Source: Haloarcula laminariae (lineage in GTDB: Archaea; Halobacteriota; Halobacteria; Halobacteriales; Haloarculaceae). Taken from it: DNA of 64,000 nucleotides. The stretch is from NCBI RefSeq assembly GCF_025457605.1, contig NZ_JAMZFY010000002.1:434001-498000 (forward strand), in the 5' to 3' direction. Below the pieces are notes generated by a model. That model worked only from the letters and a program-made list of their open reading frames with translations. It did not search any database and was not told the origin of the DNA. Both the position numbers and the translations under genes were made by a program. This document shows, one piece after another, positions 1 to 64,000 of this stretch. Positions within the stretch are counted from its first letter, which is position 1. Every line of letters begins with the position of its first letter.

Positions 1-2
1 GG

Positions 3-1271
3 CTCGGCCGCGAGGACGTCCACGTCGACATCGGTCCGGACGAGGACGCCGAGTACGCCGACGAGATCGTCGTCGACCTCTCGGAGCTCGAACCCCTCAT
101 CGCCAAGCCCTCCATGCCGGACAACGTCGTCCCGGTCAGCGAGGTCGCCGGTGAGGACGTCGACCAGGTGATGATCGGTTCCTGTACGAACGGCGCCTAC
201 GAGGACATCCTCCCGGGCGCGAAGATGCTCGAAGGGCGCAACATCGACAAGAAGACCGAGATGATCGTCGCCCCCGGCTCCAAGCAGGCCTCCGAGATGC
301 TGGCCCGCGAGGGCTGGACCGCGGAGATGATGGCCGCCGGCGTCAACTTCTCGGAAGCGACGTGTGGTGCCTGTATCGGCATCGGCCACGTCCCCGCCTC
401 CGACTCGGTGTCACTGCGGACCTTCAACCGCAACTTCGAGGGTCGCTCCGGCATCGAGGACGACAACGTCTACCTCTGTTCGCCGGAGGTCGCCACCGCG
501 GCGGCAATCAAGGGCGAAATCGTCGACCCGCGCGACCTCGCCGAGGAACTGGGCGACCTCGAGGCCCCCGGCCTGGAGATGCCCGACCAGTACATCGGCA
601 GCTCCGAATCGGACCTCATCGCGCCCGACGAGGCCGTCGACGACGAGCTCATCAAGGGCCCGAACATCGGCGACGTGCCGCTGAAAGACCCCCTCGAGAC
701 CGAGGTCGGCGGTGAGGCCCTCCTGAAGATGGAGGACAACATCACCACGGACCACATCATCCCGGCCACGCAGGACATCCTGATGTACCGGTCGAACGTT
801 CCGAAGCTCTCGGAGTTCACGCTCTCGCGAGTCGACGACACGTTCGCCCAGCGCGCGCTCGACGCCGACGGCGGCGTCCTCGTGGCAGGCGAGAACTACG
901 GGCAGGGCTCCTCGCGCGAGCACGCGGCGCTGTGTCCGATGTATCTCGGTATCGAGACCGTCCTCGCACAGAGCTTCGCCCGCATCCACAAGGCGAACCT
1001 CTTCAACTTCGGTATCGTCCCGCTCACCATCGACGAGGACACCTACGAGAAAATCGAGCAGGGCGACGACGTCGAAATCGTCGACGACGCCGCCGAAGCG
1101 GTGCGCTCCGGGCAGGAGGAGTTCACCATCCGCGTCAACGACGACTGGGAAGCGTCGGGCTACCTCGATGCCTCCGACCGCGAACGCGAGATTCTGGCCG
1201 CCGGTGGGAAGCTCTCCCACACGAAGGCCCAGCACGAGGACGAGGGCGGCGCCGCGCCCGCGGACGACTAA
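3..1271 (+). CDS. acn: Aconitate hydratase, C-terminal part (5' end outside window)
   Basis: This is the last 422 codons of an aconitase, which interconverts citrate and isocitrate in the TCA cycle. The reading frame is open from base 3, so the true start lies upstream. Two iron-sulfur cluster motifs are visible, GSCTNG near the start of the fragment and CGACIGIGH about 65 residues later. The C-terminal swivel domain carries GQGSSREHAALCP. Full-length haloarchaeal aconitases are around 650 residues, so about a third is missing. The family call is firm; I cannot judge regulation because the promoter is outside the window. Confidence 0.95.
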   Translation, partial: LGREDVHVDIGPDEDAEYADEIVVDLSELEPLIAKPSMPDNVVPVSEVAGEDVDQVMIGSCTNGAYEDILPGAKMLEGRNIDKKTEMIVAPGSKQASEMLAREGWTAEMMAAGVNFSEATCGACIGIGHVPASDSVSLRTFNRNFEGRSGIEDDNVYLCSPEVATAAAIKGEIVDPRDLAEELGDLEAPGLEMPDQYIGSSESDLIAPDEAVDDELIKGPNIGDVPLKDPLETEVGGEALLKMEDNITTDHIIPATQDILMYRSNVPKLSEFTLSRVDDTFAQRALDADGGVLVAGENYGQGSSREHAALCPMYLGIETVLAQSFARIHKANLFNFGIVPLTIDEDTYEKIEQGDDVEIVDDAAEAVRSGQEEFTIRVNDDWEASGYLDASDREREILAAGGKLSHTKAQHEDEGGAAPADD

Positions 1272-1290
1272 CGGCGGAACTCACAGCTTC

Positions 1291-1300
1291 GATTTTTCTT
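1291..1300 (+). terminator. T-rich terminator after aconitase
   Basis: A short T-run (five Ts, a C, then two Ts) lies about 20 bases after the aconitase stop. Archaeal transcription usually ends at such T-tracts without needing a hairpin. Confidence 0.45.
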
Positions 1301-1372
1301 TCGCAGAATTCGTGAGCGTCGGCGCTGTCGGCTGACCGAATCTATTTGTAGCGGACCGGATAACCGACTGGT

Positions 1373-1567
1373 ATGGCCGAGACGTTCGTCGAACTCGTCG
1401 AGGAGTGGCAGACGGGCGCGCTCTTCGTATTCGCCACCGTCATCGGCGGCGGCGTGCTGGGTATCGTCGCCGCGTCTTCTTTCGGACCTGTCGCCGGCCT
1501 CGTCGGCTTCGTCGCCGGGGCTGTCGTCGTGTTCGCGGTAATTTCCTATCTGCTGTACGGTCGCTGA
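1373..1567 (+). CDS. Small two-helix membrane protein, unknown function
   Basis: This 64-residue protein has a short charged N-terminus (about 13 residues) followed by two hydrophobic segments, roughly residues 16-36 and 40-61, rich in Gly, Val and Ala. It looks like a small integral membrane protein, probably a helical hairpin. I do not recognise the family. It is monocistronic, facing flaJ across a structured repeat element. The ATG start is the only sensible one. Its size and codon use (strong G/C at third positions) fit a real gene, but no function can be assigned. Confidence 0.7.
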   Translation: MAETFVELVEEWQTGALFVFATVIGGGVLGIVAASSFGPVAGLVGFVAGAVVVFAVISYLLYGR

Positions 1568-1586
1568 CTGCTGTGGCCGTGCGCGA

Positions 1587-1811
1587 GTGGCATGGCACTG
1601 CCACGCCCGAGCGAAGACGGGGAAGGGCAGGCTGTCGCGGAGCGGGAAGTACCCAGAGCATCCAGCGGCTGTGCCGCCGGTTCCACCGCGGCGAGCCGAC
1701 TACCGCGCCAGCGGCGCGACAGGAGGCGAAGCCGCGATCTTTCCCCACGTTTTTGCCGTGGAGGCGTGTCGAGCGCCGCCGCGCTCGACCGCTGGAGCGT
1801 GCAAAAAGTGG
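1587..1811. repeat. Structured non-coding repeat element, copy A
   Basis: This gap between two convergent genes holds a set of inverted repeats in the same order as in copy B at 28684-28909. GTGGCA (1587-1592) pairs with TGCCAC (1599-1604). CGCGGC (1687-1692) pairs with GCCGCG (1731-1736) and encloses a hairpin at 1704-1718. A 9-bp stem lies at 1768-1776/1781-1789. CCACGTTTTTGC (1745-1756) is roughly complementary to GCAAAAAGTGG (1801-1811). The linkers GAGCCGACTAC and ACAGGAGGC are the same in both copies while the stems differ. The T-tracts on both strands would also suit a bidirectional terminator. The element ends two bases before the flaJ stop codon. Confidence 0.75.
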
Positions 1812-1813
1812 TT

Positions 1814-3562
1814 TCAGATTTGCAGGAACTGCGTCACCAGCCACTTCGTGAAGGTCCCGGTGACCCCGCCGATCCAGGCCAGCAGGACGAAGTGGAGGTA
1901 GGTGTTCGCCTTGTGGCCGCCGTCGATGGTCCGTATCATCAGCGCCGACAGCATGGCCGAGAACATGATGATGACGACCAGGAGAAACTCGATGAGGGGG
2001 ATGTTGTAGACGCTGGTGTTGATGAGGGAGTTGACGTCCAGCCGGCTGCCGGCGTTGAGGTCCAGGGACATCTCGGCGAGGATGTTGACGACCTGGAGCC
2101 CGATGAAGAAGGCGAAGGTCGAGGCGGCCGTAATCCCGTACAACAGCCCGACCATCGTCGTGGTCGCCTGTTTGCGCTTCTGGCGCAGCTGCAACACCTG
2201 GTTCATGTTGGCGGCGATGAGTTCGCCGAGCTGCTTGGGCGACCCACCCATCTCGCGGCCGATGAGATACATCTCCGAGAACGTCTGGATGAGGTAGGAG
2301 CGACAGTCGGCGGTGAAGAACCGCCACGCGGCGGTTGGCTCTATCCGCATGTTGAGCCGCTTGTAGAGGTTGTCGATGTCGGGGGTCAGCGCGCCGAAGT
2401 CCTTCTTGCGGAGCGTGCGAAGCACCTGTCCGGTGGTGGACTGTTTGGCCCCCTCCGTCGCCCCCAGGGCGCGGATGAAGCTGGGGAACGCCTCGTCCCG
2501 GCTCTTGACACGCTGTTCCTCCTGCCGGAAGACGATACCGGGGATGAGCATCGGGGTGATGGGGACGACGGCGTAGAACGGTAGCGGGACCGAATCGAGG
2601 AAGAAGAAGAGGTCCCCGAGCGTGACGGGGGAGACGCCGAACATCCCGCCCACTGTGACAAAGAGCAGGACTGCCGAGAGCCCGACCCCGGCGTACATCG
2701 ATTTGTTGAGACGCTCCTCGATGGGCGAGGGGTACTCCTCGGGGTGGAACCACACCGGGTCGTAGGGGGCCATCGACCGGATGGCCAGGTAGAACCCGGA
2801 CTGGACGAAGATGTACATCACGATGACGGCGCTGACGGTCATCGTCGGGTTCGTCCCGGTCAGCACCGGCAGGACGACGGCGAAGACGAGCGCGAACGTC
2901 ATCGAGAGGATCATCGACAGGTAGAGGTCCTTCATCACTTCCAGGCTGTCGAGCGAGGAGCGATAGACGGTGGTGTAGTGCTGGATGATCTGCTCCTGCT
3001 CGGAGAGGAGATAGTCCTCCAGCGACTGGCCGGCCCCGAGCGTGTAGGCCAGCCGGTCGAGGAAGTCGGCGAAGGCGTCGCTTGGCACTTCCTTTGCGCG
3101 GCGGCGACAGGCGTCGTCGAGGCTCTGGTTCCACGTGTCGACGAGCTGGACGATGCGGTGCATCTCCATGGCGAGTTCGCCGTACTCGTCCTCCTTCGCG
3201 AGCGTGCGGAACACCTCCATCCGGTCGATTTTCGTGGTCGCCAGCACCGTCATGTGGGTGATCATGAGGTGAAAGCGGTTGTTGAGTTCGCGCTTGCGCT
3301 GGGAGAGCAGAATCTTGGGGTAAAACAGCGCCGAGGTCATCGCCAGGAAGCCAAGCAGCGGAATCGGCGCCCGTATCATCATCGACAGGTCGAGCAGCAC
3401 GGCCGCCACGATTGAGAGGAGGAAGAAGACGATAGAGGGAATCAGTATGAAAAAGAGGTACCGCTCCAGCGGAATCGTCATCTGGCGGTACGACTCGAGC
3501 AGGCCCTGGACGGTCTCGGTGATAGTCAGCTCGATGCCGCTCTCGGCTTCGCTCTGGGCCAT
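1814..3562 (-). CDS. flaJ: Archaellum membrane platform protein FlaJ/ArlJ
   Basis: FlaJ is the integral membrane core of the archaellum motor, the docking platform for the FlaI ATPase, and is related to TadC/PilC of type IV pili. The 582-residue protein has two N-terminal membrane segments (about residues 40-90), helical cytoplasmic blocks, a middle membrane cluster (about 210-360) and a C-terminal cluster up to the end, as expected for the family. It is the last gene of the archaellum operon, two bases after flaI. The ATG at 3562 gives the normal length. A structured repeat follows the stop almost immediately. Confidence 0.95.
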   Translation of the reverse strand: MAQSEAESGIELTITETVQGLLESYRQMTIPLERYLFFILIPSIVFFLLSIVAAVLLDLSMMIRAPIPLLGFLAMTSALFYPKILLSQRKRELNNRFHLMITHMTVLATTKIDRMEVFRTLAKEDEYGELAMEMHRIVQLVDTWNQSLDDACRRRAKEVPSDAFADFLDRLAYTLGAGQSLEDYLLSEQEQIIQHYTTVYRSSLDSLEVMKDLYLSMILSMTFALVFAVVLPVLTGTNPTMTVSAVIVMYIFVQSGFYLAIRSMAPYDPVWFHPEEYPSPIEERLNKSMYAGVGLSAVLLFVTVGGMFGVSPVTLGDLFFFLDSVPLPFYAVVPITPMLIPGIVFRQEEQRVKSRDEAFPSFIRALGATEGAKQSTTGQVLRTLRKKDFGALTPDIDNLYKRLNMRIEPTAAWRFFTADCRSYLIQTFSEMYLIGREMGGSPKQLGELIAANMNQVLQLRQKRKQATTTMVGLLYGITAASTFAFFIGLQVVNILAEMSLDLNAGSRLDVNSLINTSVYNIPLIEFLLVVIIMFSAMLSALMIRTIDGGHKANTYLHFVLLAWIGGVTGTFTKWLVTQFLQI

Positions 3563-3564
3563 TG

Positions 3565-5238
3565 TCAGTCCGGTCGGGCGATGTTGAAGGGGAGCCCTTC
3601 CATCCCGTCGCGCTGGAAGTCCGAGATGAAGTCGTTGACCTCGTGGTACCCCAGAATCCCTTCCTGAATCGCTCGCTCTATCAGGTCGGCGCGGAAGCGG
3701 AGGTCGTCGTAGATGTCACGGGTGTCCTCGTACCCAAGCAGCGTCGCTATCTGCTCTTCGAGGACGAAGGAGTTGTTCATCCCCTGGAAGACGATTTCGT
3801 CCTCGACGGGGTCCCAGTTGAACACCTGTCGGGTGACGACCCCGTCCATCTCCTTGGAGTACCCCTCGATTTCCTGCACGCTCGTGACGCGGCGCAGGAC
3901 GTTGTCGCCCTGTTTGACGCGGTTCTGGAACAGCGCCACGTCGGCGACGTCCATGAACGTCTCGGGGACGTTGATGGGTTCGCCGGTGAAACGCTGAATC
4001 ATGGAGACGATGTCGCTGGCGTGGAAGGTCAGCATGACGGGGTGGCCGGTCTGGGCGGCCTGGAACGCCATCCGCCCCTCCTCGCCACGGACCTCACCCA
4101 CGATGATGTAGTCGGGTCGGGAACGCAGTGCCGCGGCGACCAGGTCGAACATGTCGATGCTGGTCCCCTCGTCCTCGCCCTCACGGGTGAGCAGTTGCTG
4201 CCAGGTGTTGTGCGGGGGCAACACCTCGGCGGTGTCCTCCGCGGTGTATATCTTGGCGTCGTCCGGGATGAACGAGGTGATGGCGTTCAGCGTCGTCGTC
4301 TTCCCCGAGGCGGTTTCCCCGACGACGAAGACCGTCTGTTCGTTCTCCAGACAGAGCCAGAGATACGCCGCCAGTTCCGGCGAGAGGGTCATCCACTTCG
4401 TAATCTGGAAGATGGAGAGGGGAATCTCGTCGCCCTGGCGGATGGTGAGAGAGGGCCCTTTCAGGCTCACGTCGTCGGAGTAGATGAGGTTCAGACGCGA
4501 CCCGTCCGGCAGCGTGGAGTCGACGATGGGGTCGGAGTCGGAGACGGGGTCGCCCATCCGCTCGCCCATGTTGCGCAGCCACTGGTCGAAGGCCTCCTCG
4601 CTCTGCCACTCGACGGTGGTCTGGAGCATCCCGTAGACCCCGTGGTCGACGTGGCACTCGCTGCGGCCGATGACGTGGATGTCCTCGTTGGCCGGGTCCC
4701 GCATCACCGGCTCCAGGGGACCGAGCCCGACGATGTCCCGGTTGAGCCGGTAGAGGATGTTCTCGTAGGTGGACTCGGTGACCTCGACGCTGCTCACGTC
4801 GGTCATGTTCGACAGCCGCGTGAGGACGCCGCTGTCGCTGTCCTCGTTGCGGATCCTGGTCGTCTCCTGGAGCAGTTCTTCGATGCGGTCGTCGTACTCG
4901 GACTCGCTTTCGGGCGCCGGCTTGTTGACGCTCTTCTGGAGGAGCCGGTTGCGCACCTTGTCGAAGACGACGCTCTCGTCCTCGTCCAGTTCGGGTTCGA
5001 TGGCGTAGTACTTCGTGTCCTGCCCGATGTCACCGTAGACGTGACAGAAGATGGGGCCCCCGACCGGGTAGAGGACGTTGGGGCGGTCGGACTCGTAGTC
5101 GTCGTCGGCCTCGTCGATGAGCATCGGGAACTCCCCGGTAATCTGCTTGAACTTCTTCAGGTGGTCCCGCAGGTGGGGCCGCCGGGCCGCGATCTGTCGC
5201 AGTTCGTCCGATGGTTTCGCGCGTCCGTGGTCTGTCAT
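3565..5238 (-). CDS. flaI: Archaellum motor ATPase FlaI/ArlI
   Basis: FlaI is the hexameric ATPase that drives archaellum assembly and rotation, a relative of secretion ATPases such as PilT and GspE. The 557-residue protein has the Walker A motif GETASGKT at residues 307-314 (Lys 313) and the downstream box IIVGEVRGEEGR. I chose the ATG at 5238 (MTDHGRAK). The frame is open further upstream, but that part runs through flaH out of frame and is Arg/Pro-rich noise. It sits 14 bases after flaH and 2 before flaJ, so it is surely cotranscribed. Confidence 0.96.
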   Translation of the reverse strand: MTDHGRAKPSDELRQIAARRPHLRDHLKKFKQITGEFPMLIDEADDDYESDRPNVLYPVGGPIFCHVYGDIGQDTKYYAIEPELDEDESVVFDKVRNRLLQKSVNKPAPESESEYDDRIEELLQETTRIRNEDSDSGVLTRLSNMTDVSSVEVTESTYENILYRLNRDIVGLGPLEPVMRDPANEDIHVIGRSECHVDHGVYGMLQTTVEWQSEEAFDQWLRNMGERMGDPVSDSDPIVDSTLPDGSRLNLIYSDDVSLKGPSLTIRQGDEIPLSIFQITKWMTLSPELAAYLWLCLENEQTVFVVGETASGKTTTLNAITSFIPDDAKIYTAEDTAEVLPPHNTWQQLLTREGEDEGTSIDMFDLVAAALRSRPDYIIVGEVRGEEGRMAFQAAQTGHPVMLTFHASDIVSMIQRFTGEPINVPETFMDVADVALFQNRVKQGDNVLRRVTSVQEIEGYSKEMDGVVTRQVFNWDPVEDEIVFQGMNNSFVLEEQIATLLGYEDTRDIYDDLRFRADLIERAIQEGILGYHEVNDFISDFQRDGMEGLPFNIARPD

Positions 5239-5252
5239 ATCGTGGATACCCC

Positions 5253-6014
5253 CTAGGCGACGCTCCGCGATTCGATGACGATACCGGTGCCCGACCGGAC
5301 CGAGAACCCGATGGTATCGCCGACCTGTTCGCCCATCCCGGCAAAGCGGAGGACGTTTATCTGGCGGCGGGTGTCGTTGCCGACCTCTATCATCTCCAGT
5401 TCGATGAACACGTCGGCGATGGCCCGGAAGGGACCGATGGCCTCCTCGTCCAGCGTCGACGGGTCGACCGTCAGCATGATGCATTTGCCCTCCGAGATGA
5501 TGTCCCGGAAATAGGAGATAATCTCGAGGGCGGCCTGTCGCTCGTCGTTCTGGCGGACCAGGGCCTCGAACTTGGGGTCGTTGCGGAGAATCGCGTCGAA
5601 GGTATCGATGACGATGACGTCGGCGTCCCACATCACCTCGGCCTCCATCAGCCGGCGCAGCAGCTCCTTGCGGTCCTGCTCCTCGTCGTTGCCCGAGAAC
5701 GTGTTCGAATCGCCGATGTCGGCGTGGAGGAAGAGGACGTTCTCGTCCAGCATGTGGTCGACCATGTCGTAGGAAAGCGAGTGCATCTGGTCGAGGAAGC
5801 TCCCCACTGTAAGCTCCGTCGAGAGGTAGGTCACGTCGTGGCCCTCCTCACAGAGCCCGTAGGTGAAGCGCTGGCTCATGGCGGACTTGCCCGCCCCGTA
5901 GTCACCCTCGACGAGGATGATACTCCCCGGCGGGATGCCGCCGCCGAGTTCCTTGTTCAGTCGGTCGTGGTCGTCCAGTCCCAGAGAGAACAGGTCGGTA
6001 GTAGCGATGCTCAT
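5253..6014 (-). CDS. flaH: Archaellum ATP-binding protein FlaH/ArlH
   Basis: FlaH is a RecA/KaiC-fold ATP-binding protein that forms a ring in the motor complex beneath FlaI and FlaJ. The 253-residue protein has Walker A GDYGAGKS at residues 37-44 (Lys 43) and a Walker B-like [10 protein letters not shown]. Its ATG at 6014 overlaps the flaG stop by four bases (ATGA), which suggests translational coupling. A second KaiC-type protein lies at 16619-17344 near cheW. It is a paralogue, not a second flaH. Confidence 0.95.
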
Positions 6015-6460
6015 GTTCGGAACTCAAACACCTCCTCGTCGCCGTTGACGGTGAGCTGGACGCGGTGGTCCCCCCCGTCAAGCGACTGCTGGATGTCCAG
6101 CCGGACGACGGTCCCGGGCTGCCAGGCCCCGCCTCCCTCGGCCCGAGTCACCGTGTAGTCGGTGACGAACTGGCCGTCGACGAGGATATCTAGCACCCCC
6201 GGGTCGGCCGCCAGCCGCTCAGTGCCGGTGTTTTTGACGTACAGCGTAATCGTTTCGGTCGTACTGTTGTAGATGGCGTTGCTCCCGCTGTCGGATATCA
6301 CCTCTACGTCGGTCCGGACGTCGCTGCTGACATCGAACCCCTGCTCGGAGATGGCGCCGCTGAGCTGGCCGATACTGCTGGTGAAGACGCCGGCGACGCT
6401 CGCGGCTATCATCATCGACGCGATAAACAGGATGAGGTGGGAGACGGAGACGCTCGCCAC
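6011..6460 (-). CDS. flaG: Archaellum accessory protein FlaG/ArlG
   Basis: FlaG is a pilin-like subunit; with FlaF it forms the stator-side filament that anchors the motor to the S-layer. The 149-residue protein has an N-terminal hydrophobic helix (about residues 8-30) and a beta-rich ectodomain. The start is GTG at 6460, one base after the flaF stop, and its stop overlaps flaH. The GTG start is chosen because the helix begins right after it and no better-placed ATG exists. Confidence 0.9.
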
Positions 6461-6461
6461 G

Positions 6462-6893
6462 TCAGACCACCTCCGCCGTCGCGGCGACGCCCGGTCCGGT
6501 GACGATTTTCACCTGGCTCGGCTGGGGCGTCGTCGTGGTGTTGATAGCCAGCGTCTCCCGCGGGAGCCAGAGGTCCGTCTCGGTATCCCCATCGACGGCC
6601 GTGCGATACCCCGTCTGGTAGCTGTTGTCCGCGAGGACGTCGACGTCGCTGACCGACAGCTCCGTGGCGCCGGTGTTCTCGACGGTGACGTTGAGGTAGT
6701 CGGACGCGGTGTTGTAGTTCACAGTGGTGATCTCTATTTCGGTGTTGGTCCGTTCGAGCTGCCGGTCCGACTGGGTCTCGCGGGCGTCGTTGACCATCTC
6801 GGTGCTGTTTGCCGCCGCCGAGTAGAACATCCCGAAGCCGATGAAGGCTGCCACGAAGATGAGCGCCGCCGAGCCGCTAACGCTGAATCCCAT
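6462..6893 (-). CDS. flaF: Archaellum stator protein FlaF/ArlF
   Basis: FlaF binds the S-layer and holds the rotating motor in the envelope. I place the start at ATG 6893 (MGFSVSGS), the usual N-terminus of haloarchaeal FlaF, rather than a GTG nine bases upstream. The 143-residue product has an N-terminal helix (about residues 6-27) followed by a beta-sandwich-like ectodomain. The start lies 17 bases inside the end of flaCE, so the two are coupled. It ends one base before flaG. Confidence 0.9.
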   Translation of the reverse strand: MGFSVSGSAALIFVAAFIGFGMFYSAAANSTEMVNDARETQSDRQLERTNTEIEITTVNYNTASDYLNVTVENTGATELSVSDVDVLADNSYQTGYRTAVDGDTETDLWLPRETLAINTTTTPQPSQVKIVTGPGVAATAEVV

Positions 6894-8457
6894 CCGAGCC
6901 ACCTCCCACGAGCTTCGAGAGCGCGACGGCCTCGGCGCCGCTGTCCTCGTCGAGTTGCGAGATGTAGCGCAGACTCTCGGTGTGGTGGTCGATGGTGAGA
7001 CCGTCGCCGGCGTCGGCGACGTCGTCGAAGCCCCGCAGGTAGTCCGCGAGGTCGTCGGCCACGTCGGCGTCTATCCAGCCGATGGTCTCGTAGTAGTCGA
7101 TGGCACGGGACGCCTCGCGGTAGCCGGCCTGGCTCACCAGGAACTCCAGCCACTCGATGATTATCAGGTCCGCCGCGAAACCCTCCGGCATCGTCGCCAG
7201 GTAGGGCTTGCCGTCGTCGCTGTCCGCGGTCGGCTCGGCCGTCTTGTCGGCCGTCGGTTCGGGTTCCGGTTCCGGTTCCGGTTCGGTTTCGACGGCCGGT
7301 TCGGGTTCCGGCTCGGGCTCCGGTTCGGCTTCGACAGTCGGCTCCGGTTCCGGCTCGGGCTCGGCCATCCCGCCCGCTTCGTCTCCCTCCTCATCGATGA
7401 CCTCGTCGAAGAGGTCGTCGTCTTCGAGACCGCTCTCGCCGTCGTCGAACCCGTCGCCGTCGAGCATCTCGTCGCTGTCGTCAAGCATCTCGTCGTCATC
7501 GAGCATTTCGTCGCCGTCGTCGAGCATCTCGTCTTCCTCGCCTTCGGCCCACTCGGCGTCGCCCGACTCGTACTCGTCTTTCAGTTCCGCGAACGACTTG
7601 CCGCCGTCTGAGTCGTCGTCGCTGTTCCCGTCGTCCGTGTCGAGCCCGTCGTCCATACTCATGTCGTCTTCCTCCTCGAACTCCTCGTCGAACTCGCCGC
7701 CGTCGTCCTCGAACCCGTCGTCGAGGTCGTCGTCGAACATATCGTCGCCGTCGTCCATGGACATCTCGTCGTCCATCGCCATTCCGTCGTCCTCGACGAG
7801 GTCCTCGTCGAAGAACCCCTCGGCGTCGGCTGAGGCGACGTCGTCGTCGATGTCCTCGCCCTCGTCGTCGCCGCCGTCGTCGTCGAAGAGGCCGAAAGAG
7901 CCATCGCCCATGCCGCCACCGCCGCCGCCCATCCCGGCGTCGACGTCGTCGGCGAAGGGGTTCACGCCGCGGGTGACCATCTCGTAGATGTCCAGCAGCT
8001 TCCGGACGTTCTCCTGTACCTCGTCGACGGACTCGGAGATGGATTCGTTCTCCGTTCGGACGGTGTTGACCGTCGAGGAGAGGCTTCCGACCTCGTTTTC
8101 CAGCTCGTCGATTCGGTGTTCCAGCTCGTCGGTGTCGGGGCCGGTGGCGTCCTCCATGTCGCCGAACTCGTCGTCGCCGAAGCCGCCCATGTCGTCGCCG
8201 TCGTCGTCCAGCCCGCCGAGCCCGCCGAGGTCGTCGCCGCCACCGCCGCCGTCGTCGCCCATCAGCCCGCCGCCGCCCATATCGTCACTGCCGCTGTCGT
8301 CCTCGTCGCTCTCGTCGTCCGACATGATCGAGTCGAACATGTTCTTGATGCTCATCCCGACCAGGCCCCCGGACAGCAACACGACGAGCGCTGGGACCAG
8401 CGCGGCCACGTCCGGAGCGAGTGCCTGTAACGTCGGCACGAGAGCGAAACTACTCAT
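6877..8457 (-). CDS. flaCE: Archaellum motor scaffold fusion FlaC/D/E
   Basis: The FlaC/D/E proteins form a cytoplasmic collar that receives the CheY signal through CheF. This 526-residue protein has an N-terminal hydrophobic stretch (about 10-35), an acidic Gly/Asp/Met-rich linker, a coiled-coil FlaC-type segment near residues 115-165, a very long Asp/Glu linker, and a C-terminal FlaD/E-type domain from about residue 415. I see no separate flaD in the window. It heads the archaellum operon, preceded by an AT-rich promoter region. The huge acidic linker is encoded by low-complexity DNA. Confidence 0.92.
   Translation of the reverse strand: MSSFALVPTLQALAPDVAALVPALVVLLSGGLVGMSIKNMFDSIMSDDESDEDDSGSDDMGGGGLMGDDGGGGGDDLGGLGGLDDDGDDMGGFGDDEFGDMEDATGPDTDELEHRIDELENEVGSLSSTVNTVRTENESISESVDEVQENVRKLLDIYEMVTRGVNPFADDVDAGMGGGGGGMGDGSFGLFDDDGGDDEGEDIDDDVASADAEGFFDEDLVEDDGMAMDDEMSMDDGDDMFDDDLDDGFEDDGGEFDEEFEEEDDMSMDDGLDTDDGNSDDDSDGGKSFAELKDEYESGDAEWAEGEEDEMLDDGDEMLDDDEMLDDSDEMLDGDGFDDGESGLEDDDLFDEVIDEEGDEAGGMAEPEPEPEPTVEAEPEPEPEPEPAVETEPEPEPEPEPTADKTAEPTADSDDGKPYLATMPEGFAADLIIIEWLEFLVSQAGYREASRAIDYYETIGWIDADVADDLADYLRGFDDVADAGDGLTIDHHTESLRYISQLDEDSGAEAVALSKLVGGGSDGIQR
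7256..7366. repeat. Glu-Pro coding microsatellite inside flaCE
   Basis: About 110 bases made of GGTTCC/GGCTCG-type hexamers encode alternating Glu-Pro blocks broken by TVEA and AVET. Three blocks of similar length are seen, so the tract probably grew by slippage or unequal exchange. A shorter Glu-Pro run occurs in the protein at 13399-13956. Confidence 0.75.
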
Positions 8458-8701
8458 CGTTTAGAATGATTCCCGCAGATACCCTTGAATATTCCGTCTA
8501 GCTTATCATGGCTGATAACAAAGAGGCTATTTGAAATCAGAAAAGTATTAAATGAAGTCTTTTCGCACCGCATCCCCGGATTCGGCCACCGTTTCATCTG
8601 GAGATGTAGCGATAGCGGGTCTGAACGCCGCGCTCCCGACAGACACGTGACTGCCGCCCGTCTGACGCCGTACGGCGCGTGGCCAGTTTCAACAACGGAA
8701 A
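8458..8701 (-). promoter_or_regulatory. Promoter region of the archaellum operon
   Basis: This 244-bp gap is AT-rich near flaCE. A perfect inverted repeat TTATCA-TGGC-TGATAA lies at 8503-8518. Read on the minus strand it gives TTATCAG followed five bases later by ATAA, resembling the archaellin promoters. A TATA-like GAATATTC lies at 8487-8494, about 30 bases before the ATG, which would suit a leaderless or short-leader transcript. A second AT-rich box (TTTAATAC on the minus strand) is near 8550. The cheD end of the gap shows nothing clear. Confidence 0.55.
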
Positions 8702-9223
8702 TCAGAGCGTGACCGAGTCCATGTTCGCGCTCTTGACGACGAGGTCCCCGGAGTCGGCCTCCAGCCGGAGCGACCGACCGTGGTCCCCGCCGACGTCCTC
8801 GCCCGCGATGGGGATGTCGTACTCCGCGAGGGTCTCCCGGACCTGTTCGAGGTTGCGCGAGCCGATGGAGGAGCCGTTCTCCGAGAAGTCGAGCATGTCG
8901 CTGCCGCCGGCTATCTTGGCCTGCATCGTCGCCGTCGAGGCGCCGACGGCTTCGAGCGCCTCGACCAGTTCGGTGACGCCGGTGTCGGCGAACTTCGCCC
9001 GGTTGCCGCCCTCCACGTCCTTGGCGGTCGGCAGCATGACGTGGACCAGCCCCGCGGCGCCCGTCGGTTCGTCATACAGCGCGATGCCGATACAGGAACC
9101 CAACCCGCTGGTCGTCAGCACCGCCGAATCGGTCGTCACCTCGTACTCCGCGATGCCGACTTTCAGCCGCTCGGGCTCGGTCTTTTGCTCCGTCTCCGTC
9201 TGGCTGCCGTCGTAGACCTTCAT
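8702..9223 (-). CDS. cheD: Chemoreceptor glutamine deamidase CheD
   Basis: CheD deamidates glutamines on chemoreceptors and works with CheC in adaptation. The 173-residue protein has the catalytic Cys 44 in GLGSCIGIALYD and His 61 in AGLVHVMLP, as in the family. It follows cheC with a one-base overlap (TAATG). Together with cheY, cheC and cheD it forms a minus-strand block just upstream of the archaellum operon. Confidence 0.95.
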   Translation of the reverse strand: MKVYDGSQTETEQKTEPERLKVGIAEYEVTTDSAVLTTSGLGSCIGIALYDEPTGAAGLVHVMLPTAKDVEGGNRAKFADTGVTELVEALEAVGASTATMQAKIAGGSDMLDFSENGSSIGSRNLEQVRETLAEYDIPIAGEDVGGDHGRSLRLEADSGDLVVKSANMDSVTL

Positions 9224-10440
9224 TATTCGAATATCTGTTCGATGTCGGCCTCGGTCTCGTCGGCGCGGTCGACATCGAGGTCGTCAAGCGCCGCCCGGAG
9301 CTCCTGCTCGTTGGGCAACGCGTGAATCTCGGCGCTGAACTCGATGTCGTCGGTCCGCATCGTCGAATCGATGATGAAGGCGTGTTCCTGATGCTGGCCG
9401 ACCTGTGCCGCCAGGGGGTCCACGATGGACCGTCCCATATCGTGGACCAGCTTCGGGGGCGTGTGGTCGACCGACGTCTGGAGCACGTTCGCCCACCCGT
9501 CGACGAAGCCGCTGGTCATGATGTTCCCGAGCTCCTCGATAGCGGCCTCGTGTTGCTCGGTCAGTTCGTCGCTCTCCATCTCGACGGGCATCATCGCCTC
9601 GGCGACGTTCACGGCGGAGACCTCGTCGAAGAGCACCATGAGGTAGCCGCTGGGAACCCCGGTGAACTCAACGACCGTCCCGACGTAGGTGTCGGTGCCT
9701 ATCTGTTTCGGGACGTCCTCTATCGGCGCGAAGCTAATCTGGGTGACCTCCGCGTCGGTCGGTATCCCCGTCATCATCTCGACGTTGTCGGCGGCCTGCT
9801 GGGTCCCCTTCGTCGTCATCTCGTTGAACGTCTGGAGCTTGTCGATGGGGATGGCGTCGCCCTCGGTGTCGACGCTTTCGACCATCGCCTCCGCGAGCGG
9901 TTCGTACTCGGGAAGCATGTAGATGTAGAAGTTCACCGACTCCCCCACCCACTCGATCTCCGACTTGAAGACGAACACTTGGTGGTGGTCCTGTGCCTCC
10001 GGCGCTTCCGGCAACACGTCCGCGCCGGACTTCTCGATGTACTCGGGCGGTGAGTGGTCGATAGTCGAGTCCAGGTAGTCGGCCCACCCGTCGATGAACC
10101 CGCTCATCATGATGTTGCCGATCTCCTTGACGGCGCTCTGGGCCATCGCGGGGTCCTCGCCGGCCCCGGGCATCATCGAATCGGCGATGGTGTCGGCCGA
10201 CTCGGCGTCGAACACGAGCACCGTGTCGCCCTCCAGGACGCCATCGTACTCGAACTGCACGCCGACGAAGTCCCGCCCCGCGAGGTCCTCGCCGATGTCC
10301 TCGCGGTCCAGCAGCGTTATCTTCGTCACGTCGACGGCGGCGTCGATGCCGGTCATCTGCGCCAGCGACTGGGTGGCCTGCTTGGCTCCCTCGTGAGCGA
10401 GTTGGTTGAACGTCCCCAGCGACTGGATATCGACGTTCAT
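9223..10440 (-). CDS. cheC: Double-domain CheC-type phosphatase/adaptation protein
   Basis: CheC proteins dephosphorylate CheY-P and bind CheD. This one is 405 residues, about twice the usual 200, and holds two CheC-like halves. Each starts with a 'TFNxxxxxGxxQAxxxxxxMTGI' type pattern (about residues 9-31 and 207-230) and has an internal 'VKEIGNIMMSGFIDGWA' or 'IEELGNIMTSGFVDGWA' helix, the family active-site helix. It is therefore a tandem fusion. It begins immediately after the cheY stop and overlaps cheD by one base. Confidence 0.92.
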   Translation of the reverse strand: MNVDIQSLGTFNQLAHEGAKQATQSLAQMTGIDAAVDVTKITLLDREDIGEDLAGRDFVGVQFEYDGVLEGDTVLVFDAESADTIADSMMPGAGEDPAMAQSAVKEIGNIMMSGFIDGWADYLDSTIDHSPPEYIEKSGADVLPEAPEAQDHHQVFVFKSEIEWVGESVNFYIYMLPEYEPLAEAMVESVDTEGDAIPIDKLQTFNEMTTKGTQQAADNVEMMTGIPTDAEVTQISFAPIEDVPKQIGTDTYVGTVVEFTGVPSGYLMVLFDEVSAVNVAEAMMPVEMESDELTEQHEAAIEELGNIMTSGFVDGWANVLQTSVDHTPPKLVHDMGRSIVDPLAAQVGQHQEHAFIIDSTMRTDDIEFSAEIHALPNEQELRAALDDLDVDRADETEADIEQIFE

Positions 10441-10800
10441 CTATGAGGGGACGACGTCCTCGATTGCCTCCATCACGCTGGGTTTCTGGAAGGGTTTGGT
10501 GATGTAGCCGTCGGCGCCGGCCTTGACGGCCTCTTTCATCTTCTCCTCCTGGCCCACGCTGGTACACATGATGACGTTGGCGTTCGGGTTCGAGGACTTG
10601 ATTTCGCTGGTCGCCTCGATACCGTCCCGGATGGGCATCACGATGTCCATCATCACAAGGTCCGGCGTTTCCTCCTTGTACACCTCGACCGCCTCGACAC
10701 CGTTCTCGACCTCACCGACGATGGTGTGGTCCTCCTCTAGAATCTCCCGCAGGAGGTTCCGCATGAACTCCGAGTCGTCGGCAATTAGCACGTCTGGCAT
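10441..10800 (-). CDS. cheY: Chemotaxis response regulator CheY
   Basis: CheY carries the signal from CheA to the archaellum motor, in archaea through CheF. The 119-residue receiver domain has the acidic pair Asp 8/Asp 9, phospho-acceptor Asp 52, Thr 80 and Lys 102. I start at ATG 10800 (MPDVLIADD). The open frame upstream is Arg-rich and not protein-like. A TATA-like GATAATTT lies about 40 bases upstream, so this is probably the promoter for cheY-cheC-cheD. Confidence 0.96.
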   Translation of the reverse strand: MPDVLIADDSEFMRNLLREILEEDHTIVGEVENGVEAVEVYKEETPDLVMMDIVMPIRDGIEATSEIKSSNPNANVIMCTSVGQEEKMKEAVKAGADGYITKPFQKPSVMEAIEDVVPS

Positions 10801-10952
10801 GCCCGCTACTACCGTGATGACTGGGATAAATGTGACCCGTAAATTATCGCGTGTGATACCACCGACTGCGAGCGATTGAGTCGAGCTAGCTCGGCTGTCG
10901 CGTCGGGTGCTATCGACCACCGCGCCATCGCTCACGCGAGTCCGCGTTCCTC

Positions 10953-12893
10953 TCACAGCGCCGGGACGTGGTCGGCCAGGACACGGACCACGTCGAAGGC
11001 GTAGCTGCCGTACCGGAAGTAGACCAGCCCCGAAAGCAGGAGATACCCGGTCGTGAAGCCGGCCGGTAGCGCGACGGCGACCGCGACGAGGCGGTCGGGG
11101 ACCCGGTCCGAGACGGTCCAGCCGGTGACGGCGGCCCCGCAGACGGCCGCGGCCGCCAGATTCCAGAGGGCGTTGTACTGGACCGCCTCGCCGACTGCCA
11201 GCCCCAGCCCGCCGACGCCGCCCAGTAGGACGGCCACCGCGAGCGCGAGGCTGGCGAGATACGACCCGACGGCCCACCGGGCGTCCGATAGCGCGGCGCG
11301 GACGGCCGGCACGCGCCAGACGCCGTACGCGCCGAGCGCGATGACCGGATGGAGATACCGGACCGTGAGCGTACTGAAAAGCGGGAGTCGGGGGAGGTAG
11401 ACGACGGTCAGGACCGCGACCAGCGCGACCACGAGCAGGTCGGTCTGGCGAACCGGCCGCCAGTCGCGCGGATTCCGTGGCGGCAGGGTCCGGTCGGCCG
11501 CGGCCCGGAGCCGGCGCCCCGCCAGCACCGGGAGCGCCGCCAGCGCCCCCAGCAGGGGCGTCGCTTCGAGTACCGTGAGGTCGATGGCCTCGAAGTTGTT
11601 GGTCCCGTAGTTGACGCCCGGAATCGTCCCGCTCCGGACGAACGTGTGCCAGAGTCGGTCGGGCTGTGTGAGCGCCGCGAGCCCGCCAACGACAGCCCTT
11701 CCGGCGAACGCCGAGACCGTGTCGGTGCCGTCGCGGATGGTGTCGAGCAGCGACGGGGGTGTCGAACCGTCACCGCCGATACCGGTCGCCGTGGCCCCGG
11801 GCGTTGCGGTGGCCCCGCCCTCGGCAGTGGTGCTGTTCGGCATGGGGGTCCCGTTCCCGGACGGTGTCTCACCCGCCGCCGGCGCGAACTCCGCGTCGGG
11901 ACCGACGCTGGGGAGCAACCGCGGCGGCTGGGCCGGGTTCCCGCTGATGGCGTAGTTCGTCGCCAGCATCGGCGTCGACGCGACCAGAAGGACGAGACCA
12001 AGGACGGCCAGCGTCCGAGCGCTCCGGTCCCGCGCCGTCAGCAGGTCGACGGCCCCGAGGACCCCCACGACGAACAGCGCCTCGAACGCGTGTATCCAGG
12101 TGATGTAGCCGGCCAGCGCGTAGGCGCCGGCACGTGCCCTGAGGGCCGCGTCCCCTTCGCGGGCTCGACTCACCGCGAAGGCATACACCACGCCGACCAC
12201 CAGCGCGACCACGAGCGTGTGACGCTTGGGCAGTGTCGCCCAGAACCCGACCGGCGTCGCCACGCCCAGCGTGGCCCCGGCGGCCAGCCCCGCCCGGCGC
12301 CCGTGGAAACGGGCAACGAGGCGATACAGCACCAGCCCGGCCGTCGCCGCCGCCAGTACCGTCGAGAGCTGGAGCGCCACGAGGGCGAGCCGGTCGGTCG
12401 GGAGGTCGGTCGCCGTCAGCACGCTGGCGACGAACAACGCCATGACGAGGAGCGAGCCCGCGGCGCGGGTCCGGCCCCGGTCGAACCGGTCGAACTCGGC
12501 TACCTGTGTCACGAGAACCAGCCCGAGACCGGCCCAGAGGCCGGCGAGTAACAGCCGCGGCGCCACGACTGCCGCCCCGGCTTCCAGCGCCCAGACCAGC
12601 GGCACCGCCAGCGCGAGCATCCCGTAGTTCCGGCCGTAGGCCCGCCCCTGGTACTCGTACAGTCCCGGCTGGGAGCCAAACGTCAGCGAGTAGCGCAGCT
12701 CGGTCACGTGGAGCTGCCCGTCCGCGAGCGCGACGAGCGTGTTGGCCATCGCGTAGGTGTCCTGGATGAAGAAGCCGACCCGCCAGGTCAGCCCGAACCA
12801 GCAGACCAGCCCGAGCCACAGCACCAGTCCGCGCCGGTCGCCGAAGCACCACCGACCGGCGGCGACCAGCCGGTCCCGGGGAGCGCCGTTCAC
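10953..12893 (-). CDS. Polytopic membrane protein, GT-C glycosyltransferase-like
   Basis: This 646-residue protein has around a dozen hydrophobic helices and an external Ser/Thr/Gly-rich loop near residues 350-400. The first external loop after helix 1 carries an Asp (FIQDTY), the place where GT-C glycosyltransferases keep a catalytic acid, so a membrane sugar transferase is possible but not shown. Its start overlaps the stop of the preceding gene (12890-13357) by four bases. Location inside the archaellum/che island suggests a motility or surface link, though the archaellins here lack N-glycosylation sequons. Function unknown. Confidence 0.65.
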   Translation of the reverse strand: MNGAPRDRLVAAGRWCFGDRRGLVLWLGLVCWFGLTWRVGFFIQDTYAMANTLVALADGQLHVTELRYSLTFGSQPGLYEYQGRAYGRNYGMLALAVPLVWALEAGAAVVAPRLLLAGLWAGLGLVLVTQVAEFDRFDRGRTRAAGSLLVMALFVASVLTATDLPTDRLALVALQLSTVLAAATAGLVLYRLVARFHGRRAGLAAGATLGVATPVGFWATLPKRHTLVVALVVGVVYAFAVSRAREGDAALRARAGAYALAGYITWIHAFEALFVVGVLGAVDLLTARDRSARTLAVLGLVLLVASTPMLATNYAISGNPAQPPRLLPSVGPDAEFAPAAGETPSGNGTPMPNSTTAEGGATATPGATATGIGGDGSTPPSLLDTIRDGTDTVSAFAGRAVVGGLAALTQPDRLWHTFVRSGTIPGVNYGTNNFEAIDLTVLEATPLLGALAALPVLAGRRLRAAADRTLPPRNPRDWRPVRQTDLLVVALVAVLTVVYLPRLPLFSTLTVRYLHPVIALGAYGVWRVPAVRAALSDARWAVGSYLASLALAVAVLLGGVGGLGLAVGEAVQYNALWNLAAAAVCGAAVTGWTVSDRVPDRLVAVAVALPAGFTTGYLLLSGLVYFRYGSYAFDVVRVLADHVPAL

Positions 12894-13357
12894 CGTCTGG
12901 CCCCCACGGTCATCGTCGTTCGGGCCACTGTCCGGTCGGTCGTGAAGCTCTGGATGCGGACCGAGAGCACGGCGTCGTAAGTACCGTCGGCCCGACCCGG
13001 CGGTATCGCCCGGTCGTCGGGCGCGATTCGGTACGTGCCCGGCCCGGTGACAACCTCCCGTTCGACAAGCTGGAGGTCCAGTCCCGGGACCGAGACGATA
13101 TAGAGCAGTTGCGGCCGGCCGGTCACGCCGTCGACATCGACCGCGGCCGTCGGTACGCGGAGGTAGGTGACGTTAGTCCCGAATCGGCCGGGCGTCAACG
13201 TGAGCCCAGCGCGGTCGACGCCGACCTCGGTCACGGTCGCGTTCCCGTCGCCGAACGTCGACGGCGAGGCGGTGGTCACGTCGAGCCCGGTCAGCGGCCC
13301 GGTGCCCACGAGGACGAAGGCGACGAAGAGGCCGACGACGGTCACCCAGCGGTCCAT
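12890..13357 (-). CDS. Membrane-anchored or exported beta-rich protein, unknown
   Basis: This 155-residue protein begins with a single hydrophobic helix (about residues 4-24) and then a beta-strand-rich, Thr/Val-rich domain with repeated 'TVxRTTMTV'-like strands. It is probably anchored by the helix with the domain outside the cell. I start at ATG 13357 (MDRWVTVVG) because the open frame above it is out-of-frame noise from the next gene. It is coupled (ATGA) to the polytopic protein downstream, so the two likely work together. I do not recognise a family. Confidence 0.7.
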   Translation of the reverse strand: MDRWVTVVGLFVAFVLVGTGPLTGLDVTTASPSTFGDGNATVTEVGVDRAGLTLTPGRFGTNVTYLRVPTAAVDVDGVTGRPQLLYIVSVPGLDLQLVEREVVTGPGTYRIAPDDRAIPPGRADGTYDAVLSVRIQSFTTDRTVARTTMTVGARR

Positions 13358-13398
13358 CGGGTTACCAACGGCTGCCCCGTGGCTTAAACCCCTCGCCG

Positions 13399-13956
13399 TT
13401 ACAGCTTCGCCCCGTCGCGGTCCTCGACGGCCTCGATGAGGTCCGCGATGGAGTCGTCGGGGCTGAGTCCGGCCGAGCGAGCCAGCGTCTTGACGCTGCC
13501 GGGCGGGTACTTCACCGGGACGTTCGACTCGGAGAGCAAGATACCGAGCACGTCCTGGACGTCCGTCGACCCGTCCATCTGGCGGCCGTACCAGAGCATG
13601 AGCGTCTCGAAGACGGTGACGATATCGTTGGAGGTGAGCCGCTGTTGGTCGACCTCGCCGTCGAACTTCGCGGTCACGTCGAACCCGTAACGGGCGTTCG
13701 AGTCGGCCATCTGCTCGGCGAGCCACTCGTGGACGTTCGCGTCGGTGAAATCGGGGGCCTGGGGCTCGGGCTCGGGTTCCGGCTCCGGCGCGGAGGGCTG
13801 GCCGCCGTAGTCGTCATCGTCGTCGCGGACGTCCGGCGAGACCACGTACCGCCCCTCGTCTATCTGAGTGACGTGTTCGTCGTCCTCCAGCTCAAGCTCT
13901 TCGGGGGAGAGAATCTTGCCGTCCTCGGGATTCGGTTCGTCGGGCCCCCGGTCCAT
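13399..13956 (-). CDS. Archaellum-locus cytoplasmic protein (DUF7500-like)
   Basis: This 185-residue acidic protein has an N-terminal segment with 'KILSPEELE' and 'EGRYVVSP' signatures, a Glu-Pro linker near residues 57-70, and a helical C-terminal domain (about 75-185). It resembles the haloarchaeal family I remember as DUF7500, found near archaellum genes; I cannot verify this here. It is not the FlaD/E domain. It lies between archaellin 1 and the GT-C-like pair on the same strand and may belong to either transcript. Confidence 0.65.
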   Translation of the reverse strand: MDRGPDEPNPEDGKILSPEELELEDDEHVTQIDEGRYVVSPDVRDDDDDYGGQPSAPEPEPEPEPQAPDFTDANVHEWLAEQMADSNARYGFDVTAKFDGEVDQQRLTSNDIVTVFETLMLWYGRQMDGSTDVQDVLGILLSESNVPVKYPPGSVKTLARSAGLSPDDSIADLIEAVEDRDGAKL

Positions 13957-14006
13957 ATCCTACTGTGTGTGAGGAAGGGGTATAATACCGTCGCTGGTCG
14001 CGGTCG

Positions 14007-14025
14007 AAAACAGAAGAAAAGGGGG
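14007..14025 (-). terminator. T-rich terminator after archaellin 1
   Basis: On the minus strand a T-rich stretch with two T4 runs follows the archaellin 1 stop by about 10 bases. A similar stretch follows archaellin 2 near 14886-14900. Strong terminators would separate the abundant archaellin mRNAs. Confidence 0.5.
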
Positions 14026-14032
14026 CGCAGGC

Positions 14033-14671
14033 TTAGAGGCCGACTGCGGAGTCCCCGGAGAGCGTCTGGGGAACCACGAGCCGGACTTCGGTAGTGCCGC
14101 CGGACTGGGTGTTGATTCTGACCGTTGCCGTATCGCCCTCGCCGAAGCCGTCAGTGACACCGCTAGGACTGGTATCAATGACTATCTGTGCGCGGTCCGC
14201 GGGGTCGTTTAGTACGACACCATCGGTGGACAGTGAGTCTCCACCCTGATCCTGGACCTCAACCACACCGAACTGGGTGCCATCCAGAGTCAAGGCGCTC
14301 GTATCGCCAGAGTCGAATTGATCTTGGTACGTAAGATCACTTGAGCCGCTGGAGTGGACAAACTGGAGCGTCGTTGACGACAGGTCGATGTTGTTCGCAC
14401 CGGGGGCCTTTTTGACCGTGATAACGGCACGGTCAACTTCGCTGTTGGCTGCATCGATATTCTCTCCGATAACGCTCACAACGTCGAGCCGGTTGGTCAC
14501 TTGGTCGCTACTCTGCTGTCCGGTCTCCTCGGCACCGCTCTGGAGGAACCCGGCCGTGTTGATTAGGACGCCCGCAGCGATAGCCGCCACCAGCACCATC
14601 GCGATGAACACGATGAGCGTGCCGATACCGACCTGCCCGCGGTCGTCGTCTCGTTTGAATGTTTCGAGCAT
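14033..14671 (-). CDS. flaB: Archaellin (archaellum filament subunit) 1
   Basis: This 212-residue prearchaellin has a class III signal peptide: a short charged leader ending DDDR, then GQVGIGTLIVF, with cleavage expected after Arg 11. The long hydrophobic helix that packs the filament core follows, then a beta-rich outer domain. I start at ATG 14671 (MLETFKRD), which matches copy 2. No N-X-S/T glycosylation sequon is present. It is monocistronic, with its own promoter and terminator. Confidence 0.95.
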   Translation of the reverse strand: MLETFKRDDDRGQVGIGTLIVFIAMVLVAAIAAGVLINTAGFLQSGAEETGQQSSDQVTNRLDVVSVIGENIDAANSEVDRAVITVKKAPGANNIDLSSTTLQFVHSSGSSDLTYQDQFDSGDTSALTLDGTQFGVVEVQDQGGDSLSTDGVVLNDPADRAQIVIDTSPSGVTDGFGEGDTATVRINTQSGGTTEVRLVVPQTLSGDSAVGL

Positions 14672-14719
14672 GGATATTCCAGGTCTGTCTGACCCTAGTC
14701 GAAGCTTGCTTTCACCAGT

Positions 14720-14754
14720 AATAATACCTCCCCTCAAAATATCTCTACTGATAA
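14720..14754 (-). promoter_or_regulatory. Archaellin 1 promoter with TTATCAG element
   Basis: Read on the minus strand: TTATCAG (14754-14748), five bases, ATATTTTG (14742-14735), eight G/A-rich bases, then TATTATTAC (from 14726), the likely TATA box about 50 bases before the ATG. The same order and exact spacing recur at archaellin 2 and at the 15770-16045 gene. Confidence 0.65.
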
Positions 14755-14911
14755 TACATGTTTGAGTGGCTCTACAGCAGTGTGAGTGATTACGCTTCAG
14801 TTGACGACCAACAGACATCTGATCGCGTAGACGACGCGAACAGTAGCCACGCCGTCATTTCCATAGCTGGTACTCATCGGTAATCGACACAGAAAAGAAG
14901 GAGGCGCAGGC

Positions 14912-15556
14912 TTAGAGGCCGACTGCGGAGTCCCCGGAGAGCGTCTGGGGAACCACGAGCCGGACTTCGGTAGTGCCGCCGGACTGGGTATTGATTTTGA
15001 CTGTTGCCGTATCGCCCTCGCCGAAGCCGTCAGTGACGCCAGTGTCGGGGCTGGTATCAATGACTATCTGTGCGCGGTCCGCGGGGTCGTTTAGTACGAC
15101 ACCATCGGTGGATAGTGAATCTCCGCCCTCGTCCTGGACCTCTGCCACACCGAAGTTAACGTCGTCGCCCGGATCCGCACCGCTCGCATCAGTCGCAGAG
15201 AAGTCACCGTCGTAGGTGAGATCGCTTGAGCCGCTGGAGTGGACAAACTGGAGCGTCGTTGACGACAGGTCGATGTTGTTCGCACCGGGGGCCTTTTTGA
15301 CCGTGATAACGGCACGGTCAACTTCGCTGTTGGCTGCATCGATATTCTCTCCGATAACGCTCACAACGTCGAGCCGGTTGGTCACTTGGTCGCTACTCTG
15401 CTGTCCGGTCTCCTCGGCACCGCTCTGGAGGAACCCGGCCGTGTTGATCAGGACGCCCGCAGCGATAGCCGCCACCAGCACCATCGCGATGAACACGATA
15501 AGCGTGCCGATACCGACCTGCCCGCGGTCGTCGTCTCGTTTGAATGTTTCGAGCAT
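14912..15556 (-). CDS. flaA: Archaellin (archaellum filament subunit) 2
   Basis: This 214-residue prearchaellin is identical to copy 1 over about the first 115 residues, including the DDDR/GQVGIG cleavage site. It differs in residues about 116-136, then returns to near identity with a few changes such as Lys for Arg near the end. Like copy 1 it has no N-X-S/T sequon. It has its own copy of the promoter upstream and a T-rich terminator downstream. The two may form one mixed filament or be used under different conditions. The gene symbol is arbitrary. Confidence 0.95.
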   Translation of the reverse strand: MLETFKRDDDRGQVGIGTLIVFIAMVLVAAIAAGVLINTAGFLQSGAEETGQQSSDQVTNRLDVVSVIGENIDAANSEVDRAVITVKKAPGANNIDLSSTTLQFVHSSGSSDLTYDGDFSATDASGADPGDDVNFGVAEVQDEGGDSLSTDGVVLNDPADRAQIVIDTSPDTGVTDGFGEGDTATVKINTQSGGTTEVRLVVPQTLSGDSAVGL

Positions 15557-15602
15557 GGATATTCCAGGTCTGTCTGACCCTAGTGGAAGCTTGCTTTCAC
15601 CA

Positions 15603-15639
15603 GTAATAATACCTCTCCCCAAAATATACACTCTGATAA
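15603..15639 (-). promoter_or_regulatory. Archaellin 2 promoter with TTATCAG element
   Basis: The minus strand reads TTATCAG (15639-15633), five bases (AGTGT, unlike copy 1), ATATTTTG (15627-15620), eight bases, then TATTATTAC (15611-15603). Upstream of TTATCAG the two archaellin promoters lose similarity, so the duplication border falls close to this element. Confidence 0.65.
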
Positions 15640-15769
15640 CGGGCCTTAGAGCCCTACTATGGCTAATATTCAGTAGTTTGGGGTGTGTCGAACTAGCCAC
15701 TACAACGGGAATCGGACTGACAGCATCGGACGCGTCAAAAGCCGGTCGGGCAGTGTAAGCCGGAGTCGT

Positions 15770-16045
15770 TCACTCGTAGGTCACGAGGCTGTACATCACG
15801 AACAGGAAGCCGAACGTCGTCAATCCGCTGTTGACCAGCAGGAGCGACCGCACGCCTTCGAAGTCGTTGATAAAGGCGCTGATCATCGTCGCAGCGGCAC
15901 CCGCGACGGCAAGCGAGAAGCCGACGGACAGGTGTAGCATCGCCTGCCGGGAGGTTTGGACGTACGCCCGCACTGCCATCCCGACCATGGTGAGTCCAGC
16001 GACGACGAACACGAGCGTCGAGATGGCATAGAGGAGTTCTATCAT
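15770..16045 (-). CDS. Small three-helix membrane protein (DUF7521-like)
   Basis: This 91-residue protein is made of three hydrophobic segments (about residues 2-24, 36-54 and 62-86) with short polar turns. It resembles a haloarchaeal family I remember as DUF7521, often encoded beside a winged-helix regulator, as here. I choose ATG 16045 over a GTG at 16087 because a promoter-like block lies between the two. Its promoter has the same TTATCAG architecture as the archaellin genes, so it is probably expressed with them. Function unknown; a membrane partner or sensor for the regulator is an inference. Confidence 0.75.
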   Translation of the reverse strand: MIELLYAISTLVFVVAGLTMVGMAVRAYVQTSRQAMLHLSVGFSLAVAGAAATMISAFINDFEGVRSLLLVNSGLTTFGFLFVMYSLVTYE

Positions 16046-16074
16046 CGGCACTGAGAGTAGGTATGCGAACCCCC

Positions 16075-16111
16075 GTATTAAATCCACGCTCGTAAATATT
16101 TCAACTGATAA
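16075..16111 (-). promoter_or_regulatory. TTATCAG-type promoter of the small membrane protein gene
   Basis: The minus strand reads TTATCAG (16111-16105), five bases (TTGAA), ATATTT (16099-16094), then after a further ten bases ATTTAATAC (16083-16075). The spacing from TTATCAG to the TATA-like box equals that at both archaellin promoters, although the sequence between is unrelated. That argues for function rather than shared ancestry. Confidence 0.6.
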
Positions 16112-16138
16112 TCGCTCGGTAGGCCGGCGTCCGGGGCG

Positions 16139-16474
16139 CTATCTGTCCGAGAGCGTTCGCCAGGCCTCGTCGAGCTTGTTCGTGACTTCGGAGCGCTCCT
16201 CGACGTGGATGGACAGCCCCTCGTCGAAATCGACCCGGACCTCGTCGACGTTGCGCCGGTAGACCTTGATGCGTCGGCGGTCATCGGAGAGAATGTTGTC
16301 GTGGAGTTCGAGCAGGTCGTGTTCGGTGAGTTCGTCGATTCGCCGATAGCATGTCGCGATTGGGATCTCGAGTTCGTCGCTCAGGTCCTGTGCCGAGATG
16401 GGTTCATCGGTCGCATCGAGTATCTCAGCGCTGTATTTGTTTCCCAGCGTCTGGAGAAGATCCGCTGATGCCAT
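16139..16474 (-). CDS. Winged-helix transcriptional regulator, possible archaellum regulator
   Basis: This 111-residue protein has a winged-helix fold of the ArsR/MarR kind: a first helix (LLQTLGNKYSAEIL), a helix-turn-helix with recognition helix near IPIATCYRRIDEL, and a wing with LSDDRRRIKVYRR. The C-terminal 25 residues look helical, perhaps for dimerisation. I start at ATG 16474 rather than a TTG nine bases upstream. It lies between archaellin and che genes, beside the small membrane protein. The euryarchaeal archaellum activator EarA is also a winged-helix protein encoded near fla genes, so an EarA-like role is plausible but unproven. Confidence 0.8.
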   Translation of the reverse strand: MASADLLQTLGNKYSAEILDATDEPISAQDLSDELEIPIATCYRRIDELTEHDLLELHDNILSDDRRRIKVYRRNVDEVRVDFDEGLSIHVEERSEVTNKLDEAWRTLSDR

Positions 16475-16476
16475 CG

Positions 16477-16539
16477 TTATCAAATCATAAATTCAGACTT
16501 TAATAAAGCTATCGGCAATGATACTGGCCGATTCGGCCG
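16477..16539 (-). promoter_or_regulatory. Promoter and palindrome of the winged-helix regulator gene
   Basis: A TATA-like TTTATTAAAG lies on the minus strand near 16500-16510, about 30 bases before the ATG, which fits a leaderless mRNA. Upstream at 16527-16539 is the inverted repeat GGCCGA-T-TCGGCC, a candidate activator or autoregulatory site. A TTATCA on the plus strand (16477-16482) abuts the start codon and could be a half-site for autorepression. Confidence 0.5.
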
Positions 16540-16618
16540 ATGAAAGAATTTGTCCCCAGGTGGTTATTTTAACGGGTACAGCCAGCCGGACCGCCATTTC
16601 GCGTCGTAATAACGCCGT

Positions 16619-17344
16619 TCAGAGGGGGGACTCCTCTTCGCTCATCATGGAGAACGCACTGGCGTTCTGGTGGACCTTGATACCACCCCAGTCTATCTCC
16701 ATCGGGTAGATGTCCGTCTCGATGTTCTGCTTGCGCATCTTGGCGACCCAGACGTACCGGCTGACGCCGGAGTCGGTCGGCGTCTGGATGAGATAGATGT
16801 TCCCGTCGGTGAGGTAGTTCTCCAGGCCGATTTCGGTGTCGGGGAAGACCGCGCCCTGCTCGTTGGTCAGCAGCGTCGTCAGCCCGTTGGCCTTGAGGAT
16901 GTCGGTGAGTTTCAGGAGGTAGGTGCGTTTCTCCTTCTCGTCGTCGAAGAAGAGCTGGAACATCGCCAGCGAGTCGAGTACGAGCCGGTCGTAGTCGTCG
17001 TCTTCGAGGTCTTCGAGCAGGATTTCCAGCGAGGAGGAGAAGTCGTTCTCACGCAGGAGGACCTGCTTGTCGTACACTTTGATATCGCCGCTGTCGACGT
17101 ATTCGGGCCACTTGTCGAAGCCGATCGACTCGGCCGCCTCCCGGATGTCTGCCTCGTTTTCCTCGAAGGAGAGGTAGATGCCCTTCTCGTCGAACATGTC
17201 GACGCCGTTGTAGATGTACTGCAGACAGAGAATCGATTTCCCGGCGCCGGGGTTCCCGCTAATCAGTGTCGTGGAGTCCTTCACGATGCCGCCGTTGAGG
17301 ATGTCGTCGAGGCCGTCGATGCCGGTTTTGGTTAGCTGTATCAT
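16619..17344 (-). CDS. KaiC/RAD55-like ATPase of the che locus
   Basis: This 241-residue protein is a single RecA-type ATPase domain related to KaiC and FlaH. Walker A is GNPGAGKS at residues 30-37 (Lys 36) and Walker B ends in LVLDS (Asp 124). Such haloarchaeal proteins are signal-transduction ATPases of unknown output. It lies 72 bases downstream of cheW on the same strand, so it may share a transcript. Its gene order next to cheW suggests a chemotaxis or taxis-tuning role; a clock-like role cannot be inferred from sequence. Confidence 0.85.
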   Translation of the reverse strand: MIQLTKTGIDGLDDILNGGIVKDSTTLISGNPGAGKSILCLQYIYNGVDMFDEKGIYLSFEENEADIREAAESIGFDKWPEYVDSGDIKVYDKQVLLRENDFSSSLEILLEDLEDDDYDRLVLDSLAMFQLFFDDEKEKRTYLLKLTDILKANGLTTLLTNEQGAVFPDTEIGLENYLTDGNIYLIQTPTDSGVSRYVWVAKMRKQNIETDIYPMEIDWGGIKVHQNASAFSMMSEEESPL

Positions 17345-17416
17345 TCTCTTTGCAGTTAGCTATCTGTTCGTCGTGCTCTGGTGTTAAAAACTCTTGTTGC
17401 CCGACACGCACGGGGG

Positions 17417-17851
17417 CTACTGCGAGCTGTGGACGATAGCCGGGTCGACCCAGATGACGAACTCGTCGTCGCGTTTGACGACGCCGCGAATCGAGCCCGA
17501 ATCGTTGGCGGGGGACTGGTCTATCTGGTCGGGGGTCACCTGGACGACCTGATACACCTCGTCGACGACCCAGCCGGCCGCGCCCTGGTCCTGTACGATG
17601 TCCGGGTCGAAGACGATTATCCGCTGGCCCTCGCTGTCGTCGCGGATGCCGAAGACGGTCTTCGGGTCCACGATAGACGTCGTCCGGCCACGGAGGTCCA
17701 TCACGCCTTCGACGTGGGCCGGGGCGTTGGGGACCTGAGTCAGCTCCCCGACGTCGACGATTTCGGTCACGTAGCCGATGCTGACACAGTACGTCTCTTC
17801 GCCGAGTTTGAATTCGAGCACCTGGCCGGTTGTGGTAGACTGGGCTGACAT
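17417..17851 (-). CDS. cheW: Chemotaxis coupling protein CheW
   Basis: CheW links chemoreceptors to the CheA kinase. This 144-residue protein is a complete CheW domain: 'VLEFKLGEETYCVSIGYVTEIV' type opening, then 'VMDLRGRTTSIVDPKTVFG'. A minus-strand TATA-like TTTTATAC lies about 35-40 bases before the ATG at 17851. It is divergent from cheB, with about 170 bases between them carrying promoters for both directions. Confidence 0.95.
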   Translation of the reverse strand: MSAQSTTTGQVLEFKLGEETYCVSIGYVTEIVDVGELTQVPNAPAHVEGVMDLRGRTTSIVDPKTVFGIRDDSEGQRIIVFDPDIVQDQGAAGWVVDEVYQVVQVTPDQIDQSPANDSGSIRGVVKRDDEFVIWVDPAIVHSSQ

Positions 17852-17883
17852 GGCTGCCGGATACCTGAACGTGGTCCGTTGGT

Positions 17884-17945
17884 GTATAAAAGGCTGTGTA
17901 CTGGGCTATCAACTTTGATTACGTGGGCGGAGTCTTTATTTTGGG
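17884..17945. promoter_or_regulatory. Divergent cheW/cheB promoter region
   Basis: A TATA-like box for cheW (GTATAAAAGG on the plus strand, 17884-17893) and one for cheB (TCTTTATTTT, 17932-17941) lie between the two genes. The cheB transcript would carry a leader of roughly 50-60 bases. No TTATCAG element is present here. Confidence 0.45.
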
Positions 17946-18021
17946 CCGGCGGGGAGTTCGGCGTAGCTATGCAGATGTTTCGCCCACACACGAACCCCGG
18001 CCCACAGGGACCGAACTGACG

Positions 18022-19094
<1,073 letters not shown>

Positions 19095-19095
<1 letters not shown>

Positions 19096-21071
19096 TGGAC
19101 GACCAGTATCTCGACGCATTCATCCGTGAAAGCGAGGAGGCGATAACCGAGCTGAACAACTCTCTGCTGGACCTGGAGTCAGACCCCGCCGACGAGGCGG
19201 CGATGGACTCCATCTTCCGCACCGCCCACACGCTGAAGGGGAACTTCGGCGCGATGGGCTTCGACGACGCGGCGAACCTCGCCCACGCGATGGAAGACCT
19301 GTTAGACGCCATGCGACAGGGCGAGATGGAGGTGACGCCCGACGTGATGGACCTCATCTTCGCCGGCGTCGACCGGATCGAGGTCATCGTCAACGAGATC
19401 GAGGAAGCGGGCGAGTCGACGACAAACTCCGACGAGCTGGTCGACCAGCTGCGGACCGTGCTCGAAGAGGGGGCCGACGCCGCCGGTGGCGGGGCGCCAG
19501 CGGCCGACCAATCGACGGAGAGTGCCGACGCCCCGACCGGTGACCTCGACCTCGACATCGACGCGAGCGCCGCGGACGGGCAAGTCGTCCATGCGGTCGT
19601 CGGCGTCGGTGACTCCGACATGTTCGGCGTGGACGCGATGCTGGCGCTGGAGGCGGTCGAGGACGTCTTCGACATCCTCGCCTTCGAGCCCAGCCGGGCC
19701 GACATCGAGGACGGCGAGTTCGAGGACACCTTCGAGCTCTATCTCGACGCGGGCGACGCCGCGACGGTCGACGCCGAGCTCGGCTCTATCGGCAAAATCG
19801 ACTCCTTCAGTGCGACCGATGTCACGGACAGTCTGACCGCGGCGGCGCCAGACACCGACCCGGCGGCCGGAGCGGACGATGGCGCCGACGGCGTCGGTGC
19901 GGCCGACAGCGGCGGCGAGGAGGAACACAGCGTCGACGAGATAAAGTCGGTGCGGGTCGACGTCGACCAGCTCGACGACCTGCACGGGCTGGTCGAACAG
20001 CTGGTGACCAGCCGTATCAAGCTGCGCCGGGCCGTCGAGACCGAGGACCTCGACTCGGCGGGCGAGACGCTGAACGAGCTGGACAAGATAACGGCGAACC
20101 TCCAGAACACGGTGATGGACATGCGTCTCATCCCGCTGAAGAAGGTCGTCGGGAAGTTCCCGCGGCTGGTCCGTGACCTCGCCCGGGAACTCGACAAGGA
20201 CATCGACTTCGAGATCGAGGGCGAGGACATCGAGCTCGACCGCACCATCCTCACGGAGATATCCGACCCGCTGATGCACATCCTCCGGAACTCGGTCGAC
20301 CACGGCATCGAACCGCCGGCCGAGCGGGAGGCCGCGGGCAAGGAGCCGACGGGGAACATCACCCTCCGCGCCTCCCGGGAACGGGACCACGTCGTCATCG
20401 AGGTCGTGGACGACGGCGCGGGCCTGGACGTCGAGGGCATCAAGAACAAGGCCATCGAGAAGGGGGTCCGCTCGCCCGAGGAGCTGGACGCGATGGACGA
20501 CTCGGCCATCTACGACCTCATCTTCCACCCCGGCTTCTCGACGGCCGACGAGGTGACCGACACGAGCGGGCGCGGGGTCGGGATGGACGTCGTCCACGAC
20601 ACCGTCACGCAGCTCGACGGGTCGGTCAACGTCGACTCGACGCCCGGCGAGGGGACGACCGTCGGCCTGCGGCTGCCGGTGACGATGGCCATCGTGAAGG
20701 TGCTGTTCGTCGAGGTCGGTGACGAGGAGTACGGGGTCCCCATCAAGAACGTCGACGAGATAACGGGCACCTCGTCGGTCAAGCAGGTCAACGGGACCGA
20801 GGTCATCAAACACAACGACGACATCTACCCGGTCATCCACCTGGACGACACCTTCGACGTGCCCGGCGAGACGACCAACGGCGACGGGATGCTGGTCCGC
20901 ATCCGGGAGTCGGAACGACAGGTCGCCCTGCACTGTGACTCGGTCAACAGCCAGGAGGAGGTCGTCGTCAAACCGCTGGAGGGCATCCTCTCGGGGACCC
21001 CTGGGCTCTCCGGGACCGCGGTGCTGGGCGACGGCAACATCGTCCACATCCTCGACGTGGTGACGCTATGA
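19095..21071 (+). CDS. cheA: Chemotaxis histidine kinase CheA
   Basis: CheA phosphorylates CheY and CheB under receptor control. The 658-residue protein has the P1 domain with phospho-acceptor His 45 (TAHTLKGN), a P2-like domain near residues 160-255 separated by acidic linkers, the P3 dimerisation helices, the P4 ATPase (HILRNSVDHGIE, DDGAGL, GRGVGMDVV) and a CheW-like P5 domain at the end. Start and stop overlap cheB and cheR, so the operon is tightly coupled. Confidence 0.97.
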
Positions 21072-21874
21072 GCGCCGAGAACCGCCAGTTCCAGCAGCTG
21101 CTTGGCTTCATCGAAGCGGAGATGGACTTCGAGTCGGGCTTTTATAACGACGCCTACCTCGACCGACGCATCAGCGCCCGGATGCGCCGGACCGAAACCG
21201 ACAGCTACCGGGCGTACAAGCAGCTGCTGCAACGCGAGGACGAGGAGCGCGAGGCCCTGCTCGACTCCCTGTCTATCAACGTCACCGGCTTCTTCCGGAA
21301 CCCCGAGGCCTGGGAGGCGCTGCGGCCCGTGTTGCGTGACCTGGCCGAGAACAACCGCAAGGTGCGGCTCTGGTCGGCCCCCAGCGCGGACGGGCGCGAA
21401 CCGTACTCGGCGGCGATGCTCGCGCTGGACGACCCGGACACCGAGGCCCGCCGGGTCGATATTCTCGGGACCGACATCAACAGCGACATCCTGGAGGTGG
21501 CCCGCAAGGGGACCTACGAGACCTCCCACACGACCGACATCGCCGAGGAGCTCGCCCCGCTTTCGGACTACACGGAGTACGTCGACGAGGACGAAAACAC
21601 CTTCACGGTCAAGCAGGCAGTCAAGGACATGGTCACCTTCGAGCAACACGACCTCATCCGCGGCGAGGCCAAACGGGACTTCGACCTCGTCTTCTGTCGG
21701 AACCTGCTCATCTACATCGACGCGGAGTTCAAGGTGCCCATCTTCGAGACGATACGGGGGTCGCTCAAGGAGGGCGGCTATCTCATGATCGGGATGACAG
21801 AGACACTGCCCTCCGAGTGTCGCGACGACTTCGAACCGGTCGACAAGCAGCACCGTATCTACCGTCGGGTATGA
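21068..21874 (+). CDS. cheR: Receptor methyltransferase CheR
   Basis: CheR methylates receptor glutamates with S-adenosylmethionine. The 268-residue protein has the N-terminal helical domain and the methyltransferase domain with LWSAPSADGREPYS (motif I), LGTDIN, and FCRNLLIYID. In motif I, the position where most bacterial CheR proteins have a Cys (SAACSTGEEPYS) is Pro here. It overlaps cheA by four bases and the HEAT gene by four bases. Confidence 0.95.
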   Translation: MSAENRQFQQLLGFIEAEMDFESGFYNDAYLDRRISARMRRTETDSYRAYKQLLQREDEEREALLDSLSINVTGFFRNPEAWEALRPVLRDLAENNRKVRLWSAPSADGREPYSAAMLALDDPDTEARRVDILGTDINSDILEVARKGTYETSHTTDIAEELAPLSDYTEYVDEDENTFTVKQAVKDMVTFEQHDLIRGEAKRDFDLVFCRNLLIYIDAEFKVPIFETIRGSLKEGGYLMIGMTETLPSECRDDFEPVDKQHRIYRRV

Positions 21875-23103
21875 GCCTCTACCAACTCGAACGCGACGGC
21901 GATGTCCAGGAACTCATCCGCGTGTTGCGCGAAAGCGACAAGGAGCGGGTGCAGCTCCGGGCCGCCGAACTGCTCGGGAACTTTCCCGACCACGACGACC
22001 GACGGGACGTGGTCAACGCGCTCGTGGACGCCGCGGAGAGCGACAGCGACGCGGTGACCGCGGCGGCCATCGACTCGCTCGACGAACTGGGCGGCGAGGC
22101 CATCGAGCAGCTCATCGGGAGCATGGCCGGCGTCGACCTCGAAGCCGACGCCGCCGACTGGGTGAAGGCCAAGGCGTTCATGCAGGCTCTCGACGCGGAG
22201 GTGCCGGAGCTCCGAATGGCCGCCGCAAACGGGCTGGGGCGGCTGGAACAGTCCGACAGCGTCCCGAAACTCGCGGAGCGCTTCGAGGACTCTGACCCCC
22301 GCGTGCGGGCCCGGGCCGCCCGCTCGGCCGGGAAGATCGGGGACTCGCGGGCGACCAACCCGCTTGAGTCCCTGCTCACGGACCCGAAAGCCGCGGTGCG
22401 CCGGGAGGCCGCCGAGGCGCTCGGCAACATCGGGAACCGGCAGGCCCTCCAGACCCTGCTGCCGATGTACGAGGACGACAACGAGCGGGTCCGCCGCATC
22501 GCCGTCGGCGCCTTCGGCAACTTCGAGAACGACAACCCCGTCGACTACCTCGTCGAGGCGCTCTCAGACGACTCGGCGGCGGTCCGGCGGACGGCCGTCT
22601 ACTCGCTCATCGAACTGCTGTCGAACGTCCCGAGCGACCGGAGCCACGACATCCGGGAGACCGTCGTCGAGAAGCTATCGAGCGAGGACGACCAGAGCGT
22701 CGTCGTCCCGCTGGTCGAGATTCTCGACGAGAGCACCCAGGCCGCCCAGCGGCGCAACACCGCCTGGCTGCTCGGCCGCGTCGCCGGCGAGGACGGCCGC
22801 CAGCGCGTCATCGATACGCTCGTCGAGGCCCTGCAGGACGACGACCAGATGCTGCGTCAGTTCGCCGCCACGAGCCTCGCCGAACTCGGCGGGGAGGATA
22901 ACATGGTCGAGCGCCGGCTGTTGAAACTCGTCGAGGACGACGGCGTGGACCCCCAGGTGAAAGGGCAGGCCATCTTCACGCTCGGGAAGGTCGGCGGCGA
23001 GCGCTCCCGGAAGGAACTGGACAGGCTCATCGACGAGACCGAACACGACATCGTTCGGAAGAAGGCGTTCTCGGCCATCTCGAAGCTCGGGGGCCGGATA
23101 TGA
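21871..23103 (+). CDS. HEAT-repeat protein of the che operon
   Basis: This 410-residue protein is built almost wholly of HEAT/PBS-lyase-type helical repeats of about 31 residues, with recurring patterns such as 'DPRVRARAARSAGKIGD' and 'AVRREAAEALGNIG'. Such solenoids bind other proteins. The start is the ATG overlapping the cheR stop (ATGA). Position between cheR and cheF in a fully coupled operon implies a role in taxis signalling, perhaps as a scaffold for Che or receptor proteins. No catalytic motif is seen. Confidence 0.88.
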   Translation: MSLYQLERDGDVQELIRVLRESDKERVQLRAAELLGNFPDHDDRRDVVNALVDAAESDSDAVTAAAIDSLDELGGEAIEQLIGSMAGVDLEADAADWVKAKAFMQALDAEVPELRMAAANGLGRLEQSDSVPKLAERFEDSDPRVRARAARSAGKIGDSRATNPLESLLTDPKAAVRREAAEALGNIGNRQALQTLLPMYEDDNERVRRIAVGAFGNFENDNPVDYLVEALSDDSAAVRRTAVYSLIELLSNVPSDRSHDIRETVVEKLSSEDDQSVVVPLVEILDESTQAAQRRNTAWLLGRVAGEDGRQRVIDTLVEALQDDDQMLRQFAATSLAELGGEDNMVERRLLKLVEDDGVDPQVKGQAIFTLGKVGGERSRKELDRLIDETEHDIVRKKAFSAISKLGGRI

Positions 23104-23174
23104 GGCGCCTGGGACCGAACCGCCGGTCGGGGCGATTAAGTCCCGTCGGGGCGTACATCCACCACTCCGGGTAG

Positions 23175-24041
23175 ATGAGCGGGGAACACGCACTGGTCGA
23201 CACCAAGGGAAAGTTCGTCCAGGTCGTCAAGGACGGGCGCAAGCGCAACGACATCGAGTGGCTACCCGGCCGTATCCTGCTGTCGAACAAGCGGCTCGTC
23301 CTCGCGACCAACGACGGGAAACGCACCATCCCGCTGTCGAAACTCACCAGCGTCACCGCCAGCCAGATGAACCAGCCCCTGGCTCAGGTCGACGGCTACG
23401 TCAAGCTCCAGGCCGGGCGGGACGCGTGGCTCGTCTCCCCGAAGGCCGACGAGTTCGAGGAGGAGCTCTACCGGACGCTGCTGGACCAGATTGTCGTCCT
23501 CGTCAAACACCCCGCGGTGAAGGGGGGCGTCGTCACGGAGGCCACCTGGGAGAAGGCCCGCTTTAAGATAGACGAGGAGCAGGAAGACACCGTCAACATC
23601 GCCATCTCCAGTGGCACCTTCGTCGAACTCGACATCGACGACGTGGGGACCGTCGAACAGAAGGAAAAGGAGATTCGCGGCAAGGAGCGGCCGCTGCTCG
23701 AAGTGGAACACACCATCGACGGGACCAGCGTCGAGACCCACATCTCCGGGTCGCCCCGGCACGTCTCGCTCATCGGCGGGCTCGTCCGGCAGGGCGAGCA
23801 GCGCAACGCCGCCGACGACGTCGACCTCTCGGACGAGGAGACGCAGGTGCTGATGGCGCTGTACTCCGGAATCTCACCGTTCAAAATCCCCGAGTTCGTC
23901 GACATGGACATCGACGAGGTCGAGGACGTCTACGACCGGTTGATGGAGGCCGACATCCTGGAGCCGGTCCGGACGCGACGGGAGGTTCAACTCGAAGCGC
24001 GGGGCCGCTCCATCGCCGGCGACGCCATCGCGGACCAGTGA
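23175..24041 (+). CDS. cheF1: CheF, adaptor between Che proteins and the archaellum
   Basis: CheF is an archaeal protein that connects CheY (with CheC/CheD) to the motor. The 288-residue protein has two beta-rich repeat-like parts in the N-terminal 200 residues ('RILLSNKRLVLAT', 'PLSKLTSV') and a helical C-terminal region with a winged-helix look. It is the fifth gene of the cheB operon, 71 bases after the HEAT gene. A second family member is at 28910-29788. Confidence 0.92.
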   Translation: MSGEHALVDTKGKFVQVVKDGRKRNDIEWLPGRILLSNKRLVLATNDGKRTIPLSKLTSVTASQMNQPLAQVDGYVKLQAGRDAWLVSPKADEFEEELYRTLLDQIVVLVKHPAVKGGVVTEATWEKARFKIDEEQEDTVNIAISSGTFVELDIDDVGTVEQKEKEIRGKERPLLEVEHTIDGTSVETHISGSPRHVSLIGGLVRQGEQRNAADDVDLSDEETQVLMALYSGISPFKIPEFVDMDIDEVEDVYDRLMEADILEPVRTRREVQLEARGRSIAGDAIADQ

Positions 24042-24162
24042 CTGAGCCGGGCCGTCTCGACACCGGGACTGTGGCTGGGGATACACAGACGGGTCCGCGG
24101 GTCGTCCGGCCGTCATGACACTAAGGCTACTGTTTTATCCCCCGTTCGGGTGAAGCCCACGT

Positions 24163-24828
24163 ATGAGCGTCATGGCGGAGTTCACCGTTCCGGCGGCCGA
24201 GTTCGTGCTGGCGGAGACGCTGACTGCCACACCGGACATGCGTATCGAAATCAAGCGCGTCGTCGGCGGCAGCGGCCTCGTGACGCCGTACTTCTGGGCG
24301 GCCGGCGGTGATTTCGAGACGTTCGAGCGGGCGCTTCGCGACGACGAGACGATTCGGGACGTGCTCACGCTGGAGGAGTACGCTGACGGGGAGACCGACG
24401 ACGAACGCTTCTATCGCGTCACCTGGGAGGCCGGCCTGCCGAATCTCATCACGGCCGTTGCGGACGCGAAAGCGACCGTGCTGGAGGCCACAAGCAGCGA
24501 CGGGCAGCGCTGGCGGGTGACGGTGTTATTTCCGAGCGAGGGCCGGCTCTCGGAGTTCCACGACTACTGTCTCGACCACGAGTTCACCGTCCAGCCCGAG
24601 CGGATATACCGGCCCGAGAACCCCCAGGAGCGGGGCCAGTACGACGTGACGGAGGACCAGCAGGAGGCGCTGGAAGCGGCCTTCCGCGCCGGGTACTTCG
24701 AGGTCCCCCGCGAGACGACGCTCGTCGAACTCGCGGCCGACATCGGTATCTCCCAGAACGCGCTCTCCGCTCGGCTCCGCCGTGGTACGGCGAACGTCCT
24801 CGAAAACACCATCATCCACGAACAGTGA
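24163..24828 (+). CDS. Bat-type HTH regulator (HTH_10)
   Basis: This 221-residue protein has an N-terminal sensor domain of the bacterio-opsin-activator type (about residues 1-150) and a C-terminal HTH_10 domain: 'LTEDQQEALEAAFRAGYFEVPRE'-like start, then 'ELAADIGISQNALSARLRRG'. Such proteins regulate light, redox or other responses in haloarchaea. A TATA-like TGTTTTATCC lies about 25-30 bases upstream of the ATG. It follows the che operon but has its own promoter. Confidence 0.9.
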   Translation: MSVMAEFTVPAAEFVLAETLTATPDMRIEIKRVVGGSGLVTPYFWAAGGDFETFERALRDDETIRDVLTLEEYADGETDDERFYRVTWEAGLPNLITAVADAKATVLEATSSDGQRWRVTVLFPSEGRLSEFHDYCLDHEFTVQPERIYRPENPQERGQYDVTEDQQEALEAAFRAGYFEVPRETTLVELAADIGISQNALSARLRRGTANVLENTIIHEQ

Positions 24829-24931
24829 TGGGCCGCACGGCCCCGCGGGTCCCGCCCGACAGCACGTATAAGTAGTGGTACATCTACGGCCGCGGGTTTA
24901 GCAGCCGTCGGGCTGTACCACTGCACGGGTT

Positions 24932-25051
24932 ATGAGTGACACTGCATTCGGTGTTTCTCGACCGGAGTCCGGTGACGAACCGACGAGTGCCCGAGCTACA
25001 GCGTCCCGGAAGGGACTGGGGCGAAACAGCGAGAGCGCGCGGGGTACCTGA
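24932..25051 (+). CDS. 39-codon ORF abutting the HalOD1 gene
   Basis: An ATG-started ORF of 39 codons, rich in Ser, Arg, Gly and Ala, ends with a TGA directly followed by the ATG of the HalOD1 gene. A TATA-like TATAAGTA lies near 24866-24873. The arrangement allows translational coupling, so it may be a leader peptide gene, but the composition is not convincing and it may be chance. Confidence 0.35.
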   Translation: MSDTAFGVSRPESGDEPTSARATASRKGLGRNSESARGT

Positions 25052-25321
25052 ATGAGCGCCACGGTCGACTCAGCGGAAGCACGGCCGGTTAGTTACCGTG
25101 TTGTCGAGGCCATCTGTCGGGAAGCCGGGGCGGCCCCGGCCGAACTGGCCCCCCTTTACGACAGCATCGACCCGGATGCGTTGGATGCCCTGTTCGCGAC
25201 GGCCCCGTCAGGTCCCGACCGGACAGGGCTCCGGGTTTCGTTCCGCTTTGCGGGGTACCGGGTGACGGTTTCCGGCGACGGGTCGGTCGACGTCGCCGAC
25301 GCGGTGGGGACACAGCGATAG
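25052..25321 (+). CDS. HalOD1 output-domain protein
   Basis: This 89-residue protein is a stand-alone HalOD1 domain, a haloarchaeal signalling output domain. Typical features are 'YRVVEAICREAGAAPAELAPLYDSIDPDALDALF' in the first half and 'VSFRFAGYRVTVSGDGSVDV' in the second. It lies after the bat-type regulator, on the same strand. What it acts on is unknown. Confidence 0.88.
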   Translation: MSATVDSAEARPVSYRVVEAICREAGAAPAELAPLYDSIDPDALDALFATAPSGPDRTGLRVSFRFAGYRVTVSGDGSVDVADAVGTQR

Positions 25322-25361
25322 CGCGGAAACGCGTGCCGGTGCCATCCCTTCTAAGGCCGCA

Positions 25362-26870
25362 TCAGTCGCCCCGTTCCGAGCCGCCGTCGGCCATCGCCGT
25401 CGTCCCCGCATCCGACAGCCGGTCGAAGTCGAACGTCGACGAGGAGAGCCGCACGGCGACGAGCGTACCGACCGTCGAGGCGGCCGCGGCCCCGCCGAAG
25501 GCGGACAGATACAGCGGGTCGGCGGCGGGCAGCAGGTCGCCGACGAGCGGTGTCGCGGTCCAGACGCCGCGGAAGTCGGGGAAGTACGCCACTCCGACGG
25601 CCAGTCCGAGCAGGCTGCTGACGAGCGCCCCCCGGCCGGTGAGCTGCCGGGAGTAGAGGCCGGCGACGAGGGGCACGGCGACGGCGGCCCCGAGCAGGTC
25701 CGCGAAGAAGAACAGCGCCAGGACGCTCTGGGCCCGGACGCTGACGTAGATGGCCGCGACGGCGACGGTCCCGGTCAGCAGGCGCGCGCCCAGCCGGAGC
25801 CGTCGGTCGGCGGGGTCCGCGAGCAGCCGCGGGAGGTCCGCGGTGACCAGACTCGCCAGCGCCGAGAACAGCGAGTCGACGGAGCTGACGACTAAGAGGA
25901 GCGCCAGTAGGACGACCCCCAGCAGGACGCCCTCGCCGAAGACGCTCTGGACGAGGACGAAGAAGGCGATGCTGGGCGACTCCAGGGCCCCGCCGGCGTG
26001 TCCGACGGCGACGACGCCGAGCAAGGTCGCGAGGGCGACGATACTCCCGTTGAGGACGGTCGCCTTCCGGAAGCTACTGGCGACGGTGTCGTCGTCCCGG
26101 CCGGCGTAGATGCGTTGCCACCACGTCTGGTTGACCATCTCGGCGCCGAAGATGGCAAACGAGAGCGCCAGCCCGAACCGGAGGCCGGCCGCGTTGGTGG
26201 GGTCGACCAGCGCGGGGTTCGACGCCGCCACGTCGGCGTAGACGGCGCCGGGGCCCCCGAGCGCGACGACGAGGCCACCGACCACCAGCGCGAGCAGGGG
26301 AGCGACCAGCACTGCCTGGAGGGTGTCGGTGACGATAGTCGCCCGGAGGCCGCCGTAACTCGTATACAGGAGGACGAACCCGCCGACCAGCAGGGCGGTC
26401 TGCCACTGCGGGACCCCCGCTACGAGCGAGAGCGCGCTGGCGATACCGGTCAGCTCCGCGGCGACGAAGATGAACATGTAGAGCGCGCTCACGAGGACGA
26501 CGAAGCCGTAGAACGCCGTCCCGTAGCGGACGTGGGCGTACTCGGTCAGCGAGTGGCCCTCGGGGAGGAGCTTCCGGACTCGCGGGCCGACTCTCGTGTA
26601 CGCCAGCATCGGGACGGCCTCGCCGATGCCGTAGCCGACCGCGGCGGCGATGCCGAACCCGGCGCCGGCCTCGGGCGCCGAGAACAGAATCCAGACGCCC
26701 ATCACCGAGGCGACCAGCGTCGCCGTCAGGCCCCGCCCGCCCACGGAGTTGCGCGCGGTGAGGAAGTCGTCGGCCGACGTGTCCCGTCCCCGGGTCCGCC
26801 AGACGCCGACGCCGGCGAAGGCGGCGAGGGTCAGGACCGTCAGCCCGAGCGCGAGCGCGCTTCCCACCAT
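25362..26870 (-). CDS. SSS-family sodium:solute symporter, likely thiamine-precursor uptake
   Basis: This 502-residue protein has about 13 membrane helices and SSS-family signatures: an N-terminal 'SADDFLTARNSVGGRG' region, WWQRIYAGRD in the middle and SSVDSLFSAL at the sodium-site helix. It is the last gene of a coupled unit tenA-small ORF-symporter facing a ThiR-like regulator, so thiamine, HMP or a breakdown product is the likely substrate. An SSS protein named ThiV has been proposed for this role from comparative genomics. The ATG overlaps the small ORF's stop (TGATG). Family certain, substrate inferred. Confidence 0.88.
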   Translation of the reverse strand: MVGSALALGLTVLTLAAFAGVGVWRTRGRDTSADDFLTARNSVGGRGLTATLVASVMGVWILFSAPEAGAGFGIAAAVGYGIGEAVPMLAYTRVGPRVRKLLPEGHSLTEYAHVRYGTAFYGFVVLVSALYMFIFVAAELTGIASALSLVAGVPQWQTALLVGGFVLLYTSYGGLRATIVTDTLQAVLVAPLLALVVGGLVVALGGPGAVYADVAASNPALVDPTNAAGLRFGLALSFAIFGAEMVNQTWWQRIYAGRDDDTVASSFRKATVLNGSIVALATLLGVVAVGHAGGALESPSIAFFVLVQSVFGEGVLLGVVLLALLLVVSSVDSLFSALASLVTADLPRLLADPADRRLRLGARLLTGTVAVAAIYVSVRAQSVLALFFFADLLGAAVAVPLVAGLYSRQLTGRGALVSSLLGLAVGVAYFPDFRGVWTATPLVGDLLPAADPLYLSAFGGAAAASTVGTLVAVRLSSSTFDFDRLSDAGTTAMADGGSERGD

Positions 26871-26968
26871 CAGTCATCACCTCCCGTTTCGGGCGGCATC
26901 CGGGAGATAGAACTCCCGCCGGCGGCGTCGGTGGCCGGCACGTCCGCTCGGGCGTCGCCGCGGCTCAT
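26870..26968 (-). CDS. 32-codon ORF coupled between tenA and the symporter
   Basis: The ATG at 26968 overlaps the tenA stop (ATGA), and the TGA overlaps the symporter ATG (TGATG). The 32-residue product is hydrophilic, with no membrane helix, and ends in acidic residues. Double overlap argues for a translated ORF; it may simply carry ribosomes from tenA to the symporter, or be a small regulatory or accessory peptide. I know no family for it. Confidence 0.55.
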   Translation of the reverse strand: MSRGDARADVPATDAAGGSSISRMPPETGGDD

Positions 26969-27630
26969 ATTCCCCACCTCTCCCCGCGCCAGGCGGCGTC
27001 CCAGAAGCGGTACTCGTAGCGGGCGGAGGTCCGGAAGCGGTCCCGGTAGCGCTCGCGGTCGGCCTCGGTGGCGCCCTCGGCCACGTCGTCCATCAGCTCC
27101 TTGCACCACCGGGTGAGTTCCGAGAACTCCTCGCCGGCGTAGGTCTCTATCCACTCGGCGTACCCCTCGTGGTCGGGGCGACCCCGCTCGTCCAGCCGCC
27201 GGGCCGTCTCGTTGAACCCCCACATACAGGGCAACAGCGCGGCGACGAGGTCACCGAAGCTCCCCGTCGCCGCCACGCGTACCAGGAAGTCCGTGTACGC
27301 CCGCGTGGTCGGCGACGGCTCCGTTGCTTCCAGCTCCGCCTCGCCGATGCCGAACTCGGCGGCGTAGGCGCGGTGGAGGTCCATCTCCGTGTTAATGGTC
27401 GAGTCGAGCAGTTCGGCGAACGTGCCCATCCGCGCCAGGTCCGGGGCGTTTGCGGCCCCCAGCGCGAACACGCGGGCGTACTCGACGAGGTAGACGTAGT
27501 CCTGCCGGACCCAGTAGCGAAACGGCGCCTCGTCCAGCGTGCCCTCACCTAGCTGTTCGACCATCGGGTGGGCGACGATGGCGTCCCAGACGGGGTCGCC
27601 CACCTCGGCCAGTTCGTCGGTAAAGCGCAT
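26965..27630 (-). CDS. tenA: Aminopyrimidine aminohydrolase / thiaminase II TenA
   Basis: TenA hydrolyses thiamine breakdown products to recover the HMP pyrimidine. The 221-residue protein has the family's helical fold with Asp 44 (VRQDYVYL) and Cys 135 in ALLPCMW, matching the catalytic Asp and Cys of the Bacillus enzyme, so it is of the Cys-containing class. Near the C-terminus the usual FWE is FWD. I start at ATG 27630, about 25 bases after a TATA-like TTATATCA, giving a leaderless mRNA. It leads the salvage-transport operon. Confidence 0.92.
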   Translation of the reverse strand: MRFTDELAEVGDPVWDAIVAHPMVEQLGEGTLDEAPFRYWVRQDYVYLVEYARVFALGAANAPDLARMGTFAELLDSTINTEMDLHRAYAAEFGIGEAELEATEPSPTTRAYTDFLVRVAATGSFGDLVAALLPCMWGFNETARRLDERGRPDHEGYAEWIETYAGEEFSELTRWCKELMDDVAEGATEADRERYRDRFRTSARYEYRFWDAAWRGERWGI

Positions 27631-27652
27631 GGCCGAGTGTCCGGGACCCACC

Positions 27653-27711
27653 GTGATATAAGCTAGTGATATAATCCAATTATACACCGGGGCGGCCGGC
27701 CGACATTATAA
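27653..27711. promoter_or_regulatory. Divergent tenA/thiR control region
   Basis: This short gap has a direct repeat GTGATATAA at 27653-27661 and 27666-27674 (13-base period) and a palindrome TATAAT-CCA-ATTATA at 27670-27684. It also has TATA-like boxes for tenA (27655-27662, minus strand) and thiR (ATTATAAG near 27704-27711). The repeats overlap the tenA promoter, where a repressor would bind. No TPP-riboswitch-like leader fits in either direction. Confidence 0.55.
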
Positions 27712-27736
27712 GCCACCGCTTCCCGAAAGGCGGGGT

Positions 27737-28663
27737 ATGTCGCTCCGGCTGCCAAGCGAAATCGTCGTCGAAGACGTGTTGCCGACGCTGCGTGCGCTGC
27801 TCGCCCGCGAGCTCGCCGCCCACGGACTGACACAGGAGGAAGTGGCCGGCCACCTCGGCGTGACGCAGGCCGCCGTCTCGACGTACGTCAGCGGCGAGCC
27901 GGAGCTGGCGCCGCCGATTGCCGAACACCCCCGGACCGAGGCGACCGTCGAGTCGGTCGCCGCGGGGCTGGCCAGCGGGGAGATGGACGGTTACGACGCG
28001 CTCGCGGCCGTGCTGGAGCTCGTCCGGGCCTTCGAGGACCGGGGTCCCATCTGTGAGCTCCACGAGGAGGCCATGCCCGGTCTGGAGGGACTGGGCTGTG
28101 ACCTCTGTGTCCGGGGCGAGAACCCCGAGCTTCGGACCGAACGCGCCGTGCTCGACGACGTGCGCGAGGCCACCCGGCTGCTGGCGACCAGCCCCGGCGT
28201 CGCCGCCGCCGTCCCCAACGTCGGGACGAACGTCGGCACCGCCCTCCCCGACGCGGCGTCCGTCGCCGACGTGGCCGCTGTCCCGGGCCGAATCTACGAG
28301 ATGGGCGGCCAGGTCGAGGTGCCGGCCAACCCAGAGTTCGGGGCCTCCGAACACGTCGCGACGACGATTCTGGCCGCGATGGCCGTCGACGGGGAGCGCC
28401 GGGGCGCGGTCAACCTCGCCACCGACGACGCCGTGCTCGGGGCGGCCGAGTCACGCGGGCTCGACCGGCTGGAGTTCGAGGCGGGCTACGAGAACCGCGG
28501 CGAGCGCCTCCGCGAGCAGTTCGAGGCTCGGGATGCAGTACCCGACGTGCTCTTTCACCGGGGCGCGTTCGGCATCGAACCCATCACCTACGTGCTCGGC
28601 GAGACGGGCGCCGACGCCGCGCGTTTAGCTACCGAACTGGTCGCGGACGCGGCCGAGGGGTAG
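27737..28663 (+). CDS. thiR: Thiamine regulator ThiR (HTH fused to ThiN-like domain)
   Basis: This 308-residue protein has an N-terminal helix-turn-helix (GLTQEEVAGHLGVTQAAVSTY, about residues 34-54), a middle region with CELHEE and GCDLCVRG cysteines, and a C-terminal domain like ThiN thiamine-phosphate synthase (from about residue 140, with 'VPNVGTNVGTALP' and 'GAFGIEPITYVLG'). HTH-ThiN proteins are described as ThiR, archaeal repressors of thiamine genes. It is divergent from the tenA operon, which it probably controls, perhaps with thiE at 53 kb. Confidence 0.9.
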   Translation: MSLRLPSEIVVEDVLPTLRALLARELAAHGLTQEEVAGHLGVTQAAVSTYVSGEPELAPPIAEHPRTEATVESVAAGLASGEMDGYDALAAVLELVRAFEDRGPICELHEEAMPGLEGLGCDLCVRGENPELRTERAVLDDVREATRLLATSPGVAAAVPNVGTNVGTALPDAASVADVAAVPGRIYEMGGQVEVPANPEFGASEHVATTILAAMAVDGERRGAVNLATDDAVLGAAESRGLDRLEFEAGYENRGERLREQFEARDAVPDVLFHRGAFGIEPITYVLGETGADAARLATELVADAAEG

Positions 28664-28683
28664 CGGTGGGCCGGGCGAGAGTG

Positions 28684-28909
28684 GTGCGACGGCTGTCGCA
28701 CCCGAGCGCTGACGGGGAAGGGCAGGGCTGCCGTCGTAGAAACTAAAGAAGCAGTCAGTTAGCGTCCGGCGAGCGAAGCGAGCCGGTTCCAACGCGGCGA
28801 GCCGACTACCGCGCACCTGTGGTGCGCGACAGGAGGCAAAGCCGCGATTTTCCCACGTTTTTGCCCGAACAAGCGCGGCTTTGCCGCGCTCGTTCGGTGT
28901 AAAAAGTGG
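28684..28909. repeat. Structured non-coding repeat element, copy B
   Basis: This matches copy A (1587-1811) in order of parts. Stems are GTGCGA/TCGCAC (28684-28689/28696-28701), CGCGGC/GCCGCG (28793-28798/28841-28846) enclosing an 8-bp hairpin with a TGT loop (28810-28828), and a 15-bp hairpin with one mismatch (28865-28879/28883-28897). CCACGTTTTTG (28853-28863) faces AAAAAGTGG (28901-28909), which touches the stop codon of the cheF-like gene. Compared with copy A the hairpin arms differ on both sides yet still pair, whereas the linkers are unchanged. An extra segment near 28735-28785 is not shared. Confidence 0.75.
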
Positions 28910-29788
28910 TTAGGCATTAACGTCTTCCAGGTGCCGGCTCGCGACGACCTGCCCGGTCGGAGTCAGCGTCGGGCCGTCGGCGCCGTCCTGGATGAGGCCG
29001 TCCTCTTCGAGGTCCTGCAGCAGCATCGACACCTCGGAGGAGTCCTTCCCGAGGATGGAGGCCAGGGGCATCCCGTCCATGTCCCCGGTGGAGTAGATGG
29101 CCACGAGCACCTCCTTTTTGCCCTTGGTGAGCTCGACTTTCTTGAGCTGCTCCATCAGCTCGGAGTACTCCCGGCGGAGGTACCGCCCGAGGATGGACAT
29201 CTTCCGGCTCGAGGCCAGCGCGGCCTCCGTCGTGACGGCGGTGCCGTCCATCATGTGCCGGACGACGAGCACCGGCCGGTCGGCGCCGCGTATCTCGCGC
29301 GTGGTGCGCTCGAAGTCGGAGACGGTCTGGAGCTGGATGACGAAGCTGTCGTCGCCGCGGCGGAACTCGACGGAGCCGGGCTTGAGAAAGAGTTTCGCCC
29401 GCTTGAACCCCTCGTCGGTGACGCGCCCGCCGACGCGGGCCCGCTCTTTGACCGTGGTCTCGGTCCCGTTGATGATGGCCTTGAACAGGACGGTGCCGAA
29501 CTTCTCTATCTTCTCGTCGTCGGCTTCGATGGCGGCGACGAGGCGCTTGCCGTTCTTCTCGAAGGCGACGGTCACCGTCGACCGGAAGAAGTCGCCCAGG
29601 TCCGGGGGCACCTGGCCGATGGCGATGTCGAAAATCGAGTCGAGGGGAATCGTCAGCTTGTCGTCCTCGCTCGCGGCCAGTACCAACCGCTTCTGGGAGA
29701 GGACCACCCGCCCCTTGATGGGGTCGCTACGGCTGGCCACCTCGGAGTTGAACTGGCCGACGAAGTCCGCGATGACGGATTCCGACAT
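28910..29788 (-). CDS. cheF2: Second CheF-family protein
   Basis: This 292-residue protein is a CheF paralogue: N-terminal 'GRVVLSQKRLVLAA' and 'IPLDSIFDI' match the same parts of the protein at 23175-24041. The C-terminal part has a winged-helix-like segment ('MPLASILGKDSSEVSMLLQDLEEDGLI'). Haloarchaea often carry two CheF proteins with different partners. It is monocistronic and followed by structured repeat copy B. Which motor or Che protein it prefers is not visible. Confidence 0.88.
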   Translation of the reverse strand: MSESVIADFVGQFNSEVASRSDPIKGRVVLSQKRLVLAASEDDKLTIPLDSIFDIAIGQVPPDLGDFFRSTVTVAFEKNGKRLVAAIEADDEKIEKFGTVLFKAIINGTETTVKERARVGGRVTDEGFKRAKLFLKPGSVEFRRGDDSFVIQLQTVSDFERTTREIRGADRPVLVVRHMMDGTAVTTEAALASSRKMSILGRYLRREYSELMEQLKKVELTKGKKEVLVAIYSTGDMDGMPLASILGKDSSEVSMLLQDLEEDGLIQDGADGPTLTPTGQVVASRHLEDVNA

Positions 29789-29886
29789 TCACTCGGTACC
29801 GACACTACAGCGGCCCGGATATTGAGCGTTTCGCGCGAGTATCATCTCGGAAAACCGGGGCCGACCGGCGGGCAGGGACACCGCTA

Positions 29887-30315
29887 TCAGCCGTCCAGGT
29901 CGCTTGCGATGTCCGAAAGCGACGAATCTGGGGCCGCTGTCGCGGTGTAGACGACTCGCCGGCCGGGCGTTCGCAGGCCGTACTGGTGGCCCTCGGTGAC
30001 AACGTCCAGATGGGCCGACCCGGCGATGGAGACGTCCGCGTCGTCGACCCACTCGGCGAGGCGGTTCTCGCCGTCGCGCTCGCGGGCCAGCCGGCGGTTG
30101 TCGGCGGCGTGCGTGACGGTCGAGTCGCCGTCTAGGTCGGTCCCGACGCGGGCCTCGTAGTCGTCCCCGTCGAGCGAGAGCGTGACGACATCGCCGTCGG
30201 ACAGCCCGAGTTCGTCGGGGAGAACGACGCGCGGGCGGCCGGTGCGGCCGACGGCCTCTATCGGGACGCGGTGGGTGTCGACCGCGTCGTGGTCGCTGGC
30301 GACGCGCTCACTCAT
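29887..30315 (-). CDS. Haloarchaeal conserved protein (DUF7112-like), S6e-linked
   Basis: This 142-residue acidic protein has an AbrB-like first part ('GRPRVVLPDELGLSDGDVVTLSLDG', about residues 26-50) and a second part with 'RTPGRRVVYTA'. It resembles the family I remember as DUF7112; function unknown. It lies 25 bases after rps6e on the same strand, so a link to translation or RNA is possible by context only. Confidence 0.7.
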   Translation of the reverse strand: MSERVASDHDAVDTHRVPIEAVGRTGRPRVVLPDELGLSDGDVVTLSLDGDDYEARVGTDLDGDSTVTHAADNRRLARERDGENRLAEWVDDADVSIAGSAHLDVVTEGHQYGLRTPGRRVVYTATAAPDSSLSDIASDLDG

Positions 30316-30340
30316 GGGCGCTCCGTTCGCGAGCGGGCGC

Positions 30341-30727
30341 TCACTCCTCGTCGCCGAGCAGCTCGTCGACGTCGTCGCTGCCGCGCCCGACGATTTTCGC
30401 GTTAATCTGGCGGGTCTCGTCGCTGACCTCTCGGCCGCGGACAGTGATGCGCTTTCGCTCGCCGTCGGTGGTCGGCTCGAAGCCGATGCCGCCGTCGGAC
30501 ATGATCGCCTTGGTGCCGACGCCGCGGACGTCGGGCCGCATCGGTCGGCCGGCCGTGTCCGAGCCGCCGGTCAGTTCGAGCGTGTAGCCGTCGAGTCCGA
30601 CGGCGCCGCCGTCGACCTCGTCGCCGAGCTCTCGGCCGATGAAGCGGTTGGCGTCCTGTCCGTCGACCTCGATCTGATACGTGTGGCCGCTCTCCGGATC
30701 GGAGACGGCGACCGTGAATTCAGCCAT
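30341..30727 (-). CDS. rps6e: Small-subunit ribosomal protein S6e
   Basis: S6e is found only in archaea and eukaryotes and sits in the 30S/40S subunit. The 128-residue protein matches the archaeal form: '[15 protein letters not shown]', '[15 protein letters not shown]', 'GRPMRPDV' and '[20 protein letters not shown]'. Length is normal for the archaeal version, which lacks the long eukaryotic tail. This gene confirms an archaeal host. It probably leads a transcript with the downstream DUF7112-like gene. Confidence 0.96.
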
Positions 30728-30862
30728 ACGTCAGTTCAATCTATCACGCGCCAAAAACGCATCGAACCGTCCGCGGGACTCCCGGTTCCCTCTCGCCGCG
30801 GCTCTCGGCGACGCTAACGCGGAATACTGCCGGTTATCCGTCCTGAGTCCAGTCACCCCGCT

Positions 30863-31285
30863 TTAGCTGTCCGCGGCGACGACGGTGCTCACCCGCGCGT
30901 TCTCCTTGAGTTTCAGCCCCGCGCCCCCGACCGACAGCGGGATTCGCGGCAGTTCGTCGACGTGTACCGTGGGATGGGTCGCTCCGCGTTCGAGCAGCTC
31001 GGTCCGGGGCTGGAGGGTGACCGTCGCCGCGCCGGTGAGCGACTCGTTGAACTCGACGAGATACTGGCCCGCGCCGAGCGACCACCACTCGTAGTCGTCG
31101 TCCGGGTCGCGCTTGCTGCTCCGGTGTGGCACGGTCGTGGCCGGTTCGAGTTCGCCGCCGCCGAAGTCGATGCGGCCGGGGGCGACGATTTCCGACACCT
31201 CGGCGACGGTGAGGTCGACCCCCTTACCCTCGGTCTGGGTCGGTTCGTGGACGATATCCGTGACGTAGTCGCTGAGTTCGGACAT
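30863..31285 (-). CDS. dCTP deaminase / dUTPase-fold protein
   Basis: This 140-residue protein has the trimeric dUTPase-like beta fold patterns of the dCTP deaminase group: 'GRIDFGGGELEPA', 'LGAGQYLVEFNESLTG', 'LLERGATHPTVHVDELPRIPLSVG'. It may convert or clear dCTP/dUTP. It is shorter than classic Dcd (about 190 residues) so activity is uncertain. I start at ATG 31285 (MSELSDYV), since the upstream frame is not protein-like. Confidence 0.75.
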   Translation of the reverse strand: MSELSDYVTDIVHEPTQTEGKGVDLTVAEVSEIVAPGRIDFGGGELEPATTVPHRSSKRDPDDDYEWWSLGAGQYLVEFNESLTGAATVTLQPRTELLERGATHPTVHVDELPRIPLSVGGAGLKLKENARVSTVVAADS

Positions 31286-31406
31286 ACGGCCGGGTTCCGC
31301 CGCTCGCCTGAAAACTGTGGGGGCGCTAGCGAGGGTCCGATAGGAGGGAGAATCCTTGAGGCAAGCAGAGCGGGTGACTTTTGGGCGCTGGCCGACTCCC
31401 GGACGT

Positions 31407-31838
31407 ATGAGCAACCACGCCGAGTTCCTCGCCGGCGAGCGACCCGACGACGTCCTCTTTTTCCTCCACCAGGACGCCGTCTCGAACCCCGAAGCCCTGG
31501 CCGATTATGCCGACCCGGTCGACGACGGGCTGGTGCTGGTGCTGCCCGGCGACGACGGCCGCTCGGCCTTCCAGTCGGCGACCGGCATCGACCCGATGGG
31601 GCTGGCCCAGGAGGCCATGCAGACCGAGGGGGTCGTCCACGACGACTGCACCGACGCCAACTGCCCCGTCGCCGAGGAGGAACCCGAGGAGAACCACACG
31701 ACGAAGTTCATCTTCGCCTTCGCCGAGGAACAAAACGAGGAGGTCGGCGGCCTCTATGGCGAGGGTGATGTCGTCCACGCCTACGCGGTGTGTGCCTGCG
31801 GGGAGCGGTACTCCGACAAGTGGGTAATCGAAGGGTAG
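31407..31838 (+). CDS. Conserved haloarchaeal protein (DUF5807-like)
   Basis: This 143-residue acidic protein opens with 'FLAGERPDDVLFFLHQDAV' and has cysteines at CTDANC and CACGERYSDKW, which may bind metal. It resembles a haloarchaea-only family I remember as DUF5807; function unknown. ATG 31407 is chosen as the start. It ends two bases before the stop of the convergent membrane-protein gene. Confidence 0.75.
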   Translation: MSNHAEFLAGERPDDVLFFLHQDAVSNPEALADYADPVDDGLVLVLPGDDGRSAFQSATGIDPMGLAQEAMQTEGVVHDDCTDANCPVAEEEPEENHTTKFIFAFAEEQNEEVGGLYGEGDVVHAYAVCACGERYSDKWVIEG

Positions 31839-31840
31839 CG

Positions 31841-32290
31841 CTACGGCGAGCGGGACAGCAGGAACGGTTCCGCCAGCCGGACGAGCAGGGCCTTCGGGAG
31901 GCCCGTTAGGACGCTCCCCTCGTGGCGGTACGGCACGCCGACCTCGTCGCGAGTGACGCCGTGGCGAAGATGCTGGACGCCGTCGAGGAGGAACCAGCCG
32001 CCGAGCGCCGCGCCGAGGGCGGGAATCCACAGCGGCGCAGTCAGCGTCGCCGCGTAGCCGGTACCGACGAGGACTAGCAGGCCGAAGACGGCGTTTCCGG
32101 CGTAGTCGCCGACGACCGCCTCGGCCAGGTCGGTTCCGAGATTCAGTCCGAAGAAGCCGACCGCCACCGCAGCGGCGTATCCGAGCGGTTCGCCGAGGAC
32201 GTACAGCGCCGCACCCACAGCCACGGCTCCGACGGCGTTGCCGGCGATAGTGCGGCTCTCCGGCACGTCCCACTGGAGGGCTAGGGACAT
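31841..32290 (-). CDS. Small polytopic membrane protein, unknown
   Basis: This 149-residue protein has about four hydrophobic segments (roughly residues 15-31, 36-52, 66-82, 86-104) and a short C-terminal tail with HLRHG and basic residues. No family recognised. It faces the DUF5807-like gene tail to tail with a two-base gap and shares the strand with the DHH gene upstream. Confidence 0.7.
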   Translation of the reverse strand: MSLALQWDVPESRTIAGNAVGAVAVGAALYVLGEPLGYAAAVAVGFFGLNLGTDLAEAVVGDYAGNAVFGLLVLVGTGYAATLTAPLWIPALGAALGGWFLLDGVQHLRHGVTRDEVGVPYRHEGSVLTGLPKALLVRLAEPFLLSRSP

Positions 32291-32348
32291 CGTTTCGCCT
32301 GTCGGACGACGGGGATATCAGCGTTGCGTAGCCCCACCGCTCGCGGCG

Positions 32349-33422
32349 CTATTCGGCCGGCTCCTCGGGCAGCCGTCTGAACGCGTCGACGATGGCCTGT
32401 TTCGCCACCGCGCCCTGTGTCGTCCAGTGGTGGGCGTAGTCCATCATGTCGTCGTATATGTCGGGCTTGCAGCCCGCCGCTTTGGGGTGGCCGCCCCCGT
32501 TGACCTGGGCGGCGACCTCGTGGGCGCGCTCGAAGTTCTCGGTGCCCCGAATCGAGGCCGAGCCGGCGGGTTTGACGATGACGGCGGCGTCGGCGCCCTG
32601 TTCGCGCAGCGCCTCGGCGACCTCGTTCTGCGAGCAGCGGCCGTAGGTGACGCCGACGGTCCACTCGCCGACCTCGCGCAGTTCGGCCCGCTCGACGGCC
32701 TTCTCGATGAGCGCTTCCTTCTCGACGCGCTTCTCCGCGAGGAACTCGTGGACCTCCGGCGAGAGGTCGGGACCGTGTTCGGCGACGGCCTCGATGTACT
32801 CCTCGGGCTCGGCCCAGTAGGAGAAGTCGGCGAGGTCGTCGCTGCGCTCGTCGTCGCGAATCCAGAGGTCGTGGTCCCGCGTCACCGCCGCGAGTTCGGT
32901 CCACTGGTCGCCGAAGTCGGCCTCTAGCTGTTCGAGGGCCACGTCGGCGGTACAGACCTCGTCGCTGTCGCCCACGGTGCGGTCGACGCCGGACTCGTCG
33001 ACGACCGCGCCCAGTTCGTCGTCCCACTGGTGGTGGTCGAACCACGCGACGCGTTCGACCCGGGCGACGAGGTCGTCGAGGGCCCCCAGGTCGTCCTCGC
33101 TGTCGGGACAGAGGTCACAGACGTAGACGGTCGCCTCGGGCTCGGCGTACTCGGCGGCCCAGGCCAGCGCCTCCTGGAGGTTGTGCGGGCCGGCGGGCAA
33201 CAGCGCGCCCTCGCCGTGGGCCGCACGGACCAGGGCGGTACAGGCCAGTCCGTCGGCGTCCGGGTCGGCGATGACTACGACGCCGGCGCCGTCGAGCGTC
33301 TCCGCCGCCTCGGCCTCCCGTTTCTCTTCCTCGAAGGAATCCGGATAGAAAAACCCCTCACCGGGGAGCACTGATTTACGGCCGATAGAGAGGCGGTCGT
33401 CGTCGATGAGCCAGTCGTCCAT
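32349..33422 (-). CDS. DHH-family phosphoesterase
   Basis: This protein of about 357 residues is a DHH/DHHA1 phosphoesterase, the group with RecJ-like nucleases and nanoRNases. Motifs are 'VVIADPDADGLACTAL' (motif I), 'VCDLCPDSEDD', the signature DHH in WFDHHQWDD, and a C-terminal DHHA1-like glycine-rich patch 'VNGGGHPKAAGCK'. A role in small-RNA or DNA turnover is likely but the substrate is unclear. A GTG two codons upstream is an alternative start; I use the ATG at 33422. Confidence 0.9.
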   Translation of the reverse strand: MDDWLIDDDRLSIGRKSVLPGEGFFYPDSFEEEKREAEAAETLDGAGVVVIADPDADGLACTALVRAAHGEGALLPAGPHNLQEALAWAAEYAEPEATVYVCDLCPDSEDDLGALDDLVARVERVAWFDHHQWDDELGAVVDESGVDRTVGDSDEVCTADVALEQLEADFGDQWTELAAVTRDHDLWIRDDERSDDLADFSYWAEPEEYIEAVAEHGPDLSPEVHEFLAEKRVEKEALIEKAVERAELREVGEWTVGVTYGRCSQNEVAEALREQGADAAVIVKPAGSASIRGTENFERAHEVAAQVNGGGHPKAAGCKPDIYDDMMDYAHHWTTQGAVAKQAIVDAFRRLPEEPAE

Positions 33423-33481
33423 GTCCACACCTGCCAGTCAGCGGCAATGAACCCGACGGTTCGGGGGAGCGGACCCGCGGC

Positions 33482-33952
33482 TCAGACGGCCTCGCGCTCG
33501 GGGTTGGCCTCCCCCTCGAGCTGGCGGACCGACAGCACGGGCATGGCGGCGTTGCGGACGACCTGCTCGGCGACGCTGCCGAGCAGGAAGCCGTGGTCGC
33601 CGTGGCGACCGCGGGTCCCGGTCGCGATGAGGTCGGCCTCGACCTCGTCCGCGTAGCGTCTTATCTCCGTGGCCGGGTCGCCGTCCCGGACCACGGTGAC
33701 GACGTCGGCGTCGGTCTCGCCGCCGTTCGTGGCCGCCTCACGGACGAACGAGAGCGCGCGGCCGCCGGTCGTCGCCAGGGCCCGTTCCAGCACGTCCTGG
33801 ACGTCCTCGGGGGTGGACTCGACCTCCCCCTCGTCGACGACATACAGCGCGTGGACGGTCGCGTCGAACTTCCCGGCGAGGTCGAGCGCGGCCTCGACGG
33901 CCCGCTGTGCGCTGCCGGACCCGTCCGTCGCGATGACCACCGTTTCGAACAT
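33482..33952 (-). CDS. Universal stress protein UspA, ATP-binding type
   Basis: This 156-residue UspA protein has the N-terminal 'VVIATDGSGSAQRA' and the ATP-binding pattern G-2x-G-9x-G-S/T in 'GTRGRHGDHGFLLGSVAEQV'. The start is ATG 33952. It is divergent from a second UspA gene at 34053, sharing a 100-base control region. UspA proteins support stress survival; the trigger is not visible. Confidence 0.92.
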   Translation of the reverse strand: MFETVVIATDGSGSAQRAVEAALDLAGKFDATVHALYVVDEGEVESTPEDVQDVLERALATTGGRALSFVREAATNGGETDADVVTVVRDGDPATEIRRYADEVEADLIATGTRGRHGDHGFLLGSVAEQVVRNAAMPVLSVRQLEGEANPEREAV

Positions 33953-34052
33953 ACGTCCCGTTGCTCGGCCGACAGTGAAAAATCCCGCCCATCGGACGGG
34001 GACGCCTGCGAGCGATGGGATGGCTTTTTGACCGGTCCGTTCACAGACAGTG

Positions 34053-34493
34053 ATGATGGACATCGACCTCGTGCTCGTCCCGGTCGACGGGAGCGACCAG
34101 TCCGAGCAAGCCGCGGAGTACGCGACTGCCATCGCAGCGCGGTACGACGCCGACCTCCACCTCCTGTTCGTACTGGACGAACGGCTCCGGCGGGACATCG
34201 ACAGGGGGACTGTCGACCCCGAGTCAGTCGCACGGGACCACCGGAAGTTCACAGGGCGGGTCCGGGACCGCTCGCACGAACGGGGCCACGACGTCACCCT
34301 CGACACCTCGACGGCGACGGCGTTCTCCCAGACGCGGCTGATGCAAAACCCCGGGAGCGTCGTCCTCGACGTGGCGGAGGCCGTCGACGCCGACTTCCTG
34401 GTCATCCCGCGGGCCGACAGCAGCGACGACGCCGTCGGTCGGGCCGCGACCTACGTCCTCGAATACGCCAGTCAGCCCGTACTGTCGGTTTAG
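34053..34493 (+). CDS. Universal stress protein UspA, variant
   Basis: This 146-residue UspA-fold protein begins 'DLVLVPVDGSDQSEQAAEYA'. At the place of the ATP loop it has 'IPRADSSDDAVGRAATYVLEYA', lacking the G-2x-G-9x-G pattern of its neighbour, so it may not bind ATP in the same way. Start candidates are two adjacent ATGs at 34053 and 34056. Its TAG overlaps the stop of the convergent GNAT gene. Confidence 0.88.
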   Translation: MMDIDLVLVPVDGSDQSEQAAEYATAIAARYDADLHLLFVLDERLRRDIDRGTVDPESVARDHRKFTGRVRDRSHERGHDVTLDTSTATAFSQTRLMQNPGSVVLDVAEAVDADFLVIPRADSSDDAVGRAATYVLEYASQPVLSV

Positions 34494-35011
34494 AGCCGGA
34501 TACTCATCTCTATCTCGAAGCTCTCGGCCTCGGTCGTCTCGAAGCCGACCTTCCGGTACAGCGCGACCGCGGGGTCGTTCCACCGCTCGACGGTCAGCCA
34601 CACCTTCTCGAACCCCTCCGACTGGGCCGACCCCAGCAGCGTCTCGACGAGGTTGGTCCCGATGCCCGCCCCCTGGAACGACTGCAGGACGAAGATGGCG
34701 AGTTCGTGCTCGCCGTGGTTGTCGGGCACCAGCGTGGCGTGGCCCACGACGGCGTCGTCGTGGACGGCGACGACGTTCAGCGTGTCCTCGCTGAGTATCG
34801 TATCGAGCCACTCCTCGATGGCATCCTCCCGGGACGGCGGGATACCCTGTGCCCGGTCGGCCGGGTCGAAGGCGGCGTACATCTCCAGGACGCTGTCGCG
34901 GTCGGCCCCGTCGGCCGCGACCAACTCCACGTCGCGTCCCTCGCGGTCGGTGACGGTCCGGGGCGGTCGCGGGAACTCGTCTGCCGGTTCGGCCGGATAG
35001 TCGCGCGTCAT
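34490..35011 (-). CDS. GNAT-family N-acetyltransferase
   Basis: This 173-residue protein is a GNAT acetyltransferase. Motif A, binding acetyl-CoA, is 'FVLQSFQGAGIGTNLVETLL' (Q-x-x-G-x-G/A), followed by 'VERWNDPAVALYRKVGFE', typical motif B. The substrate, a protein N-terminus, polyamine or small molecule, cannot be told. Its start overlaps the stop of the UspA gene 35008-35379 by four bases, so the two are coupled. Confidence 0.9.
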   Translation of the reverse strand: MTRDYPAEPADEFPRPPRTVTDREGRDVELVAADGADRDSVLEMYAAFDPADRAQGIPPSREDAIEEWLDTILSEDTLNVVAVHDDAVVGHATLVPDNHGEHELAIFVLQSFQGAGIGTNLVETLLGSAQSEGFEKVWLTVERWNDPAVALYRKVGFETTEAESFEIEMSIRL

Positions 35012-35379
35012 CGGATGAGAGTCACCGGAATCTGGCAGTTCAACAGGACGAACTCGACGATGGCGCCGAGCTGTATCTTTCCGAGCGTCGAGCGCTTGCC
35101 CCCACCCAGGACGATGCGGTCGAACCCTTCGGTCTCGGCCAGCGCGATGAGCTCGCTCCCCGGCGAATCGCCCTCCAACCGTCGTATCGTCGCGTCGAAG
35201 CCGCTTTCGGCGAGCGTCTCCTCGACCCGCGCCCGTATCTCGTCGACGCCGGAGCTCTCCTCCTCGCTGTCGAAAATAGCGACTGTCAGCTCGTCACCGG
35301 CCGTCTGTGCGCGGTCTATCGTCTCCTCTAGCGCCTGGTACGACAGTTCGCTCCCCCCCACACCGAGTAGAATGTCCAT
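35008..35379 (-). CDS. Universal stress protein UspA, coupled to GNAT
   Basis: This 123-residue UspA protein starts 'DILLGVGGSELSYQALEETI' and has a loop 'LGGGKRSTLGKIQLGAIVEFVL' that roughly keeps the ATP pattern. I choose ATG 35379. It is translationally coupled to the GNAT gene; coupling of a stress protein with an acetyltransferase may reflect control by acetylation, an inference only. It is the third UspA gene within 2 kb. Confidence 0.85.
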   Translation of the reverse strand: MDILLGVGGSELSYQALEETIDRAQTAGDELTVAIFDSEEESSGVDEIRARVEETLAESGFDATIRRLEGDSPGSELIALAETEGFDRIVLGGGKRSTLGKIQLGAIVEFVLLNCQIPVTLIR

Positions 35380-35495
35380 GTAGGCCCATTCCCGGCATCT
35401 GTCAAAAATCCCAGTGGCACGTCGCACGGCCCGCGCGACGGGGGCGACCGGTGGCGGGCGATACGCTTTTTCGCCGCGGGCACACAGAGTCGCCC

Positions 35496-36146
35496 ATGAC
35501 ACCGCCGCCCGAGGACGAGGAGCCGACACGGGTCGTCTCGCCTCACGAACCCGACGAGACGGCCGGCGACGACGAACCCGACGCCGCGGACCCCCAGTCG
35601 CCGGAGTCCGATGCTATCCCCGAGGACGTCCGGAAGTACGAACGGTTCACCAAGATAGAGAGCGGGACCTACGACCGCGCCAACGAGTTCCTGCGCGAGC
35701 GGACCTACATCACCGCTCGGGAGTGGGCCATCGCCCGCCTCTGTGCCGACTTCCGGACCGAGACGGGCGTCGAGATGACCAAAATCGGCGAGAACCTCCC
35801 CGAACTCGTCCCGTTCATGACCGACACCTACACGCCCCAGGCGGTCAACCAGGCCCGCGCCTCCTTCGAGGAGAAGGTCCGGAAGGCCGGGGCGACGTTC
35901 CTCTACGGGGCGATGTCGGACTTCTTCACCGCCGAGGAACTCGACGACGTGATGTACGAGTCGACGGAGGTCGCGAAGTTCCTGCTGGAGGTGGAGGGCG
36001 TCGACCTCGCCGTCGAGGACGAGATGGAGGCCGAGGACCGCATCTCCTCGGTGATGCGGGAAGTGCGGGAACACTCGGCGGCGCTGCGCCACGACGAGGT
36101 GTGTTGCCCCGAGTGCGGCCACGAGTTCGGTGTCGATGAGAAGTGA
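35496..36146 (+). CDS. Conserved haloarchaeal protein with C-terminal Cys pair (DUF5806-like)
   Basis: This 216-residue protein has an acidic disordered N-terminus (about 40 residues), a helical core ('RTYITAREWAIARLCADFRTETG', 'YTPQAVNQARASFEEKVRKAG') and a tail 'CCPECGHEF' that looks like half of a zinc ribbon. It resembles a family I remember as DUF5806, function unknown. ATG 35496 is chosen over the longer open frame, which is noise. It overlaps the next gene by 11 bases. Confidence 0.78.
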   Translation: MTPPPEDEEPTRVVSPHEPDETAGDDEPDAADPQSPESDAIPEDVRKYERFTKIESGTYDRANEFLRERTYITAREWAIARLCADFRTETGVEMTKIGENLPELVPFMTDTYTPQAVNQARASFEEKVRKAGATFLYGAMSDFFTAEELDDVMYESTEVAKFLLEVEGVDLAVEDEMEAEDRISSVMREVREHSAALRHDEVCCPECGHEFGVDEK

Positions 36147-36552
36147 GGAGCGCTCGGTCCTGCAATCCGACCTGTTTCTGGCCGCCATCATGCTCGGGAC
36201 CGGGCTGTTCAGCGGGGGGAGCGAGGCCGTCCGCGCGGTCCCCGTGGTCGGTCTGACCACCGCCGCGTTCATCGCCGTCTCGGTGTATCTCGCGGAGCAC
36301 GACGTCGTGCCGGGCGTCTACCCCGAGGTCGCCACGGTGGCGGCCTTCCTCGTCACCGTCGGGGTCGGCGTCGGCTTCGTCCTCACGCTGCCGGCCTCGG
36401 CCGCGGTCGTCGGCGCCGCGGCGCTGAGCGGCGGCGGCGCCGGCGTCGCCGTCTATCGGCTCGTCTTCGGCGTTTTCCTGCCGGTGCCGGCGTATCGGCT
36501 GGCGAAAGACGAGGACCCCGAAGCGACGGTGGAGACCGAACGGGACCACTAG
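36136..36552 (+). CDS. Four-helix membrane protein, unknown
   Basis: This 138-residue protein has about four membrane segments (roughly 12-28, 34-50, 60-80, 84-110 from ATG 36136) and a charged C-terminal tail. A GTG two codons upstream is an alternative start. The start overlaps the preceding gene, so both are made from one mRNA. No recognised family. Confidence 0.7.
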   Translation: MRSEERSVLQSDLFLAAIMLGTGLFSGGSEAVRAVPVVGLTTAAFIAVSVYLAEHDVVPGVYPEVATVAAFLVTVGVGVGFVLTLPASAAVVGAAALSGGGAGVAVYRLVFGVFLPVPAYRLAKDEDPEATVETERDH

Positions 36553-36602
36553 CCCAGACGTGCCCAGCATGGCCGGGAGGCCGCATCGGCCCGCCTGAGC
36601 GC

Positions 36603-38018
36603 CTACCCGATAAGCTCGCCGTCGGCGTCGCGGGCGTTCTCGCCCGCGTGGTCGTAGAACACGTCGCCCTCGGCGTCGTCTCGCGGTTCCGTGTCGTCGC
36701 CGTCATCTCGCGGGCTCCGCCCGCTCGATTGGTCCGCGGAGCTCCGCTCCGCGCCACTCGACCCGTCCGAGGCGCTCCGCGCCTCGCCGCGCTCGAACAC
36801 CGTCGTTCCCCGGACCATCGTCCACTCCGGGAAGACGGCATCGAACCCCTCGAAGGGCGTCCAGCCGCAGTCGGTGTGGCGCTCGTCGGCCCGGATTTCG
36901 GTCGTCTCGGTGGTGTCGACCAGCACGAGGTCGGCGTCTCTCCCGGGCTCGATGGCGCCCTTCTGCGGGATATCGAAGACGGCGGCCGGGTTCGTCGCGG
37001 TCAGGTCCCGGACCCGTTCGTAGCCCAGCGCGGTATCGGGGTCGGCGGCCTCCGCGAGCAGGAGCGGCAACGCCGTCTCGACGCCCGGCACCCCGGAGGG
37101 GGCGTCCCAGATACTGGCGTCCTTCTCCGCTCTCGTGTGTGGTGCGTGGTCGGTCGCGATCATATCCACGGTGCCGTCGGCGACCCGCTCGTACACTCCG
37201 CGCCGGCGCTTCTCGCGGCGCAGGGGCGGGTTCATCCGCCCGTAGGTGTCAAGCTCCCGCAGGTCGCGGCGCGAGAGCAGGAGGTGATGGGGCGTCACTT
37301 CCGTCGTCATCCCCGCGTCGGCGGCGATATCGATGCCCTCCGGCGTCGAGGTGTGGGCGATGTGGATGCGGGCGCCGACCTGTTTCGCGGCCTCGCAGGC
37401 GCGGCGGACGGCGCGCTCCTCGGCCTCTGCGGTTCGGTAGGCGCTCCATGCGTCGGCATCGTCCCGGACCGTCGCGTCGTCGTTGAAGTAGTCGGCGTCC
37501 TCGGCGTGGACCGTCACCGTGACGCCCGCGTCGGTGGCCGCCGCCAGGGCCTCCTCGAACAGCCCGCGCTCGATACCCATATCGCCGGTCGAGTCGGCCA
37601 GGAACACCTCGCCGAGCGCGAACAGGCGGCGCTCGAACAGGCTTTTGGGGTCCCAGTCGGCAGTGACGCCGCCGTTGAGGCCCCAGTCGACGAGCGAGTC
37701 CGCGGCGAACTCGGTCTTCTCGTCGAAGGCCGTGCCGTCGACGGTCGGCGGGTCGGTGTTTGGCTGGTCGACCACGCAGGTCACGCCGCCGGCGGCCGCC
37801 GCGCGGGAGCCGCTGGCCCACGTCTCCTTGTGGGGGTAGCCCGGCTGGCGAAAGTGGACGTGGGCGTCTATCATCCCCGGGAACAGCCGCTTGCCCGAGA
37901 CGTCGACGGTGCGCTCGTCATCGTCCGAGAGGCCCCGACCGACCTCGGCGATGGTCTCGCCGCGCACCCGGACGTCCCGCTGTCGGCCGTCCGCGAGTGT
38001 GGCGTTGCGGATGAGCAT
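36603..38018 (-). CDS. pyrC: Dihydroorotase (pyrimidine synthesis)
   Basis: Dihydroorotase closes carbamoyl-aspartate to dihydroorotate. The 471-residue protein has the amidohydrolase metal motif in 'FPGMIDAHVHFRQPG', the family 'GGVTCVVDQPNT', 'TVHAED', 'IHIAHTSTPEG' and 'MIATDHAPHT'. The start is ATG 38018. Between about residues 409 and 440 there is a Ser/Asp/Arg-rich insertion encoded by three DNA hairpins; the conserved 'DVFYDHAGENARDADGELIG' tail then resumes, so the gene is intact. Class I enzymes of this kind are near 440 residues. Confidence 0.94.
   Translation of the reverse strand: MLIRNATLADGRQRDVRVRGETIAEVGRGLSDDDERTVDVSGKRLFPGMIDAHVHFRQPGYPHKETWASGSRAAAAGGVTCVVDQPNTDPPTVDGTAFDEKTEFAADSLVDWGLNGGVTADWDPKSLFERRLFALGEVFLADSTGDMGIERGLFEEALAAATDAGVTVTVHAEDADYFNDDATVRDDADAWSAYRTAEAEERAVRRACEAAKQVGARIHIAHTSTPEGIDIAADAGMTTEVTPHHLLLSRRDLRELDTYGRMNPPLRREKRRRGVYERVADGTVDMIATDHAPHTRAEKDASIWDAPSGVPGVETALPLLLAEAADPDTALGYERVRDLTATNPAAVFDIPQKGAIEPGRDADLVLVDTTETTEIRADERHTDCGWTPFEGFDAVFPEWTMVRGTTVFERGEARSASDGSSGAERSSADQSSGRSPRDDGDDTEPRDDAEGDVFYDHAGENARDADGELIG
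36710..36785. repeat. Array of three GC hairpins inserted in pyrC
   Basis: Three perfect palindromes with the shared core GCTCCGC lie in a row: GCGGGC-TCC-GCCCGC (36710-36724), GCGGAG-CTCCG-CTCCGC (36736-36752) and GAGGCGC-TCC-GCGCCTC (36769-36785). On the minus strand each codes an Arg-Ser centre (ARSAS, ERSSA, GRSPR) within a disordered stretch. They look like copies of a small palindromic element tolerated in frame. Confidence 0.7.
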
Positions 38019-38042
38019 ACCCACCCTGGACCGGGCGAGCCC

Positions 38043-38723
38043 CTAAGTGTCTCGGATGCGGTCGCGGGCGGTGACCGTCCGGTCACCGACGAGCGCCGTC
38101 GCGAGGGCGTCGAGTACTCCGGCAGTATCGCCGCCGGCGTGGGCGACGCTCCCGACGCTATCCGGGTCGAACGAGACACCCAGCGCGTCGTAGACGGGAG
38201 CGAGCACGTCGCCGATGGCGGCGCGGTCACGGACCACGACGATGCCGCCAGTCAGCGCCACGTCCTGCCGGACGCGCTGGGCGATGCCGACGAGCTTGCC
38301 GCCGGCCCGCAGCGAGTGGACGCCGGGACAGAACGAGCCGGCCGGTTCCCCCTCACTGGCGTCGACGCCGACGGCCGCGAGGGCGGTTTGGACGGCACCG
38401 CTCACGCGGTCGTACCGGTCGCCGATACCCTCGCGACTGTCGGCCGTCGGCTCGGCGAGCGCGAACGCGACGGTCGAACCGGTGTAGGCGACGGCCCGGC
38501 CGCCGACCTCGCGTTCGAGGACGGCGTAGCCGCGGTCACGGGCCGCTACACGGGCGCGGTCGTACCCCTCGGCCCGTCGGTCCCGCCGTCCGAAGGCGAC
38601 CTGTCGGGGCGGGCGCCAGATTCGCAGGGCGGGCTCGGCATCGGTAGCGGTCCGGGCGACCATCTGCCGGGTCCGTTCGTGGTCTCGCTCGTGGTCGTTC
38701 ACCCGTCCCCGGAGCAGTCGCAT
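38043..38723 (-). CDS. Lipoate-protein ligase A-like protein
   Basis: This 226-residue protein has the biotin/lipoate ligase fold: 'WRPPRQVAFGRRDR', 'VLEREVGGRAVAYTGSTVAFAL', and the catalytic-type Lys in 'RAGGKLVGIAQRV'. It may attach lipoate or a related group to acceptor domains, or act as an octanoyl-type transferase; the split bacterial/archaeal forms make the exact reaction uncertain. It lies 25 bases upstream of pyrC on the same strand but no functional link is evident. Confidence 0.82.
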   Translation of the reverse strand: MRLLRGRVNDHERDHERTRQMVARTATDAEPALRIWRPPRQVAFGRRDRRAEGYDRARVAARDRGYAVLEREVGGRAVAYTGSTVAFALAEPTADSREGIGDRYDRVSGAVQTALAAVGVDASEGEPAGSFCPGVHSLRAGGKLVGIAQRVRQDVALTGGIVVVRDRAAIGDVLAPVYDALGVSFDPDSVGSVAHAGGDTAGVLDALATALVGDRTVTARDRIRDT

Positions 38724-38916
38724 AGCGTCGGTAGACGGCCGGGAGACTAAACTCCCGCCGGTAGCGAACAGGCGACACGACAGCTCGCGGCGGGCTGTGT
38801 CGCGCTCCCGCGGGACCCGCCGCGGCAGGACTCAGCGCACACGCGGCCGTGGGCTCGGTATCACTGATGAACCCTCGGGCGACAGCCACATACTGACCCG
38901 TTCCCAACCGGGGCCA

Positions 38917-39738
38917 ATGGCGGTCACCGTCCCCGAAAGGGTCCTCCGGCAGTACTACCGGTTCTCGCTGTACAACTCCCCGTTCGAGGCCCACGACGAT
39001 GGGTGTGCCATCGACCTCTACCCCGAGGGGGAGCGAGCGCCGTCACCGGTCGCCGGTGAGGTGCTGGAGACGAAGGCGGTGCGGGCGCCGCCGAAAGCCT
39101 ACGCCGCCGAGGCGGACTACCTGATTCTCGTCGACACCGGCGACTACGTCGCTCGCCTGCTCCACGTGAAACCGGGGGTCGATGCCGGGGACAGGGTCGC
39201 CGTGGGCGACGACCTGGGCGAACTGGTCCGGGCGGGCTTTTTCGCGCCGTGGGTGCCCAACCACGTCCACCTGGGCTTTCGGAACGAGGGGGCAAACCCC
39301 TACCGCGCGGCCGGGTCGCTCCCCGTCGAGGCGGGCGTCAACGTCGAGGGGCTGGCGTGGGACGGCACGGGCACGGTCACTGAGGCAGGCGAGACGTGGG
39401 CGCGGCTTGACTCGCCGACCCACCCCGCCCCGGGCGAGCGGTTCGTCGGGCTGGCGGCCGGCGGCGGCGTCCTCGACGGCGGTCTCCCACACTACGAGTG
39501 GGGCGGGCTACTCGGGGACGACGGCGGTATCGCGCGGCTGGCCGGCCAGCGCGTCGGCGTCGCCGACGGGCGCACTGTCGCCTGGGACGACCTGGCGGTG
39601 GTCGCCAACGGCGACCCCGTCACCGGCGTGGCGCTGTTCTGCTCGCGCGACGAGGCCGGCGTGAAGCTGGTCGGCGAGGACGTCGACCTGGCGGTCGGCG
39701 AGCGGGTCGAGGTGACCGTCAGCCGCGGCGGGGCATGA
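38917..39738 (+). CDS. M23-like (duplicated hybrid motif) protein, unknown role
   Basis: This 273-residue protein has 'CAIDLYPEGERAPSPVAGEVLETKAV', 'ARLLHVKPGVDAGDRVAVGDDLGELV' and 'PNHVHLGFR', the patterns of the duplicated hybrid motif seen in M23 peptidases and lipoyl-like domains. The C-terminal 120 residues are beta-rich and unrecognised. It has no signal peptide, so it is probably cytoplasmic; archaea lack peptidoglycan, so the substrate is unknown. ATG 38917 is the start. Confidence 0.65.
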   Translation: MAVTVPERVLRQYYRFSLYNSPFEAHDDGCAIDLYPEGERAPSPVAGEVLETKAVRAPPKAYAAEADYLILVDTGDYVARLLHVKPGVDAGDRVAVGDDLGELVRAGFFAPWVPNHVHLGFRNEGANPYRAAGSLPVEAGVNVEGLAWDGTGTVTEAGETWARLDSPTHPAPGERFVGLAAGGGVLDGGLPHYEWGGLLGDDGGIARLAGQRVGVADGRTVAWDDLAVVANGDPVTGVALFCSRDEAGVKLVGEDVDLAVGERVEVTVSRGGA

Positions 39739-39743
39739 GGCCC

Positions 39744-40316
39744 TCACTCGAAGTCGACCTCGCGGCGCTCGACGACCTCGCCGAAGAGCCAGTCGGCGTG
39801 CTCTAAGGCGTACTCCCGGTGGTCTTCCTCGATGAAACCGATGGCGTCCTCGGCGAGGACGGGGCGGTAATCCCGTAGCCCGGCGCTGGAGGCCGTATGG
39901 AGCACGCAGACGTTCGCGAGCGTCCCACAGACGACGAGGTCCTTGACGCCGTGGGCGTCGAGCCACCCCGCAAGCTGGGTCTCGTGGAAGGCGTCGTAGG
40001 TGTGTTTCTCCACCACGAGGTCGTCGTCCCGGGGGTCGAGTTCCGCGACCAGTTCGGCCTCCCAGGAGCCTTCGAGGACGTGTTCGCCCCAGCGGTCGAA
40101 CTCGTCGTAGTAGTGGGCGTCCTCGAACTGCTCGGGCGGGTGGACGTCGCGGGTGAAGACGACGCTCGCGCCGGCGCCGCGGGCGCGGTCGACGAGCCCC
40201 GTGACGGGCTCGATGGCCGCCTCGCTGTCCGGTGCGTAGAGGCTCCCGTCGGGGTGACAGAAGCCGTTCTGCATGTCGACGACCACGAGGGCCGTCTGCT
40301 GTGGGTCCAGTTGCAC
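39744..40316 (-). CDS. pncA: Nicotinamidase (isochorismatase family)
   Basis: Nicotinamidase turns nicotinamide into nicotinate for NAD salvage. The 190-residue protein has the catalytic triad Asp 14 (VVVDMQNGF), Lys 104 (VVEKHTYDAF) and Cys 137 (LANVCVLHT), with metal-site candidates Asp 57 and His 59 in FTRDVH. The start is GTG 40316; the frame above it is not protein-like. Nicotinate phosphoribosyltransferase, the next enzyme, lies 3 kb away at 43311. The convergent upstream neighbour ends five bases away. Confidence 0.92.
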   Translation of the reverse strand: MQLDPQQTALVVVDMQNGFCHPDGSLYAPDSEAAIEPVTGLVDRARGAGASVVFTRDVHPPEQFEDAHYYDEFDRWGEHVLEGSWEAELVAELDPRDDDLVVEKHTYDAFHETQLAGWLDAHGVKDLVVCGTLANVCVLHTASSAGLRDYRPVLAEDAIGFIEEDHREYALEHADWLFGEVVERREVDFE

Positions 40317-40391
40317 GGTCCCGCGTTCGTACGCGACCCCTACGAACGTTCGGGCGTGCGACTTTTCACCGTCCCACCCCAGAGACTGGTA

Positions 40392-41849
40392 ATGCGACGT
40401 GAGTTCGCGGTCGTCTGCTGTGCTGTGATACTCCTCCTTGCGGGCTGTCAGGGGCTGGACGCGGGGACATCCGCGGAGACGCCGACCGACACCGAGTACG
40501 TCAACACCACCACGGTCGTCCTCGACGGCGGGAACCTGACCGACGGGGGGACCACCCGCCCGGACCCCGAACGCGACCGACTGGGCTGGGAGAACGGCTA
40601 CTGGCACAACGACTCGCTGAACGTCTCGAACGGCGACGGGCTCAACGAGAGCGAACTGTCGGCCGTGGTCAACCGGTCGATGGCCCGCGTCGAGTACGTC
40701 CGCGGTCTGGAGTTCGAGGGGGCCGTTCCCGTCAGGACCGTCTCGCGGGCGTCCTACCGGAACCGGAGCGCCAACGCGAGCCACGGCGACGCGCTCCGGA
40801 CCTTCGACAACGCGAAGTTCGAGGCGCTGTTCCTCGTCGGCGAGGACACCGACTCCATCGAGACCCAGGAGAGCGCGCTCGGTGCCAGCGTCCTGGGGTA
40901 CTACAGCCCGTCGCTGGACGAAATCGTCATCGTCACCGATTCGGAGACGCCCAGAATCAGCGAGAAGACTCTCTCGCACGAACTCGTCCACGCGCTCCAA
41001 GACCAGCGCTTCGACCTGGCGAGCAACGCCAGCACGCGCGACGGCCTGCAGGGGCGAAACGCGCTCATCGAGGGCGACGCCAAGGCGACCGAGACCGCGT
41101 ACATGGACCGCTGTGGGACGAACTGGTCGTGCGTCACGGTCGGGCAGTCCGGCGGCGCCGCCGGTGACACGCACTTCGGGGTCTCCTACATGCTCTATTT
41201 CCCCTACAGCGACGGGTCGTCGTTCGTCGCCACCCTCCGAGAACGGGGCGGCTGGGACGCGGTGAACGACGCCTACGGCGACGTGCCCGACGGCGCGCGC
41301 GAGGTCATCACTCCCTCCGACTACCCCGAGTGGGAGCCCCGCAACGTGACGATACCACAGCCCCCGAGCGGCGACTGGGAGCGGGTGCGCCCCTCGACCG
41401 ACCGCGACCGGCCCGACTACGCCACCGTCGGCCCGTCGGCCATCGCCGCGTCGCTGGCCTACACGACGGGCGACGGCTACAACGACTCCTCGGTCGTCAG
41501 CCAGTCACAGCTGGCCGACTACCGGACCGTTCGGTCGGACCCGTACAACTACGACCTGCCGGGGACGAGCGGCTGGGACGGCGGCCGGATGCAGGTGTAC
41601 ACGAAGGACGGCGAGACGGGCTACGTCTGGCGGACGACCTGGAGCGACGACGCGTCGGCCGAGCGGTTCGCGGCCGCGTGGGCGCGCGTCATCCAGCACT
41701 GGGGCGGGGAGCGCACCGCGGACGGGAACTGGGTCATCGACGGGGGGAGTCCGTTCGCCGACGCCGTCGCCGTCCGCGTCGATGGCGACACCGTCACCGT
41801 GGTGAACGCCCCGACGGAGGCAGAGCTTTCCGAACTGTACGATGCGTAG
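40392..41849 (+). CDS. Hvo_1808-type surface lipoprotein with HExxH metalloprotease motif, 1
   Basis: This 485-residue protein has a lipoprotein signal peptide (AVILLLAGC) and an external domain with HELVHALQDQ at residues 196-205 (His 196, His 200) and a downstream IEGDAKA that can give the third zinc ligand, the arrangement of gluzincin-like peptidases. It matches the haloarchaeal Hvo_1808 surface family. Two short blocks, 'GWENGYW' and 'GLNESEL', recur in its neighbour. It overlaps the second gene by eight bases. Peptidase activity is inferred. Confidence 0.88.
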   Translation: MRREFAVVCCAVILLLAGCQGLDAGTSAETPTDTEYVNTTTVVLDGGNLTDGGTTRPDPERDRLGWENGYWHNDSLNVSNGDGLNESELSAVVNRSMARVEYVRGLEFEGAVPVRTVSRASYRNRSANASHGDALRTFDNAKFEALFLVGEDTDSIETQESALGASVLGYYSPSLDEIVIVTDSETPRISEKTLSHELVHALQDQRFDLASNASTRDGLQGRNALIEGDAKATETAYMDRCGTNWSCVTVGQSGGAAGDTHFGVSYMLYFPYSDGSSFVATLRERGGWDAVNDAYGDVPDGAREVITPSDYPEWEPRNVTIPQPPSGDWERVRPSTDRDRPDYATVGPSAIAASLAYTTGDGYNDSSVVSQSQLADYRTVRSDPYNYDLPGTSGWDGGRMQVYTKDGETGYVWRTTWSDDASAERFAAAWARVIQHWGGERTADGNWVIDGGSPFADAVAVRVDGDTVTVVNAPTEAELSELYDA

Positions 41850-43161
41850 GGCGCTCGCGCTGGCTCTCGCCTTGCTGGTCGCGCTCGCGGGCTGCTCGGT
41901 ACCGTTTCTGGGCCATCCCGAGGAGCCCCCCGGCGGGGACACGATCGGCTGGGAGAACGGCTACTGGTACGACGACCCGGTCGACGTGACGACGGACGAC
42001 GGGCTCAACGAGAGCGAACTGGACGCCGTCACCGCCCGGGCGATGGCCCGCGTCGAGCGGATTCGCGACCGGGAGTTCGAGTCGACGGTCCCCGTTGACG
42101 TCATCTCGCGGGCCGAGTACCGCAACCGCTCGCGCTCGAACGGGAGCGCCGGACCCGGCGGGGACCCCTGGAACGACCAGGTGTGGGAGGCGCTGTTGCT
42201 CGTCGGCGAGAGCGAGGGGAGCGACGAGGCCATCAGCGACACGCAGGGCAACTCGGTGCTGGGGTACTACTCGTCCGGCGAGGACCGAATCGTCGTCGTC
42301 AGCGAGACCGACACGCCGGTCGTCGACCGGAAGACCCTCTCGCACGAACTCGTCCACGCCCTGCAGGACCAGCAGTTCGGGCTCGGCGGGTCGCCCCGGA
42401 CCCAGGACACGCAGCTGTCACACAGCGGCGTCATCGAGGGCGAGGCGAACTACATCCAGAACACGTACGAACAGCGCTGTGAGAACCGTTGGAGCTGCAT
42501 CGGGACGCCCGCACGTGACGGCGGTGGTGGCGGTGGGGGCGGCCGCGACAACCCCGGCGTCTTCACCGTCCTCATCCAGCCCTACATCAGCGGGCCGGGC
42601 TTCGTCGACAGGGTCTACGAGCGCGGCGGCTGGGACGCCGTCGACGCGCTCCACGGCGACTACCCCGACAGCTCCGAGCAGGTCATCCACCCCGAACGCT
42701 ACCCCGACGAGACGCCCGTCTCGGTGACTGTCGCCGACCGCTCGAACGCCGAGTGGGACCGCTTCGACCGCGACCCCGTCGGCGACACGGTCGGGGAGGC
42801 CTCCGTCTTCGCGACGATGTATCACAACGACCGGACGAGCGCCGACCGTCACAGCTACGTGAGCCGACCCTCGGAGGGGTGGGCCGGCGACACGGTGGTC
42901 CCCTACCGGGACGGCTCGGGCGGCGGCGGTTACGTCTGGGAGAGCCGCTGGGACACCGAGCGCGACGCCCGCCAGTTCGCGGACGCCTATCGGGGCGCGC
43001 TGACCGAGGAACACGGCGCCAGCAACCCGCGGGGGGACGTCTACGTGGTCCCCGACGGTCCGTTCGCGGACGCCTTCCGCGTCGTCCGCGAGGGGCGGAC
43101 GGTCCGCATCGTCAACGGACCGACGGTCTCCGACCTGGACGGGATTCACCGCTCGAACTGA
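41842..43161 (+). CDS. Hvo_1808-type surface lipoprotein with HExxH metalloprotease motif, 2
   Basis: This 439-residue paralogue of the preceding gene has a lipobox (VALAGC), the same HELVHALQDQ motif (His 168, His 172) and VIEGEANYI after it. It lacks the Thr-rich linker found after the lipobox of the first copy and carries a Gly-rich insert near residue 230. Overlap with copy 1 and similar spacing of motifs show an old tandem duplication. Both would sit outside the membrane, perhaps acting on envelope proteins. Confidence 0.88.
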   Translation: MRRALALALALLVALAGCSVPFLGHPEEPPGGDTIGWENGYWYDDPVDVTTDDGLNESELDAVTARAMARVERIRDREFESTVPVDVISRAEYRNRSRSNGSAGPGGDPWNDQVWEALLLVGESEGSDEAISDTQGNSVLGYYSSGEDRIVVVSETDTPVVDRKTLSHELVHALQDQQFGLGGSPRTQDTQLSHSGVIEGEANYIQNTYEQRCENRWSCIGTPARDGGGGGGGGRDNPGVFTVLIQPYISGPGFVDRVYERGGWDAVDALHGDYPDSSEQVIHPERYPDETPVSVTVADRSNAEWDRFDRDPVGDTVGEASVFATMYHNDRTSADRHSYVSRPSEGWAGDTVVPYRDGSGGGGYVWESRWDTERDARQFADAYRGALTEEHGASNPRGDVYVVPDGPFADAFRVVREGRTVRIVNGPTVSDLDGIHRSN

Positions 43162-43310
43162 TGAGCCCGAACGCGTGCGGCGGACTCAGCACCCGTCTAT
43201 CCAGGTCCGCGCCGTGAGAAATTCTCCGGCGGTGCGCGTCGCTCGCACGACCGGCGCTGCGGGAGCCGCTACCCGCCCGTTTTTTCCACCGCCGCGCTAA
43301 CACCGCGGTA

Positions 43311-44462
43311 ATGACCGAGACGTTCGACATTATCCCACCGGAAGCGATCACCTCGGGGCGCGCGACGGACGCGTACTTCGAGCGGACGATAGAGGCGCTC
43401 GACCACGCCGGCCGGAACCCCGACGTCGTCGCGGAGGTGACGGCCGACCAGTTCCCGACCGGCGAGTGGCACCTGCTGGCCGGCCTGAAAGACGCCGCGG
43501 CGCTACTGGAAGGGCGGGCCCTCGACGCCGACGCACTGCCCGAGGGGACGTTGTTCGACGGCGGGCCGGTCCTGCGAATCGAGGGCCCCTACCGCGAGTT
43601 CTGCCGGCTGGAAACGGCGCTTTTGGGCTTTCTCTCGCACCCGACCGGCGTGGCGACGCGCGCCCTGGAGGCCCGCCGGGCGGCCCCCGACTCGACGGTG
43701 CTGTCCTTTGGCTCCCGGCACGTCCATCCGTCGCTGGGCGCGCTGGTCGAGCGGTCGGCCCTGCTGGGCGGGCTGGACGGGTTCTCGAACATCGCCGCCG
43801 GCGACGTCATCGGTCGGGAGGCCGGGGGGACGATGCCCCACGCGCTCATGATATGCTTCGGCCGCGGCGAGCAGGAGCAGGCGTGGCGGGCCTTCGACGA
43901 GGCGGTTCCCGAGTCGACTCCCCGCATCGCCCTGGTCGACACCTACTCGGACGAGGTCGACGAGGCGTTGCGGGCGGCCGAGGCCGTCGACGACCTCGAC
44001 GGCGTCCGCCTCGATACGACGGGGTCCCGGCGGGGCGATTTCCGCCACATCGTCCGCGAGGTCCGCTGGTCGCTCGACGCCGCCGGCCACGGGGACCTCG
44101 ATATCTTCTGTTCGGGCGGGCTCGGGCCCGCGGACCTGCGCGAGCTCCGGGACGTGGCCGACGGCTTCGGCGTCGGGAGCTACGTCTCGAACGCCGACCC
44201 GCTGGATTTCGCCCTCGACGTCGTGGAGGTCGACGGCGAGCTCGCGGCCAAGCGCGGCAAGCTGACCGGGACGAAGTCGGTGTATCGGACCGAGGACGGC
44301 GGCCACCACATCGGGCTGGCCGACCGCGCCGGTCCCGACGGCGCCACGTCGCTCATGGAACCGCTTGTCCGTGACGGGGAGGTCGTCCGGGAGTTCGACC
44401 TCGACGCGACCATCGAGCGGGCCGCCGCGGACGCCGACCGCGTGGGGTTCGGGGCCGACTAA
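43311..44462 (+). CDS. pncB: Nicotinate phosphoribosyltransferase
   Basis: This enzyme joins nicotinate and PRPP to nicotinate mononucleotide (Preiss-Handler NAD salvage). The 383-residue protein shows 'ATRALEARRAAPDSTVLSFGSRHVHP', 'GGLDGFSNIAAGDVIG' and, near the C-terminal barrel, 'LDIFCSGGLGPADLRELRDVADGFGVGSYVS'. Length and motifs suit the archaeal form, which is related to QAPRTase/NAPRTase. The pathway's preceding enzyme, nicotinamidase, is at 39744-40316. Confidence 0.92.
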   Translation: MTETFDIIPPEAITSGRATDAYFERTIEALDHAGRNPDVVAEVTADQFPTGEWHLLAGLKDAAALLEGRALDADALPEGTLFDGGPVLRIEGPYREFCRLETALLGFLSHPTGVATRALEARRAAPDSTVLSFGSRHVHPSLGALVERSALLGGLDGFSNIAAGDVIGREAGGTMPHALMICFGRGEQEQAWRAFDEAVPESTPRIALVDTYSDEVDEALRAAEAVDDLDGVRLDTTGSRRGDFRHIVREVRWSLDAAGHGDLDIFCSGGLGPADLRELRDVADGFGVGSYVSNADPLDFALDVVEVDGELAAKRGKLTGTKSVYRTEDGGHHIGLADRAGPDGATSLMEPLVRDGEVVREFDLDATIERAAADADRVGFGAD

Positions 44463-44577
44463 CGCCCGGCCGATAACGGGACTCGTTCTGGGGCTCGGTA
44501 CGGACCGGTAGTCCCGACGCTGGCGTGTGCATACTTTCGATAAATACTGCGCAGGCCGCGTGAACATCTGCACGATA
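44463..44577. other. Start of 309-base gap before the ABC operon
   Basis: The gap 44463-44771 holds no gene. Its first part shows nothing clear apart from an AT-rich stretch (TCGATAAATAC near 44538) that could be a weak promoter. The operator-like repeats and the promoter further on are listed separately. Confidence 0.5.
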
Positions 44578-44593
44578 TGAACAGTATTGTTCA
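44578..44593. promoter_or_regulatory. Inverted repeat TGAACA-GTAT-TGTTCA, candidate operator
   Basis: A perfect inverted repeat with six-base arms lies about 180 bases upstream of the ABC operon. A further GTGAACA at 44560-44566 can also pair with TGTTCAC at 44588-44594. It is a likely binding site for a dimeric regulator, maybe the GlpR-type protein encoded behind the operon. Confidence 0.5.
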
Positions 44594-44739
44594 CGGACGG
44601 TGCAGGGGTAGCAGTATAGAATTAGGTGCAATATTTGCTGTAACATCGAAACGGGCTGTTTGAGGCCTTCATGAGTGTGATTAAACGAAATTCGTAGCGC
44701 TAACGGTGGGAAAATATACCAAAGGACTATCCCCATGAT

Positions 44740-44769
44740 TTATAATACGTGAACGTTTTGTGAGCGTTT
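44740..44769 (+). promoter_or_regulatory. ABC operon promoter with 11-base direct repeat
   Basis: A TATA-like TTATAATA (44740-44747) lies about 25-30 bases before ATG 44772. Directly after it, GTGAACGTTT (44749-44758) and GTGAGCGTTT (44760-44769) form a direct repeat with an 11-base period, on one face of the helix and over the expected start site. That position suits a repressor operator. Confidence 0.55.
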
Positions 44770-44771
44770 GT

Positions 44772-46043
44772 ATGCAAAAGAAACGCGCTCGGAGTCGACG
44801 GCGGTTCCTCAAAGGTGCGGGTGTCGCAAGTACAGTCGGGCTCGCCGGCTGTGGCGGTATCCTCGGTAACGGTTCGGAGACGACGGCTGACGAGATCGTG
44901 TTCTACAACGCGGGGTCCCTGGAGTTCGACCCCGGTACGGAGGACAACATCAAGCGGTTCGAGGAGGAGACCGGTATCAGCGTCGAGGTCAACGAAGTCC
45001 CCTGGAACAACCTGAAAACGAGCCTCACGACCATCTGGCGGAACCAGGACTCCCAGGTCGACGCGTTCAACGGCCCGACCTGGTGGCTCGCGGACTTCGT
45101 CAGCTCGGAGTGGCTCGAACCGCTCGAACTGGGCGACGAGCACATGGGCAAGTTCCCCGACTCGCTGTCCGAGCTGGTCACGTTCGACGGCAGCACCTAC
45201 ATGGCCCCCGAGTTCGGGAAGTGGGGCACCTACCTCTACGACCAGCAGTACCTGAGCGACCAGGGCTTTGACTCCCCGCCGGACACGTGGGACGAGGTGC
45301 TCAACCAGGGCGAACAGCTCTCGCAGGGCGATAAGGCCGGCTTCGGGTACACCTGGGGCGGAAAGTCCGTGTTCACGTTCAAGCAGTTCCTCTACCAGGC
45401 CGGCGGTCAGCTGTTCAACGACAGCAACGAGCCGGTGTTCCGCGACGCCGGCGTCGAGGCGCTGGAGTTCTTCAGCCAGCTCCGCGAACGCGGCATCAGC
45501 CCCGACGGGGTCTCCAGCCTCGGTGAGGGTGGCATCGGCGACAACTTCGTCGCCGGCCAGTACGCCACCGTCGAGTCGTGGACGCCGCTCGGTTCGCGAG
45601 CCCTCGACGAGTGGGAGGATGGCCGACTCGGCAGCGCCAAGCCGCCCAAGGGCCCCGAGAGCCGCGCGACCTTCCAGGACACGAACGGTATCAGCGTCTC
45701 GGCGTTCTCGGAGCGCAAAGACGCCGCAAAGCAGTTCGCCGAGTTCATGACGAGCCGCGAGTCCGCCAAGAACAACATGCTCGTCGAGGGCAACCCCTGT
45801 GTCGTGCCCGACGTCTACGAGGACGACGAGATTCAGAGCGAGTACCCGTCCTGGCTGCTCGAGGACATGCGGTTCAACCTGGAGAACGCGAAGAGCGAGA
45901 CCTACATGGCACAGCCACAGGTCGACGACTACCTCAACGAGCAGATCACGCCGGCGCTGCTCGGCAACAAGGACCCCCAGACCGCGCTCGACGACGCGTT
46001 CAGCAACATCGAGCGGCTCTACCAGGACATCGGCCTCATCTGA
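44772..46043 (+). CDS. ABC transporter solute-binding lipoprotein, sugar-type
   Basis: This 423-residue protein has a Tat signal (RSRRRFLKG) followed by a lipobox with Cys 27 (GLAGC), so it is exported folded and anchored by lipid. The rest is a family 1 extracellular solute-binding protein, as used for sugars and glycerol-3-phosphate. I start at ATG 44772 rather than a GTG 12 bases upstream, because of promoter spacing. It leads an operon with two permeases and one ATPase. The substrate is not visible from sequence. Confidence 0.92.
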   Translation: MQKKRARSRRRFLKGAGVASTVGLAGCGGILGNGSETTADEIVFYNAGSLEFDPGTEDNIKRFEEETGISVEVNEVPWNNLKTSLTTIWRNQDSQVDAFNGPTWWLADFVSSEWLEPLELGDEHMGKFPDSLSELVTFDGSTYMAPEFGKWGTYLYDQQYLSDQGFDSPPDTWDEVLNQGEQLSQGDKAGFGYTWGGKSVFTFKQFLYQAGGQLFNDSNEPVFRDAGVEALEFFSQLRERGISPDGVSSLGEGGIGDNFVAGQYATVESWTPLGSRALDEWEDGRLGSAKPPKGPESRATFQDTNGISVSAFSERKDAAKQFAEFMTSRESAKNNMLVEGNPCVVPDVYEDDEIQSEYPSWLLEDMRFNLENAKSETYMAQPQVDDYLNEQITPALLGNKDPQTALDDAFSNIERLYQDIGLI

Positions 46044-46070
46044 GCGTCCCGGGCAGCATCTTTCCACATA

Positions 46071-47009
46071 ATGTCAACAGAAAAACAACCGCTTCGTCGC
46101 AAACTCGACAAGCTGTTCATCCCGCTGACCGTCGGGCCGACGCTGTTGTGGATTGCGGCGATAATCGTCTATCCGACGGTAAAGCTGATCATCAACAGCT
46201 TCCAGTTCCGGAACCCGGTGACAAACGAGATGGAGTTCGTCGGGCTCCGGAACTTCGAGCGGCTACTGTTCGCACGGGAGGGGGCCAACGCCGCGTTCGG
46301 GGGCTTCAGTCAGGAGTTCGTCGCGATCACGAGGAACACGATAGTGTATGTCGGTTTCAGCGTCACTATCTCCTTCGTGCTGGGGCTGGGAATCGCGCTG
46401 TTGTTACACAAGGACCTCAAGGGCCGTAGCTGGTTCCGGACGGCGGTTATCGTCCCCTGGATTCTCCCCTACGTGATGAGCGGGCTGATGTGGCGCTGGA
46501 TGTTCCAGGCCGACTTCGGTGCGATAAACGGGGCCCTCCAGCAGATGGGGGTCATCTCCGGGAACATCCCGTTCCTCTCGAACGGGGCACTGGCGATGGC
46601 GGCGCTCATCGTCGCCGACGTCTGGGTGTTTACGCCCTTCATCGTCATCATCCTGCTCGCGGGGCTCCAGAACGTCCCGGAACAGCTGTACGACGCGGCC
46701 GAAGTCGACGGGGCCAGCCGCTGGTCGCGGTTCTGGAACGTCACGTACCCGTTCCTGAAGCCGTCGATTATGGTCGCGCTGACTATCCGCATCATCTTCG
46801 ACCTCCGAGCGCTCGACCTCGTCTGGGTGATGACCGGGGGCGGTCCCGGGAAGGCCACTGAAGTGTGGGCCTCCTGGCTGTACCGCACCGCACAGGTCTT
46901 CAACTCGCCCGGACCCGGCGCGGCGCTGGGTGTCGTCCTACTGGTCGTGACGTTCGCCATCGTGGCCACGCTGTACAAGATATTCGGCGAATCACCCTAC
47001 GAAGCATGA
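46071..47009 (+). CDS. ABC sugar transporter permease, MalF/UgpA type
   Basis: This 312-residue permease has six or more membrane helices. The EAA loop that docks the ATPase is 'YDAAEVDGASRWSRFWNVTYPFLKP' in part (about residues 205-228). The N-terminus is short and charged. The stop overlaps the start of the next permease (ATGA). It forms the channel together with that protein. Confidence 0.93.
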   Translation: MSTEKQPLRRKLDKLFIPLTVGPTLLWIAAIIVYPTVKLIINSFQFRNPVTNEMEFVGLRNFERLLFAREGANAAFGGFSQEFVAITRNTIVYVGFSVTISFVLGLGIALLLHKDLKGRSWFRTAVIVPWILPYVMSGLMWRWMFQADFGAINGALQQMGVISGNIPFLSNGALAMAALIVADVWVFTPFIVIILLAGLQNVPEQLYDAAEVDGASRWSRFWNVTYPFLKPSIMVALTIRIIFDLRALDLVWVMTGGGPGKATEVWASWLYRTAQVFNSPGPGAALGVVLLVVTFAIVATLYKIFGESPYEA

Positions 47010-47926
47010 GCACCAAGAAATCGAGACTCGACCGCCTCCGTCGGTCGCTGGGACTGGAGACAGACAACGAGTGGCCGTCCGTCGTACGCGAACGGCTGGG
47101 AGCCTACGTGTTGCTCTCGGTGTACCTCGTCGTCATCTGGTTCCCGATCTACTACATCTTCATCACGAGCATCAAGCCCTCGGCTGAAGTGTTGTCGCTC
47201 CCGATTACGTTCATCCCGCGGGACCCGACAATCGGGAACTACGTGGACATCTTCACGAATCGTCCATTCGACAACTACACGATAAACAGCGTCATCATCG
47301 CGACGACCACCACGGTCATCTGCGTGACGCTGGGGACGCTGACGGGATACTCCTTCTCCCGTTACGACTTCATGGGCAACAAGACGCTCCTGCTGTCTAT
47401 CGTCGGTGCGCGGATGATTCCGCCCATCGCGCTCATCGTCCCGTTCTTCCAGATCATGTCGAGCCCGCCGCTCATCGGCGGTATCACGGGGAGCCTGTAC
47501 GACACGCGCCTGGCGCTGATACTCACGTACACCTTCTTCAACCTCCCCTTCGCGGTCTGGATTATGAAGAACTACTTCGACGGCGTTCCCGAGTCGCTGG
47601 ACGAGCAGGCCCGCATCGACGGCTGCTCGCGGTGGGAGGCCTTCTTCAAGATCATCCTCCCGATGGCCAAGCCCGGTATCGCGGCGACGGCCATCCTCGC
47701 CTTCATCTTCTCGTGGAACGAGTTCGTCTTCGCACTGGTCCTCACGTCTTCCGAAACGGCCCAGACGCTCCCCATCGCGGTGTCGCTGTTCGTCGCGGAC
47801 GACTTCGTTGACTGGGCGCACCTGGCCGCCGGCGGGATGATAGCTGCCGTGCCCGGAATCCTGTTTGGACTGTTCTTCCAGCAGTACATCGTGAGCGGAC
47901 TGACGCAAGGAGCTGTCAAGGAGTAA
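47006..47926 (+). CDS. ABC sugar transporter permease, MalG/UgpE type
   Basis: This 306-residue permease has an N-terminal cytoplasmic tail of about 30 residues and about six helices. Its EAA loop reads 'DEQARIDGCSRWEAFFKI'. I start at ATG 47006 (MSTKKSRL), coupled to the preceding gene. It ends five bases before the ATPase gene. Confidence 0.93.
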   Translation: MSTKKSRLDRLRRSLGLETDNEWPSVVRERLGAYVLLSVYLVVIWFPIYYIFITSIKPSAEVLSLPITFIPRDPTIGNYVDIFTNRPFDNYTINSVIIATTTTVICVTLGTLTGYSFSRYDFMGNKTLLLSIVGARMIPPIALIVPFFQIMSSPPLIGGITGSLYDTRLALILTYTFFNLPFAVWIMKNYFDGVPESLDEQARIDGCSRWEAFFKIILPMAKPGIAATAILAFIFSWNEFVFALVLTSSETAQTLPIAVSLFVADDFVDWAHLAAGGMIAAVPGILFGLFFQQYIVSGLTQGAVKE

Positions 47927-47931
47927 TAACT

Positions 47932-49065
47932 ATGTCACAGGTAAAACTCACCGAACTCGTAAAGCAATTCGAAGACGTCACCGCTGTCGACGGCGTTTCG
48001 CTCGATATTCCGGACGAGAGCTTCACCGTGCTCGTCGGCCCCTCGGGCTGTGGAAAGACCACGACGCTCCGGCTCATCGCCGGGCTGGAGCGGGCGACCT
48101 CGGGTGATATCGAAATCGGCGACGAGGTCGTCAACGACAAGCGCGCCTACGAGCGCGACATCGCCATGGTGTTCCAGAACTACGCGCTGTACCCGCACAA
48201 GACCGTCCGCGGGAACATGCGCTTTGGCCTGGAGCAACACGACATGGACGAGGACATCATCGCGGAGCGGGTCAAAGACGCCGCCGAGCTGTTGCAGATA
48301 GAGGACCTGCTCGACCGACGACCGTCGGAGCTGTCCGGCGGTCAGCAGCAGCGAGTGGCGCTGGGTCGTGCGATCGTCCGCGACCCGGCGGTGTTCCTGA
48401 TGGACGAGCCACTCAGCAACCTCGACGCGAAGCTGCGCGTGAGGATGCGCGCGGAGCTGAACAAGCTCCACGACGAGCTGTCGACGACGACGGTCTACGT
48501 CACCCACGACCAGGTCGAGGCGATGACACTGGCCGACCAGATTGCCGTCATGGACGACGGGGAGATACAGCAGGTCGGCGCGCCGACCGAGGTGTACATG
48601 AACCCCCGGAACATGTTTGTCGCCGGCTTCCTCGGTTCGCCGAGCATGAACTTCCTGGAGGGGACGCTCGAAGAGTCCTCCGCCGGGAAGTTCGAACTGG
48701 ACATCGGCGGCGAGACCCACGACGTCCCCGACGAGTTCATCGACGACCTCGACGCGTATCTCGGCGAGCGGGTCGTCCTCGGCATCCGGCCGGAGAACAT
48801 CGCGTTGAACAAAGACGGGGTCCCCGCGAACGTCCACCCGGCGACGGTCAACGTCGTCGAGCCACAGGGCGAGAAGACGGTGCTCGAACTCACCCTCGAC
48901 ACCGGTCAGGACATCAAGGCGGCCGTCGACCCGGACACGACAGTCGAACGGGGCGACGAGGTGAACGTCCGCTTCGACCGGGACTCGCTGCAGTACTTCG
49001 ACCCGAAGACGGGTGAGTCACTGAGCTTCAAATCGGAGTCCGACGAACAACAGATTACCGCGTGA
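47932..49065 (+). CDS. ABC sugar transporter ATPase, MalK/UgpC type
   Basis: This 377-residue protein has Walker A GPSGCGKTT, signature LSGGQQQRVALGRA, Walker B VFLMDEPLSNLDAKL and a switch His (VTHDQ). The C-terminal 130 residues form the TOBE/OB-type regulatory domain of carbohydrate importers. It powers the two permeases. A 56-codon ORF begins two bases after its stop. Confidence 0.95.
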   Translation: MSQVKLTELVKQFEDVTAVDGVSLDIPDESFTVLVGPSGCGKTTTLRLIAGLERATSGDIEIGDEVVNDKRAYERDIAMVFQNYALYPHKTVRGNMRFGLEQHDMDEDIIAERVKDAAELLQIEDLLDRRPSELSGGQQQRVALGRAIVRDPAVFLMDEPLSNLDAKLRVRMRAELNKLHDELSTTTVYVTHDQVEAMTLADQIAVMDDGEIQQVGAPTEVYMNPRNMFVAGFLGSPSMNFLEGTLEESSAGKFELDIGGETHDVPDEFIDDLDAYLGERVVLGIRPENIALNKDGVPANVHPATVNVVEPQGEKTVLELTLDTGQDIKAAVDPDTTVERGDEVNVRFDRDSLQYFDPKTGESLSFKSESDEQQITA

Positions 49066-49067
49066 TA

Positions 49068-49238
49068 ATGGCAGGAGAGAGGACTCACAGCGTCGTGGCC
49101 ACACCCGCCGCGTTCGCCCGTGCCCCCGGGCGCGTGGCGGCAGCCGACGACGGCACAGCCGGTGTCGACGGCGGCGTGGTAGCGACGGGTATCGAGGCGT
49201 CCGCAGGGACGCCGTTCGAGCCAGTTCCACAGCAATGA
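49068..49238 (+). CDS. 56-codon ORF after the ABC ATPase, doubtful
   Basis: An ATG two bases after the ATPase stop (TGATAATG) opens a 56-codon frame rich in Ala, Gly, Val and Pro with haloarchaeal-looking codon use. No domain is recognised. It could be a small coupled protein, the broken start of a lost sugar-metabolism gene, or chance. Confidence 0.35.
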   Translation: MAGERTHSVVATPAAFARAPGRVAAADDGTAGVDGGVVATGIEASAGTPFEPVPQQ

Positions 49239-49454
49239 TACACAGATTTTATCATTGTTACTTCCGTCCACACTCTCACCTGAATCCACGCCGAACACAT
49301 CACTCTCGATGAACTGTGACGACCGAAGCGGACGGCCACGCGCTGAGGGGCCGCTTCTGCGGGGGCAGGGGAGGCACAATGGAACCCACTGCGAAGACGA
49401 GCCCGCCCGAGGCGGGACGGTGTCTGCACGCCGGGAGCGAGAGCTGTGGTAGAT
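49239..49454. other. Gap between the ABC operon and glpR
   Basis: The stretch has an AT-rich start (ATTTTATCATTGTTAC near 49246-49261), which could end the ABC transcript or promote glpR. The rest is GC-rich and shows no clear repeat, ORF or structure. Confidence 0.4.
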
Positions 49455-50225
49455 ATGTTACCTGACAAACGCCGGGAACGAATCGTCCGGATGGTGAACG
49501 ACAGTGACAGGGTCACTGTCGAGGAGCTCACCGAGGCGTTCGGCGTCTCGGGCGCGACGATTCGCCGCGACCTGGCGTCGCTCGCGGAGGACGGCCGCAT
49601 CGAGCGGTTCCACGGCGGTGCTCTCCCCGCGCCGGACGAGGGTGACAGCGCGGGGACGCGGGAGACGGCCCCGGACCCGAGCGGGAAGCGAGCGATAGCC
49701 GAACGCGCCGTCGACGAACTGAGCGACGGCGACGCGGTGTTTTTCGACACCGGGCCGACGGCAAAGGAGATAGCGAAGGTGCTCCCGGACGCACACTCCC
49801 TGCTCGCCGCGACGAACTCCCCGGAGACGGCCTTCGAGCTCCGCGAGACCTGCGGCGAGGTGAAGGTCGTCGGCGACTCGCTTCGCCGCACCTCGGACGC
49901 GCTCGTCGGCCCGAGCGCCGAGTCGTATCTCCGGAAGACGAACTTCGATATCGTGTTCCTCGAGACCGACGCCGTCCAGTCCGACGGCGGGCTCTCGGTC
50001 TCGAACGAGGACGAGGCCCGGCTCAAGTCCCTGCTGTGTGACGGCGGCCGGCTCGTCATCCTCGTGGCGGACGGGAGCAAGCTCGGGCGCCAGAGCTTCA
50101 GGGAGTTCGCGACCGTCGAGGACATCGACATCCTGGTCACGGAGACCGCGCTGGACGACGAGATGCGGGAGCTGTTCGAGCGGGCCGGTGTCCAGATTCT
50201 CGACAACCTCCTGCCGACGGCCTGA
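49455..50225 (+). CDS. glpR: DeoR/GlpR-family transcriptional regulator
   Basis: This 256-residue protein has an N-terminal DeoR-type HTH (RRERIVRMVN, then TVEELTEAFGVSGATIRRDLASL) and a C-terminal sugar-phosphate sensing domain with 'DAVFFDTGPTAKEIAKVL' and 'VADGSKLGRQSFREFATVEDIDILVT'. In Haloferax GlpR represses sugar catabolism genes. I start at ATG 49455 (MLPDKRRER), like other haloarchaeal GlpR proteins, instead of a GTG nine bases upstream. It lies behind the ABC operon and is likely its regulator. Confidence 0.9.
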   Translation: MLPDKRRERIVRMVNDSDRVTVEELTEAFGVSGATIRRDLASLAEDGRIERFHGGALPAPDEGDSAGTRETAPDPSGKRAIAERAVDELSDGDAVFFDTGPTAKEIAKVLPDAHSLLAATNSPETAFELRETCGEVKVVGDSLRRTSDALVGPSAESYLRKTNFDIVFLETDAVQSDGGLSVSNEDEARLKSLLCDGGRLVILVADGSKLGRQSFREFATVEDIDILVTETALDDEMRELFERAGVQILDNLLPTA

Positions 50226-50338
50226 CGCGGTTGTAGGTATCTCCGGGCCCCAAACCGCTACGACCACCGTCTGTGACGACGTGACGGCGGGGATTACCGA
50301 CGGACAGCCGTTAAGTCGATACACCCGCAAGCGGAGGT

Positions 50339-50623
50339 ATGGTAGACCGAATCATGATGGTCACGGCGTACACCACCTTCGACCTCCTCGACGGCGAAGT
50401 CGAGGGTCACGGCTTCGAGGAGGAGGCGATGGCGGTGCTGAACGTCACCTCGCCGAAGAAGGACCCCGACCACGTCTCGGTGCAGCTGGAGATGGACAAC
50501 ACACAGCTTGACCACGTCGAACCGCACGCCGACAAAGTGACCCTGTCGGCCGACCAGGCCCGCGAGATGGCCGCCGAGCTGGAGAAACACGCCGACAAAG
50601 TCGAGGCCGCTCAGTCCGGGTAG
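50339..50623 (+). CDS. Small conserved haloarchaeal protein (DUF6360-like)
   Basis: This 94-residue acidic protein has a beta-rich first half ('MMVTAYTTFDLLDGEVEGHGFEEEAMAVLNV' type) and a C-terminal helix 'SADQAREMAAELEKHADKVEAAQ'. It resembles a family I remember as DUF6360, function unknown. It is a single gene with its own upstream gap of 110 bases. Confidence 0.72.
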   Translation: MVDRIMMVTAYTTFDLLDGEVEGHGFEEEAMAVLNVTSPKKDPDHVSVQLEMDNTQLDHVEPHADKVTLSADQAREMAAELEKHADKVEAAQSG

Positions 50624-50681
50624 CCGTCCCGCCGGTGACTGACCCGGTAGTTCTTTGATGTGCCGTGTCATACCACGACAC

Positions 50682-50981
50682 ATGTCGACCGACACGCCCG
50701 GTAACCCCGCGGCGCGGGAGCTGGGATACTGCCCGTGTTGTGGCTATCGGACGCTGCCGGAGGGACAGCCCGGCTCCTACGAGGTCTGTCCGGTCTGTCA
50801 CTGGCTCGACGACCCGACGCAGTTCGGCGACGCCGACTGCGTCGGCGACAGCAACCGCGTCTCGCTGTCGACGGCGCGGGAGAACGTCCGGGAGTACGGC
50901 GCCTGCACGCCCGAGGAGGCCGACAGCTGCCTCGACGCCGACGAGTTCGATCGGGACCCCAACTGGCCCTACGACCGCTAG
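50682..50981 (+). CDS. CPCC-type cysteine-rich small protein
   Basis: This 99-residue protein has two cysteine pairs, CPCCGYRTLPE and VCPVCHW, likely one zinc-binding ribbon, followed by 'SLSTARENVREYGACTPEE' and a 'DPNWPYDR' end. It matches the CPCC family of small cysteine-rich proteins, function unknown. Its TAG overlaps the stop of the convergent ZIP gene (CTAG). Confidence 0.82.
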   Translation: MSTDTPGNPAARELGYCPCCGYRTLPEGQPGSYEVCPVCHWLDDPTQFGDADCVGDSNRVSLSTARENVREYGACTPEEADSCLDADEFDRDPNWPYDR

Positions 50982-51832
50982 GCCGCGAGCGCGATGTCGA
51001 GATACAGCATGACGATAGTCCCGGCCATCAGCCCCAGCGTCGCCACCCGCTCGTGGCCGCTGCGGTGGGTTTCGGGGATTATCTCGTCGGAGATGACAAA
51101 GAGCATCGCACCGGCGGCAAAGCCCATCGCGTAGGGCAACAGGGGCTCGACGGTGGCGACCGCGACCGCGCCCAGGATGGCAAGCGGAATCTCGACGACG
51201 CCGGACCGGAGCCCGGCCACGACGGCGTACAGCCGCCGGTCCAGCCCCGCGTTGATGGCGGCGACCGACACCGCCAGCCCCTCCGGGATGTTCTGGATGC
51301 CGATGGCGAGCATCAGCGAGATGGCGGCGCCGAGCTGTGTGGGGTCGCTCGCGGCCGCACCGAAGGCGACGCCGACGGCCAGCCCCTCGGGCATGTTGTG
51401 CAGCGTGATGGCCAGGATGAACAGGACCACGCCCGCGAGCCGCTCCTCGTTGACCGGCAGCGACTCGCTCTGTCCGGCCGCGTCCGCCCGCTTGCTGCCG
51501 GTCAGCAGGTAGTGGGCGTGGGGGAGAAAGCGGTCGGCCTGGTCGAGAAAGAGCGCGCCCAGTGCCACCCCGAGCAGCGTCGGGACGGGGTTACCGCCGG
51601 AGTACTCCTCGATGCCGGGGATGATGAGGCTGGTAAAGGCCGCCGCGAGCATCACGCCCGCGGCAAAGCCGAGCGCGATATCGAGCGCCCGCTCCGAGGG
51701 ATTGCGCCACACGAGCACCAGCGACGCCCCGAAGAGGTTCATCGCGGCGATGACGAGCCCGCCGAGCAAGCCGAGTATCAGGGGGTCCGTCCCGGTGACC
51801 GACGTTACCGTCTCGGCGATGCCTGACTGCAT
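50978..51832 (-). CDS. ZIP-family metal transporter
   Basis: ZIP proteins bring zinc or other divalent metals into the cytoplasm. The 284-residue protein has eight predicted helices with the metal-path motifs HNMPEGLAVG (helix 4) and IQNIPEGLAVS (helix 5). The cytoplasmic loop is short and has few His residues. Metal specificity cannot be read from the sequence. It is monocistronic and convergent with the CPCC gene. Confidence 0.93.
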   Translation of the reverse strand: MQSGIAETVTSVTGTDPLILGLLGGLVIAAMNLFGASLVLVWRNPSERALDIALGFAAGVMLAAAFTSLIIPGIEEYSGGNPVPTLLGVALGALFLDQADRFLPHAHYLLTGSKRADAAGQSESLPVNEERLAGVVLFILAITLHNMPEGLAVGVAFGAAASDPTQLGAAISLMLAIGIQNIPEGLAVSVAAINAGLDRRLYAVVAGLRSGVVEIPLAILGAVAVATVEPLLPYAMGFAAGAMLFVISDEIIPETHRSGHERVATLGLMAGTIVMLYLDIALAA

Positions 51833-51888
51833 TGTTCCGTCGTGAGAGGCGCTGGGGTTTGTAGCTACCGGCCTGTCGTGGCCCGCCC

Positions 51889-53025
51889 TCAGAACGGCTC
51901 GTCGGCCCGCTCCAGCCGGCGCATCTCCATCGCCGAGGCGAAGTCCTCGCGGGAGACGACGCGGTCCCCGTCGGGGCTCTCGACGACGGCGGCCGCCGCC
52001 TTGCCGGTGTCGAGCGCGACCAGCGCGTCGAAGGCCGACATCGCCGCGTCCAGCCTGAGGATGTCGGTCTCCATCAGGTCGGCGACGGTGTCGGCCTCGC
52101 GCTGGGCCTTCGAGAGTTCACGGAAGTCCGAGACCGTGACGACGCCGACCACCTCGCCGCCCTGCGTGACGGTGAACTCCGCCGCCCGCTCGGCGAACAT
52201 CCGGTCGACCAGTTCCTCGACGGTGGCGTCGGCGTCGATAGCGAGCCGCGTCGGCCGGGCGATGTCGCCGGCGGTGAGCCCCTCCAGCAGGTCCGCCAGC
52301 GCGACGGTCCGGGACTCGCCGCTGGCGGCCGCGTAGATGAAAAGCGCCAGCAGCAACAGCATCGGCGCGAAGTTGAGCACGCCGAAGACGGCAAAGAGGA
52401 CGGCGAAGGCGGTCCCGATGCGGGAGGCCGTTCTGGTCGCCGAGGCGTAAGACCGCCTGCGGGCCAGCAGCGACCGCAGCACGCGCCCGCCGTCCATCGG
52501 GAACGCCGGCAGCATGTTGAAGCCGGCGAGGACGAGGTTCGTCACCGCGAGCCAGCCGACGACGAAGAGCGGGACCGTCGCGCCGGCCGGCAGGGCCAGC
52601 AGGGCGGCGTAGCAGGCCACGCCGGTGAGGACGCTCGTTATCGGGCCCGCCACGGCGATCCAGAACTCCTTGTGCCACTCCCGGGGGAACGACGTGAAAC
52701 TGGCCAGGCCGCCCAGAATCCACAGCGTGATGGACTCGACTTCGAGGTCGTAGCGCATCCCCGCCCAGGCGTGGCCCAGTTCGTGCAGCGTGACGCTGAC
52801 GAACAGGCCGACGGCGGCCAGCGTCCCGACGAGCCACGGCGTCGACCCGGCCTGCAGGACCGAGACGTCCAGTTCGGTCCCGACGAGCGAACCGACGATG
52901 CCGGCGTAGAGCTCTATCTGGGTCCCGCTGCCGATGAGCCACGCGAGCACCGGCAGGAAGACCAGCAGCGAGACGTTGACCCGTATCGGAATCCCCCAGA
53001 CCGTCGTGATGTGGAAGTTTCGCAC
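51889..53025 (-). CDS. Site-2 protease (M50) with CBS pair
   Basis: This 378-residue intramembrane metalloprotease has HELGH at residues 81-85 (His 81, His 85) and the third ligand in LPAFPMDGGRVLR. About six helices are followed by a cytoplasmic CBS-domain pair that may sense adenylates. S2P proteases cut membrane-bound regulators. The start is GTG 53025 (VRNFHITTVWG); the open frame upstream is noise. It is divergent from thiE. Confidence 0.9.
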   Translation of the reverse strand: MRNFHITTVWGIPIRVNVSLLVFLPVLAWLIGSGTQIELYAGIVGSLVGTELDVSVLQAGSTPWLVGTLAAVGLFVSVTLHELGHAWAGMRYDLEVESITLWILGGLASFTSFPREWHKEFWIAVAGPITSVLTGVACYAALLALPAGATVPLFVVGWLAVTNLVLAGFNMLPAFPMDGGRVLRSLLARRRSYASATRTASRIGTAFAVLFAVFGVLNFAPMLLLLALFIYAAASGESRTVALADLLEGLTAGDIARPTRLAIDADATVEELVDRMFAERAAEFTVTQGGEVVGVVTVSDFRELSKAQREADTVADLMETDILRLDAAMSAFDALVALDTGKAAAAVVESPDGDRVVSREDFASAMEMRRLERADEPF

Positions 53026-53164
53026 AGTGGGTGAGAGCGGCCGGAGTCCGGTAAAACTTCGGCTCAGGCGCCCGGAGCGCCGGCGCACCGACCGACCGAG
53101 TTTCCGTATCAGTGCGCCCGCGTGGAACGCAAGAATCAGGGCCGTGACAGTGCAACGGCCAGTC

Positions 53165-53812
53165 ATGCCCGACTGGAGCGCGTACCTGGTGACTGGCGAG
53201 TCGCTGTCGGCGGGACGGACCACCCGCGAGGTCGTCGAGCGGGCCATCGAGGGCGGCGTCGGCGTCGTCCAGTTGCGCGAGAAGGACCGGTCCGTCCACG
53301 AGCGCTACGAGATGGGCACAGAGATACGGGAGCTGTGTCGGGCGCGCGGCGTCGCGTTCGTCGTCAACGACCGCGTCGACCTGGCCCAGGCGTTGGACGC
53401 CGACGGCGTCCACCTGGGCGACGACGACCTACCGGTCCCGGTTGCCCGGGAGCTGCTGGGCGAGGAGGCGATTGTCGGCCGCTCGGTGTCGACGGTCGCG
53501 GCCGCCCGGGACGCCGAGGCCGCCGGAGCGGACTATCTCGGCGTCGGCACCATCTACCGAACGGGGTCGAAATCCGACATCCCCGAGGACGAACACGGCG
53601 TCGGGCCCGAGCGGGTGGCGGCGATAGCCGACGCGGTCGACATCCCCCTCGTGGGTATCGGCGGTATCACGGCGGAGAACGCGGACGCGGTCGCCCGCGC
53701 GGGGGCCGACGGCGTGGCCGTGATTACGGCGGTTACGCGGGCCGACGACCCCGCGGCGGCGACGGCGGCGCTTCGCGAGGCGGTCGAGCGAGGGACACGG
53801 GAGCGGTCGTAG
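53165..53812 (+). CDS. thiE: Thiamine-phosphate synthase ThiE
   Basis: ThiE joins HMP-PP and thiazole phosphate to thiamine phosphate. The 215-residue TIM barrel has 'VQLREKDR', 'VNDRVDLA', 'GVHLGDDDLPV', 'GVGTIYRTGSKSD' and 'VGIGGI', all family signatures. ATG 53165 is the start. With tenA and the ThiR-like regulator near 27 kb it forms part of the thiamine pathway; no palindrome like that at 27670 was seen in its 140-base upstream gap. Confidence 0.95.
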   Translation: MPDWSAYLVTGESLSAGRTTREVVERAIEGGVGVVQLREKDRSVHERYEMGTEIRELCRARGVAFVVNDRVDLAQALDADGVHLGDDDLPVPVARELLGEEAIVGRSVSTVAAARDAEAAGADYLGVGTIYRTGSKSDIPEDEHGVGPERVAAIADAVDIPLVGIGGITAENADAVARAGADGVAVITAVTRADDPAAATAALREAVERGTRERS

Positions 53813-53818
53813 ACGCCG

Positions 53819-54067
53819 TCACTCGGTCAGCTTCCGGCGCAGCCGCGCCTCGTCGACCCGGTACTTGAACGCCGGCGAGCCGTCCAGCAGGACGTAGGGG
53901 ACCCGCTCGCCGTACTCCTCGCGGAGCCGCTCGTCGGTGTCCACGTCGACCAGTTCCATATCGACCGCGACGCCTTCCTCCGCTGCGACCCGTTCGACGG
54001 TGTCGACAGCCTGCTCACAGAGGTGGCAGTTCTCGCGCGTGTAGACCGTGACCGAAACGTCGCTCAT
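53819..54067 (-). CDS. Glutaredoxin-like thiol-disulfide protein
   Basis: This 82-residue protein has a thioredoxin fold with the active pair Cys 14/Cys 17 in ENCHLCEQA and the cis-Pro loop RVPYVLLDG. It probably reduces disulfides or glutathione-like mixed disulfides (haloarchaea use gamma-glutamylcysteine). I start at ATG 54067, since the longer frame adds unrelated sequence. It is convergent with thiE, six bases apart. Confidence 0.9.
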   Translation of the reverse strand: MSDVSVTVYTRENCHLCEQAVDTVERVAAEEGVAVDMELVDVDTDERLREEYGERVPYVLLDGSPAFKYRVDEARLRRKLTE

Positions 54068-54145
54068 CGACCGACAGTAGGCGCCGAGGCGGCAAAGGGA
54101 CAGTGATTGCGAGGGTTTCTGTACGTGGGGGGCCAAGCTCCGTGC

Positions 54146-55078
54146 ATGTCAGGCTGGACGGCCGACGAGATGCCGCCGATGGAGGGAAAGACGGTGGTCG
54201 TCACCGGCGCCAACAGCGGGCTGGGCTACGAGGGAACCAAGGCCTTCGCTGACGCCGGTGCGACAGTCGTGATGGCCTGCCGGAGCGAGGAGCGCGGCGA
54301 GGCGGCCGCCACGGACATCCGACGGACCGTCAGGGACGGACACCTGGAGGTCCGGGTCTGTGACCTCGCGGACCTCGACAGCGTCGAGGCGTTCGCCGAG
54401 GGGCTCCGTGCGGAGACGGACGGTATCGACGTGCTCTGTAACAACGCCGGCGTGATGGCCATCCCCCGACAGGAGACGGCCGACGGCTTCGAGATGCAAC
54501 TCGGCGTGAACCACCTCGGTCACTTCGCCTTGACCGGCCGCCTGCTCCCCCTGCTTCGGGCGAGCGAGGGCGAGAGCCGCGTCGTCACCCAGTCCTCGCA
54601 GGCTCACACCAGCGGCGAGATGGACTTCTCGGACCTGCAGTCCGAACGGAACTACGGCAAGTGGTCGGCCTACGGCCGCTCGAAGCTGTCGAACCTCCTC
54701 TTTGCGTACGAGCTCCAGCGCCGACTCGACGACCACGACGAGAGCGTCGTCAGCGTGGCCTGTCACCCCGGCTACGCCGACACGGAGCTGCAGTTCCGCG
54801 GCCCGCGGGAGATGGGGTCGAGCGTGCGGATGGGGCTGATGAAAGTCGCGAACGCCCTGTTGGGCCAGTCGGCCGAACGCGGGGCCCTGCCGATGCTGTA
54901 CGCCGCCACCAGCGGCGAGGTGATGGGCGGCGAGTACGTCGGTCCCGGCGGCCTCATGGGGATGCGGGGCTACCCCGAGTTCCAGAGCTCGAACGCCGCC
55001 TCGCGGGACGAAGCCGACGCCGAGCGGCTCTGGACTGTCTCCGAGGAGCTGACCGGGGTCGAATACGAGTTCGAGTAA
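54146..55078 (+). CDS. Short-chain dehydrogenase/reductase
   Basis: This 310-residue SDR has the NAD(P) motif TGANSGLG, NNAG, a catalytic Ser in VTQSSQAH, and YGRSK (Tyr, Lys). The CRSEERGE stretch after the second strand has Arg, suggesting NADPH. It is similar to retinol dehydrogenase-like SDRs; the substrate is unknown. ATG 54146 is chosen. Confidence 0.92.
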   Translation: MSGWTADEMPPMEGKTVVVTGANSGLGYEGTKAFADAGATVVMACRSEERGEAAATDIRRTVRDGHLEVRVCDLADLDSVEAFAEGLRAETDGIDVLCNNAGVMAIPRQETADGFEMQLGVNHLGHFALTGRLLPLLRASEGESRVVTQSSQAHTSGEMDFSDLQSERNYGKWSAYGRSKLSNLLFAYELQRRLDDHDESVVSVACHPGYADTELQFRGPREMGSSVRMGLMKVANALLGQSAERGALPMLYAATSGEVMGGEYVGPGGLMGMRGYPEFQSSNAASRDEADAERLWTVSEELTGVEYEFE

Positions 55079-55126
55079 CCGCATCAGCAGCTTTTCACGC
55101 GTCGGCGCGAAACCCCCGACTAGCTC

Positions 55127-56212
55127 ATGCAACCGGTCGAGATAGCGGTGCGGCTGCTGGCCGGTGTCGCGCTCATCCTCGCCAACGGCTTCTTCGTCGC
55201 CATCGAGTTCGGGCTGACCCGGGCGCGCCAGTTCACCGAGTCGGAGTTCGTCGGCAATGGGCATCCGGCCCTGGAGCGGGCCTGGGAGATGACCGACGAC
55301 CTCGAAATCTATCTGACGAGCTGCCAGGTCGGCATCACGGCCTCCTCCATCGCCGTCGGTATCGTCGCCGAACCGGCGCTCGCGGCGCTGTTCGAGCCGG
55401 CCGTCGCGGGGTCGCGACTGGCCGGCATCGGTCTGGGGGCCACAATCGCCTTCGTCATCATCAACCTCGTCCACCTCACCCACGGCGAGCAGACGCCGAC
55501 GTATCTGGGTGTCGAGCGCTCCCGGTTCGTCTGTCGGTACGGCGCGACGCCGCTGTACTACTTCGCGAAGCTCATCTCGCCGCTCATCACCGTCGGCGAC
55601 AGCATCGCGAAGTGGACGCTGGGGCTGTTCGGCATCGAGATGTCCGGCGCGTGGCTTGAGACCGAAGCGGACGTCGTCGAGAGCCGCGCGGACCTCCGGA
55701 ACAAGCTCGGTTCGGTGCTCGAAGCGGGGGACCTCACCGAGGAGCGCCGCGAGGAGGTGCTGGCGGCGCTCCACGCCGGCGACCAGCAGGTCCGTGACGT
55801 GATGGTCCACGCCGCCGACGTCGTCGCGCTCTCGCCGAACGACAGCGACGCCGAGAACGCCCGGAAGGTCGCCGAGACCCCTCACACCCGGTATCCGCTC
55901 ATCGGTGCCGACGGCGACGACCTGCTCGGTACCGTCTACGTCCCCGAGCTGCTGCGGGCAGCGACGGAGACGGCGGGCGAGGGAGACCTGCTCTCCGGCG
56001 TCGACCTCGAAGTGGTCGCCGCCCCACAGATGACAATCCCGGCGGAGACGAACGTCAGCGACGCTATCGACCGGTTCCAGGCCGAGAGCCAGGAGCTCGC
56101 AGTCGTGCTGGACGACGGCGAGGTGGTCGGCCTGCTTACCGTCACCGACGCCCTGGAAGCGGTGGTCGGCGACATCCGGGACCCGATGGACGAACGGGCC
56201 GGCGTGGCGTAG
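55127..56212 (+). CDS. CNNM/CorC-type membrane protein with CBS domains
   Basis: This 361-residue protein has an N-terminal DUF21-type domain with about four helices ('LILANGFFVAIEFGLTRAR', 'YLTSCQVGITASSIAVGIVAEPAL') and a cytoplasmic CBS pair (about residues 222-355). Relatives handle magnesium or cobalt efflux or sense adenylates. The C-terminal CorC/HlyC domain is lacking, so it is shorter than many. Single gene, 48 bases after the SDR. Confidence 0.9.
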   Translation: MQPVEIAVRLLAGVALILANGFFVAIEFGLTRARQFTESEFVGNGHPALERAWEMTDDLEIYLTSCQVGITASSIAVGIVAEPALAALFEPAVAGSRLAGIGLGATIAFVIINLVHLTHGEQTPTYLGVERSRFVCRYGATPLYYFAKLISPLITVGDSIAKWTLGLFGIEMSGAWLETEADVVESRADLRNKLGSVLEAGDLTEERREEVLAALHAGDQQVRDVMVHAADVVALSPNDSDAENARKVAETPHTRYPLIGADGDDLLGTVYVPELLRAATETAGEGDLLSGVDLEVVAAPQMTIPAETNVSDAIDRFQAESQELAVVLDDGEVVGLLTVTDALEAVVGDIRDPMDERAGVA

Positions 56213-56384
56213 CGAGTGACCGAGCGGCGCCAACTCTTTGATGCGACCTGCAGCGCCACGGACGGTCCCAGCAAAAACGGTTGCCATCCGACAGATTCGA
56301 CTTGGATAATCAGGCAAGCGAAACCGGTGTCTGGTTCTTCGCCACCCCGAGTGTCTTCCGTACTGGTACAGCCGACGGTATGCG

Positions 56385-56687
56385 CTACCGGGGCGGCGTG
56401 TAGAAGTTCACCGTCTCCAGGGGCTCGTCGCCGTCGTTCTCGATACCGTGGCGCTCGCCGGCCTCGATGCGAAGGAGGTCCCCCGCGTCGATGCGCTTTT
56501 CCTCGCCGTCGACGGTGGCGAGGCCGCTGCCCGAGACGACGAACAGCCACTGGTCGCTCTCGGTGTGGTAGTTTTCGGGGCCGCCGACACTGCGCCCCGG
56601 TTCGACGGTCATCTCCGCGGCCTGTGCCTCGTCGGTCGCCATGACGACATCGAAGTAGCGGTCGAAATCGAGGTGGGTCCGCTCCAT
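56385..56687 (-). CDS. Small cupin-domain protein
   Basis: This 100-residue protein is a single cupin barrel: 'YHTESDQWLFVVSGSGLATVDGE' (motif 1, with a His and Glu-type metal ligands) and 'GDLLRIEAGERHGIEN' (motif 2 His). The substrate is unknown. ATG 56687 starts it; upstream frame is noise. The 172-base gap before it (56213-56384) shows no gene. Confidence 0.88.
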   Translation of the reverse strand: MERTHLDFDRYFDVVMATDEAQAAEMTVEPGRSVGGPENYHTESDQWLFVVSGSGLATVDGEEKRIDAGDLLRIEAGERHGIENDGDEPLETVNFYTPPR

Positions 56688-56793
56688 ACCGGTGTGTCGA
56701 CCGGGAGCGGGGAGTGGGTTTCGGCGGGTGTCACACGCGCGGGGGACGGCCGTCTGACGAGGGTATTTATCCGTCCGGCACTGTCCGAAACCC

Positions 56794-56952
56794 ATGGACG
56801 AAGCGTTCCTCGACCTCGAAGAAGTCGACGTCGAGCTGGACGAGGCGTTGCTGGAGGCCGTCGACGAGAAGGCCTTTGCGGACCACCGCGACAACCGCGA
56901 CGCGGCGGTCCGTGACCTACTGGACGAGTGGCTGAAACAGCGGGACGAGTGA
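56794..56952 (+). CDS. 52-residue acidic protein, possibly ribbon-helix-helix-like
   Basis: This small ORF codes for an acidic, helical protein ('LDEALLEAVDEKAFADHRDNRDAAVRDLLDEWLKQRDE' in part). The C-terminal pattern resembles small haloarchaeal antitoxin or CopG-like proteins, but no toxin gene is beside it. A GTATTTAT TATA-like box lies about 27 bases before the ATG, which supports a leaderless real gene. Confidence 0.65.
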   Translation: MDEAFLDLEEVDVELDEALLEAVDEKAFADHRDNRDAAVRDLLDEWLKQRDE

Positions 56953-56991
56953 CCCGTCGGGGCTCCCGAGGCGCTCGCGTCGCCCTGCCCG

Positions 56992-58224
56992 TCAGAGCGT
57001 GACCGTGTCGCCGAGTTCGGGCGCACGGGCGTCGTAGCCATCGCCGCGTAGCTCCTCGGCGAATGCGGCGGTCCGGTCGCCGTGGACGGCGAGTACGGGG
57101 GTGTCGCGGTAGGGCTCCAGGAACTCGAACAGCCCCTTGCGGTCGGCGTGTGCGGAGAACTCGTGGAGTTCGACCTGCGCGCTGACGGGCATCACGCGGC
57201 CGTCGAGTTCGGCGCTGCCGGTGTCGAGCAGCTGTCGGCCGGGCGTCCCCTCGACCTGGTAGCCGGTCAGCGCGACCTTGTTGGTCGGGTGGTGCCGGAT
57301 AGCGGGGACGTAGGTCATCGCCGGGCCACCGTTGAGCATCCCCGAGGTGGTGATGATGACGGCGTTTTGCTCGGCGATGCGCTTGCGTTGGCCGTCCCGC
57401 CCCGTCACGAAGCGGGCGCTGGACGTGGCCCCGCGGAGCGCGTCCGCATCGCGGAGAAATTCGGGGTGGCGTTTCAGTTGCTTGGTCACCCGCTTGCCCA
57501 TTCCGTCGACGTAGCAGTCGATGTCGTGGGCCGCACAGACCAGCATCGCCTCCTGCGTGCGGCCGATGGCGAACGCCGGAACCACCACGGTGCCGCCCTC
57601 CCAGACCGTCTGCTTGACGCTCTCGGCGAACCGCTGTTCGACGGCGTCGCGGGCCTCGTGGCTCACGTCCGAATACGTCGACTCGCAGACGACCGCGTCG
57701 GCCTCGGGCCGGGCGGTCGAGGGGGCGACGAGGCGCTGGTCGCCGGTGTGGAAGTCGCCGGTGTAGAGGAGTCTGGTGTCCCCGTCGTCCACCAGCACGT
57801 GGGCGCTCCCGGGGATGTGGCCGGCGTTGTAGAGGGTCACCTCGTACCCCGCGGCCTCGAAGGTCTCGTCGTAGCCGTGGGTCTCCGAGGCCTGTGTCAG
57901 GCGGCGCACATCAGTGTCGGTGAAGGGACAGCGCGGCGTCGAGCCGTGGAGTTTCAGCGTGTCCTCGGCGAGCGTCGTCGCCAGCTCCCTGGTCGGTGGC
58001 GTCCAGTGGACCGGCGGGAGGTCGCCGCTGGACATGAGCGCCGGTACCGCGCCGGCGTGGTCCAGGTGGCCGTGGGAGACGACGACGGCGTCGGGGTCGA
58101 CGTCGCCGACCGGGTACTGCGGCGGGGACTCGCTGGCCATGCCGTAGTCGAGCAACAGCGAGCCGTCGACGAGGACGGCGCTGCGCCCGATTTCGTCGGC
58201 CCCGCCGAGGAAGGTCACCTCCAT
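56992..58224 (-). CDS. Beta-lactamase-fold, beta-CASP RNase
   Basis: This 410-residue protein is an MBL/beta-CASP enzyme of the RNase J/CPSF group. The metal motif is SHGHLDHAG, with 'GGADEIGRSAVLV' at the N-terminus, 'LYTGDFHTGD', and the beta-CASP end with 'HADRKGLFEFL'. Archaeal members process or degrade RNA. I start at ATG 58224 (MEVTFLGG); ATG 58257 would add 11 residues not typical of the family. Confidence 0.92.
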   Translation of the reverse strand: MEVTFLGGADEIGRSAVLVDGSLLLDYGMASESPPQYPVGDVDPDAVVVSHGHLDHAGAVPALMSSGDLPPVHWTPPTRELATTLAEDTLKLHGSTPRCPFTDTDVRRLTQASETHGYDETFEAAGYEVTLYNAGHIPGSAHVLVDDGDTRLLYTGDFHTGDQRLVAPSTARPEADAVVCESTYSDVSHEARDAVEQRFAESVKQTVWEGGTVVVPAFAIGRTQEAMLVCAAHDIDCYVDGMGKRVTKQLKRHPEFLRDADALRGATSSARFVTGRDGQRKRIAEQNAVIITTSGMLNGGPAMTYVPAIRHHPTNKVALTGYQVEGTPGRQLLDTGSAELDGRVMPVSAQVELHEFSAHADRKGLFEFLEPYRDTPVLAVHGDRTAAFAEELRGDGYDARAPELGDTVTL

Positions 58225-58285
58225 CTTGCCGAGGGTAGGGGACAGCGGTGTTTCCATGCTCCGGTTCTGGACGGCAGGGCCTTGG

Positions 58286-60235
58286 CTACTGCAGCAGGGC
58301 CGTCGGTCGCCGGGCGGCGTCCTCGACGGATTGGTCGGCCTCGACGACCGGCAGCCGGAGCGTCGCCACGGTGCCGTCGTCGGCCGAGAGCTGGAACGAG
58401 CCGCCGTACTGGGTGACGATCCAGTTGACGAGCCACAGCCCGAGCCCCTTGCCGTGTTCCAGCGGCGTCTCCTGACCGGCCTCGACGACCGCGACCTCCA
58501 TCGGCGGGATGCCGGGGCCGTCGTCGGCGACGGTCACGACCAGCCAGTCGCCGTCGTCGCGGGCGGACAGCGAGACCGTGGTGTGGTCGGCGGGGTCGTG
58601 GGCGATGGCGTTGGTCACCAACTCGTCGAGGGCGACCCCCAGCTCGGTGCCGGCACAGATATCGCGGTCGGTATCGACGCCGACTTCGACTATCGCCGCC
58701 GGGAACTGCTCGCGGTGGCGGTCGGCGACCCCCGAGAGCAGTTCGGTCGGGTCGAGTCGCGCCGGGTCCCGGGCCTTCTTCGCGATGTTCTCAAGCTCTC
58801 GGGCCCGCTCGCTGAGCGACACCAGCCGCCGGAGCGGCTGGCGTATCTTGTCCTGTACGTCCAGCCCCTCCGGCGGGTCGTCGACGAAGTCGGTGTACCC
58901 CTCGATGACGGTCAGCTCGTTGCGGAGGTTGTGCCGGAGAACGCGGTTCAGCAGTTCGACGAGCCGCGTGATCCGCTGTTGCTCGGTGACGTCCTGCTGA
59001 AAGCCCAGGTAGTGAGTCACCGTCCCCGTCTCGTCTTCGACCGGCGTCACCGTGACGCGGTTCCAGAACGGCGTCCCGTCCCGGCGGTAGTTCAGAATCT
59101 GTGTCGTCACCGGCCGCTTGTCCTCGATGCCCTCCCGGAGCACGGCCACGCCGTCGGGGTCTGTTCCCGGCCCCTGGAGGACCCGGCAGTTGGAGCCGAC
59201 GATAGCCGACCGGCTGTAGCCGGTGACCGCCTCGAAGGCGCCGTTGGCGTAGACGATGGGGTTGTCCGGTTCCGTGGCGTCGGCCATCGTGATGGGTACT
59301 TCCGCGGCGTCCATCGCCCTCGTTCGGAGGCGCAGTTCCGACTCGCGCTCCCTGCGCTCGGTGATATCGCGAGCGACGCCCTGGACGGCCGTGACGGCGC
59401 CGCCCTCGGTGATGGGCGTGGCGTTGATCTCCATCGCGACCACGTGGCCGTCGCAGTGGGTGAACGTGAGTTCCATTCCCTGGATCGTCTCGCCGCCGAG
59501 CAGGCGGTCGAAGGCGTCGAGCGCTCTGTCGGCGTTCTCGTCGGTGAGGAGCGTCGTGAAAGTCTCACCGACGAGTTCGTCGGGCTCGTAGCCCAGCATC
59601 CGCTCGACGGCCTCGGAGAGATAGGTCAGTTCGCCGTCGGTGTCGATGCGGTAGAGGAGGTCGAAGCTGTTCGCCGCGATGCCCTCGAACCGTCGTTTCT
59701 CGGCCTGGAGCTGTGCCCTCCGCTCGGCCTGTTCGCGCTCGTACTCCCGGCGCTCGATGGCGCGACCGACCAGGCGAGCGACGAGTTCGACGAACAGCTC
59801 TTCGGCCTCAGAGAACGGGGCCGGTCGCATCTCACGGTGGGCGAAACACACCGTCCCGTAGGTCGCCCCGTTGACCAGCACCTTGCTCCCGATGTACGAT
59901 TCCAGCCCGAACGCCTCGTAGGTCGCCGTCGACACCGCCGAGGACGATCGAGCGTCCTGAATGCTCAACAGCCCGTCCTGTTCGACTGTCTGACGGCAGT
60001 ACGCGTCCTTCAGCGGACACTGCTGGCCGGACTGGAGAGCCGGGTGGTCACCTACCGATTGCTCGATGTACTGTGTCCCGTCCTCGATTCGCGTCAGAAA
60101 ACCGATTTCGACGCCGAGGCGCTCCGAGCCGGCCGTGAGCGCCGACTCGACGGCCTCCCCGAACGGTCGGTTCCGGTCGGCGAAGGCCTCGTAGACGCGC
60201 TGCCGGTAGGCCGACTTTGGCTCCCCTTGGGTCAT
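58286..60235 (-). CDS. GAF-PAS-LOV-like histidine kinase
   Basis: This 649-residue protein is soluble: a GAF domain (about residues 10-165), a coiled segment, a PAS domain (about 182-295), a second PAS with the LOV signature GSNCRVLQG (Cys 350) and 'NYRRDGTPFWNRVTVTPV', and a kinase core with His box 'VLRHNLRNELTVIEGY', N box 'DELVTNAIAHDP' and G boxes 'DDGPGIPP' and 'GKGLGLWLVNWIV'. The LOV pattern indicates a flavin blue-light sensor. No response regulator is adjacent. Confidence 0.92.
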   Translation of the reverse strand: MTQGEPKSAYRQRVYEAFADRNRPFGEAVESALTAGSERLGVEIGFLTRIEDGTQYIEQSVGDHPALQSGQQCPLKDAYCRQTVEQDGLLSIQDARSSSAVSTATYEAFGLESYIGSKVLVNGATYGTVCFAHREMRPAPFSEAEELFVELVARLVGRAIERREYEREQAERRAQLQAEKRRFEGIAANSFDLLYRIDTDGELTYLSEAVERMLGYEPDELVGETFTTLLTDENADRALDAFDRLLGGETIQGMELTFTHCDGHVVAMEINATPITEGGAVTAVQGVARDITERRERESELRLRTRAMDAAEVPITMADATEPDNPIVYANGAFEAVTGYSRSAIVGSNCRVLQGPGTDPDGVAVLREGIEDKRPVTTQILNYRRDGTPFWNRVTVTPVEDETGTVTHYLGFQQDVTEQQRITRLVELLNRVLRHNLRNELTVIEGYTDFVDDPPEGLDVQDKIRQPLRRLVSLSERARELENIAKKARDPARLDPTELLSGVADRHREQFPAAIVEVGVDTDRDICAGTELGVALDELVTNAIAHDPADHTTVSLSARDDGDWLVVTVADDGPGIPPMEVAVVEAGQETPLEHGKGLGLWLVNWIVTQYGGSFQLSADDGTVATLRLPVVEADQSVEDAARRPTALLQ

Positions 60236-60491
60236 GAATTATCCGGGTGCTACCTCCCGTTAGGGGCGCACGGCTATAGTCTCATGGGCGCACCGTCAGG
60301 CAGGCCGGACGGAGGGAAACAGCCACGAGCGACTGCGTCCGGCCGAAATCCGACGGGTCGTGTCGGCAGGAGTGTCTGGTGACTCCCCTCCGCGTGAGCC
60401 TACGTCACGGGGGCTGTTACCACTGCCATTGTGGGCTGATAACACTACCACATAAACAATTATTATGATTGGCGGACAAGGTGTATCTGCT

Positions 60492-60611
60492 ATGGCAACA
60501 CGCCAGCAACCCACGACCACGTATCACACGTGTACATGCGGCGAGGAGTTCCAGACGACGGAGGCGCTCCTCGAACACGCGCGAGCAGCCCACGGGCGCT
60601 CGGTATTCTGA
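60492..60611 (+). CDS. 39-residue zinc-finger-like protein
   Basis: This tiny ORF codes for a protein with CTCGEEF followed by LLEHARAAH, the C-x-C...H-x4-H pattern of small haloarchaeal zinc-finger proteins. A TATA-like ATTATTATG (60459-60467) lies 25-33 bases before the ATG, fitting a leaderless mRNA. The rest of the gap 60236-60491 shows nothing else clear. Confidence 0.75.
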   Translation: MATRQQPTTTYHTCTCGEEFQTTEALLEHARAAHGRSVF

Positions 60612-60640
60612 GGCTGGCTGCGCCGCTTTTTTCGGTCGAC

Positions 60641-60922
60641 CTACGACTGCGTGTCCACGTCGGGGCGGACGCTGAAGCGCGCGTATCCGCCGTGTGAGAG
60701 GTCCAAGGCCCCGAGCCACCAGTTCCATCGCTCGGTCAGCGTGTACTCGCCCGGCGCGTCCCGCAGGTTCTCGACGACGGTCTCGACGGTGAGTTCGCCG
60801 CCGAAGTCCGCGTCGAACTGCCCCCCGTCGGCCAGGTCGCCGGCCTGTCGTGCCACCACCGCGGCCGCCCCCGCGTCGTCGAACGTCTCTCCCAACGTGC
60901 GTTCGAGTTCCTGTCGGTCCAC
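60641..60922 (-). CDS. Hypothetical acidic protein
   Basis: This 93-residue protein has a helical N-terminal half ('ELERTLGETFDDAGAAAVVARQAGDLAD') and a second half with 'YTLTERWNWWLGALDLSHGGYARF'. The Trp-rich middle is distinctive, but no family is recognised. It is convergent with the zinc-finger ORF, 29 bases apart. Confidence 0.7.
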   Translation of the reverse strand: MDRQELERTLGETFDDAGAAAVVARQAGDLADGGQFDADFGGELTVETVVENLRDAPGEYTLTERWNWWLGALDLSHGGYARFSVRPDVDTQS

Positions 60923-61027
60923 ACTGGTTGCTTGCTAGCTACGGCCTTGAATCTACGGCTAGCCGCAGTACTATACGGGATAGAAGGCGACACAGCTTCG
61001 AAGAACCGAATCGACCACAGCTTGAAC

Positions 61028-61082
61028 AGCCAGAAAGTCCCTCCCGTAGCCGGTCGGCCAACACCTGAGGGGCTTTCTGGCT
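61028..61082. repeat. 16-bp inverted repeat with 23-base loop
   Basis: AGCCAGAAAGTCCCTC (61028-61043) pairs with GAGGGGCTTTCTGGCT (61067-61082) across 16 positions with one G-T pair. The loop contains GCCG-GT-CGGC, a smaller inner hairpin. It may be a small RNA structure, a terminator, or the trace of a mobile element. Confidence 0.6.
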
Positions 61083-61145
61083 CTCTACAGTCTCTGTCAC
61101 TGGGTCACCTATCGTTCACGCATCGCTACCCGGGCAGCACGCGAA

Positions 61146-61194
61146 AAAATCGGCGTAATTGAGACCGATTAGTTGCCCTTCTCTGCGAGAAGGG
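61146..61194 (-). terminator. Terminator of the rhodanese gene
   Basis: Downstream of the rhodanese stop the minus strand has the perfect hairpin CCCTTCTC-GCA-GAGAAGGG (61194-61176) and about 25 bases further a run of six Ts (plus-strand A-run near 61144-61149). The sequence GAGAAGGGCAACT of the hairpin repeats the last codons of the gene, suggesting a local duplication. Confidence 0.55.
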
Positions 61195-61230
61195 AACCGC
61201 GGCTCGAAGACGCAGAGCGCTTCTCGCCGG

Positions 61231-62085
61231 TCAGTTGCCCTTCTCGATGGGGGCGCCGACGAGGTTGCCCCACTCGGTCCAGGAGCCGTCGTAGTTGATG
61301 GTGTCGTCGTAGCCCAGCAGCTCGTGGAGCGCGAACCAGGCGACGGAGGAGCGCTCGCCGATGCGGCAGTAGGCGACCGTCGTGGAGTCGCCGTCGATGC
61401 CGTACTCGCCGTAGAGCTCCTCGAGCTCGTCGTAGCTCTTGAAGGTGCCGTCGTCGTTCGTGACGGCGGCCCACGAGATGTTCTCCGCGCCGGGGATGTG
61501 GCCGCCGCGCTGGGCGGTCTCCTGGAGTCCGGGGGGTGCGAGAATCTCGCCGGAGTACTCCTCGGGCGAGCGGACGTCGACCAGCGGCAGCTCCTTGTCG
61601 ACGGCGTTCTCGACGTCGTCGCGGTAGGCGCGGATGGACTCGCGCGGACCGGACGCCGTGTAGGTGGTCTCGGAGAAGTCGGGGACCTCGTCGGTCGTCT
61701 CGTAGTCGTTCTCGACCCAGTACTCGCGGCCGCCGTCCAGCAGCTTCACGTCGTCGTGGCCGTAGTACTTGAACTGCCAGTAGGTGTAGGCGGCGAACCA
61801 GTTGGAGTTGTCACCGTACAGTACGACGGTGTCGTCCTCGCTGATGCCGGCCTCGCCCATCGTGGTCTCGAACTCGTCCTTCGAGAGGATGTCGCGAGTG
61901 GTCTGGTCCTGCAGGTCTGTCTCCCAGTTGAAGCCGATGGCCCCGGGCGCGTGGGCCTCGTCGTAGGCTTCCGTGTCGACGTCGACTTCGACCAGCCGCA
62001 GGTCGGAGTCGTCGTCCTGGAAATCGTCGAGGTGCTCGCTGGCCCAGTCGGCCGAGACGAGCACGTCGTTGGCGTATTCAGTCAT
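61231..62085 (-). CDS. tssA: Thiosulfate sulfurtransferase (double rhodanese) 1
   Basis: This 284-residue protein has two rhodanese domains. The N-terminal one is inactive-like, with Asp (YGDNSNW) in place of the catalytic Cys; the C-terminal one has the active loop YCRIGERSS. It moves sulfur from thiosulfate or similar donors to cyanide or thiols. I start at ATG 62085 (MTEYANDV), about 30 bases after TAATATATG. It is divergent from a second rhodanese gene. Confidence 0.93.
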   Translation of the reverse strand: MTEYANDVLVSADWASEHLDDFQDDDSDLRLVEVDVDTEAYDEAHAPGAIGFNWETDLQDQTTRDILSKDEFETTMGEAGISEDDTVVLYGDNSNWFAAYTYWQFKYYGHDDVKLLDGGREYWVENDYETTDEVPDFSETTYTASGPRESIRAYRDDVENAVDKELPLVDVRSPEEYSGEILAPPGLQETAQRGGHIPGAENISWAAVTNDDGTFKSYDELEELYGEYGIDGDSTTVAYCRIGERSSVAWFALHELLGYDDTINYDGSWTEWGNLVGAPIEKGN

Positions 62086-62342
62086 AGTGCATTGAACCGT
62101 TGGTCTACCACACATATATTACCACGAGTGTCGGCATGGACGGCCACTCCTCCCCTCTGACGGCATATGTTGCCTCTACAACGGGAGTGGTGGTTGTCAA
62201 CGTTCCACACTAAACTACCCTGAACTGACAGGCGTGAGGCGTGTCGTCGGGAGCCCGCGAGACAGATGCGGTAACAATTGCTCTTACCTTCGACCGGCCC
62301 GTATGGGAGTTTTCAAGCGGCCCGAGCGGCTACGAGCCGGTA
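62086..62342. promoter_or_regulatory. Divergent rhodanese promoter region
   Basis: A minus-strand TATA-like TAATATATG (62121-62113) serves the 61231-62085 gene. For the plus-strand gene no strong TATA box was seen; weakly AT-rich GTAACAATTG lies near 62271-62280. No repeat or small ORF stands out. Confidence 0.45.
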
Positions 62343-63122
62343 ATGACCGACATCGTCTCCGCCGACTGGGTGGCCGACAACGCCGAGGGGCTCCGCGTCG
62401 TCGACGTGCGCGACGGCTGGGAGTACGACGCGATGGCCCACCTGCCCGGGGCCGTCTCGATTCCGTTCGACAGCTTCCGCACCGGCTCGGGCGACAGCGA
62501 GGGGATGTTACCCGCCCGCGGCGAGTGGGCCGACCTGCTCTCGGCGAACGGCATCGGCGCCGACAGCGAGGTAGTCGCCTACGACGACCACCACGGCGTC
62601 TTCGCCGCCCGCTTTCTGGTGACCGCGGAGCTGCTGGGTCACGACCCCGCGAAGCTCCACCTGCTTGACGGCGACTTCTCCAGCTGGCAGCTCGAACACC
62701 CGACGAGCAACGAAGCGCCCGAGGTGGCCTCGACCGACTACAGCGTCGAGCCGCCCGCGTCGACGCCGCTGGTCGACGCCGACCGGGTGGCCGCCGTCGG
62801 GGGCGACCCCGACGCCGTCCTCGTCGACACCCGCGACGAGGACGAGTACGCCGAGGGCCACATCCCCGGGGCCGTCCTGCTGGACTGGCGCGACCTCGTC
62901 GACGACGAGACGCGCGGCCTGCTCCCCCGCGAGGAGGCCCTCGCCGTCCTCGAATCGGCCGGTATCGTCCCGGAGAAGCGCGTCGTCCTGTACTGTAACA
63001 CGGCCCGGCGCATCAGCCACACCTACGTCGTCCTCCGGCACCTGGGCTTTACCGATGTCGAATTCTACGAGGGGAGCCTCACCGAGTGGGAAGCTCAGGA
63101 CCGTCCCCTCGAATCCGGCTAG
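62343..63122 (+). CDS. tssB: Thiosulfate sulfurtransferase (double rhodanese) 2
   Basis: This 259-residue protein again has two rhodanese domains, the N-terminal one with Asp (YDDHHG) at the Cys position and the C-terminal one with the active loop YCNTARRIS. The loop differs from that of the first protein, so their substrates may differ. ATG 62343 is chosen. Its TAG overlaps the stop of the convergent exporter gene. Confidence 0.93.
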   Translation: MTDIVSADWVADNAEGLRVVDVRDGWEYDAMAHLPGAVSIPFDSFRTGSGDSEGMLPARGEWADLLSANGIGADSEVVAYDDHHGVFAARFLVTAELLGHDPAKLHLLDGDFSSWQLEHPTSNEAPEVASTDYSVEPPASTPLVDADRVAAVGGDPDAVLVDTRDEDEYAEGHIPGAVLLDWRDLVDDETRGLLPREEALAVLESAGIVPEKRVVLYCNTARRISHTYVVLRHLGFTDVEFYEGSLTEWEAQDRPLESG

Positions 63123-64000
63123 CCGAGCTGCTGTTTCGCCGACCGGTCGGCCGACAGCAGGTTCGTCGCCTCGACCAGCAGGGCGATGACGACCGGCCCG
63201 GCGATGAAGCCGATGATTCCCAGCGAGAGCACGCCGCCCGTGAAGCCGACGAAGTAGAGGCTGGCCGGCATCCCCGTCGTATAGCGGGCCAGCCGCGGGC
63301 GGATGACCGCGTCGGGGAGAAAACCAACGAGCGTGAGCCCGAGCACCGTCACGACCGCCGCGCCGGCGGCGTCGCCGGCGACGGCCTCGGACGCGGCGAT
63401 GGCGAGGATGACGACGCTCGGGCCGACGACCGGGACGAACTGGAGGACGCCCGCGGCGACCGCCAGCGCGAACGCGCCGTTGTACCCGAGCAGGGCAAAC
63501 AGCCCCCAGGCCATCACGAAGGTGCCAAACGCCGTCGCCGCCTGCAGGACGTAGATGGCGTACAGCGTCGACCGCAGGCGCCTGTGGAACCGCTTGACGA
63601 CGTCGTGATACGGCGTCGGGACGGTCCGGTAGACGACTTTCCCCGGGGCGCTTGGCTGCCAGAGCATCGCGTAGACCAGAATCGAGAACAGTACGACCTT
63701 GAGGGCGAGAATCGGCGACTCGCTCGCGAGGTCGACCGCCAGGGCCGTGACCCCGTCACGGGCGGTCACGAGCCACGACTGGATGTCGACGGTGTAGCTG
63801 AACTCGGTCACGGTGACGGTTATCTCGTCGGGCAGGCGCTGGAAGAAGGCAAAGAGGTCCCGCCGACGCCGGTAGACGACGAAGACCAGCGGGACCAGCA
63901 CCACCGACCCGGCGACGAAGGCGATAGCCGTCGTCACGGCGGCGGCGATGCGCTTCGAGAGCCCGCGGCCGACGAACCACTCCGAGAGCGGGAAGAGCAC
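63119..64000 (-). CDS. AI-2E family transporter, N-terminus outside window
   Basis: This open frame runs off the window end, so the N-terminal part is missing. The 293 residues seen have several helices and the family's C-terminal signature region 'GVLQFVPVVGPSVVILAIA' and 'GFLPDAVIRPRLA'. Such proteins (YdiK/TqsA-like) export small molecules or act as sodium-proton antiporters; the role in haloarchaea is unknown. It is convergent with the rhodanese gene, sharing CTAG. Confidence 0.88.
   Translation of the reverse strand: MLFPLSEWFVGRGLSKRIAAAVTTAIAFVAGSVVLVPLVFVVYRRRRDLFAFFQRLPDEITVTVTEFSYTVDIQSWLVTARDGVTALAVDLASESPILALKVVLFSILVYAMLWQPSAPGKVVYRTVPTPYHDVVKRFHRRLRSTLYAIYVLQAATAFGTFVMAWGLFALLGYNGAFALAVAAGVLQFVPVVGPSVVILAIAASEAVAGDAAGAAVVTVLGLTLVGFLPDAVIRPRLARYTTGMPASLYFVGFTGGVLSLGIIGFIAGPVVIALLVEATNLLSADRSAKQQLG

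Follow-up and report, generated by a model that had tools for sequence, protein, structure and literature searches.

The archaellum and chemotaxis promoters of Haloarcula laminariae carry a semi-palindromic box, TATCA-N5-GATA. We consider it very probable that this box is the operator of the adjacent CsmR ortholog, a winged-helix protein, and that the box-bearing promoters make up an archaellum/chemotaxis regulon. Before the 2026 CsmR report, there was no explanation of how haloarchaea control swimming; that report concerned one species and gave contradictory signs (no motility, more transcript). In Haloferax volcanii, CsmR (HVO_1209) is a 13-kDa winged-helix protein whose gene lies upstream of arlA1/arlA2 (Nussbaum et al., PLoS Genet, June 2026, PMC13286277). 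Our literature search found no second CsmR study.

The promoter box and its conservation

The original prediction held that three minus-strand promoters in the window (the whole 64-kb stretch of DNA that was analyzed) share the pattern TTATCAG-N5-ATATTT at an identical distance from a TATA-like box. Both parts were confirmed. TTATCAGNNNNNATATTT is present in exact form on the minus strand at positions 14737-14754, 15622-15639, and 16094-16111, against a mean of 0.03 copies expected in shuffles with up to two mismatches, and a TATA-like element starts 14 bp past the 14-bp core in all three. Genome-wide counts come from pattern searches with the reversed pattern as the control. The entire 3.69 Mb assembly has three exact copies of TTATCAG-N5-ATATTT, all at these window promoters, and the genes concerned are two archaellins (PF01917) and one DUF7521. 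At one mismatch, two further copies appear (control, 0), while a shorter strict form at one mismatch returns mostly background (19 vs 12 in the control).

TTATCAG-N5-ATATTT is the local form of the broader box TATCA-N5-GATA. The original motif definition was too narrow, as neither the G that follows TTATCA nor the terminal TTT is a general feature. The broader box is found at all archaellum/chemotaxis promoters of the window (arlCE, cheYCD, arlA1, arlA2, DUF7521, and cheW/cheBAR), and it is confined to the first genes of the arl/che transcription units. On the minus strand, box TATCAGTAGAGATA of archaellin gene 1 (14740-14753), which is kept in congeners, is followed by the TATA-like ATTATTAC (14718-14725), box TATCAGAGTGTATA of archaellin gene 2 (15625-15638) by a TATA-like element at 15603-15610, and box TATCAGTTGAAATA of DUF7521 (16097-16110) by the TATA TTTAATAC (16075-16082). 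The archaellins are encoded at 14912-15556 (the copy closer to csmR) and 14033-14671 (the second copy), and the DUF7521 gene (15770-16045) specifies a small membrane protein that starts with MIELLYAI; all three are minus-strand genes. A similar site had been noted at flaCE (arlCE; 8503-8518). The site was confirmed and is the best of the copies, the perfect box TATCAGCCATGATA (8504-8517, minus strand), located before a weak TATA (~8482-8489) and arlCE (6877-8457, minus strand), which heads the arl motor operon arlCE-F-G-H-I-J.

Three promoter sites in the window had been overlooked, those of cheY, csmR (16510-16523; see below), and cheW/cheB. Box TATCACACGCGATA (10845-10858, minus strand) precedes the TATA TTTATCCC (10823-10830) of cheY-cheC-cheD, in which cheY (10441-10800, minus strand) comes first. 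Between the divergent cheW (17417-17851, minus strand) and cheB-cheA-cheR (cheB at 18022-19095, plus strand), there is a single palindromic box, TATCAACTTTGATT / AATCAAAGTTGATA (17907-17920), and TATA elements begin ~14-15 bp off on either side (17935-17942 and 17885-17892). Two proteins, a polytopic membrane protein of 646 aa and a small one, are encoded in the interval between the archaellins and cheY (10953-13384), where there is no CsmR box; these genes are found in some congeners and missing in others (L038, L039). They were rejected as targets along with KaiC and arlD/DUF7500, with 0 boxes at up to one mismatch.

The box was also searched for in combination with its 14-bp distance to TATA. 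At up to two mismatches, the window has seven such spaced boxes, all at promoters of the arl/che cluster, against 0 in 20 Markov simulations, and the whole genome has 25 sites against 6 in the reversed control. In 12 congeners, the count at up to one mismatch is 118 against 4. When the TATA spacing is left out, TATCANNNNNGATA gives 22 matches, and most of those outside the cluster have no TATA at the correct distance.

The suggestion that the shared parts are functional stands, but the archaellin pair does not count as independent support for it, since the two genes were recently duplicated together with their promoter. Because this duplication weakens the argument from within the window, conservation in 21 congeners was used as a replacement. 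Orthologous promoters were surveyed in 22 genus genomes (that of the window and the 21 others), with the box scored at up to one mismatch. It is present at 30/33 archaellin, 12/12 arlCE, 21/21 cheY, and 21/22 cheB promoters, and at all 22 promoters each of cheW, DUF7521, and csmR. The same search found it in 0-1 upstream regions each for arlD/DUF7500, arlF, arlG, arlH, arlI, cheA, cheC, cheD, and cheR, as well as for KaiC and a HEAT-repeat gene, and in 0-2.6% of shuffled upstream regions. The claim survived this comparison (22/22 for DUF7521 vs 0-1 for in-operon genes). These are kin genomes and the counts are not independent; as judged by information content, the box is constant, in contrast to N5, the spacer, and the flanking bases.

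The box pattern extends to other Haloarculaceae genera and to Haloferax-type genomes. TATA starts 14 bp past the box at 96/123 arlA, 74/83 DUF7521, 66/69 cheB, 52/70 cheW, and 55/86 cheY promoters, counts that for some genes represent minimum values, because the automatic caller often picked other A/T-rich positions. In two congeners, the archaellin region is rearranged and has an archaellin-like gene on the opposite strand (L050, 9939-12339; L054, 9920-12460). An invertible archaellin segment is unsupported there, as the search for long inverted repeats turned up none.

The regulator and its fold

Which protein recognizes the box? The winged-helix protein encoded next door (16142-16474, minus strand; 111 aa) had been named as the candidate binder. 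In Haloferax volcanii, ChIP-seq identified the CsmR motif TATCA(N4)TGATA, which is part of a ~34-bp element beside TATA and occurs in 50 of 65 peaks (PMC13286277). The spacing of the Haloarcula box is that of the published motif (TATCA, six bases, ATA), and 14+14+6 = 34 bp agrees with the published length; it is in their right half that the arlA2 and DUF7521 boxes of the window diverge from the ChIP consensus. Six loci have the published Haloferax gene order (csmR, arlA, arlA, KaiC antisense, arlCE). Their CsmR is 56-57% and their KaiC 66-68% identical to the window counterparts, and their cheY and archaellin promoters have the same box, mostly at 14 bp. On the grounds of synteny and similarity to these loci, we assign the window protein as the ortholog of CsmR. 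It is predicted to bind the box because Haloferax volcanii CsmR binds the same motif, and its candidacy has thus gained support. Likewise, the box at arl/che first genes across the genus argues for the motility regulon that was originally proposed. The KaiC-family ATPase gene (16619-17344, minus strand), a likely CirA ortholog without a CsmR box of its own, adjoins csmR, and conservation of the csmR-KaiC pair agrees with the expectation of a linked CirA.

CsmR has been classed as Lrp/AsnC (PMC13286277), a label that is not supported here. The best Pfam family for the window protein is HTH_20 (PF12840, E 1.1e-11), and Pfam detects no AsnC ligand domain in it. In a Foldseek search with the AlphaFold2 model (pLDDT 89), Pyrococcus Phr (2p4w, E 1.4e-5) ranks first among PDB entries, followed by PH1932 and SmtB/CzrA-type ArsR proteins; the best 50 PDB matches include no named Lrp/AsnC entry except the biofilm regulator AbfR2. 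The protein is a winged helix of the HTH_20 / ArsR-Phr type. It resembles the Phr/ArsR-type proteins (PF12840) in fold, but Phr is the longer protein, and CsmR is not known to be linked to metal or heat shock. Residues P38, I39, A40, T41, Y43, R44, and R45, which map to helix 39-51 of the winged-helix fold, show no variation across 20 CsmR sequences.

Haloarchaea have many TFB/TBP paralogs, and the box invariably sits just before TATA, with a constant distance between the two. A core promoter variant, i.e., an extended BRE/TATA or an alternative TFB/TBP element, could therefore mark motility promoters with no dedicated binder, and the TFB variant HVO_0226 is listed among possible layers (PMC13286277). 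However, the box is a semi-palindrome that keeps an equal distance both ways at the divergent cheW/cheB, it is 14 bp away from TATA rather than adjacent to it and at another distance at csmR, and it matches the ChIP-seq motif of CsmR in Haloferax (PMC13286277), so that this explanation is very unlikely. Slightly less probable again is that the box is bound not by the neighbor but by another CsmR/HTH_20 paralog elsewhere in the genome. There are nine CsmR-family matches with related helices, and cross-talk or sharing of sites is conceivable; yet this paralogous class shows ~27-39% identity, whereas the neighbor shows 50-97% conservation and keeps its synteny with the same promoters in different families, and it is the neighbor's Haloferax ortholog that binds the motif (PMC13286277). 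As for chance or duplication remnants, which the joint duplication of archaellins and promoter would favor, the comparative counts already refute them for practical purposes: conservation of seven promoter positions extends over 22 genomes and into other families, with varying spacer and N5, and the spaced box exceeds its control by 118 to 4. The adjacent CsmR ortholog is thus the preferred binder.

Probable autorepression, initiation, and DUF7521 as a possible partner

The csmR promoter is built differently from its targets. Its box TATCATTGCCGATA (16510-16523, minus strand) ends 2 bp before the strong TATA TTTATTAA (16500-16507), and since only 2 bp separate the two, the box covers the BRE. 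A degenerate second box, TTTATGATTTGATA (16478-16491, minus strand), ends ~3-4 nt ahead of the csmR start codon. GATA within 15 nt upstream of this start is found at 22/22 loci in the genus and 32/33 other family loci, but at 1/6 Haloferax-type loci. With one box over the BRE and a second against the start codon, CsmR would repress its own gene. As both are positions that a repressor would occupy, negative autoregulation of csmR is likely.

At the arl, che, and DUF7521 promoters, bound CsmR would abut the BRE from upstream, where activators recruit TFB. Archaeal activators act just upstream of the BRE, and a weak TATA is common at activator-dependent promoters (PMC5512572); the TATA elements of arlA and arlCE are of this weak kind (ATTATTAC and TTCAAGGG). 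Because bound CsmR would occupy the activator position beside the BRE, its most likely role is to set output at the initiation step. The sign of regulation at the motility promoters may be positive or negative. Deletion of csmR in Haloferax results in non-motile cells, yet arl/che transcripts rise, and the authors offered two readings, direct derepression and positive regulation (PMC13286277). At the transcript level, this rise is contrary to what would be expected of a simple EarA-like activator needed for arl transcription. The geometry, 14 bp from TATA at the targets and over the BRE at csmR, provides a testable rule for activation vs self-repression.

The third predicted target in the original set, DUF7521, leads to a broader pattern. 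All 10 PF24365 (DUF7521) genes of the genome are directly 3′ of a same-strand CsmR-family HTH gene, two of them in tandem behind a single HTH. Across the order, a CsmR-family HTH is present at 35/38 DUF7521 loci (10 of them from this genome, in a sample biased to the best-scoring family members) vs 1/46 control loci. Under a strict rule of same-strand adjacency, 32/38 loci pass, and a 4-bp overlap is frequent. At csmR itself, DUF7521 is present in nearly all archaellin-bearing Haloarculaceae loci; it is missing in seven family loci without an arl/che cluster and in all six Haloferax-type loci examined. No mention of DUF7521 was found in the papers searched. From its promoter, DUF7521 is a predicted CsmR target, and since DUF7521 genes generally adjoin CsmR-type regulators, it is perhaps also a membrane partner of CsmR.

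These observations raise a wider and more tentative possibility, to which we give rather less than even credence: haloarchaea may have a large class of HTH_20 regulators, each paired with a DUF7521 protein that controls it, e.g., by membrane tethering or envelope sensing. In this scenario, Haloarcula CsmR would drive its partner and repress itself, and the feedback would set the motility decision. If so, the sensing half was overlooked, since Haloferax, the model in which CsmR was discovered, has no DUF7521 at the csmR locus. For a large uncharacterized group of archaeal regulators, the pairing suggests that a sensor or partner has been missing from the picture.

Predicted wider regulon and comparison with known systems

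Spaced boxes outside the cluster recur before the same gene types in different congeners. The predicted distal targets are a third archaellin, a type IV pilin (Pilin_N), a HalX response regulator, a 7TM histidine kinase, and MCP (Htr) transducers. A third, distant archaellin with a spaced box was observed at loci L197, L260-L265, L287, L288, and L297 (G000:C2:24450).

In Halobacteria, csmR is stated to be accompanied by archaellins in every case (PMC13286277). Halolamina rubra and H. salifodinae run counter to this, as both keep the csmR-KaiC pair without any PF01917 match. Their spaced boxes number 1 and 3, and the archaellin-less, che-less genomes as a group have 0, 0, 1, and 3, with no sensible targets found among them. 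The near absence of spaced boxes in Halolamina indicates that the motility regulon was lost and the regulator retained. Several MAG loci without an archaellin-family match also keep csmR and KaiC (L166, L167). Two other MAGs (QS_5_68_33 and QS_4_66_20) have the chemotaxis cluster, csmR, DUF7521, and CsmR boxes, and archaellin is absent from the assembly; these MAGs may be incomplete, or chemotaxis may serve another output.

Among known archaellum regulators, EarA of Methanococcus maripaludis had been offered as the parallel. Both are winged-helix archaellum regulators (PMC13286277), and EarA also has its site just upstream of the fla BRE; it differs in using four 6-bp sites at one operon (PMC5512572). 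In the window, the box ends 14 bp before TATA, an EarA-like position. TACATA, an EarA-type hexamer, does not occur in the window. The parallel holds for promoter position and not for homology, as CsmR is reported to resemble EarA neither in sequence nor in structure (PMC13286277).

The closest system is the CsmR regulon of Haloferax volcanii. In both genera, a winged-helix protein of ~13 kDa is encoded beside the archaellins, the motif TATCA(N4)TGATA is next to TATA (PMC13286277), the targets are arlA1/A2, arlCE and following genes, cheBAR, and cheYCD, and a KaiC-type CirA is near. The Haloarcula arrangement differs in that DUF7521 directly follows csmR and has a box, whereas the six Haloferax-type loci examined have no DUF7521 there, and in that csmR has boxes of its own, of which the start-codon box is present in one of six Haloferax-type loci. 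Moreover, KaiC is upstream of csmR in Haloarcula and antisense behind arlA2 in Haloferax, and the Haloarcula distal targets include the third archaellin and the pilin. The principle of CsmR control is thus known already from the sister genus (PMC13286277), and what the present comparison adds is the family-wide rule, a probable autoregulation of csmR, the predicted distal targets, and the pairing with DUF7521.
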